From assembly GCA_027065695.1 (NCBI GenBank), contig JAMONP010000021.1, forward strand, positions 1 through 44,822: 44,822 bases of DNA, in the 5' to 3' direction. Both the position numbers and the translations under genes were made by a program. Each line of letters begins with the position of its first letter. Position 1 is the stretch's first letter. The notes beneath the pieces are model-generated. The model had not been told where the DNA came from and did not search any database. It saw only the letters and a program-made list of their open reading frames with translations. The DNA comes from Desulfuromonadales bacterium. Its GTDB lineage: Bacteria > Desulfobacterota > Desulfuromonadia > Desulfuromonadales > BM103. This document shows, one piece after another, positions 1 through 44,822 of this stretch.

Positions 1-149
1 TTATGAAGGCCTAGCGTGCGTTAAGCCAAAGAGGCGCAACGCAGACAGCGGGCAAAAGGGCCATAATTAAAGGATAGGATTAGCCGCACGGGACACTAGA
101 GGTGTTATAACGCCATTTACAGAAAGACCAAAGTAGGGAAAATGGAACC

Positions 150-671
150 ATGTCGACAGTTACCACAATATATATGACTCCAGACTGTGCTGAACAGATG
201 CGAGCCGAACTCAAAGAGTTGCTTTATGTGAAGCGACCCGACACTGTGCGGCGCGTGGCCGATGCAGCTGCCGAAGGTGATCGTTCGGAAAATGCCGAAT
301 ATATTTACGGCAAACGCCACCTGAGAAAAATTGATTCCCGTATTCATTTTTTGACGAAAAGAATTGAGAGCGCTGAAATCGTTGATCCAGTCACCCAAGG
401 CAAAACTGCTGCTGGCCGTGTTCTGTTTGGAGCAACCGTAACCATTGAGGATGAAGAAGGGGACGAAAAAATTTACTATATTGTTGGGGTCGATGAATAC
501 AATGGCTCTATAGGCCTTGTGAGCTGGAAATCCCCCGTTGGCGAGGCCCTCATGAGAAAAGAGGTGGGCGATGTTGCTACAGTAAAAACTCCCTCCGGGA
601 CCAGGGAGTTTGAAATCCTTGGTATTGAATATAAGCCCATTAAGGGTGTTGAAATAATAAGCCGGGTTTAG
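150..671 (+). CDS. greB: Transcription elongation factor GreA/GreB family, GreB-like
   Basis: Binds the secondary channel of RNA polymerase and stimulates cleavage of backtracked transcripts (family knowledge). The 173-residue protein is slightly longer than typical GreA or GreB (about 158-160). The N-terminal part is a predicted coiled coil, with the acidic tip EGDRSENAEY at residues 42-51 that would supply the metal-binding carboxylates. The stretch GKRHLRKIDSRIHFLTKRI is GreB-like rather than GreA-like. The C-terminal FKBP-like domain includes GLVSWKSPVGEALMRKEVGD (about residues 124-143). The start ATG at 150 follows a purine-rich AGGGAAAATGG. The gene stands alone; the next gene is convergent. 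A short GTGTC/GACAC inverted repeat follows the stop without a T-run. The family call is secure; GreB over GreA is likely. Confidence 0.88.
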   Translation: MSTVTTIYMTPDCAEQMRAELKELLYVKRPDTVRRVADAAAEGDRSENAEYIYGKRHLRKIDSRIHFLTKRIESAEIVDPVTQGKTAAGRVLFGATVTIEDEEGDEKIYYIVGVDEYNGSIGLVSWKSPVGEALMRKEVGDVATVKTPSGTREFEILGIEYKPIKGVEIISRV

Positions 672-721
672 TGTCGTTCCAGGGACACTTGACTCAATTC
701 GAACTGTCTCACTCTATGCCA

Positions 722-1222
722 CTACCGGTCAGCGACAACAATTTCCTCTTGAAGTTTTGCAAGCAGCAAAGTCAGATCTTGGCGTACGTATTCATGAGTG
801 TACTCATCTGCGGGATCAGGCGTCTGGCCTGACCGTTGAAACAGCGGCCGCTCTTGATGCAGTTCTCCCCATCGCACATCTACCTGGCGCACGAATTCCT
901 CTAGCGCATAATCACTGGCCAATATGGTGTTGATTATCTCCTGTAGCGCATTCAGGGGTTGTTGCAGATGATTCGCCAGCAGGAGTTCGTTGCTTCGTAC
1001 CAGGCGGCGCAATATCGACTTCAATGCCCCTGAAGGGTCCGAAGTATGTTGGTCGATCCATTGCGTCAACACGGTTACGGCCTGCTTTTGTTGCGAAATG
1101 GGAGATTCACCCTTTATCAGTCCACTACCAGCACGACCGATGGCCGTTGCTATGGTGAATTTTTGCTGAGCAAGCAATTTACGTTGCACTTCATCGGTGC
1201 TTGGGTCTTTCTTTTTAACCAT
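722..1222 (-). CDS. Hypothetical protein, 166 aa, helical
   Basis: I do not recognise this family. The protein is 166 residues, mostly predicted helix, with no signal peptide or membrane segment. The N-terminus is lysine-rich (MVKKKDPSTDEVQRKLL), and a glycine/serine patch (IGRAGSGLIKGES) lies near residues 28-40. The rest resembles an amphipathic helical bundle, with repeated Leu/Ile spacing and many Gln. It faces greB convergently. The start ATG at 1222 has AAGGA about 11 bases upstream. On the minus strand a possible promoter, TTGTGA-16-TATTCT, lies just upstream of the gene. Coding potential is supported by an uninterrupted frame and an ordinary composition. No function can be assigned from the sequence. 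Confidence 0.65.
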   Translation of the reverse strand: MVKKKDPSTDEVQRKLLAQQKFTIATAIGRAGSGLIKGESPISQQKQAVTVLTQWIDQHTSDPSGALKSILRRLVRSNELLLANHLQQPLNALQEIINTILASDYALEEFVRQVDVRWGELHQERPLFQRSGQTPDPADEYTHEYVRQDLTLLLAKLQEEIVVADR

Positions 1223-1270
1223 CCTCGGGATGTCCTTTCTGTTTATCTCAGAATATCAGTTGGTTTAAGT

Positions 1271-1300
1271 TTCACAAGTATTAAGTCGGCATAGTATATT
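1271..1300 (+). promoter_or_regulatory. Candidate sigma70 promoter for the small RNA region
   Basis: TTCACA (1271-1276) and TATATT (1295-1300) are separated by 18 bases, five of six matches in each hexamer. No protein gene follows on this strand before two intrinsic terminators, so the promoter would drive a short non-coding transcript starting near 1307. It lies close to the divergent promoter of the 722-1222 gene. Confidence 0.35.
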
Positions 1301-1306
1301 GTTGTT

Positions 1307-1476
1307 TAACTACCACTATTCATTCATCCATCTTCAGGTACAGGAATCAATATGAATAGCTGGTTGTTAGTTCCCACATAAAACAGATGAGAAGCCTGTG
1401 GGTATTTTCAGTTTAAGTTGACCTTTTGAACGGGATTGTCAGATTATATGAGCCTGGTTGTAGAAGGCTCTTTTTT
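1307..1476 (+). ncRNA. Candidate structured small RNA, about 170 nt
   Basis: This lies in a 496-base stretch (1223-1718) without a credible protein gene. Three hairpins follow one another. The first is CTATTCAT/ATGAATAG (1316-1323 with 1352-1359), a perfect 8-bp stem. The second is CCCACA/TGTGGG (1373-1378 with 1397-1402). The third is GAGCCT/AGGCTC (1450-1455 with 1465-1470), directly followed by six T. With the promoter-like hexamers upstream, this is the layout of a free-standing small RNA. I compared it by eye with 6S RNA (no long closing stem), the c-di-GMP riboswitch and tRNA, and none fits. Identity is unknown. Confidence 0.35.
1450..1476 (+). terminator. Intrinsic terminator after the candidate small RNA
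   Basis: Stem GAGCCT (1450-1455) pairs with AGGCTC (1465-1470) across a 9-base loop and is followed at once by TTTTTT (1471-1476). Confidence 0.6.
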
Positions 1477-1494
1477 GCACTGTCGATAGAAGGT

Positions 1495-1529
1495 GGGCGG
1501 AGAGTTTTGACGAACTCTCCGCCCTTTTT
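1495..1529 (+). terminator. Strong intrinsic terminator, 12-bp stem
   Basis: GGGCGGAGAGTT (1495-1506) pairs perfectly with AACTCTCCGCCC (1513-1524) across a 6-base loop, then TTTTT (1525-1529). It is only 18 bases beyond the preceding terminator. No protein gene on this strand ends before it, so it either backs up the small RNA terminator or ends a longer form. Confidence 0.75.
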
Positions 1530-1565
1530 GCTTTCGGGGCCAACACCCCTTACCAAAAGCCTAGG

Positions 1566-1637
1566 GTCAGGCCTGAAAGACTGCAAGTTAGACGCTAGTC
1601 GTTGCACCTGACATTTTTTCGCTAAGTTCCAAAATGT
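1566..1637 (+). other. Two overlapping hairpins upstream of vapBC
   Basis: GTCAGG (1566-1571) pairs with CCTGAC (1607-1612), enclosing a TGCAA/TTGCA inner stem, and is followed by A and six T (1613-1619), so it could be a third terminator. ACATTTT (1611-1617) can alternatively pair with AAAATGT (1631-1637). The two structures share bases and are mutually exclusive. Function is unknown. Confidence 0.3.
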
Positions 1638-1668
1638 AGGTGAACTCAATCGTTGGCTGTAAAGAAAA

Positions 1669-1706
1669 TTGACACCTTATGCATTGTTTGCTATTTTCAT
1701 GCATAA
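1669..1706 (+). promoter_or_regulatory. vapBC promoter with inverted-repeat operator
   Basis: TTGACA (1669-1674), a 17-base spacer and TATTTT (1692-1697) form a good sigma70 promoter. A perfect 8-bp inverted repeat, TTATGCAT (1677-1684) and ATGCATAA (1699-1706), flanks the -10 element with 14 bases between the arms. VapB/VapC complexes typically bind inverted repeats over their own promoter, so this is the natural autorepression operator. The strong ribosome site AAGGAGGTG follows directly, ahead of the vapB ATG at 1719. Confidence 0.6.
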
Positions 1707-1718
1707 AGGAGGTGCGCT

Positions 1719-1922
1719 ATGAGAACGACGCTTGATTTGCCCGAAGAGCTTCTTAACGAAGCAATGGAAACCACCCATATTCAGACGAAAACAAAAGTGA
1801 TAATCACAGCCCTTGAAGAGCTTATCAGGAAATCAAAAATTTCTGAGATTAAGCACTACAAAGGCAAAATAGATTTAGATATTGATTTAAATTCAATCAG
1901 AGGTCGGCAATGTCGGTTTTAG
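1719..1922 (+). CDS. vapB: VapB-type antitoxin
   Basis: The 67-residue antitoxin of a type II module should neutralise the VapC nuclease and bind the operator at 1677-1706. The N-terminus MRTTLDLPEELLNEAMETT is the ribbon-helix-helix-like start common in VapB proteins. The middle (KTKVIITALEELIRKSK) is the second helix. The C-terminal tail, rich in Asp, Lys and Ile and ending in RGRQCRF, would wrap around the toxin. Length is normal for the family. The frame overlaps vapC by 13 bases, which implies translational coupling. The stretch is visibly more AT-rich than neighbouring housekeeping genes, consistent with acquisition as a mobile module. Confidence 0.85.
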   Translation: MRTTLDLPEELLNEAMETTHIQTKTKVIITALEELIRKSKISEIKHYKGKIDLDIDLNSIRGRQCRF

Positions 1923-2293
1923 TCGACACCTCTGTTTGGGTTGAATATTTCAGAAGTGGCAACAATTTCGATAAGTTAGATTTTTTAATAGATGAAAATC
2001 TTGTTGTCATAAACGACTTAATTCTTGCAGAGCTAATTCCTTTCCTGAAAGTCAGGAACCAAAGGAAACTCATCACCCTTTTGAACAAAATAAATAGGTT
2101 AGAGATAATGGTTGACTGGCAGCAACTCATTGACTACCAGTATAAATGTTTAAAAAAAGGCATTAACGGTGTAGGTATACCTGACCTGATAATTGCCCAA
2201 AATGCACAACAAAACCACTGTAGTATTTATAGCTTAGACAATCATTTCAACCTCATGCAAGACGTTCTAACAATCATACTATTTGAGCGTTAA
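1910..2293 (+). CDS. vapC: VapC toxin, PIN-domain ribonuclease
   Basis: PIN-domain endoribonuclease; family members cut tRNA or rRNA and stop translation when the antitoxin is lost. The four acidic active-site positions are visible: D6 (LVDTSVW), E41 (ILAELIP), D92 (GIPDLIIA) and D110 (SLDNHF). The length of 127 residues is normal, so the toxin looks intact. The start ATG at 1910 lies inside the end of vapB. The module ends at a terminator at 2307-2339. Neither the RNA target nor the activity can be read from the sequence. Confidence 0.9.
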   Translation: MSVLVDTSVWVEYFRSGNNFDKLDFLIDENLVVINDLILAELIPFLKVRNQRKLITLLNKINRLEIMVDWQQLIDYQYKCLKKGINGVGIPDLIIAQNAQQNHCSIYSLDNHFNLMQDVLTIILFER

Positions 2294-2306
2294 CATGCTG
2301 GGCTTG

Positions 2307-2339
2307 CGGGACGTGGACAAGATAGAATGTCCCGTTTTT
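2307..2339 (+). terminator. Intrinsic terminator of vapBC
   Basis: CGGGAC (2307-2312) pairs with GTCCCG (2329-2334) and is followed by TTTTT (2335-2339). Confidence 0.6.
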
Positions 2340-2376
2340 GCGTTTTTACGATTATTGCTGACGTTATGTGCAAAAA

Positions 2377-2631
2377 TCAATAATGGTATCGAGCCTGAGC
2401 GATAAAAATGGAATCGCCCTCTACTTTATAAACGATTCTGTGCTCATCATTGATTCGTCTGGACCAATAGGCCGACAAACCATGCTTCAGCGGTTCGGGC
2501 TTCCCGATACCAGAAAAAGGTGAACGCTGTATATCCTGAATCAAAGCATTCACCCGCTTGAGGATTTTCTTGTCAGTCTTTATCCAACATTGGTAATCAT
2601 CCCAAGCATTTTCGGAAAATATGAGTTTCAC
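2377..2631 (-). CDS. yoeB: YoeB (Txe) family toxin, mRNA interferase
   Basis: Ribosome-dependent mRNA interferase of the RelE superfamily, cutting mRNA in the A site (family knowledge). The 84 residues equal the length of E. coli YoeB, and the known catalytic positions are all present: E46 (KPEPLK), R65 (EHRIVY), H83 and the terminal Y84 (ARYHY). The start overlaps the yefM stop by four bases (ATGA), the usual coupling in this module. The toxin therefore looks functional. It is convergent with vapBC. Confidence 0.93.
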   Translation of the reverse strand: MKLIFSENAWDDYQCWIKTDKKILKRVNALIQDIQRSPFSGIGKPEPLKHGLSAYWSRRINDEHRIVYKVEGDSIFIAQARYHY

Positions 2632-2879
2632 AGAGAAAGCTCCCGCTCAGTTCCACCATTTGATTCCAACTGAGCTATAGACTCCAGAAGGCGGCGAGCA
2701 TTTTTAGGGCTTCTCAGTAAATATGCTGTTTCTTCAAGAGCTTGAAAATCTTCAAGAGACATCATAACAACCGAACTTTCATTGCGGCGCGTGATAATGA
2801 CAGGGTCATGATCGTCACATACTTTTTCCATCGTTTTTGCTAAATTGCTTCGAGCATTGGTGTAAGAAATAGCTTTCAT
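2628..2879 (-). CDS. yefM: YefM (Phd/YefM) family antitoxin
   Basis: Antitoxin partner of YoeB that also represses the operon by binding palindromes upstream. The 83-residue form starts MKAISYTNARSNLAKTMEKV, the classic Phd/YefM N-terminal fold, and continues through VIITRRNESSVVMMSLEDFQALEETAYLL, the family signature. A longer frame runs up to 2948. I chose the ATG at 2879 because AAGGAGAG lies seven bases upstream of it and the extra 23 residues do not match the family. The C-terminal part (RRLLESIAQLESNGGTERELSL) would be the toxin-binding tail. Confidence 0.93.
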   Translation of the reverse strand: MKAISYTNARSNLAKTMEKVCDDHDPVIITRRNESSVVMMSLEDFQALEETAYLLRSPKNARRLLESIAQLESNGGTERELSL

Positions 2880-2895
2880 GGCGACTCTCCTTTTC

Positions 2896-2919
2896 GGTAC
2901 ATGTACGGGTAATCGTACC
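2896..2919 (-). promoter_or_regulatory. Candidate YefM operator
   Basis: GGTAC (2896-2900) and GTACC (2915-2919) form an inverted repeat, and GTACATGTAC (2897-2906) is itself a perfect palindrome. E. coli YefM recognises TGTACA-containing palindromes at the same place upstream of its gene. The site lies 17 bases before the yefM start. Confidence 0.5.
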
Positions 2920-3054
2920 ATAAAGGCAAGCACATAACAAACAATCAACCGAGGCTACAGTCCTGTTAACCGACACACGTTATCCGAAAACCATGGTCAC
3001 TGAAAATGGACTCTGTTGACTTAACGACCTGCTTCTATTATCAATGATTACATC

Positions 3055-3819
3055 ATGAAATATATTCGATATCATTCCCTGTTTATAATGATTCTACTTT
3101 TGGTTGCTTGTAGTACTCCGACCCCTACCTATAAGGTCAGAGTCTCGGATGCACCCTCTCAAATTGAGAAGCAACCGACCCAGCGATCCTACGAAGTCAA
3201 CGGCGAACGCTATCAACCGATAGCTTCCGCCGCAGGTTATACTGAGAAGGGCATTGCCAGTTGGTACGGTAAGAAATTCCACGGGCGCAAAACCAGCAAT
3301 GGTGAGACCTACGACATGTACGCGATGACGGCAGCACACAAAATCTTGCCGATGAATGTCCACCTGAAGGTTACCAATCTTGATAATGGTCGTTCGACGG
3401 TGGTGCGTATCAATGATCGCGGCCCATTCGTCAGGAGCAGGATTATTGATCTCTCTTATTCCGCAGCCAAAGAATTGGGCGTGGTCGGTCCGGGTACGGC
3501 ACCGGTACGTATCGAAGCTCTTGGCTATCGCGATGATACACAAGCTGGAGCGGCACCACACTATAAACAGCTGGCCAGTTACGATATCGGACCATTTATG
3601 GTGCAGATTGGGGCTTTCACAGTAAAAGAAAACGCCTATCGACTGGCAGAAAAACTCCAAGGTCGGTATGGCAGTACTTCAGTTGCTGAAGGTTGGGTGA
3701 ATGGTCAAAGATTTTACCGGGTTCGCGTCGGCCTTTATGATTCGATGGCGCTGGCCATCAATGGTCTGCAGCAAACCGAAACCGATGGTTACCAGAGGAG
3801 TTTTATTGTTGCCCGTTAG
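3055..3819 (+). CDS. rlpA: RlpA-like lipoprotein with C-terminal SPOR domain
   Basis: RlpA proteins are outer-membrane lipoproteins at the septum; some are lytic transglycosylases that act on peptidoglycan lacking stem peptides (family knowledge). The signal peptide MKYIRYHSLFIMILLLVAC ends in a lipobox with C19. A double-psi beta-barrel domain follows (about residues 62-155), with GIASWYGKKFHGRKTSNGE and a later VRINDRGPF segment containing the Asp-Arg pair of the catalytic region. The C-terminal SPOR domain (about residues 174-254) includes GPFMVQIGAFTVKENAYRLA and would bind denuded glycan at the division site. The 254-residue length is complete. The gene is monocistronic by spacing. Confidence 0.92.
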   Translation: MKYIRYHSLFIMILLLVACSTPTPTYKVRVSDAPSQIEKQPTQRSYEVNGERYQPIASAAGYTEKGIASWYGKKFHGRKTSNGETYDMYAMTAAHKILPMNVHLKVTNLDNGRSTVVRINDRGPFVRSRIIDLSYSAAKELGVVGPGTAPVRIEALGYRDDTQAGAAPHYKQLASYDIGPFMVQIGAFTVKENAYRLAEKLQGRYGSTSVAEGWVNGQRFYRVRVGLYDSMALAINGLQQTETDGYQRSFIVAR

Positions 3820-3912
3820 ATGTGGCCTCTGGAGGTCACCTGCCAGTGGACTGTCTGCTTTTTTGCGATAAACTACTAAGAACTTCAAAGTTTTAAAGCT
3901 GTAATTTCCTCC

Positions 3913-3921
3913 GGGGGGGGG
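3913..3921 (+). repeat. Run of nine G just upstream of a histidine kinase start
   Basis: Nine consecutive G occupy the Shine-Dalgarno position, four bases before the ATG at 3926 and one base before an alternative TTG at 3923. The codon frame upstream is closed at 3902 (TAA), so the run is not translated from the kinase frame. Length change by slippage would alter initiation spacing rather than reading frame. Confidence 0.75.
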
Positions 3922-3925
3922 CTTG

Positions 3926-5407
3926 ATGAACAATCCCACCGATACCAGGATAGAACACATCCTCTCTTTTTCTCCTGCGATTATCTATACATGCAGGGCA
4001 GATGGAGATTTAGGTGCAACCTTTGTCAGCAAAAACATTACCCATCGCTTTGGTTATTCCGTCCAGGAATGCCTGGATGACCCTAATTTCTGGCGTGGGA
4101 ATATCCATCCTGATGATTCTGAACGTATTTTTGAAAACCCTGGCTCTCTTTATGAGAAAGGTCATCATACTCATGAATATCGTTTCCGAAAAAAAGATGG
4201 CAGCTACGCATGGGTTCTTGATGAAGTGCATTTGATACGCGACTCAGAAGGTAACCCCATAGAAATTATTGGTTCCTGGTTGGACATCACTGCGCGTAAA
4301 GAAACGGAAGTAGCTCTCCAGAAAAGTGAAGCACTGTTTCGTGCTTTTTTTCAGACAAACCCTGTCGCAACGATTATCACTTCTATTTCAGGCCTGGTCT
4401 ACATGGCTAACCCGGCCTTTACAAGTTGTACCAATTTTACTGCAGAGGAAGTTGTGGGACGAACTGCGCAGGAACTCGGTTTCTGGCGCGACCCTGAAGA
4501 ACGGAATCGCATGGTTGCCGCTATTAAGGATTATGGATTTATAGATAACCTGGAAAACTCTTTTTACGGCAAGGATAACAAACCAATGACCTGCATCGTA
4601 TCCAGCCGCGCCATTGAGTACGAAGGTGAAGTGAGGATGTTGAGTATCGTTATTGATGTCACTGAGCAGAGAAAAGCCGAAGAAGCTCTGCGTAAACTCG
4701 ATCAGGCCAAGAGCGATTTTATCTCAACTGCTGCTCATGAGCTCCGTACTCCGTTGATTGCTATTATCGGTTATTCAGAGTTGCTGGGGAGTGCTGTCAA
4801 TACCGCTCTGACTGAGGAGCAGAAACAGAGCTATATTTCTATTATTCAGGATCAAGCCGAAGACCTTAATCATCTGGTTGACAATCTTCTCGATGTTGGT
4901 CGTATCCAGGTTGGTAGATCCCTGGGGATTGTCCTCAAAGAAGTTGAGCTTGCAGGAATTATAGAAAAAGTAGTTGAAGCATTAAAAATGAAAAGCCGAC
5001 GACACAATGTCCTTGTTGCTCACTACAATGCTCTTCCTGAGTACATATGTATAGATAGTCCTCGCATCACCCAGGTATTGAATAACCTGCTATCCAACGC
5101 GATAAAGTATTCTCCTCAGGGTGGTCCGATCAAAATTCAGACTATGACCGATGAAGAGAAGGTTACTGTTTCGATTATAGATCAGGGCATAGGTATGACG
5201 CCTCAACAGGTTGAACGTATTTTTGACAGGTTTTATCGTGGCGAGGATGAGGACGCTGTAGTTAGTGGCCTGGGTTTGGGAATGTGTATTGTCGAACAGA
5301 TTATCGCCGATCATGACGGAGAAGTTTTTGTCTCCAGCGCTCTGGATGAAGGAACGACGGTCACATTTACCTTGCCGATAAACAATAGTTGCCAGTCTGT
5401 TTATTAA
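3926..5407 (+). CDS. Cytoplasmic PAS-PAS sensor histidine kinase
   Basis: Orphan sensor kinase of 493 residues with no membrane segment. The first PAS domain (about 10-125) has the PAS_3 look (FRKKDGSYAWVLDEV, then EIIGSWLDITARK). The second PAS (about 130-250) ends in a typical PAC (RMLSIVIDVTEQRKAEEAL). The dimerisation/phospho-acceptor helix is STAAHELRTPLIAIIGYSEL, with the phospho-accepting His in HELRTP. The ATPase domain has the N box NNLLSNAIKYSP, the G1 box DQGIGM and the G2 box GLGLGMCIV, so it looks catalytically complete. No response regulator is adjacent. The frame can open at TTG 3923 or ATG 3926; I chose ATG. A run of nine G occupies the ribosome site. The ligand of the PAS domains is not evident. 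Confidence 0.92.
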   Translation: MNNPTDTRIEHILSFSPAIIYTCRADGDLGATFVSKNITHRFGYSVQECLDDPNFWRGNIHPDDSERIFENPGSLYEKGHHTHEYRFRKKDGSYAWVLDEVHLIRDSEGNPIEIIGSWLDITARKETEVALQKSEALFRAFFQTNPVATIITSISGLVYMANPAFTSCTNFTAEEVVGRTAQELGFWRDPEERNRMVAAIKDYGFIDNLENSFYGKDNKPMTCIVSSRAIEYEGEVRMLSIVIDVTEQRKAEEALRKLDQAKSDFISTAAHELRTPLIAIIGYSELLGSAVNTALTEEQKQSYISIIQDQAEDLNHLVDNLLDVGRIQVGRSLGIVLKEVELAGIIEKVVEALKMKSRRHNVLVAHYNALPEYICIDSPRITQVLNNLLSNAIKYSPQGGPIKIQTMTDEEKVTVSIIDQGIGMTPQQVERIFDRFYRGEDEDAVVSGLGLGMCIVEQIIADHDGEVFVSSALDEGTTVTFTLPINNSCQSVY

Positions 5408-6198
5408 GCCCCACGTTTTCTAAGTTCGTCCTGTATGAGCTTTTTCTGTGCTTGGTTGAGTCTTTTGGATACCAGCAGGTTACGTACGTCAATGGTACGC
5501 AATTGGGGGAGAAAGAGGGTGAACCAAACGGCCGGGGTCCGTTGGTTTTTGAGGATGGCGAATCTTAAGTTGGGTCGAGATTTCCACTTGGGGTGCCTTG
5601 CTATCATGGAAATGGTTTCCGCTGATGACTTGGCACCGTTGATGAATTGCAGGATAGCCACCTCACGCAGACGCGGGCTGTTCAGACAAATCTCTACCAG
5701 CCGGCCTTCGCCTTCCTTGATGATTTCACCGATAACTGTTGCTGTCGCCCGTCGCGCCAGGGTTATCTTGTTGCCCAGTTCTGTAGTTGGTATCCGCTGA
5801 ATAATGGCACGCTCTGCAGCGAATTTCTGGTCCGGTGTTACGCCTGGAATCAGGCAGAGATCAACCAGCTCAAACAGGTGGAGGTGTTGCAGCAGGGTAA
5901 GCACGACCGAGCCTGGTGTACCGGGGTTTTTTACCAAAGCAACCTGTAGACGGTGACTGCTTTTGGCGATCTCCAGCAGGTAGATGGCTTTGAGAAGATC
6001 TTCGCTGAGGTCGCGGCGTTTGAGCAGAGCGAGAAGATGATCTTCGTGCAGGCTCGGGTTCTTTAAGGCTGGTCGCACAACCTGCATTTCCGGGTCGAGA
6101 AGAACCTGAAAAAGTTCATCACCTGTTGCGGTCAGGGCCTTGTGCAGACGTCTGCCGAGTTCGACATCAAGTCTGGGTGAAATGGGTTTGTCAGCCAT
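5404..6198 (-). CDS. HEAT-like helical repeat protein of unknown function
   Basis: The 264-residue soluble protein has no signal peptide. Short helical units recur roughly every 25-35 residues, with phrases such as VVRPALKNPSLHEDHLLALL, QVALVKNPGTPGSVVLTLL, VEICLNSPRLREVAILQFI and RFAILKNQRTPAVWFTLFL. The recurring core (A/V)(A/I/V/E)LKN(P/Q)xTP is characteristic of HEAT or leucine-rich-variant-type repeats that bind proteins. The C-terminus is basic (SKRLNQAQKKLIQDELRKRGA). It lies 31 bases downstream of the divergent tgt paralogue on the same strand, so the two are probably one operon. Its stop overlaps the end of the convergent kinase gene. No function can be assigned. Confidence 0.75.
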   Translation of the reverse strand: MADKPISPRLDVELGRRLHKALTATGDELFQVLLDPEMQVVRPALKNPSLHEDHLLALLKRRDLSEDLLKAIYLLEIAKSSHRLQVALVKNPGTPGSVVLTLLQHLHLFELVDLCLIPGVTPDQKFAAERAIIQRIPTTELGNKITLARRATATVIGEIIKEGEGRLVEICLNSPRLREVAILQFINGAKSSAETISMIARHPKWKSRPNLRFAILKNQRTPAVWFTLFLPQLRTIDVRNLLVSKRLNQAQKKLIQDELRKRGA

Positions 6199-6229
6199 GC
6201 TTTCATTATGTTAGCTAAAGAGGATGTCG

Positions 6230-7354
6230 TCAATGCCCTGGGCTGCCATCGTTACGCAGGTACTCGCCAAGGAAGTCTGCCTTGAAGCTGGTGTAGTCAT
6301 TGGCTTCGATAGCGGCACGCGCACCGGCAACCATATCGAGGTAAAAACGTACATTGTGGATTGCTGCCAGAGTTGCCGAAAGAACTTCGTTGGCATTGAA
6401 AAGGTGATGTAGATAAGCTCTGGTAAAGTTGCTGCAACAGTAACAGTTGCACGAAGCGTCGACAGGGTAGAAATCGCGACGATAGCGCCGGTTGGTTAGA
6501 CGAATTTTGCCACGTCGGGTAAATAGTGTGGCGCTGCGGGCATAACGGGTCGGGATAACACAATCGAACATGTCCATGCCACGTTCGATACTTTCGAGAA
6601 TGTCTTCAGGCAGGCCGACCCCCATAAGGTACCTGGGTTTATCTTCCGGCAGGAAGGGTTCAGTGTAATCAACAACTTTTTTGAGCAGTTCCAGTCCTTC
6701 GCCGACACTGACGCCGCCGACGGCGTAACCGGGGAAATTCATCTCTGTGAGGGCCAATGCGCAATCGCGGCGCAGATCGTCGTAAACACTTCCCTGCACT
6801 ATGCCGAAAAGAGCCTGATCCTCCCGCTGGTGTGCTTTGAGGCATTCATCTGCCCAACGAAGGGTCTTGCGAATTGACTTACGGGCGTAATCGTGGGTGG
6901 CCGGGTAGGGAATGCACTCATCAAAAGCCATGATGATGTCGGCTCCGAGGCGGTTCTGAATGCTGGTCGCCTCGCGTGGGCCGAGAAAAATACGCTCGCC
7001 GTTGATTTCATGTTTAAAAAAGACCCCAGTGTCGGTAATCTCTTTTTTGGGCAGTGAGAAAACCTGGAACCCGCCGCTATCTGTCAAGATCGGCTTGGGC
7101 CAGTGCATAAATTTATGCAGTCCACCAGCTTTTTCCACCAAAGCTTCACCGGGCTTGAGGTGCAGATGATATGTGTTGGAGAGAATAATCTGAGCGCCGG
7201 CATCGTCAACTTGTGCCGGAGTCATTGCCTTGAGAGCACCATGGGTGCCCACAGGCATGAAAATAGGTGTTTCTATTGCACCGTGCGGCGTAGTTACACG
7301 GCCACGGCGAGCGCGAGTTTTATCGTCTTTGGCGAGCAGTTCAAATTCAAGCAT
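6230..7354 (-). CDS. tgt: Divergent tRNA-guanine transglycosylase (second Tgt)
   Basis: Tgt exchanges G34 of GUN-anticodon tRNAs for the queuosine precursor preQ1. The protein has 374 residues and all core elements: D92 in [12 protein letters not shown]145 and C147 in FDEC, IVQGS, GGVSVGE (213-219), the nucleophile D264 in MFDCV, and the zinc ligands C302, C304, C307 and H333. It departs from strongly conserved positions: GGL becomes GGV (V215), and the tRNA-binding TRNARNG becomes TRYARSA (269-275). A second, textbook Tgt is encoded at 23183-24337 in the queA operon. The copies differ throughout, so this is an old paralogue or an acquired copy. It is paired with the HEAT-like gene downstream. 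The fold is certain; the substrate may differ. Confidence 0.88.
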   Translation of the reverse strand: MLEFELLAKDDKTRARRGRVTTPHGAIETPIFMPVGTHGALKAMTPAQVDDAGAQIILSNTYHLHLKPGEALVEKAGGLHKFMHWPKPILTDSGGFQVFSLPKKEITDTGVFFKHEINGERIFLGPREATSIQNRLGADIIMAFDECIPYPATHDYARKSIRKTLRWADECLKAHQREDQALFGIVQGSVYDDLRRDCALALTEMNFPGYAVGGVSVGEGLELLKKVVDYTEPFLPEDKPRYLMGVGLPEDILESIERGMDMFDCVIPTRYARSATLFTRRGKIRLTNRRYRRDFYPVDASCNCYCCSNFTRAYLHHLFNANEVLSATLAAIHNVRFYLDMVAGARAAIEANDYTSFKADFLGEYLRNDGSPGH

Positions 7355-7429
7355 GGTATATTAACTTTTCTGGTGCATATGTTGCACCTCATAGAGTATA
7401 AAACATTTTAATCGTTAGCGGTAATTGAC

Positions 7430-8434
7430 TTGGCGGACTTTAACAGAATTGTGCAGAGACCACAATATCCTGAAATGGCTACTGAGAACAACTTTCTGAT
7501 ACCGAAGTGGCCGGTTGAGTTGCAGCGGGTTGATGTTGTCAAGGCACGTTTTATCCTCGACTTTGTCTCGCCATGCGTTGTGAAGCCAGCAGATTTCCTT
7601 AGTTTAGGACGTGTCCTGCGTGTTGTTGGAAGGCAATTTGTAGATTCTTACGATTTTGCTGCAATCCAGCAATGGAAAACTCTTTTCCAGCCAGCCTTGA
7701 GTGACGACCCGGTTGCCAGGCGTAAATTCCAGAAGCCAGCGCCTGCTTTTGTTGTCACCATGCCGATTATGCAGCAAGAATTATTTGATGCTGGTGATCG
7801 CCTGGAGCTCGAGGTGCTCTTTCTCGGTACCGGCATACCGTTAATCCACGATTTCCTGCGTAGTTTGATTCATGTAGGCCACCTTGGTCTGGTTGTCGGT
7901 GAAGGTCTTTTTGAAGTCAATGAGGTGCTCAGCAAGGCCTCTGATCACTCAGAAGACCTTGTTTGGCGTCAGTCTGATCCACTTGAGTTGTTAACTTGTA
8001 ACGTCCTGCCTCTGGACTGGTTGCTGCAAAAGGATCACATCACGAACGACGTAGTTGTTAAATACGTAACACCAACGCGTCTTATGGTGAATGGTAAGCC
8101 GCTCAGAAAACCACGCTTTTCTCAAGTGTTCCCATTTATGCTGCGACGGGTTACGTCCATGCTTTATGCCCACTGTGGTGTTGAAGTGCTTGACGATCCG
8201 ACGTATCTGCTCGAGCTGATTAATGATCTGCATGAGGTCGAATCCAGACTTCACTGGCATGATTGGCGTCCCCTGGCTGGCCGGAAGGGTCTGGTTGTCG
8301 GTGGTTTTATGGGCGAAACAAAGCTGCAAGGGCAGGCCCTTGAGGAGGTTTATTGGCTGTTTGCGGTTGCTTCTCTGCTTGGAATTGGTAAGGCTGCGAC
8401 TTCTGGTGCTGGACAGATTGCCATCTGTGCATGA
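7430..8434 (+). CDS. Solitary Cas6-like RAMP protein (PF10040 type)
   Basis: The 334-residue protein resembles the CRISPR precursor-RNA processing RAMP family Cas6 (PF10040, formerly DUF2276). The glycine-rich element in the middle is DFLRSLIHVGHLGLVVGEGLFEV (about residues 143-165), the family's conserved GLGxxxGxFxL region. The C-terminal element is VVGGFMGETKLQGQALEEVY followed by LGIGKAATSGAGQIAI, corresponding to the usual mGGxxGxxxxxG...GKxxxxGxG ending. The final loop reads SGAGQ instead of the usual FGLGR/Y. No cas1, cas2, effector gene or CRISPR array lies within the window. The frame opens with TTG at 7430 and lacks a clear ribosome site; ATG 7475 is an alternative. The family call is moderately confident; a CRISPR role is unproven. 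Confidence 0.7.
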   Translation: MADFNRIVQRPQYPEMATENNFLIPKWPVELQRVDVVKARFILDFVSPCVVKPADFLSLGRVLRVVGRQFVDSYDFAAIQQWKTLFQPALSDDPVARRKFQKPAPAFVVTMPIMQQELFDAGDRLELEVLFLGTGIPLIHDFLRSLIHVGHLGLVVGEGLFEVNEVLSKASDHSEDLVWRQSDPLELLTCNVLPLDWLLQKDHITNDVVVKYVTPTRLMVNGKPLRKPRFSQVFPFMLRRVTSMLYAHCGVEVLDDPTYLLELINDLHEVESRLHWHDWRPLAGRKGLVVGGFMGETKLQGQALEEVYWLFAVASLLGIGKAATSGAGQIAICA

Positions 8435-8535
8435 AAATCTTTACTGAGTTTCTGGAATTGGTTGCCGGCATTCAAATGCTTGTTATAATTGAAAAAACTA
8501 CTGAAGTTTTGTAGCAGTTTCCAGGAGGTGCCGCC

Positions 8536-8865
8536 ATGACAGACGCATGGGAAGTACGTAAAAAGGCTTTGGAAAACAAATATTTTCATGATCTGGAAAA
8601 AGTTTTGATCGAGAAGATCAAAACAGATACCCGTGAAAAACTTATTCGCAAGTATTGTCTTAATCGCTGCCCCAAATGCGGTGATCAGATCGAACCTGTT
8701 GATTTCAGAGGGGTTCCCATGGACAGGTGTCTTAACTGTGGAGGCATCTGGTTGGGACCAAATGACCTCAGAACCCTTTCGGAGAAGGACCATCGGACAT
8801 GGTTTGACCGTTGGTTTAAGGAAGAAGCTGCTGGTGACAAGGTAAATACCCCAGAGCCTGTCTAA
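8536..8865 (+). CDS. Small zinc-ribbon (zf-TFIIB-like) protein
   Basis: A 109-residue cytoplasmic protein. Its zinc ribbon has CPKC (45-48) and CLNC (65-68), with the family phrase VPMDRCLNCGGIWLGPNDL typical of PF13453 (zf-TFIIB). The N-terminal 40 residues form a charged helix (MTDAWEVRKKALENKYFHDLEK). The C-terminus is acidic and short. Translation starts at ATG 8536 after a very good AGGAGG seven bases upstream. It follows the Cas6-like gene by 100 bases on the same strand. The family has no settled biochemical role; the zinc site is the only firm statement. Confidence 0.82.
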   Translation: MTDAWEVRKKALENKYFHDLEKVLIEKIKTDTREKLIRKYCLNRCPKCGDQIEPVDFRGVPMDRCLNCGGIWLGPNDLRTLSEKDHRTWFDRWFKEEAAGDKVNTPEPV

Positions 8866-8977
8866 CAATAAAGGCCAAACATCTGGGCTTGCAGCCGATC
8901 CTGGATTGCTGGACAGGCTCTTGGACTTATTGTGCTTGCCAAAAAGATCTTAAGATGGCAATGCCGTCAAAGTTGAT

Positions 8978-9937
8978 ATGCACTTTACTCTCATACGTTA
9001 CATTTTAATAAGCTTTCTTGTTGCTGTCGCTGGCTTCATGTTGGCGTGCCTGGTTGCCTTGTCTTCCCTGGAGCAGGTTGCAGCGCAACTGGAGACGTCT
9101 GATGTTGCTGCCACCCTGGAAATGATTCGTAATAACCAGTTTATTGTACTGCTGCTCAGCCTTGTTGGTTTTTTGGGGGGACTGATAGGGATGACTTCTG
9201 CCGCACATCAGGCCGCCCGAATTGTTGACCGTTTGCGCCAGGCAACCATATATCTTGGAGATGTTGTTCTGGACGAGATGTCACCTGATGACTTTTTGCT
9301 GGCCAGCGACGGCCTGGATCGTGAGATTCAGGAGATGATGCTGAAGATCAAGAATAGCCAGCAACGTTATCTGGATGCCAGTCCACTAACTCGTTTACCA
9401 GGGAATTTGGCTATTGAGCAAGTCCTAAAGGGCAAGATGGAACATGGTGAGAAGTTTGCTCTTTGCTATATCGATTTGGATGATTTCAAGGCGTTCAATG
9501 ACAAGTATGGTTACGCTAAAGGAAGCGATCTGATTAAAATGACCGGTGAAGTTCTTTACCGTGCCAAGGATGAATATGCTGATCAACAAGACTTCGTTGG
9601 CCACATCGGTGGTGACGATTTTGTGCTGATTACATCACCTGACAAGGTGGAGTCGGTGTGCCAGGCGATCCTCGACGAGTTTGATAGTCTGATCCCCGAC
9701 TATTATCCCCCTGAGGATCGTGAGACTGGTTTTATAGAAGGGTCGGATCGTTATGGAGTGATGAGACGCTTTCCGATCATGTCGATCACAATCGCAGTTG
9801 TTTCAGATGAAAAGCGATCCTTTAAGTCTCCTATAGAAATAGCTAGGGTTGCGACAGAAATAAAGGATTATGCGAAGAGTTTACCTGGTAGTAATTATCT
9901 GATTGATCGACGCATAACAACGCGTTGGGATACATGA
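8978..9937 (+). CDS. Membrane GGDEF-domain protein with GGDDF active site
   Basis: GGDEF domains make c-di-GMP from two GTP. This 319-residue protein has two membrane segments (about 7-28 and 55-72) around a very short periplasmic loop, then a HAMP-like linker (about 73-125) and a GGDEF domain (about 135-310). The metal and guanine-binding region is well kept (CYIDLDDFKAFNDKYGYAKGSDLI). The signature is GGDDF (211-215) instead of GGDEF/GGEEF, replacing the metal-binding Glu by Asp. There is no visible RxxD product-inhibition site immediately before it. Whether the enzyme is active, weak or purely GTP-binding cannot be told. A bidirectional terminator follows. No convincing ribosome site precedes ATG 8978. 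Confidence 0.88.
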   Translation: MHFTLIRYILISFLVAVAGFMLACLVALSSLEQVAAQLETSDVAATLEMIRNNQFIVLLLSLVGFLGGLIGMTSAAHQAARIVDRLRQATIYLGDVVLDEMSPDDFLLASDGLDREIQEMMLKIKNSQQRYLDASPLTRLPGNLAIEQVLKGKMEHGEKFALCYIDLDDFKAFNDKYGYAKGSDLIKMTGEVLYRAKDEYADQQDFVGHIGGDDFVLITSPDKVESVCQAILDEFDSLIPDYYPPEDRETGFIEGSDRYGVMRRFPIMSITIAVVSDEKRSFKSPIEIARVATEIKDYAKSLPGSNYLIDRRITTRWDT

Positions 9938-9952
9938 ACTCTGTGCCAACAT

Positions 9953-9987
9953 AAAAACGGGAAGGCAGATAAAGCCTTCCCGTTTTT
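9953..9987. terminator. Bidirectional intrinsic terminator
   Basis: AAAAACGGGAAGGC (9953-9966) pairs perfectly with GCCTTCCCGTTTTT (9974-9987) over a 7-base loop. A-run and T-run on either side make it work for the GGDEF gene on the plus strand and the convergent AMMECR1 gene on the minus strand. Confidence 0.85.
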
Positions 9988-10007
9988 ACTTCATCTTAGT
10001 TCTGGAA

Positions 10008-10568
10008 CTATTTTGTGTTCTCTTCCCCAAATATCTGCGCACTGAAAACATAGATGTCAGCATCATCTGCTTCCCAGGCGTTAATGGACAAGCCCGCCTT
10101 GAGACAGGTCTGCTGGAGAAAAGTTTGTCTGTCCCAGCCGTGTTCTGTTGCAACCTGTGGCAGCAAGACTCCGCGATAAAAGCTTTTCTCGATATAGATG
10201 CCATGCTTACCGACTTCAATTTCTTCAATATCCTCGATCTTGTTCAGTGGTGACAGTACTGAAATTTCGAGGGTGAAATTATCGAGATCTTTATCTTGCA
10301 GAGGATAGAAGCGAGGATCCTTTGCTGATGAGGCCTGAGCCATTTGCGCAACTTCTTTAAAGAGGGGTAGTTCAGATTGAAAGTTGCCTATGCAGCCGCG
10401 CAACTGCCCATCCTGTTTGATGGTAACAAAGCATCCGTTACGTTGGTTCAGGGCTCTTTCTTCGCGGGGTTCGACGTATTCCTGGCCGGTTTGCACGCCT
10501 TGAATGATTGCTTGGCGGGCAATGGCTAGGAGGGCTTGCTTTTCGTGAGTGTTCAACTCTCGGTCCAC
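10008..10568 (-). CDS. amrA: AMMECR1-domain protein (AmmeMemoRadiSam system protein A)
   Basis: The 186-residue protein is a complete AMMECR1 domain. The signature LRGCIG (about residues 56-61) is followed by DPRFYPL and by the family's LEISVLSPL strand. The C-terminal half has GVLLPQVATEHGWDRQTFLQQTCLKAGL, also characteristic. In many bacteria this protein is encoded beside a MEMO1-like protein B and a radical-SAM protein; neither partner is in this window. The molecular activity of AMMECR1 is not firmly established, so no reaction is assigned. The start is ATG 10568. It ends at the shared bidirectional terminator. Confidence 0.9.
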   Translation of the reverse strand: MDRELNTHEKQALLAIARQAIIQGVQTGQEYVEPREERALNQRNGCFVTIKQDGQLRGCIGNFQSELPLFKEVAQMAQASSAKDPRFYPLQDKDLDNFTLEISVLSPLNKIEDIEEIEVGKHGIYIEKSFYRGVLLPQVATEHGWDRQTFLQQTCLKAGLSINAWEADDADIYVFSAQIFGEENTK

Positions 10569-10704
10569 GCTGCCTCCGATAATTGTCAGGGATGAATGTT
10601 GCAGTTGATGAACGGGATGATCATAGTGCCATCAACTGATTTTTACAAGATATCTGACGTCATTTCTGCATTAATTCTCAGATTAAGTTTTCGAGACGGA
10701 TTAT

Positions 10705-10734
10705 AGCGACGGTACCTTTACAGGGACCGTCGCT
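10705..10734 (-). terminator. Hairpin after typA, weak terminator
   Basis: AGCGACGGT (10705-10713) pairs with ACCGTCGCT (10726-10734) a few bases after the typA stop on the minus strand. The downstream sequence lacks a good U-run, so it may stabilise the 3' end rather than terminate efficiently. Confidence 0.45.
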
Positions 10735-10742
10735 TAGATGAT

Positions 10743-12554
10743 TTATTTGGCTTTCTTGAGAGACTTTTTCCGATCGTTTTCGTTTAGATGTCGTTTGCGC
10801 AGGCGGATCGATTCAGGGGTCACCTCAACCAGTTCATCATTGTCGATGAATTCCAGTGCTTGCTCAAGGGTCAATTCGCGTGGTGTGGTCAAACGGATCG
10901 CCTCATCAGTTCCAGAAGCTCGCACGTTGGTCAGCTTTTTTCCTCGGCAGGCATTGACCACAAGGTCTTTTTCCTTGGCATTCTGGCCGAGAACCATCCC
11001 CTCGTAAACCCGGGTTCCAGGTCCGACAAAAAGGCTGCCACGCTCCTGCAGGTTAAAGAGGGAGTAAGCGACGGTTTCTCCTTGCTCCATAGCGATCAAG
11101 ACGCCGTTTTTACGTCCTGGAATAGTTCCTTTCCATGGGGCATAGCCGTGGAATGTATGGTTGAGAACACCGGTGCCGTGGGTATCGGTCATAAACTCGC
11201 TACGGAAACCAATCAGACCACGCGCTGGTATTATGAATTCTATGCGGTTAAAGCCTTTAATAGAGTTCATGGCGGCCATTTCCGCTTTACGGGGACCAAG
11301 TTTTTCGATGACGGTCCCCTGGAATTCTTCCGGGACATCGACGACCAGATACTCCATTGGCTCACACTGCTCGCCATCTATCTCGCGACAGATGACTTCC
11401 GGCTTGGAAACAGCCAGCTCAAAACCCTCGCGTCGCATATTTTCAATCAGGATAGAGAGATGTAATTCACCCCGTCCTGACACCCTGAAAGTATCGGTAT
11501 TGTCCGTTTCTTCTACACGCAGAGAGACATTGGTGCGCAGTTCCTTAAAAAGTCGGTCGCGAATGTTGCGAGATGTTACATACTTGCCTTCGAGACCTGC
11601 GAATGGTGAAGAGTTGACGATGAAATTCATCGACAGAGTCGGCTCATCAATCGAGATATATGGTAGTGATTTTGGTTGTTCAGTACAAGCCATGGTTTCA
11701 CCTATGCCGACATTTGCAAAACCTGCAATGGTGACAATGTCTCCAGCCGTGGCTTCGGTAAGATCGATCTGCTTGAGACCTTCATAACCGAGCAGTTTGG
11801 TAATACGTGCACGGGAGATCTCACCATCTTTCTTGATCAAAGCCAGGGTTTCACCGGCGCTGACTGTGCCATTGAAAATCTTGCCGGTGGCAATGCGGCC
11901 GTAATAGTCGTTGTAGTCAATTGAGGTGACCAGCATCTGGAATGGGGCATTTACGTCGGCAACTGGTGGAGCTACCCGTTCGCGAATCATATCAAAGAGT
12001 GGACCGAGATCGTTTGATTCATCCTCGAGCTCACGTTTGGCGATGCCTTGCTTGGCACTGGTGTAAACGATTGGGAAATCGAGTTGTTCTTCGTCGGCGT
12101 TGAGCTCGCAGAAGAGGTCGAAGACCATGTCAACAGCTTTTTCCGGACTTGCTCCCGGTCGGTCGATCTTGTTGATAACGACGATCGGCCGGATGTCAAG
12201 ATCGAGGGACTTTTTCAGGACAAAGCGGGTCTGTGGCATTGGGCCGTCAAAGGCATCGACCAGCAGCAGGACCGAGTCGACCATTTTGAGGACACGTTCC
12301 ACTTCACCACCGAAGTCGGCGTGGCCGGGGGTGTCGACGATGTTGATCTTGAGTCCATCATGGTAAATTGACAGATTCTTGGAGAGAATGGTGATACCGC
12401 GCTCTTTCTCCAGATCGTTACTGTCCATCACCCGCTCGGTGATGACCTGGTTGTCGCGAAAGACTCCGGATTGTTTAAGCATAGCATCGACCAGGGTGGT
12501 TTTGCCGTGATCGACGTGAGCGATAATAGCGATGTTACGCAAATGACTTGTCAT
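10743..12554 (-). CDS. typA: Ribosome-associated GTPase TypA/BipA
   Basis: Translational GTPase of the EF-G family that binds the ribosome and assists large-subunit assembly, especially in cold or stress (family knowledge). The 603-residue length is normal. The G1 motif AHVDHGKTT is near residues 11-19, followed by ERGITI in switch [13 protein letters not shown] (G3), NKIDRPGA (G4) and TSAKQG (G5). The BipA-specific C-terminal region is complete, including [20 protein letters not shown] and the [16 protein letters not shown] stretch. It ends with a lysine-rich tail ([11 protein letters not shown]). The gene is divergent from the PH-domain gene across a 230-base spacer. Confidence 0.97.
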
Positions 12555-12663
12555 GATTGATGCCTTAATATATGTATTTTAATGGTTTGTAGTTGTTCGG
12601 GCGGCACATAATAAGCCCTTGACGAGGAAATGCAAGGAGCATTTTGATTCTTGGCCCCGTTTG

Positions 12664-12679
12664 TTTGTGAAATCACAAA
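12664..12679. promoter_or_regulatory. Perfect 16-bp palindrome in the typA/PH-gene spacer
   Basis: TTTGTGA and TCACAAA flank a central AA. It overlaps a possible -35 (TTGTGA) that with TAATAT at 12689-12694 (18-base spacer) would read toward the PH-domain gene. It could be an operator for either divergent gene. Confidence 0.35.
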
Positions 12680-12786
12680 GTTTGTTGATAATATCATAAC
12701 ATTGATCGCAGAAAGGTTGTCAGGCGCAGGTTTGTCTGCTATGTACACTTCAATAGCATGGAATGGTTGCAGATGACAGGTGTGCA

Positions 12787-13287
12787 ATGAAATTGGATAT
12801 AATCCTGGAGAACAGTGAAAAGCTTTGCTGGGAAGGTCGACCGGCACCGCGTTGCTACACATTTAGAAACTGGCGACATTCGTTTTTCGGCCTCGCTCTC
12901 ATGCCTGTTTGCAGCTACTGGCAATACTCTGGTTTTGGTTTTGCGAAGGAGTATGAACTCTTCTGGCTGGCCTGGTTGCCACTCCCTTTTCTGCTGGTGG
13001 CGCTTTACCTGACGATTGGTCATTTTATTCAGGCTCGACTGGAGTGGAATCACGTCTACTATGCGATCACGGATCGTCGCCTGCTGGTTCAGCGTGGTTT
13101 TTTGAAGCCGCGCATCGAGACTCTTGAGCTTGCGGAGATTACCTATTTCAGCCTGCATCGTCAGGGTGAGCAGCTTGGAACGCTGCGGGTTCATAAGGGC
13201 AAGGAGCAGAAGTTGACGCTGCATTGTATTGAGCATCCGCGTCGCGCAACCGATCTTTTGGAAGAGGTGATGGGGTTAACTCAATGA
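12787..13287 (+). CDS. Membrane-anchored bacterial PH-domain protein
   Basis: A 166-residue inner-membrane protein. Two hydrophobic segments lie in the first half: SFFGLALMPVCSYW and FWLAWLPLPFLLVALYLTIG. A cytoplasmic bacterial PH-like domain follows, with YYAITDRRLLVQRGFLKPRIETLEL, the usual YxxTdrRlivqrG opening of the bPH2/DUF304 fold. It ends in a helix (RRATDLLEEVMGL). I chose ATG 12787 because AGGTG lies just upstream; an ATG at 12763 lacks a ribosome site. The stop overlaps the miaB start by four bases, so the two are translationally coupled, though no functional link is known. Confidence 0.75.
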   Translation: MKLDIILENSEKLCWEGRPAPRCYTFRNWRHSFFGLALMPVCSYWQYSGFGFAKEYELFWLAWLPLPFLLVALYLTIGHFIQARLEWNHVYYAITDRRLLVQRGFLKPRIETLELAEITYFSLHRQGEQLGTLRVHKGKEQKLTLHCIEHPRRATDLLEEVMGLTQ

Positions 13288-14612
13288 ATAATAAAGCTTT
13301 TTACCTGGAAACCTTTGGCTGTCAGATGAATGTGGTCGATTCGGAAAGAATTGTCGATCTGCTCGACGGCATCGGTCTTCATCAAGTTGAAGAACCGGAT
13401 CAGGCCAGCCTGATTCTTTTGAATACCTGCGCAGTGCGCGACAAGGCGGTTCGCAAGGCTTATGGTCATCTTGGCCGCTTCAAACCCCTCAAAGACCGAA
13501 ACCCGGCATTGATTCTCGGTATGGGTGGCTGTATCGCTCAGCAGGAGGGCAAGCAACTCCTGGAAGAGTTCTCTTACCTGGATCTGGTCTTTGGTACCCA
13601 TAACGTTCACCGCCTCCCCGAACTGGTGCAGCAGGTTGCAGATAACCGCGTGCGCTGCGATGAGACCGAGTTCCTCGATCGTGAGACCCGTTTGCAACTC
13701 TTTCCGTCACGTACCGGCAAGGATGCTTTCACCAGCTTTGTCACTGTTATGCAAGGGTGTGACAACTTTTGCAGTTATTGCGTGGTCCCCTATGTTCGTG
13801 GTCGCGAGATTAGTCGTTCCAGTGGTGAGATTCTTGATGAAGTTCGTGAACTGGCAGAGCATGGCGTTCGTGAGGTGACTCTGATCGGGCAGAATGTCAA
13901 TTCATACGGCACCAAGGAGAAAGAAATCAGTTTCTCCGCGCTTCTCGAGCAGGTCAACGCCATTGATGGTATAGACAGAATTCGCTTTACCACGTCTCAT
14001 CCGAAAGATCTTTCAGATGATCTGATCGATTGTTTTGGTCGACTTGATAAACTCTGTAAGCACTTGCACCTGCCGGTTCAGAGTGGTTCAGACAACATTC
14101 TTAAGGCCATGAATCGCGGTTATTCTCGTGAACGTTACCTGAGTATAGTGTCCCGTTTGCATCAGGCCTGTCCTGATATCCGTCTGAGCTCAGATATTAT
14201 CGTCGGCTTCCCTGGCGAAACCGAGGACGACTTTACCGAGACCCTGTCGCTGCTTGAAATGGTTCGCTACACTGAAATATATTCTTTCATTTATTCGCCG
14301 CGTAGTGGCACAACGGCTGCCGATATGAAGGATGAGTTTACTGCTGAAGTAAAGCAGGAGCGTTTCAATCGTATGCTCGATTTGCAGCATGAAATCAGCC
14401 GCCACACCTGGGAAGCTGATGTTGGCGGAGTTCAGGAAGTGCTGGTCGAAGGCGAGAGTAAAATGGGGGAAGGCCAGCTTTTCGGCCGATCTACCTGGAA
14501 CAGGATTGTTAATTTCTCCGGGTCACCAGAGCTGGTGGGACGTCTGGTATCGGTAAAGATTACAAAATCATTTCGCAATTCTCTGCTTGGAGAGTTGAGC
14601 GAAGGCCACTGA
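13284..14612 (+). CDS. miaB: tRNA-2-methylthio-N6-dimethylallyladenosine synthase MiaB
   Basis: Radical-SAM methylthiotransferase that converts i6A37 to ms2i6A37 in tRNAs. Three domains are in order. The N-terminal UPF0004 domain carries the auxiliary cluster cysteines in FGCQMN, NTCAVRDKA and GGCIAQ. The radical-SAM domain has MQGCDNFCSYCVVPYVRGRE with the CxxxCxxC cluster motif. The C-terminal TRAM domain follows (VLVEGESKMGEGQLFGRS, then LVGRLVSVKIT). The YVRGRE phrase separates MiaB from RimO and MtaB. The 442-residue length is complete. The start ATG 13284 overlaps the upstream stop, and the peptidase remnant begins three bases after its own stop. Confidence 0.97.
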   Translation: MNNKAFYLETFGCQMNVVDSERIVDLLDGIGLHQVEEPDQASLILLNTCAVRDKAVRKAYGHLGRFKPLKDRNPALILGMGGCIAQQEGKQLLEEFSYLDLVFGTHNVHRLPELVQQVADNRVRCDETEFLDRETRLQLFPSRTGKDAFTSFVTVMQGCDNFCSYCVVPYVRGREISRSSGEILDEVRELAEHGVREVTLIGQNVNSYGTKEKEISFSALLEQVNAIDGIDRIRFTTSHPKDLSDDLIDCFGRLDKLCKHLHLPVQSGSDNILKAMNRGYSRERYLSIVSRLHQACPDIRLSSDIIVGFPGETEDDFTETLSLLEMVRYTEIYSFIYSPRSGTTAADMKDEFTAEVKQERFNRMLDLQHEISRHTWEADVGGVQEVLVEGESKMGEGQLFGRSTWNRIVNFSGSPELVGRLVSVKITKSFRNSLLGELSEGH

Positions 14613-14615
14613 CTT

Positions 14616-15003
14616 ATGGATGAACAGGCGATTATGAACGAGAAGGATTTTCAGTTTTTCAAAGAACTGGTTGAAGCACCTAGCCCGTCAGGCTTTGAAC
14701 AACCGGCACAACGCGTGATTCGTAAGGCTCTGGCAAATGTTGTGGATGATGTGCGTGGTGGGGCGACCAGTGCCTACGGCCGAAGAGGAATCAATCCCTT
14801 GTCAGGTTATGGGGATTCCGCGTGCAACGGGGACTGACGCCAATGTTATGCAGCTTGTTTATGGCGGCGTTGCAACAGCACTGATCAGTATCCCGCTACA
14901 CTACATGCACACGCCGGTAGAGGTGCTTGATTGGGCTGATCTTGAAGGCGCTGTGAAGCTTTTATCCCTAATTAACTATTATGAAAAAGTAAAAAAAACT
15001 TGA
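14616..15003 (+). pseudogene. Internally deleted M42-family aminopeptidase remnant
   Basis: Two fragments of one M42 (glutamyl aminopeptidase/FrvX type) metallopeptidase lie next to each other in different frames. The 5' fragment (14616 to about 14765) encodes DFQFFKELVEAPSPSGFEQPAQRVIRKALAN, the normal M42 N-terminus. The 3' fragment (about 14815-15003, shifted by one base in frame) encodes GIPRATGTDANVMQLVYGGVATALISIPLHYMHTPVEVLDW, the normal C-terminal end with the His of YMHTPVE. A whole enzyme has about 350 residues; some 200-230 residues in between, including most metal ligands, are missing. I infer one large internal deletion plus frame loss. It lies directly behind miaB and before the rplM promoter. 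Confidence 0.85.
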
Positions 15004-15028
15004 CATCACAAGGTCTTTTGACTAAGTT
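15000..15028 (+). promoter_or_regulatory. Promoter and leader of rplM-rpsI
   Basis: A perfect -35 TTGACA (15000-15005), a 17-base spacer and TAAGTT (15023-15028) lie ahead of rplM. The leader to 15085 holds a GGGTT/AGCCC stem (about 15031-15046) and the ribosome site GAGAGGA. Ribosomal L13 leaders are known autoregulatory sites in other bacteria; whether this one is cannot be read directly. Confidence 0.55.
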
Positions 15029-15084
15029 TCGGGTTTCTGTGAGCCCCGTTAACTTACAGAGTTGATATAGAGAGGATTTAGTTA

Positions 15085-15513
15085 ATGAGTACTTCAGTTG
15101 CCAAAAAAGGTGAATTCCAGCAGGACTGGTATGTGGTCGATCTGGACGGTAAGGTTTTGGGTCGGGCGGCTACAGAGATTGCCCGTATACTGAGTGGCAA
15201 GCACAAGGCTATTTATACGCCGAGCGTCGACACCGGTGATTTTGTCATTGTTCTTAATGCAGAAAAAATACGTCTGACCGGTAATAAACTAAGTCAGAAG
15301 ATGTATCATCGCCACAGCGGTTATACCGGTAGTCTAACTTCGATTTCAGCTGGCAAGATGCTTGAGAAAACTCCCGAAGAGCTGATCAAAAAAGCAGTTA
15401 AAGGGATGTTGCCGAAGAGCAAGCTTGGACGACAGATGTTCACAAAACTTAAAGTCTATTGCGGTGCCGATCATCCGCATAAGGCACAGCAGCCCAAAGA
15501 ACTTCAGGTTTAA
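15085..15513 (+). CDS. rplM: 50S ribosomal protein L13
   Basis: Early-assembling large-subunit protein. The 142-residue length matches L13. Family phrases are [22 protein letters not shown] at the N-terminus and [30 protein letters not shown] and [15 protein letters not shown] further on. The start ATG 15085 follows AGAGAGGATTT at a slightly long spacing. It forms the conserved rplM-rpsI operon, with 23 bases between the two genes and one promoter upstream. Confidence 0.98.
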
Positions 15514-15536
15514 GGGAATTCAGGAGATATTAAACG

Positions 15537-15929
15537 ATGGCCGAGCAAAAAATTTACGCCACCGGTAAGAGAAAAACATCTATTGCCCGTGTCTGGATGA
15601 AGACGGGAACAGGTGAGATCACTATTAACAAGCGAACTATGGACGAGTATTTCGGTCGTCCGACATCCAAGATGGTTGTACGTCAGCCTCTTGAACTGAC
15701 AGATAATATCGGTAAATTTGATATTACCGTCAACGTTTGCGGTGGTGGTCCTTCCGGTCAGGCTGGTGCTATCAAGCACGGTATTACCAAGGCGTTGCTT
15801 GAGGTTGACCCAGAGCTTCGTGCATCGCTGAAAAAGGCGGGTTTCATTACCCGTGACAGCCGTATCAAGGAACGTAAGAAGTATGGTCGTCGCGGTGCTC
15901 GCCGCAGCTTCCAGTTCTCCAAGCGTTAA
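15537..15929 (+). CDS. rpsI: 30S ribosomal protein S9
   Basis: Small-subunit protein whose C-terminal tail reaches the P-site tRNA. The 130 residues have the S9 start [14 protein letters not shown], the central [15 protein letters not shown] and the basic tail ending FQFSKR, with the invariant final Lys-Arg that contacts tRNA. The ribosome site GGAGAT precedes ATG 15537. It is the second gene of the L13-S9 operon and is followed by a modest hairpin before argC. Confidence 0.98.
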
Positions 15930-15980
15930 TGCCTTTGCGGCCCCTTTAGAGTTTCGGGGGGTCGTCAGATATTTGGTTGG

Positions 15981-16007
15981 AAAGGGAAGCCTGCGGGTTT
16001 CCCTTTT
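15981..16007 (+). terminator. Weak hairpin terminator between rpsI and argC
   Basis: AAAGGGAA (15981-15988) pairs with TTCCCTTT (15999-16006). The T-run is short and partly inside the stem, so read-through into argC is possible. Confidence 0.4.
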
Positions 16008-16025
16008 GCCGTTTAAGGAGTTTAT

Positions 16026-17063
16026 ATGCATCGGATTGCAGTTATTGGTGCAAGTGGCTACACCGGCGTTGAATTGCTACGGTTGCTTTCACAGCACCCG
16101 GAGACGGAGCTGGTCTGTGTTACGTCGCGGCAGTATGCCGGGCAGCCGGTGAGCGAAGTCTTTCCTTCCCTGCAAGGCAGCCTGGACCTGTTTTTTGAAA
16201 ATCATGACACCGCAGGACTGGCAGAACGGGCTGATCTGGTGTTCACTGCCGTTCCTCATCAGGCTGCCATGGGGATGGTTCCTGGCCTTCTCAAAGGTGG
16301 CTGTCGTGTTGTCGATCTCTCGGCAGACTTTCGTATCAGCGATCTTGCCACTTACGAGACGTGGTACCAGGAGCATACGGCCCAGGAGTTGCTTAGTGAA
16401 GCTGTCTATGGTCTTCCTGAGCTCTTTCGCGAACAAATTTCTTCTGCCCGATTGCTTGCCAACCCTGGTTGTTATCCTACCAGTGTGGCCCTGGCCATGG
16501 CACCTCTGCTTGAAAATAAGCTTATCGACACAACAACCATTATTGTAGACAGTAAATCGGGGACCAGTGGTGCCGGTCGTGCGGCTAAGGTGGGAACTCT
16601 CTACTGTGAGGTCAATGAAGGCTTCAAAGCCTATAGCTTGCCCAGGCATCGGCATACTCCTGAGATTGAGCAGACACTCGGCCGGTTGGCAGGAGTTGAT
16701 GTGACAATCAGTTTTACGCCACACCTGTTGCCGGTAAACAGAGGTATTCTCAGTACCTGTTACGCTAACTTGTCCGGCCAGCTGTCACTGCAAGAGCTGC
16801 ATAATATTTATCTTGATAGGTATGCGCCAGAAACTTTTGTTAGAGTTTTGCCAAAGGGGATGTTGCCGAACATCTCGCAGGTGCGGGGCAGCAATTACTG
16901 CGACATCGGTTTAGCTGTAGATGATCGAACCGGTCGAGTGATTGTCATTGCAGCAATTGACAACCTGGTCAAAGGGGCGGGCGGACAAGCGATACAGAAT
17001 ATGAATCTCATGTTGTCTTTGCCGGAAAATACGGGTTTGCTGATTCCCCCAATGTTCCCTTAA
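16026..17063 (+). CDS. argC: N-acetyl-gamma-glutamyl-phosphate reductase
   Basis: Third enzyme of arginine synthesis: reduces N-acetyl-glutamyl phosphate to the semialdehyde with NADPH. The 345-residue protein opens with the nucleotide-binding loop [16 protein letters not shown]. The catalytic Cys is in [15 protein letters not shown] (about residues 144-158). Also typical are [15 protein letters not shown], the [21 protein letters not shown] segment with its catalytic His, and the closing [24 protein letters not shown] lies six bases before ATG 16026. No other arg gene is adjacent. A strong bidirectional terminator follows. Confidence 0.97.
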
Positions 17064-17084
17064 AAGATCTCAGTTCTTTCCCCC

Positions 17085-17126
17085 AAAGAGCAACGGCCAC
17101 CTGGAGACAGGTGGCCGTTGCTCTTT
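17085..17126. terminator. Strong bidirectional terminator after argC
   Basis: A perfect 19-bp stem joins 17085-17103 and 17108-17126 around the tetraloop GAGA. It lies between the convergent argC and the GGDEF gene. The core is CAACGGCCACCTG on the left arm, and AAAGAG/CTCTTT closes the base. Confidence 0.8.
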
Positions 17127-17161
17127 AGATTCTCTCGCTCCGCGCCACGCGCTACTAGGTC

Positions 17162-19363
17162 TTATTCGGGTCCAGGCGCAGGCCCTTCCCAAGCTACAGT
17201 ACAATTGCAGCCGTCCTGTTTGGCGGCATAGAGCGCGCGATCTGCGAGGTTCAGTAGCTCATAGATATTCTTGCTGTCGCCAGGGAACTCAGTTACGCCA
17301 AAGGAGAGGGTCACATTGACGCTTTGCTCGGAATTGATAAGGAGAGAGAAATCTTCTTCCCCAATACGCTTGCGCAGTTTTTCAGCAGTGGCGACAGCAC
17401 CATCTTTACTGGTTTTGGGCAGCAGAACAATAAACTGATCGTTGCCGAAGCGACTTACCAGGTCGATACCGCGTGTGTTCTTCAAGAGTGCTTTGCCAAC
17501 TTGGCGCAATAGTGCGTCAGTCTGGAGATTACCCAAAGCGCTTTTATGCTGCTTGAAACCGTCTATATCACACATGATGATGGAAAAAATCGAACTGAAG
17601 CGACGGGCCTGAGCGACTTCACGCTTGAGAATCTCCTGGAAATGACGTCGATTGGAGAGGCCGGTCAATTCGTCGGTGTTGCTCAAGTCTCTGCTCTTTT
17701 CAAGTAGTTGTGTATTATGTATGGCGATGGCCGTCTGATTTGCAACAGCCTGAATCAGCTTTTGTTCAGATAAGGAGAAAGCATCAACTTCCTTATTGTG
17801 TAAATTGATTGCACCTATCAGACGACCTTTCACAACTAATGGTACGGAAATCATCGACCCACGTGTAACCATCTGGCCATGGTAGCTCAGGTTACGTTCG
17901 TCATTGTCGATGTTCTTAACATAAATCATTTTTTGGCTCTGTGTTGCTTCGCCAGTAATCCCCTGATTGAAAGTGAAACTTACGTCGTTCAGTGCGTTGG
18001 CATCCATTCCGGTTGTTCTGACAACTTCGAGAATGCTTTCACCTTGGTTGTGAATCAGCAAAACAATGTGGTCGCATGACAATATTTCGTTGAGAACCTG
18101 CAGGATTCGATCAAAAAGAGCGCTTAATTCGATCGCTGCCGTCATGGCATGATTAAGTTGATAAAGAGCTGTGGTTTCACGCTGTATGATACTTAATTCC
18201 TCGCTTATTCTGTCACGCTCGCGTTCCTTTCTCTCCAGGATCAGTTTCGTTTTGTCGTCCTCATGGGCAAGCGCGCTAGAGATATCCTGGTTGGCGCGCT
18301 CTTGATATGTTCTTTCAAGCTCTCCTGCCATTTTATTTAAGACAACTGCAATTTGGCCCAGCTCGTCATTAGAAATTTCGCGAATACGGTAGTTCAAGTC
18401 ACCTCGACTAAGGGCCTCAGCGGCATTGCGTAGTTCCAGTACTGGTTGGGTAATACCGTTTATTCTACGGAAGAAATAGCAGGAGCCAAAGATGACAATG
18501 GCAATCATAATCAGCACCATACGTAAGATGGTTAAGTCCTGCATTTTCGTTGTCTTATTCACGGAGGCTTCAAGGGAGAGCAGAACTATGTCACTCCTGC
18601 CAAGTGGAATGATAGAAAAAAGGTGGCGTTCAGCACCCTTGGCTGATTCATGATCAAGGTAGAGAGGTTGACCGTTGCTGATCAGGGTGATTTGCGCTGG
18701 AGTCAACTTGATGTCAGTTATGTCTGTGCGGCTCCTGGCTATAACTTGACCTTCAATCGACATTAAGGTTGCCGAAACATTTAGTGCTGAGGTTACGTTG
18801 TATAAAAATTTATCGCCCATTGCTGTCTGCAACAGAATGATCTGTGAGATCCCCTCACTGTTATGGATTGGGGCTGCAAGCATGAGTACCGGGGTCTTGC
18901 CAAATTCGTTACTGTAGCGAAAGCGAGGGCGGTTACTACGACGGACCTGGTCGAAGAGTAGTACCATGCTTTCCTGCGGTATCAAGCCACGGATGTCAGC
19001 TGGATAAAACGCTGTAGAGATACGCTCTTTTTCCAAGGTGTTGAAAAGGCGGTCCTGGAGTATGCCGAATTCGGTTTCATGCTGAAAACGCTCAGATAAA
19101 GATTTAAATTGCTGCATGATGACAGCATAGGTCTGCAGGATACTCTCCTGCTTTTTGAATTCACGATAGAGAATTTCCTGGGTCGCTGCCAGACGTTGAT
19201 CTACACTGTTTCTGAAGGAACGGTCGGCGAGATGAACAGAACCCCATATTGCAGCGCCACCAAGAATTATGATTAAGATAAAGAAAGGGAGAAAAACCTT
19301 ACTGCGCAGAGAACGAAAGCGCTGAGGTTTAGGTGCGGTTGATGGCGAAGCAGGAGCTTTCAT
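17162..19363 (-). CDS. Membrane sensor with HAMP, GAF and degenerate GGDEF (GNDQF)
   Basis: The 733-residue protein has TM1 (about 21-41), a periplasmic sensor region of roughly 240 residues, TM2 (about 281-299), HAMP (about 300-355), a coiled coil, a GAF domain (about 405-550) and a GGDEF domain (about 570-725). The GAF carries DQGITGEA-like FNQGITGEATQSQKMIYV and SVPLVVKGRLIGAINLHN. The GGDEF domain keeps the fold (TDELTGLSNRRHFQEIL at its start), but its signature is GNDQF (640-644), and the usual NDxxGHxxGD stretch is replaced by KSALGNLQTD. Two active-site acids or glycines are lost, so diguanylate cyclase activity is unlikely; a c-di-GMP or GTP sensor or partner role is possible. It begins 12 bases after the HD-GYP gene ends, so the two are co-transcribed. 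Confidence 0.9.
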   Translation of the reverse strand: MKAPASPSTAPKPQRFRSLRSKVFLPFFILIIILGGAAIWGSVHLADRSFRNSVDQRLAATQEILYREFKKQESILQTYAVIMQQFKSLSERFQHETEFGILQDRLFNTLEKERISTAFYPADIRGLIPQESMVLLFDQVRRSNRPRFRYSNEFGKTPVLMLAAPIHNSEGISQIILLQTAMGDKFLYNVTSALNVSATLMSIEGQVIARSRTDITDIKLTPAQITLISNGQPLYLDHESAKGAERHLFSIIPLGRSDIVLLSLEASVNKTTKMQDLTILRMVLIMIAIVIFGSCYFFRRINGITQPVLELRNAAEALSRGDLNYRIREISNDELGQIAVVLNKMAGELERTYQERANQDISSALAHEDDKTKLILERKERERDRISEELSIIQRETTALYQLNHAMTAAIELSALFDRILQVLNEILSCDHIVLLIHNQGESILEVVRTTGMDANALNDVSFTFNQGITGEATQSQKMIYVKNIDNDERNLSYHGQMVTRGSMISVPLVVKGRLIGAINLHNKEVDAFSLSEQKLIQAVANQTAIAIHNTQLLEKSRDLSNTDELTGLSNRRHFQEILKREVAQARRFSSIFSIIMCDIDGFKQHKSALGNLQTDALLRQVGKALLKNTRGIDLVSRFGNDQFIVLLPKTSKDGAVATAEKLRKRIGEEDFSLLINSEQSVNVTLSFGVTEFPGDSKNIYELLNLADRALYAAKQDGCNCTVAWEGPAPGPE

Positions 19364-19375
19364 AGCTTCTTCTGT

Positions 19376-21415
19376 TTATTGTGGGAGTAGGCCTTCGTTG
19401 CATAGTGCAATAAACGCTGTGGCCACCTCCGGGGCAAATTGAGTCCCGGAATGATCGTGAATTTCCTGTATGGCAATTTCATGGGACAACGCCTTACGGT
19501 AAGGACGATCGGAGGTCATGGCGTCATAAGTATCACATACTGCAAGAATTCTTCCTTCGAGACGCCATTCGTCACCGCTTATACCATTTGGGTAGCCATT
19601 ACCATCATATCGTTCGTGGTGTTGTTCGATGATATTCCGAACCGTGCCTAGAAAATGAATCGGTTCAAGTATACGTACGCCTATAGATGGATGCAATTTG
19701 AGAACATCGATATCTGCTGGGGTTAGTTTGCCCTTCTTGTGAAGCAGGGCCACATCAATGCCGATTTTGCCTATGTCGTGCAGGACAGCCGCTTGTTCGA
19801 GTTGTTTGAGAGGCTCTCCCTCCATACCCATCCTTTTGGCAAGAGCTACGCTGTAACGAGTGACTCGCTCTGAATGGCCACGGGTGTAAGCGTCGCTTGC
19901 TTCGATAGCAGAGACCAGGGCATGGACAGTGTTGAGGTATGTGCTCTTTTGCTCTTCGTAGAGGCTGGCATTACGAATAGCAACGCTTGCCTGTGCAGCA
20001 ATCGTTGTGAGCAGTTCAAGGTCCGATAGGCCAAAACCGCTGCCGTCTACAGGGTTGGCGACCGTAATCGTGCCGATGACATTTTCCTTGTCTGTTAGGG
20101 GTGCACATATGACAGATTCACGGATAAAGCCCAGTCGGCTCATTTTACTGAACTCACGAGCTTTATCGATGTCCTCCACGATTTTTGGTTGGTTATTGTT
20201 CATGACCCAATAGGAGACGCCGCCAGGTTTTAGGGGTATTTCCTGTGCGCGGTCGAAGTCTGCGGTAATGCCGGCAGAACCACCAACAATGAGATTACCG
20301 GTTTCCTCGTTAAACATGAGGATGTATCCTACCTGAGCCTTCATGGTTTCCATGCTCTTCTGGCTGAGCAGGTTCAGTAACTTGCCAAGATCCATAGTGG
20401 CATTGACCGCCAGGCCCATCTTATAGAGTGCCTGCAGGCGATCTACAGCCTGACTGAGGCCAATGTTCTTCTCTTCAAGTTCGCTGGCGAGGTCGGCAAT
20501 CTTGTAGTTGGCCTCCTCTATTTCTTCAATGCGTTCTTCCAGATTTATGTTGAGGTACTCTATCTCCTTGAGGCGGTCCTCAAGGGTTATGTTCATCGAT
20601 TGGAGCTCTTCACTATGGGCAAGCTTTTCCTGATTGACGGCAAGTTCACGTTCATTCTTGACTGTGCTTTCTACCAGTTCACGCAAACGTTGAACCATGA
20701 AGTTGAACTTTTTGGAGAGTTGGGTCATTTCGTCTGAACTGTTTACCGTAATGTGAGCCTTGTCAAACTGTCCTTTCTCTACGAGATCCATGGCTGAGAC
20801 CAGTTTACGGATCGGTGCATCAACGTAAATCAGCAAAAATGCTGTGATTGTCAGTATCAGGATAATCAGCATGACCCCGGAAGCTATCATTGTTGCATTG
20901 CGGCCGTTACTTTGCATGCTGGACAACGCATCAAGAGAAAGTTGCAGGTTAAGAATACCCAGCACCTTAATACTGTCATCATGACAGGAGTAACAGATAG
21001 GTTGATTGTAGATTGGCACAATGGAGTTGAAATGCTCTTCACCTGACAATGAACTGGAAAAGGAAAAGTTGCCGGTACGATAGGCCATCAGTTCTGAGGT
21101 TGAGACCAGGTCGCCTATCTCCTCTGGGCTTGCAGCCATCAGGACACGACCTGATTCATCAAAGATGCGTACGTTATTAATAGCTGGTTCGTCGTTAATT
21201 TTGCCAAGAATGTGCCCGACCCGGTCGTTTTTGCCATTGGCCATGTCCGTGATAATGCTGTTACGGATCGTTTCGGCTAGCATACGACTATGTTCGGTCG
21301 CCAGTTTGCTGAGCATGGCTTTTTGAGTCTGCAGGTTGTACCAGGTTGTTAGGCCGATGGCGATCATCAGGATGATACAACATAAGCCCAGAAATTTTAT
21401 TTTAAGTGAATTCAT
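19376..21415 (-). CDS. HD-GYP c-di-GMP phosphodiesterase with haem-c periplasmic sensor
   Basis: HD-GYP proteins hydrolyse c-di-GMP. The 679-residue protein has TM1 (about 7-26), a periplasmic domain (about 28-172), TM2 (about 174-197), HAMP (about 198-255), a long coiled coil (about 255-345), GAF (about 350-500) and HD-GYP (about 510-679). The metal site is intact: LHDIGKIGID with HD at 546-547, then HHERYDGNGYPNG with GYP at 607-609, and ILAVCDTYDAMTSDRPYR. The periplasmic domain contains CYSCH (141-145), a CxxCH motif for covalent haem c, just before TM2. This matches the haem-PAS type sensor architecture known from Geobacter chemoreceptors. It suggests that redox state or a gas ligand controls c-di-GMP turnover. 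It is first in an operon with the degenerate GGDEF gene. Confidence 0.92.
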   Translation of the reverse strand: MNSLKIKFLGLCCIILMIAIGLTTWYNLQTQKAMLSKLATEHSRMLAETIRNSIITDMANGKNDRVGHILGKINDEPAINNVRIFDESGRVLMAASPEEIGDLVSTSELMAYRTGNFSFSSSLSGEEHFNSIVPIYNQPICYSCHDDSIKVLGILNLQLSLDALSSMQSNGRNATMIASGVMLIILILTITAFLLIYVDAPIRKLVSAMDLVEKGQFDKAHITVNSSDEMTQLSKKFNFMVQRLRELVESTVKNERELAVNQEKLAHSEELQSMNITLEDRLKEIEYLNINLEERIEEIEEANYKIADLASELEEKNIGLSQAVDRLQALYKMGLAVNATMDLGKLLNLLSQKSMETMKAQVGYILMFNEETGNLIVGGSAGITADFDRAQEIPLKPGGVSYWVMNNNQPKIVEDIDKAREFSKMSRLGFIRESVICAPLTDKENVIGTITVANPVDGSGFGLSDLELLTTIAAQASVAIRNASLYEEQKSTYLNTVHALVSAIEASDAYTRGHSERVTRYSVALAKRMGMEGEPLKQLEQAAVLHDIGKIGIDVALLHKKGKLTPADIDVLKLHPSIGVRILEPIHFLGTVRNIIEQHHERYDGNGYPNGISGDEWRLEGRILAVCDTYDAMTSDRPYRKALSHEIAIQEIHDHSGTQFAPEVATAFIALCNEGLLPQ

Positions 21416-21531
21416 AGGTGTTATTTTAGTAAAGTTTAATATTGAAATCCTGTAAAGCTACGTTATAGCGCAGGGTTGCCGCCATATGACGCTGGACACG
21501 CACTGCATTACAACCGTGTAAACGTCTTAAC

Positions 21532-21560
21532 TTGACACTATTTACACATCCCTATACGAT
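21532..21560 (+). promoter_or_regulatory. Promoter for the DUF2065-queA-tgt-secDF run
   Basis: TTGACA (21532-21537), a 17-base spacer and TACGAT (21555-21560). It is about 130 bases before the first gene and reads into it. The rest of the spacer 21416-21689 shows no other clear feature. Confidence 0.5.
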
Positions 21561-21689
21561 GCCTCGCTTGGGTGGTGCTGGAAGTTGCTGCTCTCGCACC
21601 ACGACTGAATGAATCACGTTTAGATTTAAAGGCTTGTTCCTTTGCAAAAAATACACCATAAAACTACATAAGGATAACATCTTCTACTT

Positions 21690-21884
21690 ATGTTCCCCGA
21701 ATCCCTGGTAGTCATGCTTGGTGTTGTTTTAATCGTTGAAGGTGTTCCGTGGTTTCTTTCGCCACGTGGTACCAAGCGCATGTTGAGTGAACTCTTACGG
21801 ATGAACGATAATTCTTTGCGCGGAATTGGTCTGTTCTTTATGCTGGTCGGTCTCCTGCTCGTTTATTTTGTCAAGAGCAGCTAA
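21690..21884 (+). CDS. DUF2065-family small membrane protein
   Basis: The 64-residue inner-membrane protein has two hydrophobic segments (SLVVMLGVVLIVEGVPWFL and IGLFFMLVGLLLVYF) around a short charged loop containing SPRGTKRMLSELLRM. This is the DUF2065 (YjeT-like) pattern, with EG/EGxPWF and the terminal GLLLVYFVK. The length is normal. It starts at ATG 21690. Function is unknown. It sits ahead of queA and may be co-transcribed with it, since no terminator separates the two. Confidence 0.85.
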   Translation: MFPESLVVMLGVVLIVEGVPWFLSPRGTKRMLSELLRMNDNSLRGIGLFFMLVGLLLVYFVKSS

Positions 21885-21942
21885 TGTATATGGATGTATA
21901 TATAGTTTCAAGTGGAAAACCTGTATACAGTTGAAAACAGCT

Positions 21943-22992
21943 ATGTTTTTGAAATCACCTATGTTTTTGAAAAACTTTGATTTTGAACTCTCACAGGAGT
22001 TAATTGCCCAGCAGCCTCTTGGCGACCGGTCTTCCTCGCGTTTGCTGTTGCTCAATAAAGCAACCAGAGAGATTGCTCACCAACAATTTGCCTGCCTGCC
22101 GAAACTTCTCCGAGAGGGTGACCTGCTGGTTCGCAATGAGACCAGGGTGCTACCGGCTCGATTGCTTGGCAGGAAACAAAGCGGCGGCCAGGTGGAGGTA
22201 TTACTGGTCCGCCAGCTTGATTCTGAACAGAATATCTGGCGCTGTATGACACGCAGTTCAAAGCCTGTACGCATTGGTAGTCTCCTTGATTTCCCGGAAG
22301 GAATCTCCGGCGAAGTTACCGGTGCGGAAGAGGGTGGGCAACGTCTGCTACGTTTCAATTGCTCGGGTAATTTTCTTGAGGTGCTGGAACGGGTCGGGCA
22401 TATGCCGCTGCCGCCTTATATTCGCCGTGAAGATCATGAGCTGGACAAGGATCGTTACCAGACAGTGTTTGCCAATAATCCCGGAGCTGTGGCAGCGCCA
22501 ACTGCAGGGCTGCATTTTAGCGAAGAGACGTTTACCGCTTTAGCTGAGCGCAATATAGATGTCTGCGGCATTACTCTGCACGTTGGTCCCGGGACTTTTT
22601 TACCGGTTCGTACCGAAAATCTTCACGAACATCGTATGCATTCGGAATCCTATGAAATTCCAGAGGCCGCTGCAGAGTGTATTAATGCTGCACGTGCAGA
22701 CGGGCGTCGAATTGTTGCCTTAGGGACGACGGTGACTCGAACGCTCGAGCATGCCGTGGACGACCAGGGCGTGTTGCAGGCAGGGCAAGGTGAAACAGAT
22801 CTTTTCATTATGCCGGGATTCAATTTTCGTATGGTGGATGCCTTGATCACCAACTTTCATCTACCCAAGTCTACACTGCTTGTATTAGTCTCAGCTTTTG
22901 CTGGGCGAGAATTTATCCTCAAGGCCTACCGGGAAGCTGTTGATCATGGTTATCGTTTTTTTAGCTACGGCGACTGTATGTTGATTGAATAA
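21943..22992 (+). CDS. queA: S-adenosylmethionine:tRNA ribosyltransferase-isomerase QueA
   Basis: Transfers and isomerises the ribosyl group of SAM onto preQ1-tRNA to form epoxyqueuosine, the step after Tgt. Family phrases are ELIAQQPLGDRSSSRLLLL near the start, VRNETRVLPARLLG, GHMPLPPYIRR, GAVAAPTAGLHFSEE, GITLHVGPGTFLPVR and LITNFHLPKSTLLVLVSAF. The length is about 345-350 residues. The first 18 bases of the frame are nearly repeated (ATGTTTTTGAAA occurs at 21943 and again at 21961). Either ATG could start; homologues align best from the second, and neither has a clear ribosome site. It forms the queuosine pair with the tgt at 23183. Confidence 0.96.
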   Translation: MFLKSPMFLKNFDFELSQELIAQQPLGDRSSSRLLLLNKATREIAHQQFACLPKLLREGDLLVRNETRVLPARLLGRKQSGGQVEVLLVRQLDSEQNIWRCMTRSSKPVRIGSLLDFPEGISGEVTGAEEGGQRLLRFNCSGNFLEVLERVGHMPLPPYIRREDHELDKDRYQTVFANNPGAVAAPTAGLHFSEETFTALAERNIDVCGITLHVGPGTFLPVRTENLHEHRMHSESYEIPEAAAECINAARADGRRIVALGTTVTRTLEHAVDDQGVLQAGQGETDLFIMPGFNFRMVDALITNFHLPKSTLLVLVSAFAGREFILKAYREAVDHGYRFFSYGDCMLIE

Positions 22993-22995
22993 GAA

Positions 22996-23033
22996 GGTAC
23001 GAGGAACTAAGGTACGTGGTACGTGGTACGTGG
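22996..23033 (+). repeat. Heptamer tandem repeat array (GGTACGN)
   Basis: Five imperfect 7-base units run GGTACGA, GGAACTA (then one A), GGTACGT, GGTACGT, GGTACGT, and end in GG. It lies between queA and tgt. Arrays with a related unit occur at 31536-31566 and 33650-33680. Confidence 0.8.
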
Positions 23034-23075
23034 AAAACCTAGACAAGGATCTTATCTGAAATCCATACCCTCAAT

Positions 23076-23095
23076 CCCCCTTGTTTTACAGGGGG
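23076..23095. repeat. Short C5/G5 hairpin in the queA-tgt spacer
   Basis: CCCCC (23076-23080) pairs with GGGGG (23091-23095), and a further G-run follows at 23115-23120. There is no T-run, so it is not an obvious terminator. It resembles the G/C-rich dispersed intergenic hairpins seen in many proteobacteria. Together with the heptamer array it makes up most of this 190-base spacer. Confidence 0.4.
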
Positions 23096-23173
23096 GAAGC
23101 GAGTACAACGAGCAGGGGGGTGTTCTTAATGGTTTAAATGCATGTGCTGAAGTTACGAATTCTTTAAAGATAG

Positions 23174-24337
<1,164 letters not shown>

Positions 24338-24403
24338 TGCTTTCATTGGTTTATACAATTAACAGACAGATCACTAAACATCTGAAAACAGGGAGGAAAA
24401 ATC

Positions 24404-24730
24404 ATGTTTACAACAAATGCATATGCTATGGCCGGTGGGGCCGCACAGGAAGGTGGTGGTTCAGGAATGGAAGGGATCGTTATGCTGGTCATCATGTTTG
24501 CGATCTTTTATTTCTTGCTGATTCGTCCGCAACAGAAGCGTGCTAAGCAGCACAAAGAACTGGTGGGAAGTTTGAAGGCAGGTGATCAGGTGGTGACAGC
24601 CGGTGGAATTCATGGCAAAGTCACGGCGGTTCAGGACACCTTGGTTACCATGGAGATTGCCAGCAACGTTCGTGTTAAGGTTAACCGCAGTTCAATTGTC
24701 GGTACCAAGACTGATCAATTGGAAGAATAG
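24404..24730 (+). CDS. yajC: Preprotein translocase auxiliary subunit YajC
   Basis: Small membrane subunit of the SecDF-YajC complex. The 108-residue protein has a short glycine-rich N-terminus (MAGGAAQEGGGSGMEG), one membrane segment (IVMLVIMFAIFYFLLIRPQQKR, about 25-46) and the cytoplasmic YajC domain beginning with KAGDQVVTAGGIHGKVTAV. The RPQQKRAKxHxxLV junction is the family hallmark. GGGAGG precedes ATG 24404. It lies 66 bases after tgt and 129 before secD. Confidence 0.96.
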   Translation: MFTTNAYAMAGGAAQEGGGSGMEGIVMLVIMFAIFYFLLIRPQQKRAKQHKELVGSLKAGDQVVTAGGIHGKVTAVQDTLVTMEIASNVRVKVNRSSIVGTKTDQLEE

Positions 24731-24757
24731 CACAGTCGGAGGATGTAGGCTCTCTTT

Positions 24758-24838
24758 AGCAGGTCTCTTAAAGATTCACTTTAAAGAGTCAAAAACATCC
24801 TGCTAAATGATAATGGACGATCCGTCAATGGTGGATCG
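24758..24838 (+). other. Two hairpins in the yajC-secD spacer
   Basis: AGCAGG (24758-24763) pairs with CCTGCT (24799-24804) and encloses CTCTTAAAG/CTTTAAAGAG (one bulge). A second stem is CGATCC (24818-24823) with GGATCG (24833-24838), ending about ten bases before the secD ribosome site. Neither has a T-run, so RNA processing or translational control of secD is possible. Confidence 0.4.
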
Positions 24839-24859
24839 GTTGAAAGGAGATGCAACAGA

Positions 24860-26458
24860 ATGTCCAATAGTCTCAAGATTAGGACCGGCCTGGTGCTGTG
24901 CTGTATAGTGCTGGCCCTGGTTTCGCTCGGACCGACGTTCTTCGGCAGCAATCTGCCAGATTGGTGGCGTAAGGCCTTTGACCCGATTCACCTCGGTCTG
25001 GACCTGCAAGGCGGTATGCACCTGGTCCTCGGTGTTGAAGTCGATAAAGCCGTGGAAAGTCGCCTTGATACAATTGTTGACCAGACAGAAGTTCTGCTGC
25101 GCGAAAAGGATGTGATTTTCAAGCGGGTGGATCGTTCTCCCGGTGAACGCATTGTTGTTACTGTGTATGACGAGGACGCTGCCAGGCAAGTTGATGCCAT
25201 GATGGCGGAGGAATTCCCCAGTCTTGAATCGATGACATTGACATCAGAAGGCGGTTATATCCAGAAGAACTACCGTCTTAGCGACAATGAAATCGAGGCT
25301 GTGCGCGAATATGCAGTACGTCAAGCTCTTGAAACTCTACGCAATCGAGTTGATCAGTTCGGTGTCAGTGAACCGACCCTGCAGCGTCAGGCTAACAATC
25401 GTATCCTGATTCAGTTGCCTGGTGTCAAGGATCCTCAACGTGCCATTGCCCTGCTCGGCAAAACGGCACGCCTGGAGTTCAAGATGGTCATGGAGGATGC
25501 CAATCCGCAGGACGCCGTTGCCGGCAATCTTCCTCCTGGTGGTCAATTACTCTATGAACGCAATGTTGATCCGCGCACTGGGGCAGTTACCGAAATTCCT
25601 CTTGTTGTGGAAGACAAAACCAGCCTGACTGGCGACCTGCTTTCTGATGCCCAAGTGCGTATTGGTAATCGTTTTAACGATGCTTATGTCTCCATCGAAT
25701 TCAATGCCGTTGGTGCCAAACGTTTTGACCAGATTACCGCCGCCAATGTTGGCACACGGATGGCAATTGTACTTGATGATACAGTTTATTCGGCTCCGGT
25801 TATTCGCGAACGTATCTCTGGAGGCAGTGCTCAGATCAGCGGGAGCTTTACCGAGCAGGAGGCGACCGACCTGGCGATCATTTTGCGTGCTGGTTCTCTG
25901 CCGGCACCGGTTGAAATTCTCGAGAATCGTACTGTGGGACCATCTTTGGGCCAGGATTCGATCAACCAGGGGATCTTTTCTGTGCTGATCGGTGGACTTC
26001 TGGTCATAGTGGCCATGTTTATCTACTATAAGGTGTCCGGTTTGGTGGCTGACTTTGTGCTGGTTCTAAACCTGGTCTTTATCATGGCTATATTATCTAT
26101 TTTCGGGGCAACTCTGACACTCCCCGGGATCGCTGGTATTGTTTTGACTGTCGGTATGGCTGTTGATGCCAATGTTCTTATCTTTGAGCGCATCCGTGAA
26201 GAAGTGCGTTTGGGTCGAACGGCACGGGCGGCACTGGAAGCTGGTTTCGAAAAAGCAAAGCTGACAATTATTGATGCCAATGTCACAACACTGATTGCAG
26301 CTCTGGTCTTATTCCAGTTCGGCTCCGGGCCGGTTAAGGGCTTTGCTGTAACCTTGTCAGTGGGCATTGTCTGTTCTCTTTTTACGGCGGTTATTGTCTC
26401 TCGACTTATTTTCGATCTTTATCTGTCGCGCGGTAAAGTGGACCGTTTGAGTATTTAG
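24860..26458 (+). CDS. secD: Protein translocase subunit SecD
   Basis: Part of the proton-driven SecDF complex that helps pull secreted proteins out of the SecYEG channel. The 532-residue protein has TM1 near residues 8-25, then the D1 motif HLGLDLQGGMHLVLGVEV, a large periplasmic part and five C-terminal membrane segments. In the latter, GIAGIVLTVGMAVDANVLIFERIREE is the D4 region with the conserved Asp, followed by ANVTTLIAALVLFQFGSGPVKGFAVTL. AAGGAG lies nine bases before ATG 24860. secF follows after 20 bases. Confidence 0.97.
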   Translation: MSNSLKIRTGLVLCCIVLALVSLGPTFFGSNLPDWWRKAFDPIHLGLDLQGGMHLVLGVEVDKAVESRLDTIVDQTEVLLREKDVIFKRVDRSPGERIVVTVYDEDAARQVDAMMAEEFPSLESMTLTSEGGYIQKNYRLSDNEIEAVREYAVRQALETLRNRVDQFGVSEPTLQRQANNRILIQLPGVKDPQRAIALLGKTARLEFKMVMEDANPQDAVAGNLPPGGQLLYERNVDPRTGAVTEIPLVVEDKTSLTGDLLSDAQVRIGNRFNDAYVSIEFNAVGAKRFDQITAANVGTRMAIVLDDTVYSAPVIRERISGGSAQISGSFTEQEATDLAIILRAGSLPAPVEILENRTVGPSLGQDSINQGIFSVLIGGLLVIVAMFIYYKVSGLVADFVLVLNLVFIMAILSIFGATLTLPGIAGIVLTVGMAVDANVLIFERIREEVRLGRTARAALEAGFEKAKLTIIDANVTTLIAALVLFQFGSGPVKGFAVTLSVGIVCSLFTAVIVSRLIFDLYLSRGKVDRLSI

Positions 26459-26478
26459 TGAGTCTCTAGGAGTTTTTA

Positions 26479-27408
26479 ATGCAGATTATCAAGCACGATA
26501 TTAACATCGATTTTGTCGGCAAGCGTAAGCTGGCTCTGATTCTGTCCGGTGTTCTCATTCTTATTGGCATGGCATCGTTGATAGTCAACGGTGGCCCGAA
26601 ATATGGTATCGACTTTGTCGGTGGCACTCTGGTGCAGGTCAAGTTTACCGAGAGTACTGATCCAGCCAAAATCAAGGACAGCCTTGCCTCTCTGGATCTC
26701 GGCTCTGTGGTTGTCCAGAGTTTTGGTGATGATCCCAAAGAATTTTTGATCAGGGTTCAGGTAACGGATAAAGACAAGAATCTCTCCGGCAAGATTTCCG
26801 GCAACCTTAATATGGTTTACGGCGAGGGTTCGGTTGATATCCGCCGTATGGAGATGGTTGGTCCTCAGGTAGGTAAGGACCTGCGTCAGAAAGGCATTCT
26901 TTCAATCGTTTATGCCATGATCGGTATTCTGATCTATATCTCCTGGCGTTTTGAACTGCGCTTTGCGATCGGTGCTATTCTCGCTTTGGTACATGACATG
27001 CTGATCACACTCGGTGCGTTTTCAATCACTGGCCGGGAAATTGATCTGCCAATTATTGCTGCGTTCCTGGCAATTATCGGCTATTCGTTGAATGATACGA
27101 TTATTGTCTATGACCGGATTCGTGAAAATTACGGCAAGCACAAGAAGAAGGGCTTTGCTACAGTTGTCAATCGTTCGATTAATGAAACTCTATCGCGAAC
27201 CATTTTGACCTCGGGAACAACGCTACTGGTTGTTCTGGCCCTCTTTATCTTCGGCGGTGGTGTAATCCATAACTTTGCATTCGCTATGCTTGTAGGGATT
27301 CTGATCGGTACCTACTCCTCGATTTTTGTTGCCAGTCCGGTGCTGATTCTTTGGGATGATTATCGTGCCAGTAAGAAGAAAAAGGTGGCTGCTGAAGGAA
27401 GTAGTTAA
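26479..27408 (+). CDS. secF: Protein translocase subunit SecF
   Basis: SecD partner in protein export. The 309-residue protein has TM1 (KLALILSGVLILIGMASLIV), the F1 motif YGIDFVGGTLVQVKF, then VGPQVGKDLRQKGI and five further membrane segments including the RND-like IIAAFLAIIGYSLNDTIIVYDRIREN and SRTILTSGTTLLVVLALFIFGG. The C-terminal tail is lysine-rich (RASKKKKVAAEGSS). The ribosome site AGGAG is seven or so bases before ATG 26479. The stop codon overlaps the ATG of a 35-codon frame. Confidence 0.97.
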   Translation: MQIIKHDINIDFVGKRKLALILSGVLILIGMASLIVNGGPKYGIDFVGGTLVQVKFTESTDPAKIKDSLASLDLGSVVVQSFGDDPKEFLIRVQVTDKDKNLSGKISGNLNMVYGEGSVDIRRMEMVGPQVGKDLRQKGILSIVYAMIGILIYISWRFELRFAIGAILALVHDMLITLGAFSITGREIDLPIIAAFLAIIGYSLNDTIIVYDRIRENYGKHKKKGFATVVNRSINETLSRTILTSGTTLLVVLALFIFGGGVIHNFAFAMLVGILIGTYSSIFVASPVLILWDDYRASKKKKVAAEGSS

Positions 27409-27515
27409 TGAAAAAAGAGACTCTGTTGATCGTTGTTGTGACCCTGGTTGCCGGTTCTGACCTGGTTCGCCAGGATCTGGAGTTCTTGAGGACTCATCCA
27501 CCGGTTCAGAAATAA
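27408..27515 (+). CDS. Possible 35-residue protein coupled to secF
   Basis: An ATG overlaps the secF stop (TAATG) and opens a 35-codon frame that ends exactly before the operon terminator. The product begins MKKETLLIVVVTLVAGSDL, with a basic start and a hydrophobic stretch long enough for part of a membrane segment, then RQDLEFLRTHPPVQK. The ribosome site would be the GAAGGAAG inside the end of secF, nine bases upstream. Position, coupling and terminator favour a real small membrane peptide. The length makes chance equally arguable, and I recognise no family. Confidence 0.45.
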   Translation: MKKETLLIVVVTLVAGSDLVRQDLEFLRTHPPVQK

Positions 27516-27522
27516 CATAAAT

Positions 27523-27556
27523 CGGGTCGGAATTTGCTTCCGGCCCGTTTCTATTT
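27523..27556 (+). terminator. Intrinsic terminator of the queA-secF run
   Basis: CGGGTCGGAA (27523-27532) pairs with TTCCGGCCCG (27538-27547), with one G-U pair, followed by the T-rich TTTCTATTT. Confidence 0.75.
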
Positions 27557-27561
27557 GTAGA

Positions 27562-28485
27562 ATGCTTTTTATGCCTCATTCTTATTTATTCTCTTCTCGA
27601 TATATTCTCCTCGGTTTTTTTTGTCTGTTTCTTGCCGGATGTCTTTCTGCTCAGGCTCCACTTGCTGGTAATGAAACCGTGCGCGGAGTTCTGCATGGTG
27701 AGTTAGTTTGGCAAGGTGACATCTTTGTCGCCGGTGATGTGGTTTTGGCAGATGACGTCAGGCTGACTATCCTGCCAGGAACCAGGGTGCGCTTTATGCC
27801 ACCTGATACTGGTCCAGATGAATTGGTTAAACATCCGAACTTTTTCGGTAATGAACTGATTATTCAAGGGAAAGTATATGCTGTTGGAACGTATTCTGAA
27901 CCGATTATCTTTGAATCCTTTGATCCTGCTGCTCCGGCGGGTGCTTGGGGTGCCATTAATATTGAAGGAAGTCAGGAAGCTGTTTTTGAATACTGTATCT
28001 TTCGTCAGGCAGACAGTGCTGTGCACAGTCGGGATTCGCAGGTATATATAGAGCAGTCTATTTTTGAGAACAATCTGGTCGCTATTCGTTTTCATTCTTC
28101 GGAAATTCTTATCGAACATAACCTGCTGCGCAACAACCGCACCGGTATACGTTTTCATTTCGGCTCGCCGGTCATCTGTGAAAATGAATTCCGCGATAAT
28201 AACGTCAATCTCTTTATCACTTCTTATCCCCGTGACTACCACATAGAAAACAATTCTTTCGGTTTGCCCACAGAGTATCATGTGGCTTTCGGTGAGGAGG
28301 TTCCGGAAGATGTCCTCTTGCCGCGCAACTTCTGGGAATACTCTGAGTCGGTCTCTCCTGACGATTTTTTTTACGATGGCCGCCGCAGCCCCTATCTCGG
28401 CCGTGTACTGCTTGAGCCATTACGCATGCTACCCTCAACCCAGGCAGGCCCCTCAACCCCGGCAGGTTCACCTTGGAACCCGTAA
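27562..28485 (+). CDS. Parallel beta-helix lipoprotein
   Basis: A 307-residue lipoprotein. The signal peptide contains ILLGFFCLFLAGC, with a clear lipobox (LAGC), so the protein is anchored in an envelope membrane. The body has short beta-strand repeats typical of right-handed parallel beta-helix or PbH1 proteins: GVLHGELVWQGDIFVAGDVVL, LTILPGTRVRF, AINIEGSQEAVFEYCIF, AVHSRDSQVYIEQSIF, AIRFHSSEILIEHNLLRNN and GIRFHFGSPVICENEF. Such folds often bind or cut polysaccharide, but no active site is evident. The C-terminus is proline-rich, with a near-repeat of GPSTPAG. The frame overlaps the recJ start by 13 bases. Start at 27562 or ATG 27571. Confidence 0.82.
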   Translation: MLFMPHSYLFSSRYILLGFFCLFLAGCLSAQAPLAGNETVRGVLHGELVWQGDIFVAGDVVLADDVRLTILPGTRVRFMPPDTGPDELVKHPNFFGNELIIQGKVYAVGTYSEPIIFESFDPAAPAGAWGAINIEGSQEAVFEYCIFRQADSAVHSRDSQVYIEQSIFENNLVAIRFHSSEILIEHNLLRNNRTGIRFHFGSPVICENEFRDNNVNLFITSYPRDYHIENNSFGLPTEYHVAFGEEVPEDVLLPRNFWEYSESVSPDDFFYDGRRSPYLGRVLLEPLRMLPSTQAGPSTPAGSPWNP

Positions 28486-30197
28486 CCAAACGCCTCTGGG
28501 TATCGCGTAACGACTCGCCCGATTTTTCCGCGTTAAAAGAATTTCAGGAGCAGTTGCATTTATCACCTTTTGTCGCCCGGCTGTTGATCGGTCGCGAATA
28601 TTCCCTTGAATCTGCCAGACAATTTCTGGACGCACGTCTCGCCGATCTTCCAGATCCTTTTCTACTTCCAGATATGGACGTTGCTGTTACTCGTCTCCAT
28701 GTAGCCATTGAAAAGGGTGAAAAAATCGCTGTGCATGGTGATTATGATGTCGATGGCATCACAGGCACAGTTTTGCTCTTTGCAGGTCTCGGTGCTCTGG
28801 GCGGGTGTGACATTGAGTATCACATTCCTTTGCGTCTGCGCGACGGATATGGAATCTCTGCGCAGGCTTTGCAAGCAGCCGCTAAAAAGGGGACACGGGT
28901 TGTCGTTTCCGTTGATTGTGGTGTATCGGCTCATGCTGAAGCAGATCTGGCAAAAGAGTATGGTATCGACTTGATCATCACCGACCATCACCAGCCGCCA
29001 CCCACACTGCCGGATGCTTTGGCAGTGATCAACCCACAGCGAGAAGACTCGGATTTCCCATTTCAGAATCTGGCCGGTGTCGGTGTGGCTTTCTTCCTCC
29101 TGATTGCCCTGCGTAAACGCCTTCGTGATGCCGGTTGGTTCACCCATCGCTCGGAGCCGGATTTGCGCCAGTATCTTGATCTGGTGGCGCTCGGAACCAT
29201 TGCTGATCTGGTTCCTTTGCAAGGAATCAATCGCACCCTGACACGGCACGGCCTGGTATTGTTGGAGTCTGGCCAGCGTGTCGGTGTGCGGGCGCTCAAG
29301 CAAGTAGCTGGTGTCAAAGAGGTGAGTTGCAGCGCGGTTGGTTTTCAGTTGGCACCTCGCCTTAACGCTGCTGGACGCATGGAAGATGCTGCTCTTGGAG
29401 TTGAACTGCTTCTGGAACAGGATATGATTCGTGCCTTGAATGCGGCACGTTATCTGGACCAATGCAATCGTGAGCGTCGAGAGCTTGAAAAACAGACACT
29501 GCAGCAGGCAGAAGTAGCCGTTTCAGCGATTTCGCTAGATCATACTCACTCAATTGTGCTCGCTGGTGAGGGTTGGCACCCCGGGGTAATAGGTATTGTC
29601 GCCAGCCGCTTGGTTGACCGTTATTATCGACCAACAGTGTTGATATCTCTGGATGGTGACAGCGGCAAAGGTTCGGCACGTTCGATTCGTGGCTATCATC
29701 TCTACCAGGGGCTACAGGCTTGCAGTGACTATCTTTCAGGATTCGGAGGTCATGAGATGGCCGCCGGGATGAGTCTCAGTAAAGATCAAATTGCTGGTTT
29801 CTCCACGGCCCTGGAAGCACACGCCAGGACAGAACTCTCTGCTGATGACCTGATGCCAAAGCTCCGTCATGATGGCATCCTGCTGCTGGAAGAAATTGAT
29901 CTCGGCATACTTCGTCAACTGGAAGGGCTGGCTCCTTTCGGAATGGGGAATCCAGAGCCGTTGCTGGTCGTTGAATCAGTGCGTGCCATGCGGGTGCAGA
30001 CTGTCGGTGACAATCATCTCCGCTTCACTGTCTGCCAGGGGGCGTTCAGTCATCCGGCAATCGCTTTCGGCATGCTTGAAAGGCGTGATGAATTGCAAGG
30101 GGAGGTAGACTTATTGGTTACCCCGCAAATCAACCGCTACAATGGCCGAGAGATGGTGCAGTTGCGGGTGAAAGATGTCAGATCGACCCCTTCCTAA
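28473..30197 (+). CDS. recJ: Single-stranded-DNA-specific exonuclease RecJ
   Basis: 5'-3' exonuclease on single-stranded DNA in recombination and mismatch repair. The 574-residue protein has the DHH phosphoesterase motifs in order: I (HGDYDVDGITGT), II (VVSVDCGVSAH), III (ITDHHQPP) and the following VINPQRED, then VALGTIADLVPL. The DHHA1 domain has GEGWHPGVIGIVASRLVDRYYRPTVLIS and SGFGGHEMAAGMSL. A C-terminal OB-like domain includes FGMGNPEPLLVVE. The start is TTG 28473, with only a weak AGG upstream, inside the end of the lipoprotein gene. It converges on the aminotransferase with a three-base gap. Confidence 0.96.
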   Translation: MEPVTKRLWVSRNDSPDFSALKEFQEQLHLSPFVARLLIGREYSLESARQFLDARLADLPDPFLLPDMDVAVTRLHVAIEKGEKIAVHGDYDVDGITGTVLLFAGLGALGGCDIEYHIPLRLRDGYGISAQALQAAAKKGTRVVVSVDCGVSAHAEADLAKEYGIDLIITDHHQPPPTLPDALAVINPQREDSDFPFQNLAGVGVAFFLLIALRKRLRDAGWFTHRSEPDLRQYLDLVALGTIADLVPLQGINRTLTRHGLVLLESGQRVGVRALKQVAGVKEVSCSAVGFQLAPRLNAAGRMEDAALGVELLLEQDMIRALNAARYLDQCNRERRELEKQTLQQAEVAVSAISLDHTHSIVLAGEGWHPGVIGIVASRLVDRYYRPTVLISLDGDSGKGSARSIRGYHLYQGLQACSDYLSGFGGHEMAAGMSLSKDQIAGFSTALEAHARTELSADDLMPKLRHDGILLLEEIDLGILRQLEGLAPFGMGNPEPLLVVESVRAMRVQTVGDNHLRFTVCQGAFSHPAIAFGMLERRDELQGEVDLLVTPQINRYNGREMVQLRVKDVRSTPS

Positions 30198-30200
30198 CCA

Positions 30201-31397
30201 TTATCCTGCCTTTAAGCCTGAAACCTCCGCCAGCTTCTTCCACGCTGGCAAGCTGCGCTCAATGATCCCCATATCGACACAATAGGCGATGCGGAAATAA
30301 CCTGGCGCCCCGAATCCAGAGCCTGGAACGAGTAGAATATTGTGCTTCTGCGCCAATCGCACGAATTCAACATCATCAGCAACAGGCGATTTGGGGAAGA
30401 GATAAAACCCGCCACCCGGCTTAACCATGCTGAAGCCAAGATCGGTCAGATGGTTATAGAGCAGATCTCGTTTTTCCTGATATTCATCAATATTAACGCT
30501 TTCCTTTTGCAGAGTTGCCACCAGGCGTTGCATCAGGGCAGGGGCGTTGACAAAACCTAACACGCGATTGCAGAAGACAGCCCCTTCCATAAAGAGCTCA
30601 ACTTCATCCATGGCTGGATTGGCGGCCAGGAAACCGATGCGCTCTCCCGGCAGGGCCAGGTCTTTTGAGTGTGATGTCACCATGATAGCATTGCGAATAT
30701 ATTTGAAAACCGGTGGTACAATGGTCCCATCGAAGGCCAGTCGTGCATAGGGTTCGTCAGAAATGACATATAGGCTTCGATCAAGTTCGACCTGTTTGCG
30801 TTCAAGCATCTGGCCTAAGGCGGCAAGAGTCTCTGCGCTGTAGACTACTCCGGTTGGGTTGTTTGGTGAATTAATGATTATGGCCCTGGTGTTGTCCGTA
30901 ATCGCAGCCTCAATGGTGTCAATGTCAGGTTGGAAGGTCGCCGGGTCCGTCCAGACTTCGGTTGTGACTCCACCATGATTGTCGACGTAGAATTTATATT
31001 CGACGAAAAAAGGTGCCAGGATAATCACCTCTTCGCCAGGATTGAGAATCGTCTTTAAGGTGACATTTAGAGCACCACCGGCACCGCAGGTCATAATGAT
31101 GTGGCTGGAATTGACTGGAGTGCCGGAGTTTTCAGCAAGACGCTTCGCAACTGCAGCGCGAGTCTCTTCGTAACCAGCATTATTCATGTAACGATGCATA
31201 CCGGTGACAGGTAGTTCGGCTATGCGGCGTAATTCACGATGAAAAGCTGCCGGTGGTTCCACGGAGGGATTGCCGAGAGTGAAATCATAAATATTCTCTG
31301 CACCATATTTAGCAGTCAGGGCAGCACCCTCCTCGAACATGCGGCGGATCCAGGAAGAGCGTTCTATGGCAGCACTTACTTTGCTAGCGATTGTCAT
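30201..31397 (-). CDS. PLP-dependent aminotransferase, class I/II
   Basis: Fold-type I aminotransferase of 398 residues, AspC/ArAT-like. Diagnostic parts are IYDFTLGNPSVEPP near the N-terminus, GMHRYMNNAGYEETRAAVA, the glycine loop TCGAGGALNVTLK, NSPNNPTGVVYS with the cofactor-binding Asn, SDEPYARL and the Schiff-base Lys in SHSKDLALPGERIGFL. The C-terminal Arg for the substrate carboxylate lies in PGYFRIAYCV. Substrate cannot be fixed by eye; aspartate, alanine or aromatic amino acids are all possible. It is divergently oriented to pheA with a repeat-bearing spacer between them, so an aromatic role is a weak contextual hint only. Confidence 0.9.
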   Translation of the reverse strand: MTIASKVSAAIERSSWIRRMFEEGAALTAKYGAENIYDFTLGNPSVEPPAAFHRELRRIAELPVTGMHRYMNNAGYEETRAAVAKRLAENSGTPVNSSHIIMTCGAGGALNVTLKTILNPGEEVIILAPFFVEYKFYVDNHGGVTTEVWTDPATFQPDIDTIEAAITDNTRAIIINSPNNPTGVVYSAETLAALGQMLERKQVELDRSLYVISDEPYARLAFDGTIVPPVFKYIRNAIMVTSHSKDLALPGERIGFLAANPAMDEVELFMEGAVFCNRVLGFVNAPALMQRLVATLQKESVNIDEYQEKRDLLYNHLTDLGFSMVKPGGGFYLFPKSPVADDVEFVRLAQKHNILLVPGSGFGAPGYFRIAYCVDMGIIERSLPAWKKLAEVSGLKAG

Positions 31398-31535
31398 GGA
31401 TAAAACCTCACATAATGTTTGTATTTACAGGAATTGCGAGTTTAACGATGACGAAGCCATTGGTCAATAAACATTGCGATGTGTGAGCCTGGAGTCTGAG
31501 AAAAGGCAGGATCAAGGTTATGGTTTAAAGGTTTC

Positions 31536-31566
31536 CGCGTTCCTCGTCCCGCGTCCCGCGTCTCGG
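31536..31566 (-). repeat. Heptamer tandem repeat array (GGACGNG)
   Basis: On the plus strand the units read CGCGTTC, CTCGTCC, CGCGTCC, CGCGTCT and CGG. Read on the minus strand this is a 7-base unit close to GGGACGC/GGGACGA, the same unit as at 33650-33680. It lies in the spacer before pheA. Confidence 0.75.
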
Positions 31567-31637
31567 CCTTTAACTTGCTTTTTAATGATTCCTGGGATAG
31601 ATTCACAACTCTTAAAATGCTGGAAAGGATGGTTCGC

Positions 31638-32711
31638 TTGGACGAAAAGAAACTCCAGAAGTTACGACAACGTATTGATACTCTAGATGATCAGATTCTC
31701 GACCTGCTCAATAGTCGTGCTGAGGTTGTTGTAGAGGTCGGTAAGACTAAACAGAAGAGCCATGGTGATTACTATGTGCCGAGTCGTGAGAGAGCAATTT
31801 ATGAACGTCTGATTGCCGGTAATCCCGGACCTTTTCCTGACGAAGGTATCCAGCGGGTTTTCCGTGAAATCATCTCAGCGTCACTGTCATTGGAGCAGCC
31901 TCTCAAGGTGGCTTTCCTGGGTCCTAAGGCAACTTATACTCATGTCGCCGCTATGCAGCAATTTGGTCTTTCCGCTCAACTTGTGCCACTGAAAAGCATT
32001 CCATCCATTTTTGATGAAGTCAGCCGGGGAAGGTCCAGTTACGGCGTGGTTCCTGTTGAGAATTCTAACGAGGGTGTGGTTTCCCATACCCTCGATATGT
32101 TTATGTCCTCGGATCTCAAGGTTATTGCCGAAATCCTTTTACCGATAACCCATGACCTGCTGAATCTTTCTGGACAAACTGGCGATATCCGCAAAGTGAT
32201 TTCTCATCCACAGGCTATTGGTCAGTGTCGTTCCTGGCTGGAAGAGAACCTTGCTGAAATCCCGCTGGTAGATACATTGAGTACGGCTTCTGCTGCCCAG
32301 CAGGCTGCCGAAGATGCCAACGTTGCCGCGATTGCCAGTGAAGCAGCCGCTTCGCTGTACGGATTGCGGGTGGTCAAACAGAAAATTGAGGACAATCCGA
32401 ATAATTTTACGCGATTCTTGATCATCGGCAGTGAAATGCAAGGTCCGAGTGGCAATGACAAGACGTCGATCATGTTCAGTGTCAAGGATCAGGCGGGTAT
32501 CCTTTATCATATGCTGGAACCCTTCAGTACACGTGACATTAACCTGGCCAAGATTGAGAGTCGCCCTATGAAAGGCAAAGCGTGGGAGTATATCTTTTTC
32601 CTTGATATGGTGGGGCATGTTCAAGATCAGAAGATTGCGGACGCTGTTGAGGAACTCCGTGGTTATTGTCAGTTTCTGAAGGTACTTGGTTCATATCCGA
32701 AGGCAAGGTGA
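31638..32711 (+). CDS. pheA: Bifunctional chorismate mutase/prephenate dehydratase (P-protein)
   Basis: Makes phenylpyruvate from chorismate. Chorismate mutase domain (about residues 1-85): KLRQRIDTLDDQILDLLNSRAEVVVEVGKTKQ. Prephenate dehydratase domain (about 90-270): VAFLGPKATYTHVAA, YGVVPVENSNEGVVSHTLDMF and NNFTRFLIIG, with the catalytic Thr-Arg-Phe. The C-terminal ACT domain (about 275-355) for Phe feedback contains GILYHMLEPFSTRDINLAKIESRPMKGKAWEYIFFLDM. The frame is open from TTG 31575, with ATG at 31617 and 31629. I prefer TTG 31638 (MDEKKLQKL) because GGAAAGG sits nine bases upstream and homologues start there. It is first in the pheA-tyrA-aroA series. Confidence 0.96.
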   Translation: MDEKKLQKLRQRIDTLDDQILDLLNSRAEVVVEVGKTKQKSHGDYYVPSRERAIYERLIAGNPGPFPDEGIQRVFREIISASLSLEQPLKVAFLGPKATYTHVAAMQQFGLSAQLVPLKSIPSIFDEVSRGRSSYGVVPVENSNEGVVSHTLDMFMSSDLKVIAEILLPITHDLLNLSGQTGDIRKVISHPQAIGQCRSWLEENLAEIPLVDTLSTASAAQQAAEDANVAAIASEAAASLYGLRVVKQKIEDNPNNFTRFLIIGSEMQGPSGNDKTSIMFSVKDQAGILYHMLEPFSTRDINLAKIESRPMKGKAWEYIFFLDMVGHVQDQKIADAVEELRGYCQFLKVLGSYPKAR

Positions 32712-32768
32712 CTGGGACAGTGGACGGGGAACTGATTCTTGTGGGCTTGATAGCTAATAATTGAGAAT

Positions 32769-33635
32769 ATGAATACCTTTTGTATTGATAAATTAGCAGT
32801 TGTGGGCGTTGGCCTAATTGGTGGTTCACTGGCGTTGGCTTTAAAAGAGGCTGGTGCTGTTGGCCATGTGGTTGGTGTCGGCCGGGGGTTGTCAAACCTG
32901 GAAACTGCTTTAAAGCTTGGTGTGGTTGATAGCTTTACCCAAGACCTCGCTGAAGGCGTCGCTAACGCTGACGTGGTTTTTCTGGCGACGCCAGTGCGAT
33001 CCCTTGGCACCGTCGCCGAACAGGCTATGCCACATCTCAAGCCAGGGGCGATTATCACTGATGGCGGCAGTGTCAAGCAAGCGGTGATTGATGCCATTGA
33101 GCCACATCTGCGCGCTGATGTTCATTTTGTGCCCGGTCATCCAATCGCCGGAACCGAGAACAGCGGCGCAGAAGCTGCTTTCGGCACGCTCTACCGAGAT
33201 CGTCGTTGTATCCTGACACCAACAGAGAGAACCGCTGAAGAAGCGCTGGAGCGAATTCGCCAAATGTGGCAACTTGTCGGTAGCCAGGTGGTCGTTATGG
33301 ATGTAGAGAAGCACGACCGGGTGCTCGCCGCGATCAGCCACCTGCCACATATGGTCGCCTATGCTTTGGTAAATGCCGTTGGCGCATATGATCGCTACGA
33401 TGAAAGTATTCTTGAATATTCGGCCGGCGGCTTCCGGGATTTTACCCGCATTGCATCTTCAGATCCGACCATGTGGCGGGATATTGCCCAAACTAACCGA
33501 GAGGCGTTGCTCGAGATGATGGAACAGTTTGAAACCTTCTTTGCAGAGCTTAAAGAGGATGTTGCCAGCGATTCAGGTGAGCGACTCTTTGAATTTTTCC
33601 GCCGGTCCAAGCAAAGTCGTGATGGAATACTTTGA
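32769..33635 (+). CDS. tyrA: Prephenate dehydrogenase
   Basis: NAD(P)-dependent oxidative decarboxylation of prephenate (or arogenate) in tyrosine synthesis. The 288-residue protein starts with the Rossmann loop LAVVGVGLIGGSLALALKEAG and continues with ADVVFLATPVRSL, the catalytic region GHPIAGTENSGAEAA with its His, and AISHLPHMVAYAL. GGFRDFTRIASSDPTMWRDI is the C-terminal helical signature. No ACT domain is present, unlike some homologues. It begins 57 bases after pheA. The gene behind it, aroA, is separated by a heptamer array and a 77-bp palindromic element. Confidence 0.95.
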   Translation: MNTFCIDKLAVVGVGLIGGSLALALKEAGAVGHVVGVGRGLSNLETALKLGVVDSFTQDLAEGVANADVVFLATPVRSLGTVAEQAMPHLKPGAIITDGGSVKQAVIDAIEPHLRADVHFVPGHPIAGTENSGAEAAFGTLYRDRRCILTPTERTAEEALERIRQMWQLVGSQVVVMDVEKHDRVLAAISHLPHMVAYALVNAVGAYDRYDESILEYSAGGFRDFTRIASSDPTMWRDIAQTNREALLEMMEQFETFFAELKEDVASDSGERLFEFFRRSKQSRDGIL

Positions 33636-33649
33636 AAGACCAAAAGACC

Positions 33650-33680
33650 GGGACGCGGGACGAGGGACGAGGGATGCGGA
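33650..33680 (+). repeat. Heptamer tandem repeat array (GGGACGN)
   Basis: Units GGGACGC, GGGACGA, GGGACGA, GGGATGC, then GGA. It is 14 bases after the tyrA stop. Confidence 0.8.
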
Positions 33681-33722
33681 CAAACGTAAAACTTTATAGT
33701 AACGGTTTGGCATTATAAAATA

Positions 33723-33799
33723 CTGTCATTCCCGAGGGTGTAATCGGGAATCCAGACTTTAAGGCGTGGATCCCCGATAGAATCATTCGGGGATGACAG
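33723..33799 (+). repeat. REPIN-like 77-bp palindromic element, copy 1
   Basis: The element is bounded by CTGTCAT and ATGACAG as inverted ends. Each half is a hairpin of its own: TTCCCGA/TCGGGAA on the left and ATCCCCGA/TCGGGGAT on the right, and the halves also pair with each other. A second copy in the opposite orientation lies at 40014-40090; by hand alignment they differ at 7 of 77 positions. It lies in the tyrA-aroA spacer. No transposase is near. Confidence 0.85.
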
Positions 33800-33865
33800 A
33801 AGTTTTTGTTAACAGTTCAACTTGTGTTGACGAGCTGCAAACCACAGACAAACAACACGAACTAA

Positions 33866-35179
33866 ATGAGTGATCAAGCTTTGGAAAACAGAACTATCAA
33901 ACCAACACAGTCTTTGCACGGTGAAATCTCTGTGCCAGGCGATAAATCCATTTCTCATCGATCCATCATGCTCGGTTCTCTGGCAGAAGGCACGACTTGG
34001 GTGAGTGGTTTCCTGATGGGTGAAGACAATCTCTCTACCTGGAAAGCTTTTGAATCCATGGGGGTCACCCTGCGCCAAACTGGACCAGATTCACTGGAGA
34101 TAGAAGGCGTTGGGCTGAATGGTTTGGTGGAACCGAGCAATGTCATTGACTGTGGTAACTCCGGAACAACCATGCGCTTGATGTCCGGGTTGATGGCTGG
34201 CCAGAATTTTTTTTCCGTACTGACTGGCGATAAATATTTGCGGCAAAGACCGATGAAAAGAATCGTGACGCCGCTTGCCGTTATGGGCGCCCGCATCTGG
34301 GGCCGCGACGGTGGTGATCGAGCGCCGCTGGCAATTCAGGGTGGCTCTCTCAAACCAATCAGTTATGCTTCTCCTGTGGCCAGTGCTCAAGTCAAGTCAG
34401 CGGTGTTGCTTGCCGGGTTGTCCGTAGAAGGAGAGACCACGGTAACTGAGCCGCATCTATCGCGTGATCACAGTGAGCGCATGCTGACTTGCTTCGGTGC
34501 TGAGGTACGACCTTTTGAGGGTGGTGTCAGCCTGCAGGGCAGGCCGCGTCTGCTTGGTCAGGAGGTGATGGTGCCGGGCGATATCTCCTCGGCTGCTTTC
34601 TTCATGGTTGCTGGCTTGGTGACTCCTGGTGCGGAGCTTATGATTCGCAATGTTGGTATCAATCCGACCCGCAGTGGCATCATCGACATACTGATAGCGA
34701 TGGGAGGAGAGTTGGAGCTACACGATATCAGAGAGCAGTCCGGTGAGCCGGTTGCGGATATTCTAGTTCGCCACAGCAGGCTCAAGGGAATTGAAATTGG
34801 TGGGAACATGATCCCCCGTGCTATAGATGAGTTTCCTGTGATCTGTGTTGCTGCGGCTCTGGCTGAAGGTACTACGACCATTCGTGACGCGACAGAATTG
34901 CGCGTCAAGGAAACCGACCGCATCGCTGCCATGGTGAGCGAATTAGGTAAATTGGGAGGGCAGGTTGAGGCTCGCCCTGACGGCATGTTCATAACCGGAG
35001 TTGAGCAACTCAACGGTGGTACAGTGTCATCATATGGCGATCATCGTATTGCCATGAGCATGGCAGTTGCCGCTCTTGCAGCGACGGATGCTGTCACTAT
35101 TGAAAACACAATGTGTACAGAAACCTCATTCCCGGGCTTCTGGGCTCTTCTCGCCGAGCTTCTGGGATCTTATCAATAA
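33866..35179 (+). CDS. aroA: 3-phosphoshikimate 1-carboxyvinyltransferase (EPSP synthase)
   Basis: Joins shikimate-3-phosphate and phosphoenolpyruvate, the sixth shikimate-pathway step. The 437-residue protein has the family phrases ISVPGDKSISHRSIMLGSLAEG, VIDCGNSGTTMRLMSGLMAG, TGDKYLRQRPMKRI, ASAQVKSAVLLAGL, GDISSAAFFMVAG, DEFPVICVAAALAEG, RVKETDRIAAM and YGDHRIAMSMAVAAL. It starts at ATG 33866 without a strong ribosome site. Its transcription must pass or start after the repeat-rich 230-base spacer that separates it from tyrA; no clear promoter was found there. cmk follows after 17 bases. Confidence 0.97.
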   Translation: MSDQALENRTIKPTQSLHGEISVPGDKSISHRSIMLGSLAEGTTWVSGFLMGEDNLSTWKAFESMGVTLRQTGPDSLEIEGVGLNGLVEPSNVIDCGNSGTTMRLMSGLMAGQNFFSVLTGDKYLRQRPMKRIVTPLAVMGARIWGRDGGDRAPLAIQGGSLKPISYASPVASAQVKSAVLLAGLSVEGETTVTEPHLSRDHSERMLTCFGAEVRPFEGGVSLQGRPRLLGQEVMVPGDISSAAFFMVAGLVTPGAELMIRNVGINPTRSGIIDILIAMGGELELHDIREQSGEPVADILVRHSRLKGIEIGGNMIPRAIDEFPVICVAAALAEGTTTIRDATELRVKETDRIAAMVSELGKLGGQVEARPDGMFITGVEQLNGGTVSSYGDHRIAMSMAVAALAATDAVTIENTMCTETSFPGFWALLAELLGSYQ

Positions 35180-35196
35180 TATATTCACGGTCTTTT

Positions 35197-35889
35197 ATGA
35201 AAAAACTTATCATCGCCATAGATGGTCCTTCAGGGGTTGGTAAAAGCACCCTGAGTAAAGTTCTTGCCCACGAGCTTGGTTATCTCAACCTGGATACTGG
35301 TGCCATGTATCGTACAGTTGCCCTGGCAGCCTCCCGTCGCAGTATCGATGCCAGTGACCATGATGCTCTGCGCTTGCTTTGTGACGAGATTGTTATTGAG
35401 TTTTCCATTAAGGGTGGCAAAGATTGCGTACTGTTGAATAATGAAGACGTATCAGCAGAGATTCGTACTCCGGAAATCAGTTTGCTAACTGCTGCCGTTG
35501 CCGCCTGTTCCGAAGTCCGGCAAGCGATGGTTGCACGACAGCGTGAACTCGGCAATGCTGGTGGTGTGGTTTTAGAAGGGCGGGATATCGGTACGGTGGT
35601 TTTTCCTGATGCAGACATAAAGTTTTTCCTTAAGGCTTCAGCGGGAGTTCGTGGACGAAGGCGTTTTTTAGAACTTCAGGCAAATGGCGCTGACGTAGAA
35701 CTGGCACGTACAATTGCCGAAGTTGAAGCGCGTGATGAAGCGGATATTAACCGTGCGACCTCACCCCTGAGGCAAGCTGAAGATGCCTTGGTTATCGATA
35801 CCACAAACCTTGATATCCCACAGGTTCTGGAACGTATGTTTGAGACAGTGAAAGATTTTTTCTGCGAGCAGGGAGAAGGCAGTAGATGA
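35197..35889 (+). CDS. cmk: Cytidylate kinase
   Basis: Phosphorylates CMP and dCMP. The 230-residue protein begins MKKLIIAIDGPSGVGKSTLSKVLA, with the P-loop GPSGVGKST. Then come LNLDTGAMYRTVAL, GVVLEGRDIGTVVFPDADIKFFL and the closing DEADINRATSPLRQAEDALVIDTTNL. The frame extends upstream into aroA, but the family start is ATG 35197. Its stop overlaps the ispH start. The aroA-cmk-ispH-rpsA order is common in bacteria. Confidence 0.96.
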   Translation: MKKLIIAIDGPSGVGKSTLSKVLAHELGYLNLDTGAMYRTVALAASRRSIDASDHDALRLLCDEIVIEFSIKGGKDCVLLNNEDVSAEIRTPEISLLTAAVAACSEVRQAMVARQRELGNAGGVVLEGRDIGTVVFPDADIKFFLKASAGVRGRRRFLELQANGADVELARTIAEVEARDEADINRATSPLRQAEDALVIDTTNLDIPQVLERMFETVKDFFCEQGEGSR

Positions 35890-36728
35890 TGGAAATCGTT
35901 CTTGCCCAAAATGCCGGTTTTTGTTTTGGCGTCAAACGCGCCACCCAGATGGCTTTTGAGGCCGCCGCTGAATATGAACAGATCTGTTCTCTCGGCCCGC
36001 TGATTCATTCGCCACAGGTTGTCAAGGAACTGACAGAGCAGGGCATTAAGGTCGTTGATAAAGTAGAGGATATTCCCACAGGTTCAGTTATTATTCGTTC
36101 CCACGGTGTGACAGCTGAAGAAATGAGCAAGGTTCAGGAGAGCAACCTGACGATTGTCGATGCTACCTGCCCATTCGTCAAAAAGACCCAGGAGTTTGCA
36201 GTCCGACTTAGTGAGGACGGCTACACTGTTGTTATCGTAGGTGAAGTTGAGCATCCAGAGGTTCAGGGCATTGTCTCCTACTCACGTGGAGCGGTAGTAC
36301 ATGTTGTCGCCAACGCAGAACAGGCCACGGTACTGCCGCGTATGAAGAAGGTCGGCCTTGTGGCCCAAACCACCCAGCTTTATGAAAACCTCAGAGATAT
36401 AATGGATGTCTGTTTAGCTAAAAGCCAGGAACTGCGGGTTTTTAACACGATCTGTGATGCTACCTCTGTACGCCAAAACGAGGCCAGAGAAATTGCCAGG
36501 GAGGTAGATTTGATGTTTGTTATTGGTGGCCAAGCCAGTGCAAACACCTCTCGTCTGGCACGTATCTGCAAAGAAATTCAGCCGCATAGTTGGCATATTG
36601 AAACAGCTGAAGAGATAGAGCCTGACTGGTTTTTGGGTGTGAATAAGGTGGGCGTTACCGCTGGCGCATCGACACCTCGCTGGCTGATTGATGAAGTTGT
36701 CGGACGAATAGCAGCGCTGGGAAAATAA
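35886..36728 (+). CDS. ispH: 4-hydroxy-3-methylbut-2-enyl diphosphate reductase IspH (LytB)
   Basis: Last enzyme of the MEP isoprenoid pathway, a [4Fe-4S] protein. The three cluster cysteines are visible: NAGFCFGVKRA, DATCPFVKKTQ and NTICDATSVRQ. Also typical are SLGPLIHSPQVVKELTEQGI, IIRSHGVTAEE, VVIVGEVEHPEVQGIVSY, LMFVIGGQASANTSRL and VGVTAGASTPRWLIDEV. The length of 280 residues is normal. ATG 35886 overlaps the cmk stop; ATG 35889 is an equally good start. It indicates that this organism uses the MEP route. Confidence 0.97.
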   Translation: MMEIVLAQNAGFCFGVKRATQMAFEAAAEYEQICSLGPLIHSPQVVKELTEQGIKVVDKVEDIPTGSVIIRSHGVTAEEMSKVQESNLTIVDATCPFVKKTQEFAVRLSEDGYTVVIVGEVEHPEVQGIVSYSRGAVVHVVANAEQATVLPRMKKVGLVAQTTQLYENLRDIMDVCLAKSQELRVFNTICDATSVRQNEAREIAREVDLMFVIGGQASANTSRLARICKEIQPHSWHIETAEEIEPDWFLGVNKVGVTAGASTPRWLIDEVVGRIAALGK

Positions 36729-36769
36729 AGGTTTGAGTTTTCTAAATGCTTATGATATCTTCGCCGACC

Positions 36770-36804
36770 ATGGCCTAAGAGCCATACCACCGTTTTTACG
36801 GTGG
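36770..36804 (+). promoter_or_regulatory. Two hairpins in the rpsA leader
   Basis: ATGGC/GCCAT (36770-36774 with 36781-36785) is followed immediately by CCACCG/CGGTGG (36787-36792 with 36799-36804). They end 25 bases before the rpsA ATG and lack a downstream T-run. S1 is known to repress its own translation through structured leader RNA in E. coli, so this is a plausible autoregulatory site. Confidence 0.4.
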
Positions 36805-36829
36805 AAATTCGTTAGGGGGTAACTGGTGA

Positions 36830-38590
36830 ATGGTGGAAAGTAACGACAAAATCAACAACGAAACAGAAGAGATGGAAATGGATCCAGAAGAGATGGACAT
36901 GGATGGTGAAGAGATGGACATGGACGAGGACTTTGCGGCCTTGTTTGAAAGCAGTATGCAAGAGCTGCATGTCCCTGGCGATGTTGTCAAAGGAACAATT
37001 GTTCAGGTCAACGACGACAACGTGGTTGTCGATGTAGGCTACAAGTCAGAAGGGGTTATTCCTCTTGCCGAATTCAAGGATGAAGAAGGCAACATCGACG
37101 TCAATGTTGGTGATGAGGTTGATGTCCTCTTTGAACGGCGTGAAAATGAGAGTGGCCTGATCGGACTCTCTAAAGAAAAAGCTGATCGACAGAAGATCTG
37201 GAGCTCTCTTGAAGAGGATGCTGTGGTCGAAGGCAAGATCGTCGGACGTATCAAAGGCGGCCTGACAGTTGATATCGGTATCAATGCGTTTCTGCCTGGC
37301 TCACAGGTTGATCTTCGTCCGGTTCGTAATCTTGAGAAACTGCTCGGTGCGACCTTTGATTTCAAGATTATCAAGCTGAATAAGCGGCGTGGCAATATTG
37401 TGCTCTCCCGCCGTGTTCTTTTGGAAGAGCAGCGTGAAAGTATGCGTTCCGAAACCCTTGAAACTCTTGCCGAAGGTCAGGAAGCCGAGGGTATCGTCAA
37501 AAATCTGACCGACTATGGTTGCTTTATTGACCTTGGCGGTATTGATGGTCTACTGCACATTACAGATATGTCCTGGGGGCGTGTCAACCATCCCTCTGAT
37601 GTACTCTCCGTCGGTGAAAAAGTTAAAGTCAAAGTTCTCAAATATGACCGTGAGCGTGAGCGCGTTTCACTCGGCCTGAAGCAGATTACGCCTGATCCAT
37701 GGCTGGAAGTTGAGAATGGTTACCCGGTTGGTGTCAAAGTTCATGGCAAGGTTGTCAGTCTGACTGACTACGGTGCATTTGTTGAGTTGGAAGATGGCGT
37801 AGAAGGCCTGATCCATGTCTCTGAAATGAGCTGGACCAAGCGTATCAAGCATCCCAACAAGCTTCTTACTGTCAGTGACGATGTAGAGACTGTCGTTCTG
37901 GCCCTGGATATTCCCAATCGTCGTATCTCTCTTGGGCTCAAGCAGGTCGAAGAGAACCCATGGGATGTGATCGGAGAGAAATTCCCGATTGGCACCATTA
38001 TCGAAGGTCAGGTTAAAAACATTACCGACTTTGGTGTTTTCGTCGGTGTTGATGAAGGAATTGATGGTCTGGTACATATTTCAGACCTTTCCTGGACCAA
38101 GCGTATCAAGCATCCTTCCGAGCTGTTCAAGAAGGGGGATACTGTCAAGGCTGTAGTTCTGAATATTGACCGGGAAAATGAGCGCTTCTCCCTTGGCCTC
38201 AAACAGTTGACTCCTGATCCATGGGAATCTATTCCTGTCAAGTATGCTCCTGGCACCATTGTAAAAGGCAAGGCAACTTCAGTCACTGATTTTGGTGTTT
38301 TCCTGGAGATCGAAGAAGGAATTGAAGGTTTAATTCATGTCTCGGAGCTCAGGCAGGAAAAAGTTGAAAGCCCCAAGGACGTTGCCAATGTTGGTGATGA
38401 ATTTGAAGCAGCCGTTCTGAATGTCGATGTTGTGGATCGCAAGATTGCACTTTCCGTTAAGCAATTGACCAGTCACAAGGAGAAGGCTGAGGTGCAGGAA
38501 TTCCTTGGTGCTCAGAAACAGGCGACTTCCAACCTTGGTGACCTGTTACAGGGAGCCATGAATCGTAACGATTCGGATTCTTCTGAATAA
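36830..38590 (+). CDS. rpsA: 30S ribosomal protein S1
   Basis: mRNA-binding ribosomal protein. The 586 residues hold six S1 (OB-fold) domains. The first two are the divergent ribosome-anchoring type (from GDVVKGTIVQVNDDNVVV and DAVVEGKIVGRIKGGLTV). The next four are canonical (GIVKNLTDYGCFIDLGGIDGLLHITDMSW; GKVVSLTDYGAFVELEDGVEGLIHVSEMSW; GQVKNITDFGVFV; GKATSVTDFGVFLEIEEGIEGLIHVSEL). Before them the protein has an unusual N-terminal extension: a 7-residue unit, EEM(E/D)MDxx, repeated three times at residues 13-34. The start ATG 36830 is set by a leader with AGGGGG about ten bases upstream. A strong terminator follows. Confidence 0.97.
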   Translation: MVESNDKINNETEEMEMDPEEMDMDGEEMDMDEDFAALFESSMQELHVPGDVVKGTIVQVNDDNVVVDVGYKSEGVIPLAEFKDEEGNIDVNVGDEVDVLFERRENESGLIGLSKEKADRQKIWSSLEEDAVVEGKIVGRIKGGLTVDIGINAFLPGSQVDLRPVRNLEKLLGATFDFKIIKLNKRRGNIVLSRRVLLEEQRESMRSETLETLAEGQEAEGIVKNLTDYGCFIDLGGIDGLLHITDMSWGRVNHPSDVLSVGEKVKVKVLKYDRERERVSLGLKQITPDPWLEVENGYPVGVKVHGKVVSLTDYGAFVELEDGVEGLIHVSEMSWTKRIKHPNKLLTVSDDVETVVLALDIPNRRISLGLKQVEENPWDVIGEKFPIGTIIEGQVKNITDFGVFVGVDEGIDGLVHISDLSWTKRIKHPSELFKKGDTVKAVVLNIDRENERFSLGLKQLTPDPWESIPVKYAPGTIVKGKATSVTDFGVFLEIEEGIEGLIHVSELRQEKVESPKDVANVGDEFEAAVLNVDVVDRKIALSVKQLTSHKEKAEVQEFLGAQKQATSNLGDLLQGAMNRNDSDSSE

Positions 38591-38608
38591 ATTCCCAAAC
38601 AACCTCTT

Positions 38609-38643
38609 GCGCGTTTTCGCATTTGCGGAAACGCGCTTTTTTT
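38609..38643 (+). terminator. Intrinsic terminator of rpsA
   Basis: GCGCGTTTTCGC (38609-38620) pairs with GCGGAAACGCGC (38625-38636) with one G-U pair, followed by seven T. It overlaps the region just before sppA. Confidence 0.9.
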
Positions 38644-38671
38644 GAAAAACGCACTTCCTTTTGAGAAAACA

Positions 38672-39562
38672 ATGAAGAAACGACCGTTTCTATTAGCTTC
38701 AGCCCTGTTGGCGGGGACCTTTGTTTTCTTCCTGGCTCTGGCTGTGACCGTAGCCAGCTTTATGGGAAGGCCAGCTAATTTTGCCATTGGTGATAAGATT
38801 GGCGTCATCGAAATCTACGGAGTCATTGCCGATTCCAGAAAGATTATCGAGCAACTCCATGATTTCCGTGATAATGACAGCATAAAAGCACTTGTCTTGC
38901 GTATCGACTCACCTGGTGGTGGAGTTGGCCCTTCCCAAGAAATTTATGACGAAGTAAAGATTGTGGATGCAGTAAAGCCTGTAGTTGTTTCCATGGGTTC
39001 TGTTGCTGCCTCTGGCGGTTATTATATTGCGGCAGCGGCAAGAGAGATTGTTGCTAATCCAGGAACGATTACCGGCAGTATCGGTGTCATTATGGAGTTC
39101 GCCAATTTTCAGGAATTACTGGAAAAAATCGGTCTGAGCAGTGTTGTTGTTAAAAGTGGCAAATTTAAGGATATTGGGTCACCGACTCGGGAAATGACTG
39201 CTACTGAACGTGAGATCTTACAAAACCTGATTGATGATGTTCATAGTCAATTTGTGGCCTCGGTTGCAGCCGGGCGTCACATGGACGAAGCGAGTGTCAG
39301 TGCAATTGCCGATGGCCGTATCTTCTCCGGTCGTAGAGCGATGGAAATGGGACTTGTTGACAAGATGGGCAATCTGGAGGTTGCCATTCGACGTGCAGCA
39401 AAACTTGCCGGTATTGATGGTGAGCCAAATGTTGTCTATCCACCAAGCGATAAACCAGGATTTATTGATCTGTTTATTGAAGAAACTTTAAATCAGCTTC
39501 AATTAGCTTTACAGAAACAGCGATCTGTTGGTTTTCAATATATTTGGCCAGGATTTAATTAG
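38672..39562 (+). CDS. sppA: Signal peptide peptidase SppA, short 36K type
   Basis: Membrane-bound serine protease that degrades cleaved signal peptides. The 296-residue protein has one N-terminal membrane segment (LLASALLAGTFVFFLALAVTVASF) and a single peptidase domain, i.e. the short form. The catalytic Ser is in GSVAASGGYYIAAAA and the catalytic Lys in VVKSGKFKDIGSPTREMT. IDSPGGGVGPSQEIYDE and IFSGRRAMEMGLVDKMGNLE are further family marks. The frame is open from TTG 38642, which lies inside the rpsA terminator, so I chose ATG 38672 (MKKRPFLL). ihfB follows after 10 bases. Confidence 0.95.
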   Translation: MKKRPFLLASALLAGTFVFFLALAVTVASFMGRPANFAIGDKIGVIEIYGVIADSRKIIEQLHDFRDNDSIKALVLRIDSPGGGVGPSQEIYDEVKIVDAVKPVVVSMGSVAASGGYYIAAAAREIVANPGTITGSIGVIMEFANFQELLEKIGLSSVVVKSGKFKDIGSPTREMTATEREILQNLIDDVHSQFVASVAAGRHMDEASVSAIADGRIFSGRRAMEMGLVDKMGNLEVAIRRAAKLAGIDGEPNVVYPPSDKPGFIDLFIEETLNQLQLALQKQRSVGFQYIWPGFN

Positions 39563-39572
39563 GAGGTTTATC

Positions 39573-39854
39573 ATGACAAAGAGTGAACTGATTGAACAAC
39601 TGACAACTGATAAAGATGCTCTAAGTAAGCGTGAATCAGAGCTGATTGTTAATTCTATTTTCGACAGTATTGGCAATGCTCTGGTTGATGGTGACCGCGT
39701 AGAGATACGTGGCTTCGGTTCTTTCACTGTTCGTGAGCGTGATGCTCGAGAAGCTCGCAACCCCAAAAGTGGCGACATCGTGCAGATCTCAGCTAAGAAG
39801 ACACCGTTTTTTAAAACCGGAAAAGAATTGCGTGAGCGAGTCAACGTGTCCTGA
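39573..39854 (+). CDS. ihfB: Integration host factor subunit beta
   Basis: DNA-bending nucleoid protein that pairs with IhfA. The 93 residues start MTKSELIEQLTTDKDALSKRESE and include the family's GDRVEIRGFGSFTVRERDAREARNPKSGD arm, with the NP of the beta-arm that intercalates into DNA. The C-terminal helix is FFKTGKELRERV. The spacing and RGFGSF/RxxRxxRNPKTG pattern fit IhfB better than HU. A strong TAGGAGG lies eight bases before ATG 39573. It is the last gene of the aroA-to-ihfB series, followed by a large hairpin. Confidence 0.95.
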   Translation: MTKSELIEQLTTDKDALSKRESELIVNSIFDSIGNALVDGDRVEIRGFGSFTVRERDAREARNPKSGDIVQISAKKTPFFKTGKELRERVNVS

Positions 39855-39881
39855 AAACTTGGCTTTATGCACATATAATAA

Positions 39882-39919
39882 CAACAGAGGCCCCGTTTAT
39901 TTAAACGTGGCCTCTGTTG
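39882..39919 (+). terminator. Long hairpin after ihfB
   Basis: CAACAGAGGCC (39882-39892) pairs with GGCCTCTGTTG (39909-39919), with an inner GTTT/AAAC stem. The tail has no T-run, so it is an imperfect terminator. Confidence 0.5.
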
Positions 39920-40013
39920 ATTCTGGCGTTGAACAGGAATGGATGTTGCATTTCTCTAACCATTTGTTTCGATAATTTGTAATTCAGTACAATCTGACCT
40001 ATTGGTAAAATAT

Positions 40014-40090
40014 CTGTCATCCCCGAATGGTTTTATCGGGGATCCATGTTTTAAGGTCTGGATTCCCGATTACACCCTCGGGAATGACAA
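40014..40090 (-). repeat. REPIN-like 77-bp palindromic element, copy 2
   Basis: This is the reverse orientation of the element at 33723-33799. Ends are CTGTCAT and ATGACA(A), with two hairpins, CCCCGA/TCGGGG and TTCCCGA/TCGGGAA. It lies in the spacer before the pseudouridine synthase and is open in that gene's frame, which falsely lengthens it. Confidence 0.85.
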
Positions 40091-40137
40091 TCTTTAATTC
40101 TAAGCTGAAGTTACGATATTTTTTTGGTTATTGTCTC

Positions 40138-41097
40138 ATGACTTATTCTGAAAATAATCCTCGCCCGGGAGCGTATCGATTTACTGTTGCCGACAAGTTT
40201 GCCGGTTTGCGTCTTGATCAGTATCTTGCTGAAAGTTGCGATAGCTTTCCGCGTAGCCTGGCCAAGCGTCTGATTGATATTGGCGGTGTTCACCTTGCAG
40301 GAAGAAGGATGCGGCATTGCAGTCAACCTGTATCTAGCGGAGACAGCATTGAAGTATTTGTTGACAATCAACCTCCAGAGCCAATGCTGCTTGGCAATGA
40401 AAATATTCTGTATCGCGATCAGGACCTGATTGTTCTCAATAAACCGGCCGGGATGGCGACTCAACCGACTCCAGCTCGTTATCAGGGTACGGTTTATTCT
40501 GAATTGCAGAACTTGCTGAGAGACTCGGGTCGGAAAGACCTTCGCCCGAGCATTGGCATGGTGCAGCGTCTGGATAGAGATACGTCCGGGGTGCTGGTCT
40601 TCTCGATCCACAAAAGGGCGCATAAAAAGATGACCGAAGCCTTTCGAGGGCGCAATATTGACAAAGTTTACTGGGCCTTGATTCCTGGAAGACCTCAGAA
40701 TGAACAAGGTAAATTCTGTTCTCACTTGGCGCGACGTCGTTCGACTAACCTGGTCGTCTCAGTTGCACGTGGCGGAAAACCTGCAGAGACCCATTATCGC
40801 CTGCTTCAAGCTCTGGATCAGGTCAGCCTGGTTGAAGTTAAATTGATAACGGGTCGAACTCACCAGATTCGTGCTCATTTCTCTGAAGCTGGTCTACCCT
40901 TGTTGGGTGATACTGCCTATGGTGGACCGCAAACGCTAGATGATCTCAATATCCCTCGCCAGATGCTGCACTCCAAGGAACTTACGTTTTGTCATCCTGT
41001 AACGGGTAAAGAGATAGGCTTTACAGCTCCTTTGCCGAAGGACTTTACTACTGTTCTTCAAAATCTGGATGGCTCCTTGAATGGCGTTGATGCATAA
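40138..41097 (+). CDS. RluA/RluD-family pseudouridine synthase
   Basis: Converts uridines in rRNA (or tRNA) to pseudouridine. The 319-residue protein starts with an S4-like RNA-binding domain (AGLRLDQYLAESCDSFPRSLAKRLIDIGGVHLAG), then the catalytic domain with LIVLNKPAGMATQPT and VQRLDRDTSGVLVFS, containing the catalytic Asp of the RLDxxTSG motif. KLITGRTHQIRAHFSEAGLPLLGDTAYGG is the second family motif. I chose ATG 40138 (MTYSENNPRPG): the frame upstream runs through the 77-bp repeat and does not match the family. Exact target positions (RluD, RluC or other) cannot be assigned by eye. It is followed closely by lgt. Confidence 0.92.
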   Translation: MTYSENNPRPGAYRFTVADKFAGLRLDQYLAESCDSFPRSLAKRLIDIGGVHLAGRRMRHCSQPVSSGDSIEVFVDNQPPEPMLLGNENILYRDQDLIVLNKPAGMATQPTPARYQGTVYSELQNLLRDSGRKDLRPSIGMVQRLDRDTSGVLVFSIHKRAHKKMTEAFRGRNIDKVYWALIPGRPQNEQGKFCSHLARRRSTNLVVSVARGGKPAETHYRLLQALDQVSLVEVKLITGRTHQIRAHFSEAGLPLLGDTAYGGPQTLDDLNIPRQMLHSKELTFCHPVTGKEIGFTAPLPKDFTTVLQNLDGSLNGVDA

Positions 41098-41115
41098 GGT
41101 ATTGTATTGGTCATT

Positions 41116-41901
41116 ATGATGTCTTTACTTGAAATTGATCCGATTATTTTTCAGATAGGACCATTGGCCATTCGCTGGTACGGTCTGATGTATCTATTTG
41201 GTTTCGGTGCGGCCTTCCTGTTGATCACGCACCTGTCACGCCTGCGCGATCTTGCTCTGACCAAAGATGGTGTCTCCGATCTGCTCTTTTATGGAGTTCT
41301 CGGTGTTGTCCTCGGCGGTCGTCTTGGCTACGTCCTCTTCTATAACCCGGCGCAATATTTTTCACATCCTCTGGAGATCTTTGCCGTCTGGCATGGAGGT
41401 ATGAGTTTTCATGGCGGATTACTCGGTGTTGTGGTTGCCGCGATGATATTTTGCTGGCACCGAAAGCTGCCGATGCTGTTAACCGGTGATATCCTGGTGA
41501 CTTCTGCAACAATCGGTCTTGGTCTTGGCAGGATCGGCAATTTCATCAATGGGGAGTTGTGGGGGCGGGTGACTGATCTGCCCTGGGGTGTGGTTTTCCC
41601 CGGTGGTGGCCCTCTACCGAGGCACCCCAGTCAGCTTTATGAGGCCGCTCTTGAAGGCCTTTTGTTATTTGTCATTCTTTACCTGCTGCATCGCCGTAAG
41701 GTTGTAGTAGGCGTGCCTTTTTTTAGCTTTTTTGTCGGTTATGGTCTGTTTCGTTTCCTGGTCGAATTTGTGCGTCAACCTGATGCCCATCTCGGTTTTC
41801 TCTGGGGAGGGGCAACTATGGGGCAACTGCTCTCTCTTCCGATGATTATCTTCGGGTTAGCAGGGTTCTTCTATCTTTATCGGCAGGGGAACTCACAGTG
41901 A
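41116..41901 (+). CDS. lgt: Prolipoprotein diacylglyceryl transferase
   Basis: Adds diacylglycerol to the lipobox Cys of prelipoproteins in the inner membrane; its substrates here include the RlpA-like and beta-helix lipoproteins. The 261-residue protein has about seven membrane segments. Motifs are IRWYGLMYLFGFG, GVVLGGRLGYVLFY, WHGGMSFHGGLLGV with the conserved His-Gly-Gly, and the Lgt signature GRIGNFINGELWGR followed by RHPSQLYEAALEG. The frame can open at TTG 41107, but ATG 41116 or 41119 is preferred. Its stop overlaps the GTG start of the HAD gene by four bases. Confidence 0.97.
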   Translation: MMSLLEIDPIIFQIGPLAIRWYGLMYLFGFGAAFLLITHLSRLRDLALTKDGVSDLLFYGVLGVVLGGRLGYVLFYNPAQYFSHPLEIFAVWHGGMSFHGGLLGVVVAAMIFCWHRKLPMLLTGDILVTSATIGLGLGRIGNFINGELWGRVTDLPWGVVFPGGGPLPRHPSQLYEAALEGLLLFVILYLLHRRKVVVGVPFFSFFVGYGLFRFLVEFVRQPDAHLGFLWGGATMGQLLSLPMIIFGLAGFFYLYRQGNSQ

Positions 41902-42524
41902 ATGGTATCCGTGGTATTGTTTTCGATTGTGACGGCGTGCTCTTTGAAAGTCACAAAGCCAACTTGGCTTATTACAATACTGTCCTGAATTACTTTGGTG
42001 AGCCACCGGTCGAAGAATCCGATCAAGCTAGAGCACATCTTTGCCATACTGCTGCCAGTACACATGTTTTTACTCAACTCCTGGGCGAGGAGCGCGTTCC
42101 GAAAGCACTTTCCTTCGCCGCAGAACTCGATTATCACCAGTTTATCCCTTATATGAAACCTGAGCCCGGCATGAAAAAAGCCTTGTCTCAGCTTGCCAAT
42201 TTCTTCCCTCTGGCAATTGCTACCAATCGCGGCGTCAGTATGCCGAGCATTCTTAAACATTTCGAACTGAGCGGTTTTTTTCAGACTGTTGTCACCAGTC
42301 ATGATGTCAAACATCCCAAACCTGCTCCGGATATGCTGCATGAAGCTGCCCGTCGGTTGCAATGTTCGACAAATGAACTTCTCTTTGTTGGTGATTCAGA
42401 GTTGGATCAGGCTGCAGCCCGATCCGCTGGAATGCCCTTCGCGGTGTATCGGGGTGATTTGCAGGCGGATGTGCAGATTGGACATCATAGGGAGTTGGTG
42501 GAGCTGTTTATCAAAGACTCATAA
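41898..42524 (+). CDS. HAD-superfamily hydrolase, phosphoglycolate-phosphatase-like
   Basis: The 208-residue cytoplasmic phosphatase has the four HAD motifs: I, GIVFDCDGVLFES with the nucleophile and acid/base Asp; II, IATNRGVS; III, KHPKPAPDM with the conserved Lys; IV, FVGDSELDQAAARSAG. A helical cap (about residues 20-85) suggests subfamily I, as in Gph or PgmB. Substrate is not determinable. It starts with GTG 41898 inside the end of lgt (GTGA overlap), so the two are translationally coupled. It converges on the SEC-C protein with eight bases between them. Confidence 0.9.
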   Translation: MNGIRGIVFDCDGVLFESHKANLAYYNTVLNYFGEPPVEESDQARAHLCHTAASTHVFTQLLGEERVPKALSFAAELDYHQFIPYMKPEPGMKKALSQLANFFPLAIATNRGVSMPSILKHFELSGFFQTVVTSHDVKHPKPAPDMLHEAARRLQCSTNELLFVGDSELDQAAARSAGMPFAVYRGDLQADVQIGHHRELVELFIKDS

Positions 42525-42532
42525 TCTCTTGA

Positions 42533-44620
42533 TTATGTCGAATGTTTCCGAATCCAGGTCTCCAGGTTTTTTCGGGGAATAATATCTTCTACAATCAGCT
42601 GCTGATCAGGGGTCTGACGCAAAATGAGGCGGTGCTGGATTCCCACACGAATACGTAAATAGCCTGGTAGTTGTTCCAGCACTATCGTTTGCTTGAGCAC
42701 AGATTCGTCGCGTGTACTGAAGCCTGTTGCCGCACGCAAGGCCTTGGTAACTACAGATTGAGGCAGGTTCTCAGCGCTTTTGCGGAATTTATTGCTGTAC
42801 TCAGGAATCTGAACCTTGTGTGGCAAGATGATGTTCGCTTCTGCGTCTTCGCTTTGAACCTCTGGTGGAATTGGGGGACGATTTTGCACCTTTTGTGCTG
42901 AGAGCTCTTGTCTGGCCTCCTGCAGTTGTTTACGCAAATCTTGCCGATCTGCCTGCTGCGACTTGATTTCATTTTTAAGGTTGCCGATCTTGTTTTTTAA
43001 CGTACTAATCTGGCCGCGGTCTTCAGTTGTGGTGCCAGTATGCTGACGTTGTGAGAGGTTCGGTGATGGTTGCACTTCTTGAGACAATTTGAACTGCTTA
43101 TTGGCGCTATTGGTTTTCAGTTCGCGCTCAAGAGTTTCCAGTTCGCGCTCCCTTGCTTGTAAACTTTTTAACGCCTCGGTACTTTCCCCCTGAACTTCGG
43201 AGAGCTGTTCCTTCAGGTCTTCTATTTTTTGATCTTTGTCAGCGTTCAGAATATCGCCATCGATTTTTTCATAGAGCCATTCTTGGTAGTCTTCTATCGG
43301 GTCTCCCCAGGGTTCGAGATCCAGATCGATGCGAGTTTTTTCGATGGCGTCAAAAAGGACGTCATTATCAATGACTCGTTCAGGTTCGGAGACTATACCT
43401 GCGCGACCGAAAATGATGCTCATGGCAGGAAGAATAGTGCCGAAGGCGAAGCTGAGTTCCATTAGAATATGGTCTGTGCTCAGTTCTCCTTCGGTTATGG
43501 CTTCTCTGCAAATTGCTTCTAGTTCGTCGTAGTTTGCTGTGGATTTTAATATAGCGTGATGGAGCTTGCTGGCGCTGTCATGATAAAGCTCTTTTTCCGG
43601 GATCAGCAAAGCCAGTTTGTCGGCCATAGTCAGGTTTGCTGCGCTAAGGGCCGAGTCAAATAGATCCTTCATTTCCTCAATGGCCTGGTCGCTTTTGCCA
43701 GGTCGCTGTCTGAGCTCTAATAACAATTCGTAAGTAAAGTCCAGAAAACCACTGTGTCGAACTCTTTTAATGGCTGTGTCGAGCTGTACGTCATTTAATG
43801 AGCCAGGCGAGAGTTTCTTCAGTTCTTTCAATGACATGACTTCGATACGTTTACTATCCTCGACTATCGAAGGAGTGGCATTGAGTTGGGTGCGGGTCAG
43901 ACCTTCATATCTTGAGGCATCCCTCAGCAACTCCTGATCCTTGCTATGACAGCATTTTTTATATTTCTTGCTACTACCACAATGGCAGGGCTCATTTCTG
44001 CCATGTTTAGCGATGGGACGGCGTACCGTGTAATCTCCACCTATGATAACTGCGGGTCGTTCCTTGGGCAACGCTCGCGTAATATCCATTTCGCTCATCC
44101 AGAGACTGCGACTCTCCTCAGTATTGTCTTTTTCAAGTATGGCGAGACTGCAGTGAATCAGGGCGTTGGCTCTGGGAGAGAAAATCTCTTTGGAGAGTTT
44201 CCAGAGAATTTTTTTAGCTGGCTGCTTCGGTTGGTCGAACTTGACAGTCAGTTCGGTTGCGAGCTGGGCGGCAGCAGCTTGCCGCTCCCAGGAAATATCA
44301 TCGGCGAGGGCTATCGTCAGGAGTGGCTCGATAGCTGTTGCATTCTGAAACTGGCAAGGGAAAAGGAAGTCTGTTATGTCTTCCAGAATTTTTAGCGTCG
44401 AGACCCATATTTGTGGCTCCAAAACAATTTTATTGTATGCCGCAACGTTGAGCAGGATACCAAGGCTTTTGCCCTCTTGTTTTTGGGTGAGCAGTGTCGC
44501 CAGGCTGTCGTAATGACCAGCTTTCATCTCACCCCATTCTTCAGCTAATCGTTGGATCTCTGGTCTGCAGCGGGTGGTTTTTTTTAGCTGCTCAAGCAGT
44601 GGTTCGATATTTGTGTTCAT
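42533..44620 (-). CDS. SEC-C zinc motif, coiled coil and RelE/ParE-like C-terminus fusion protein
   Basis: A 695-residue soluble protein with no signal peptide. Residues 1-195 are helical and HEAT-like. Residues 206-226 hold the SEC-C zinc motif NEPCHCGSSKKYKKCCH (C212, C214, C223, with C224 or H225), as at the C-terminus of SecA. Residues 240-445 are helical. Residues about 455-580 form a strong coiled coil (KIEDLKEQLSEVQ, LQARERELETLEREL, ISTLKNKIGNLKNEIKSQ). Residues about 603-695 look like a RelE/ParE toxin: EYSNKFRKSAENLPQSVVTKAL, then LEQLPGYLRIRVGIQHRLIL and IVEDIIPRKNLETWI, with R656, R658 and R664 in the family's basic positions. The typical terminal His/Tyr is absent. No separate antitoxin gene adjoins it in the window. 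The SEC-C and coiled coil are firm; the RelE-like assignment is by pattern only. Confidence 0.75.
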   Translation of the reverse strand: MNTNIEPLLEQLKKTTRCRPEIQRLAEEWGEMKAGHYDSLATLLTQKQEGKSLGILLNVAAYNKIVLEPQIWVSTLKILEDITDFLFPCQFQNATAIEPLLTIALADDISWERQAAAAQLATELTVKFDQPKQPAKKILWKLSKEIFSPRANALIHCSLAILEKDNTEESRSLWMSEMDITRALPKERPAVIIGGDYTVRRPIAKHGRNEPCHCGSSKKYKKCCHSKDQELLRDASRYEGLTRTQLNATPSIVEDSKRIEVMSLKELKKLSPGSLNDVQLDTAIKRVRHSGFLDFTYELLLELRQRPGKSDQAIEEMKDLFDSALSAANLTMADKLALLIPEKELYHDSASKLHHAILKSTANYDELEAICREAITEGELSTDHILMELSFAFGTILPAMSIIFGRAGIVSEPERVIDNDVLFDAIEKTRIDLDLEPWGDPIEDYQEWLYEKIDGDILNADKDQKIEDLKEQLSEVQGESTEALKSLQARERELETLERELKTNSANKQFKLSQEVQPSPNLSQRQHTGTTTEDRGQISTLKNKIGNLKNEIKSQQADRQDLRKQLQEARQELSAQKVQNRPPIPPEVQSEDAEANIILPHKVQIPEYSNKFRKSAENLPQSVVTKALRAATGFSTRDESVLKQTIVLEQLPGYLRIRVGIQHRLILRQTPDQQLIVEDIIPRKNLETWIRKHST

Positions 44621-44822
44621 TAATGCTATCCTTGTTTATATTCTCTTCTCCGGCTATTAACTGTAAAAAAGCATACTGCCATGATATTATCAGTGACAGA
44701 TTGAAGGATTTCTTAGACTTCAGACGCATGGTGTGATCAATGAAAAAAGTGACCTATTGGACGGAACTGTCTGACACACTAACTATGGGACAAACACACT
44801 ATGGGAACTATGGGTGGTGTAA

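Follow-up and report, generated by a model that had tools for sequence, protein, structure and literature searches.

A SEC-C motif protein with a C-terminal RelE/ParE-fold domain in a Desulfuromonadales bacterium and in Verrucomicrobiota

The gene and the parts of its product

The window, the 44,822-nucleotide stretch of a Desulfuromonadales contig analyzed here, carries close to one end a complete open reading frame on the minus strand (42533-44620, ATG start) coding for a 695-aa protein, P0001. Its first methionine aligns with the starts assumed for its relatives, one of which (L137) was given an internal ATG chosen within a 716-aa GTG frame. A chance or artefactual frame was considered and rejected because six full-length relatives keep the same order of parts and the whole-gene dN/dS between the relatives L133 and L183 is 0.18. 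The contig, and with it the window, ends 202 bp upstream of the gene, and a HAD-family gene (41898-42524) lies 8 bp from it on the other side; since the two genes are convergent, an operon with the HAD gene was ruled out. Scans for promoters and terminators gave signals at shuffle level. Ten genes of the window named through NCBIfam look like housekeeping genes, among them those for prephenate dehydratase, aroA, ispH, rpsA, sppA, an rluA-type synthase and lgt. The GC and GC3 values of the SEC-C/RelE gene fall within 1 sd of those of 26 other window ORFs (chosen by length), so its composition does not indicate a recent transfer. We divided the gene as follows.

42533..44620, minus strand: whole gene, 695-aa protein P0001 plus stop codon (six full-length relatives of 689-702 aa)
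44012..44620, minus strand: helical N-terminal part, residues 1-203, probably an alpha-solenoid (low-confidence AlphaFold2 helices)
43946..43999, minus strand: SEC-C (SecA-type) metal-binding motif, residues 208-225 (Pfam PF02810, E 2.7e-6, above its cut-off)
43256..43933, minus strand: second helical part, residues 230-455 (AlphaFold2 helices)
42884..43300, minus strand: coiled coil of long helices, interrupted at 515-531, residues 441-579 (AlphaFold2 and coil-type matches)
42536..42805, minus strand: RelE/ParE-fold domain, residues 606-695 (AlphaFold2, Foldseek, VIA and conservation)

Apart from the SEC-C motif, Pfam returned just coil-type and sub-threshold matches for P0001. The motif comprises Cys212, Cys214, Cys223 and Cys224 (CXCX8CC) followed by His225, and thus has the CXCX8C(C/H) form of SEC-C motifs described in the accessible part of PMC6620043. 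The front of the protein is probably made up of two helical-repeat parts around this motif. A full-length AlphaFold2 model, with a mean pLDDT of 46.3, has helices throughout the front parts, and its VIA matches to coiled-coil and helical-repeat structures (best Z 11.5) are within chance for such models. The profile of the N-terminal part weakly matched alphaRep and HEAT-like chains (best E 3e-4) and no Pfam family above its cut-off. In the second helical part, residues 261-320 reach a mean pLDDT of 76-80 per block of ten in the full-length model, and a profile of this part found no confident match in the PDB. Further along, the same model, poor as a whole, has two long helices (441-514 and 532-579) in a region where SMC and Rad50 models gave coil-type matches. 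The single frame of 695 residues, the SEC-C motif and the coiled coil of the original prediction are therefore all found at this locus.

The C-terminal domain and its conserved residues

The same prediction had read a RelE/ParE pattern in the C-terminal segment, and structural modeling agrees with it. An AlphaFold2 run on the last 96 residues, using an alignment with one relative, gave a best model of residues 600-695 with a mean pLDDT of 89.7 and a pTM of 0.81; its order, strand-helix-helix-strands-helix, includes the strand-helix-helix-three-strand core of the RelE/ParE fold. Three of the five domain-alone models have a pLDDT of 87-90 and two are poor (47.5 and 39.2), and the full-length model has low-confidence helices, without the RelE fold, over these residues. 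A Foldseek search of the PDB placed RelE of Methanococcus jannaschii (3bpq) first (E 9.7e-5), followed by YafQ, YoeB/ParE and others, with two matches in all at E <= 0.001. VIA comparisons gave Z scores of 10.4 with RelE (3bpq, 2khe), 10.0-10.4 with YafQ, 10.0-10.3 with YoeB-type proteins, 9.5 with ribosome-bound Cami1 and 9.0 with RelE on the 70S ribosome.

The link to RelE came from the fold, as domain queries of the PDB by sequence returned nothing other than designed repeat proteins and chance matches. Matches of the two-sequence profile A2 to armadillo and other designs (E down to 7e-6) build up from many weak, repeated matches and were taken as chance. The Pfam family ParE_like (PF24732; cut-off, 24.4 bits) matches all six domains scanned (L183 left out) at E up to 5, that of the relative L132 above the cut-off with 28.4 bits (24.2 for its whole protein), that of the window at 16.3-16.7 bits (12.5 for the whole protein) and those of four other relatives at 13.0-16.3 bits. 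This family is rare among relatives (1 of 58 genomes; controls, 0 of 14). No NCBIfam model matched the window's C-terminal domain, and no PADLOC model at E up to 1 matched it or its counterpart in the relative L033; among the PHROGs, the L033 domain weakly matched a RelE-like toxin family (E 0.028) and the window's domain an unnamed family (E 0.016). Two relatives' domains had weak matches, at best with E 0.0022 to TIGR01620 and with E 0.016 to DUF697, that were taken as chance. Neither outcome named beforehand as contrary to the RelE/ParE assignment, namely, a lack of any such match or homologues folding otherwise, was encountered.

With ParE_like as the best Pfam name, the domain might be thought to poison or bind DNA gyrase in the manner of ParE or to act as a sponge for RelB/ParD-type antitoxins. 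Such antitoxins are likely to be present in the window's genome, given that it has 10 PF05016 RelE/ParE matches at E <= 1e-5 and is in this sense rich in RelE/ParE-type toxins. However, the family profile scores RelE-type proteins above other PF05016 members. Over 29 PF05016 toxins (30 loci, less L166 with its internal stop), six classed as RelE-type by a fixed motif rank high (Mann-Whitney p 8e-4), and when a further two, picked by eye once the scores were known, are included, RelE-type proteins fill eight of the nine highest ranks (p 8e-5), a ranking that is a measure of similarity and no independent proof because the RelE label rests on the strand motif that drives the score. The loci also share no partner ORF, and we consider either role quite improbable.

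In P0001 and its six relatives, F612, A627, R656, R658, G660, R664, L665, P671, D679, I681, R683, L686, E687 and I690 of the domain are invariant. A six-domain profile aligned K52, K54 and R61 of Escherichia coli RelE with Arg656, Arg658 and Arg664, in a weak match (6.7 bits) that ends before R81; in the RelE-type toxin L160, the arginine of a GHR stretch aligns with Arg683 and the tyrosine with Glu687. Arginine occupies the positions of RelE K52, K54, R61 and R81 in all seven sequences. The arginines of such RxRxGxxR strands are common in RelE-type proteins and may have a structural role. The catalytic Tyr87 of RelE is absent from all seven, none of which has any tyrosine after Arg683; its place is taken by the invariant Glu687 or, going by the spacing from R81 of E. 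coli RelE, by Trp689, a position that is tryptophan in five of the seven. The original prediction had suggested that the usual terminal His/Tyr was lost, which holds for the tyrosine but not for a histidine near the C terminus, present in P0001 (His693) and in four of the six relatives.

Tyr87 is called critical for RelE catalysis in the part of PMC3507626 that was accessible, and a Tyr-to-His change abolished the toxicity and activity of a Streptomyces RelE, according to the accessible part of PMC4989188. Because this tyrosine is absent, we do not class P0001 as a RelE mRNA interferase, though it may act on ribosomes in a similar way. A tentative alternative is that its RelE-like domain binds without cutting, docking in the ribosomal A site or on another RNA or a protein partner, which would make P0001 a ribosome-associated sensor, a hibernation-like factor or a regulator without nuclease activity. 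The replacement of Tyr87 in every sequence, the retained basic face and the consistent occurrence as one long chain with no partner gene common to the loci all favor this view. Nevertheless, catalytic residues differ among RelE-family toxins, so that a missing tyrosine does not prove the loss of cleavage: YafQ uses His87 as its catalytic residue (a YafQ H87Q mutant is present in the PDB, among the fold matches), and an invariant glutamate beside four arginines could serve catalysis.

Relatives, conservation and surroundings

A pattern scan of one genome per species (84,980 species) confirmed five loci, one of them full-length (L033, 695 aa, from a Prosthecobacter MAG) and the other four matching over SEC-C alone. 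Profile searches, whose counts take in the centre genomes themselves, gave four near-full-length matches and four more restricted to SEC-C in 387 Verrucomicrobiota genomes, two near-full-length matches in 161 genomes of one order and two in 31 of another. In total, we recovered six full-length relatives, which are 689-702 aa long and belong without exception to Verrucomicrobiota; five of them (L183 lay outside the comparison) are 23-35% identical to P0001 in multiple alignments. The original prediction had called for a check that the fusion is conserved among homologues, and all six keep the parts in the same order. In a tree rooted for drawing only, the window's protein, on a long branch flagged by the program, and four Verrucomicrobiota proteins are split (100/100) from L132 and L033. 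A domain profile run against 288 Verrucomicrobiota genomes found, among the matches listed (the gene carriers G058 and G583 were not in these rows), two fusions, one 49-aa fragment and no stand-alone toxin of this RelE-like subfamily. About 20 kb downstream of the L132 gene there is a 110-bp copy of its 3' end (L171:11980-12089, G511:C2; 95.5% identical) that codes for the final strands and terminal helix of the RelE-like domain and is a partial duplication of that gene. SEC-C motifs are expected at the C terminus of proteins such as the 336-aa product of L122:1504-2514, which has its motif at the extreme N terminus.

Outside Verrucomicrobiota, the window's genome is the sole one with a full match in both the class sample (1 of 277; two SEC-C stretches also passed) and the phylum sample (1 of 345). 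Ten other species of the genus lack the gene; in the search that included them, 41 of 58 genomes matched, in every case except the window's genome over the SEC-C stretch. Eight sister species have the HAD gene, and none of the seven with at least 1 kb of sequence beyond it has the SEC-C/RelE gene there; five (L175, L177, L178, L180 and L181) have an RsbW-like kinase and STAS pair, named by eye, after the HAD gene, and two have other genes. These genome sets are samples that partly overlap between searches, and the absence counts are lower bounds in that part of the first-look candidates was scored in many genomes. On the basis of its absence from these samples and from the sister HAD loci, the gene is patchy in distribution and has probably moved.

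Mean pairwise identity over the seven sequences is highest in the SEC-C motif (77.1%; 16 of the 26 columns at residues 204-229 are invariant), followed by the RelE-like domain (45.8%), the middle part (35.0%), the N-terminal part (31.8%) and the coil (28.2%). For the closest pair, L133/L183, dN/dS is 0.016 in SEC-C, 0.10 in the RelE-like domain, 0.17 in both the middle and the N-terminal parts and 0.35 in the coil; in the two further pairs calculated, synonymous sites of the RelE part were saturated. The RelE-like domain is under selection, and a decayed toxin remnant was rejected as an explanation because SEC-C alone is better kept than this domain. We regard the layout, the predicted fold and its upkeep as solid.

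The exceptional conservation of SEC-C might instead point to a chaperone or Sec-linked quality-control factor like YecA (AscA), in which the metal motif and the solenoid would act with SecB or exported chains and the RelE fold would be a protein-binding module. This would leave the conserved basic residues of the RelE fold unexplained, and presence in a single genome of the phylum sample is odd for a housekeeping factor; we consider it unlikely.

The original prediction had dispensed with a separate antitoxin, and the surroundings of the gene concur. We compared 112 small ORFs (35-150 aa) lying up to 1 kb from any of the seven genes (202 bp upstream for the window; 829 bp for L134 and 920 bp for L133 on one side), and none resembled one from another locus at E 0.01. 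With no small ORF common to the loci, no conserved antitoxin was found, and the gene lacks the kept adjacent small antitoxin gene of type II toxin-antitoxin systems. At L133, the end of the SEC-C/RelE gene and the start of a same-strand MutM-like gene (by eye; L133:2589-3437) share 8 bp; next to the close relative of L133 in L184 there is no MutM-like gene, and the gene upstream is PLD-like.

PADLOC was applied to the neighbors of three of the six relatives, L184, L134 and L133, chosen after their ORF lists had been read (L132, L137 and L033 were left out), and its matches come without a base rate. DUF488 proteins matching part A of the candidate system PDC-M19 (PDC-M19A) are encoded at distances of 1.7 kb (L184) and 1.9 kb (L134), and in L133 a 111-aa frame 47 bp from the SEC-C/RelE gene matches the beginning of PDC-M19B; all three matches (L134:4970-5908, L184:12634-13512 and L133:5559-5894) are within 2 kb of the gene. 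The neighbors in L134 also include AbiEii-like, HTH and SMC/AAA genes. The window's protein and L033 themselves matched PADLOC models over SEC-C and coil-side stretches alone, with no whole-protein match to a known anti-phage system. No CRISPR genes were noticed among the ORFs read by eye around the six relatives or among ten proteins put to Pfam.

A phage or plasmid gene was also considered and set aside, as searches of plasmids and phages gave no full-length match. The window's protein found nothing in either at E 1e-3; the L133 query matched 42 plasmid records and 1 phage record, and the L132 query matched 153 plasmid records, none of these places covering 80% of the query, and the 10 plasmid rows listed for each query, like the single phage match, all overlap the SEC-C stretch or extend to it. 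The A1 scan of viral contigs took in the best 80 of 92 relatives; among 120 loci, matches outside SEC-C were confined to the window's own gene and the Prosthecobacter gene, bar two weak ones in the middle part (E 0.016 in a 96-aa frame and E 0.027 in an 85-aa frame). Domain profiles matched no viral contig.

Possible mode of action and known counterparts

We favor, at a probability of about 0.4, the view that P0001 is an effector directed at the ribosome, made as a single chain and needing no antitoxin, comparable to Cami1 but with a different control half; the version in which it binds without cutting is nearly as likely. Such an effector would act on translating ribosomes from a single gene, with no partner antitoxin. 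The helical-repeat and SEC-C part would be its docking or sensing half, and the coiled coil would join two chains or hold the RelE-like domain inactive before the front half is engaged. The domain would then enter the ribosomal A site through its conserved basic face and stop translation, either by occupying the site or by cleaving mRNA with an altered catalytic set, in which the invariant Glu687 is the candidate acid/base. We are more doubtful of a fuller version, in which this is a conserved, antitoxin-free family of the RelE branch. Ribosome docking by the SEC-C motif and solenoid, perhaps with sensing of iron, zinc or a phage event, would free the RelE-like domain to enter the A site, the Glu/Arg set would replace the tyrosine, and the outcome would be a one-gene switch that shuts off translation, possibly in defense.

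The effector view accords with the fold matches to RelE, YafQ, YoeB and Cami1, the fusion kept in seven sequences, the conservation of the domain above the N-terminal, middle and coil parts together with its low dN/dS, the agreement of Arg656, Arg658, Arg664 and Arg683 with basic positions of RelE and L160, the high rank of RelE-type members of PF05016 and the lack of a shared partner ORF. Against it stand the missing tyrosine, with the Streptomyces mutant as a warning, the possibly structural nature of the strand arginines, the unrelated matches in two relatives, the full-length model without the RelE fold, the two poor domain models and the short list of significant Foldseek matches. A further difficulty is geometric: the tunnel exit, the presumed site of the SecA motif, is on another face of the ribosome than the A site, so serving both would take the long coil of a single chain, or a dimer. 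As to ribosome contact, the accessible parts of PMC6620043 report that the SEC-C-type domain of SecA alone co-sediments with ribosomes and that crosslinks of the SecA tail point to uL23. This motif also serves SecB binding in SecA (accessible parts of PMC6620043 and PMC8076867), which makes ribosome targeting one option among several, and many SEC-C proteins have no known function according to the accessible part of PMC8076867.

Should the effector view hold, RelE domains would have become part of one-piece switches on more than one occasion, with a second layout, unrelated to that of Cami1, in distant bacteria and with an altered active site, and SEC-C proteins without a known role would gain a testable link to the ribosome. 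In the titles and abstract beginnings available to us, from literature mostly without subscription papers, no fusion of SEC-C with a RelE-like domain is described.

RelE-family toxins are usually regarded as small proteins restrained by a separate antitoxin. The P0001 domain resembles RelE, YafQ and YoeB in its fold (Z about 10) and basic residues; in contrast to them, it belongs to a 695-aa chain, lacks the catalytic tyrosine and has no antitoxin gene found with it. It shares with PF24732 the matches described above, from which it differs in scoring below the cut-off and in being fused to a long chain. With the C-terminal metal-binding domain of SecA, YecA (AscA) and YchJ, P0001 has the CXCX8C(C/H) motif in common, whereas its motif is internal, flanked by two helical parts, and the chain ends far from it in a RelE-like domain. 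A further counterpart is Cami1, a dimeric, cA4-activated CARF-RelE protein of type III CRISPR systems that cuts mRNA at the A site (accessible part of PMC11229360; PDB 8phb, 8phj) and provides a precedent for a sensor-fused RelE nuclease in which a same-chain sensor replaces a separate antitoxin. It likewise has its RelE-family domain in the C-terminal portion of a longer chain, and the two domains are alike in fold (Z 9.5 over 94 residues of 8phj; Foldseek TMq 0.72). Unlike Cami1, neither P0001 nor L033 matches CARF in Pfam at E up to 1, and P0001 has in its place the SEC-C motif, the helical parts and the coiled coil.
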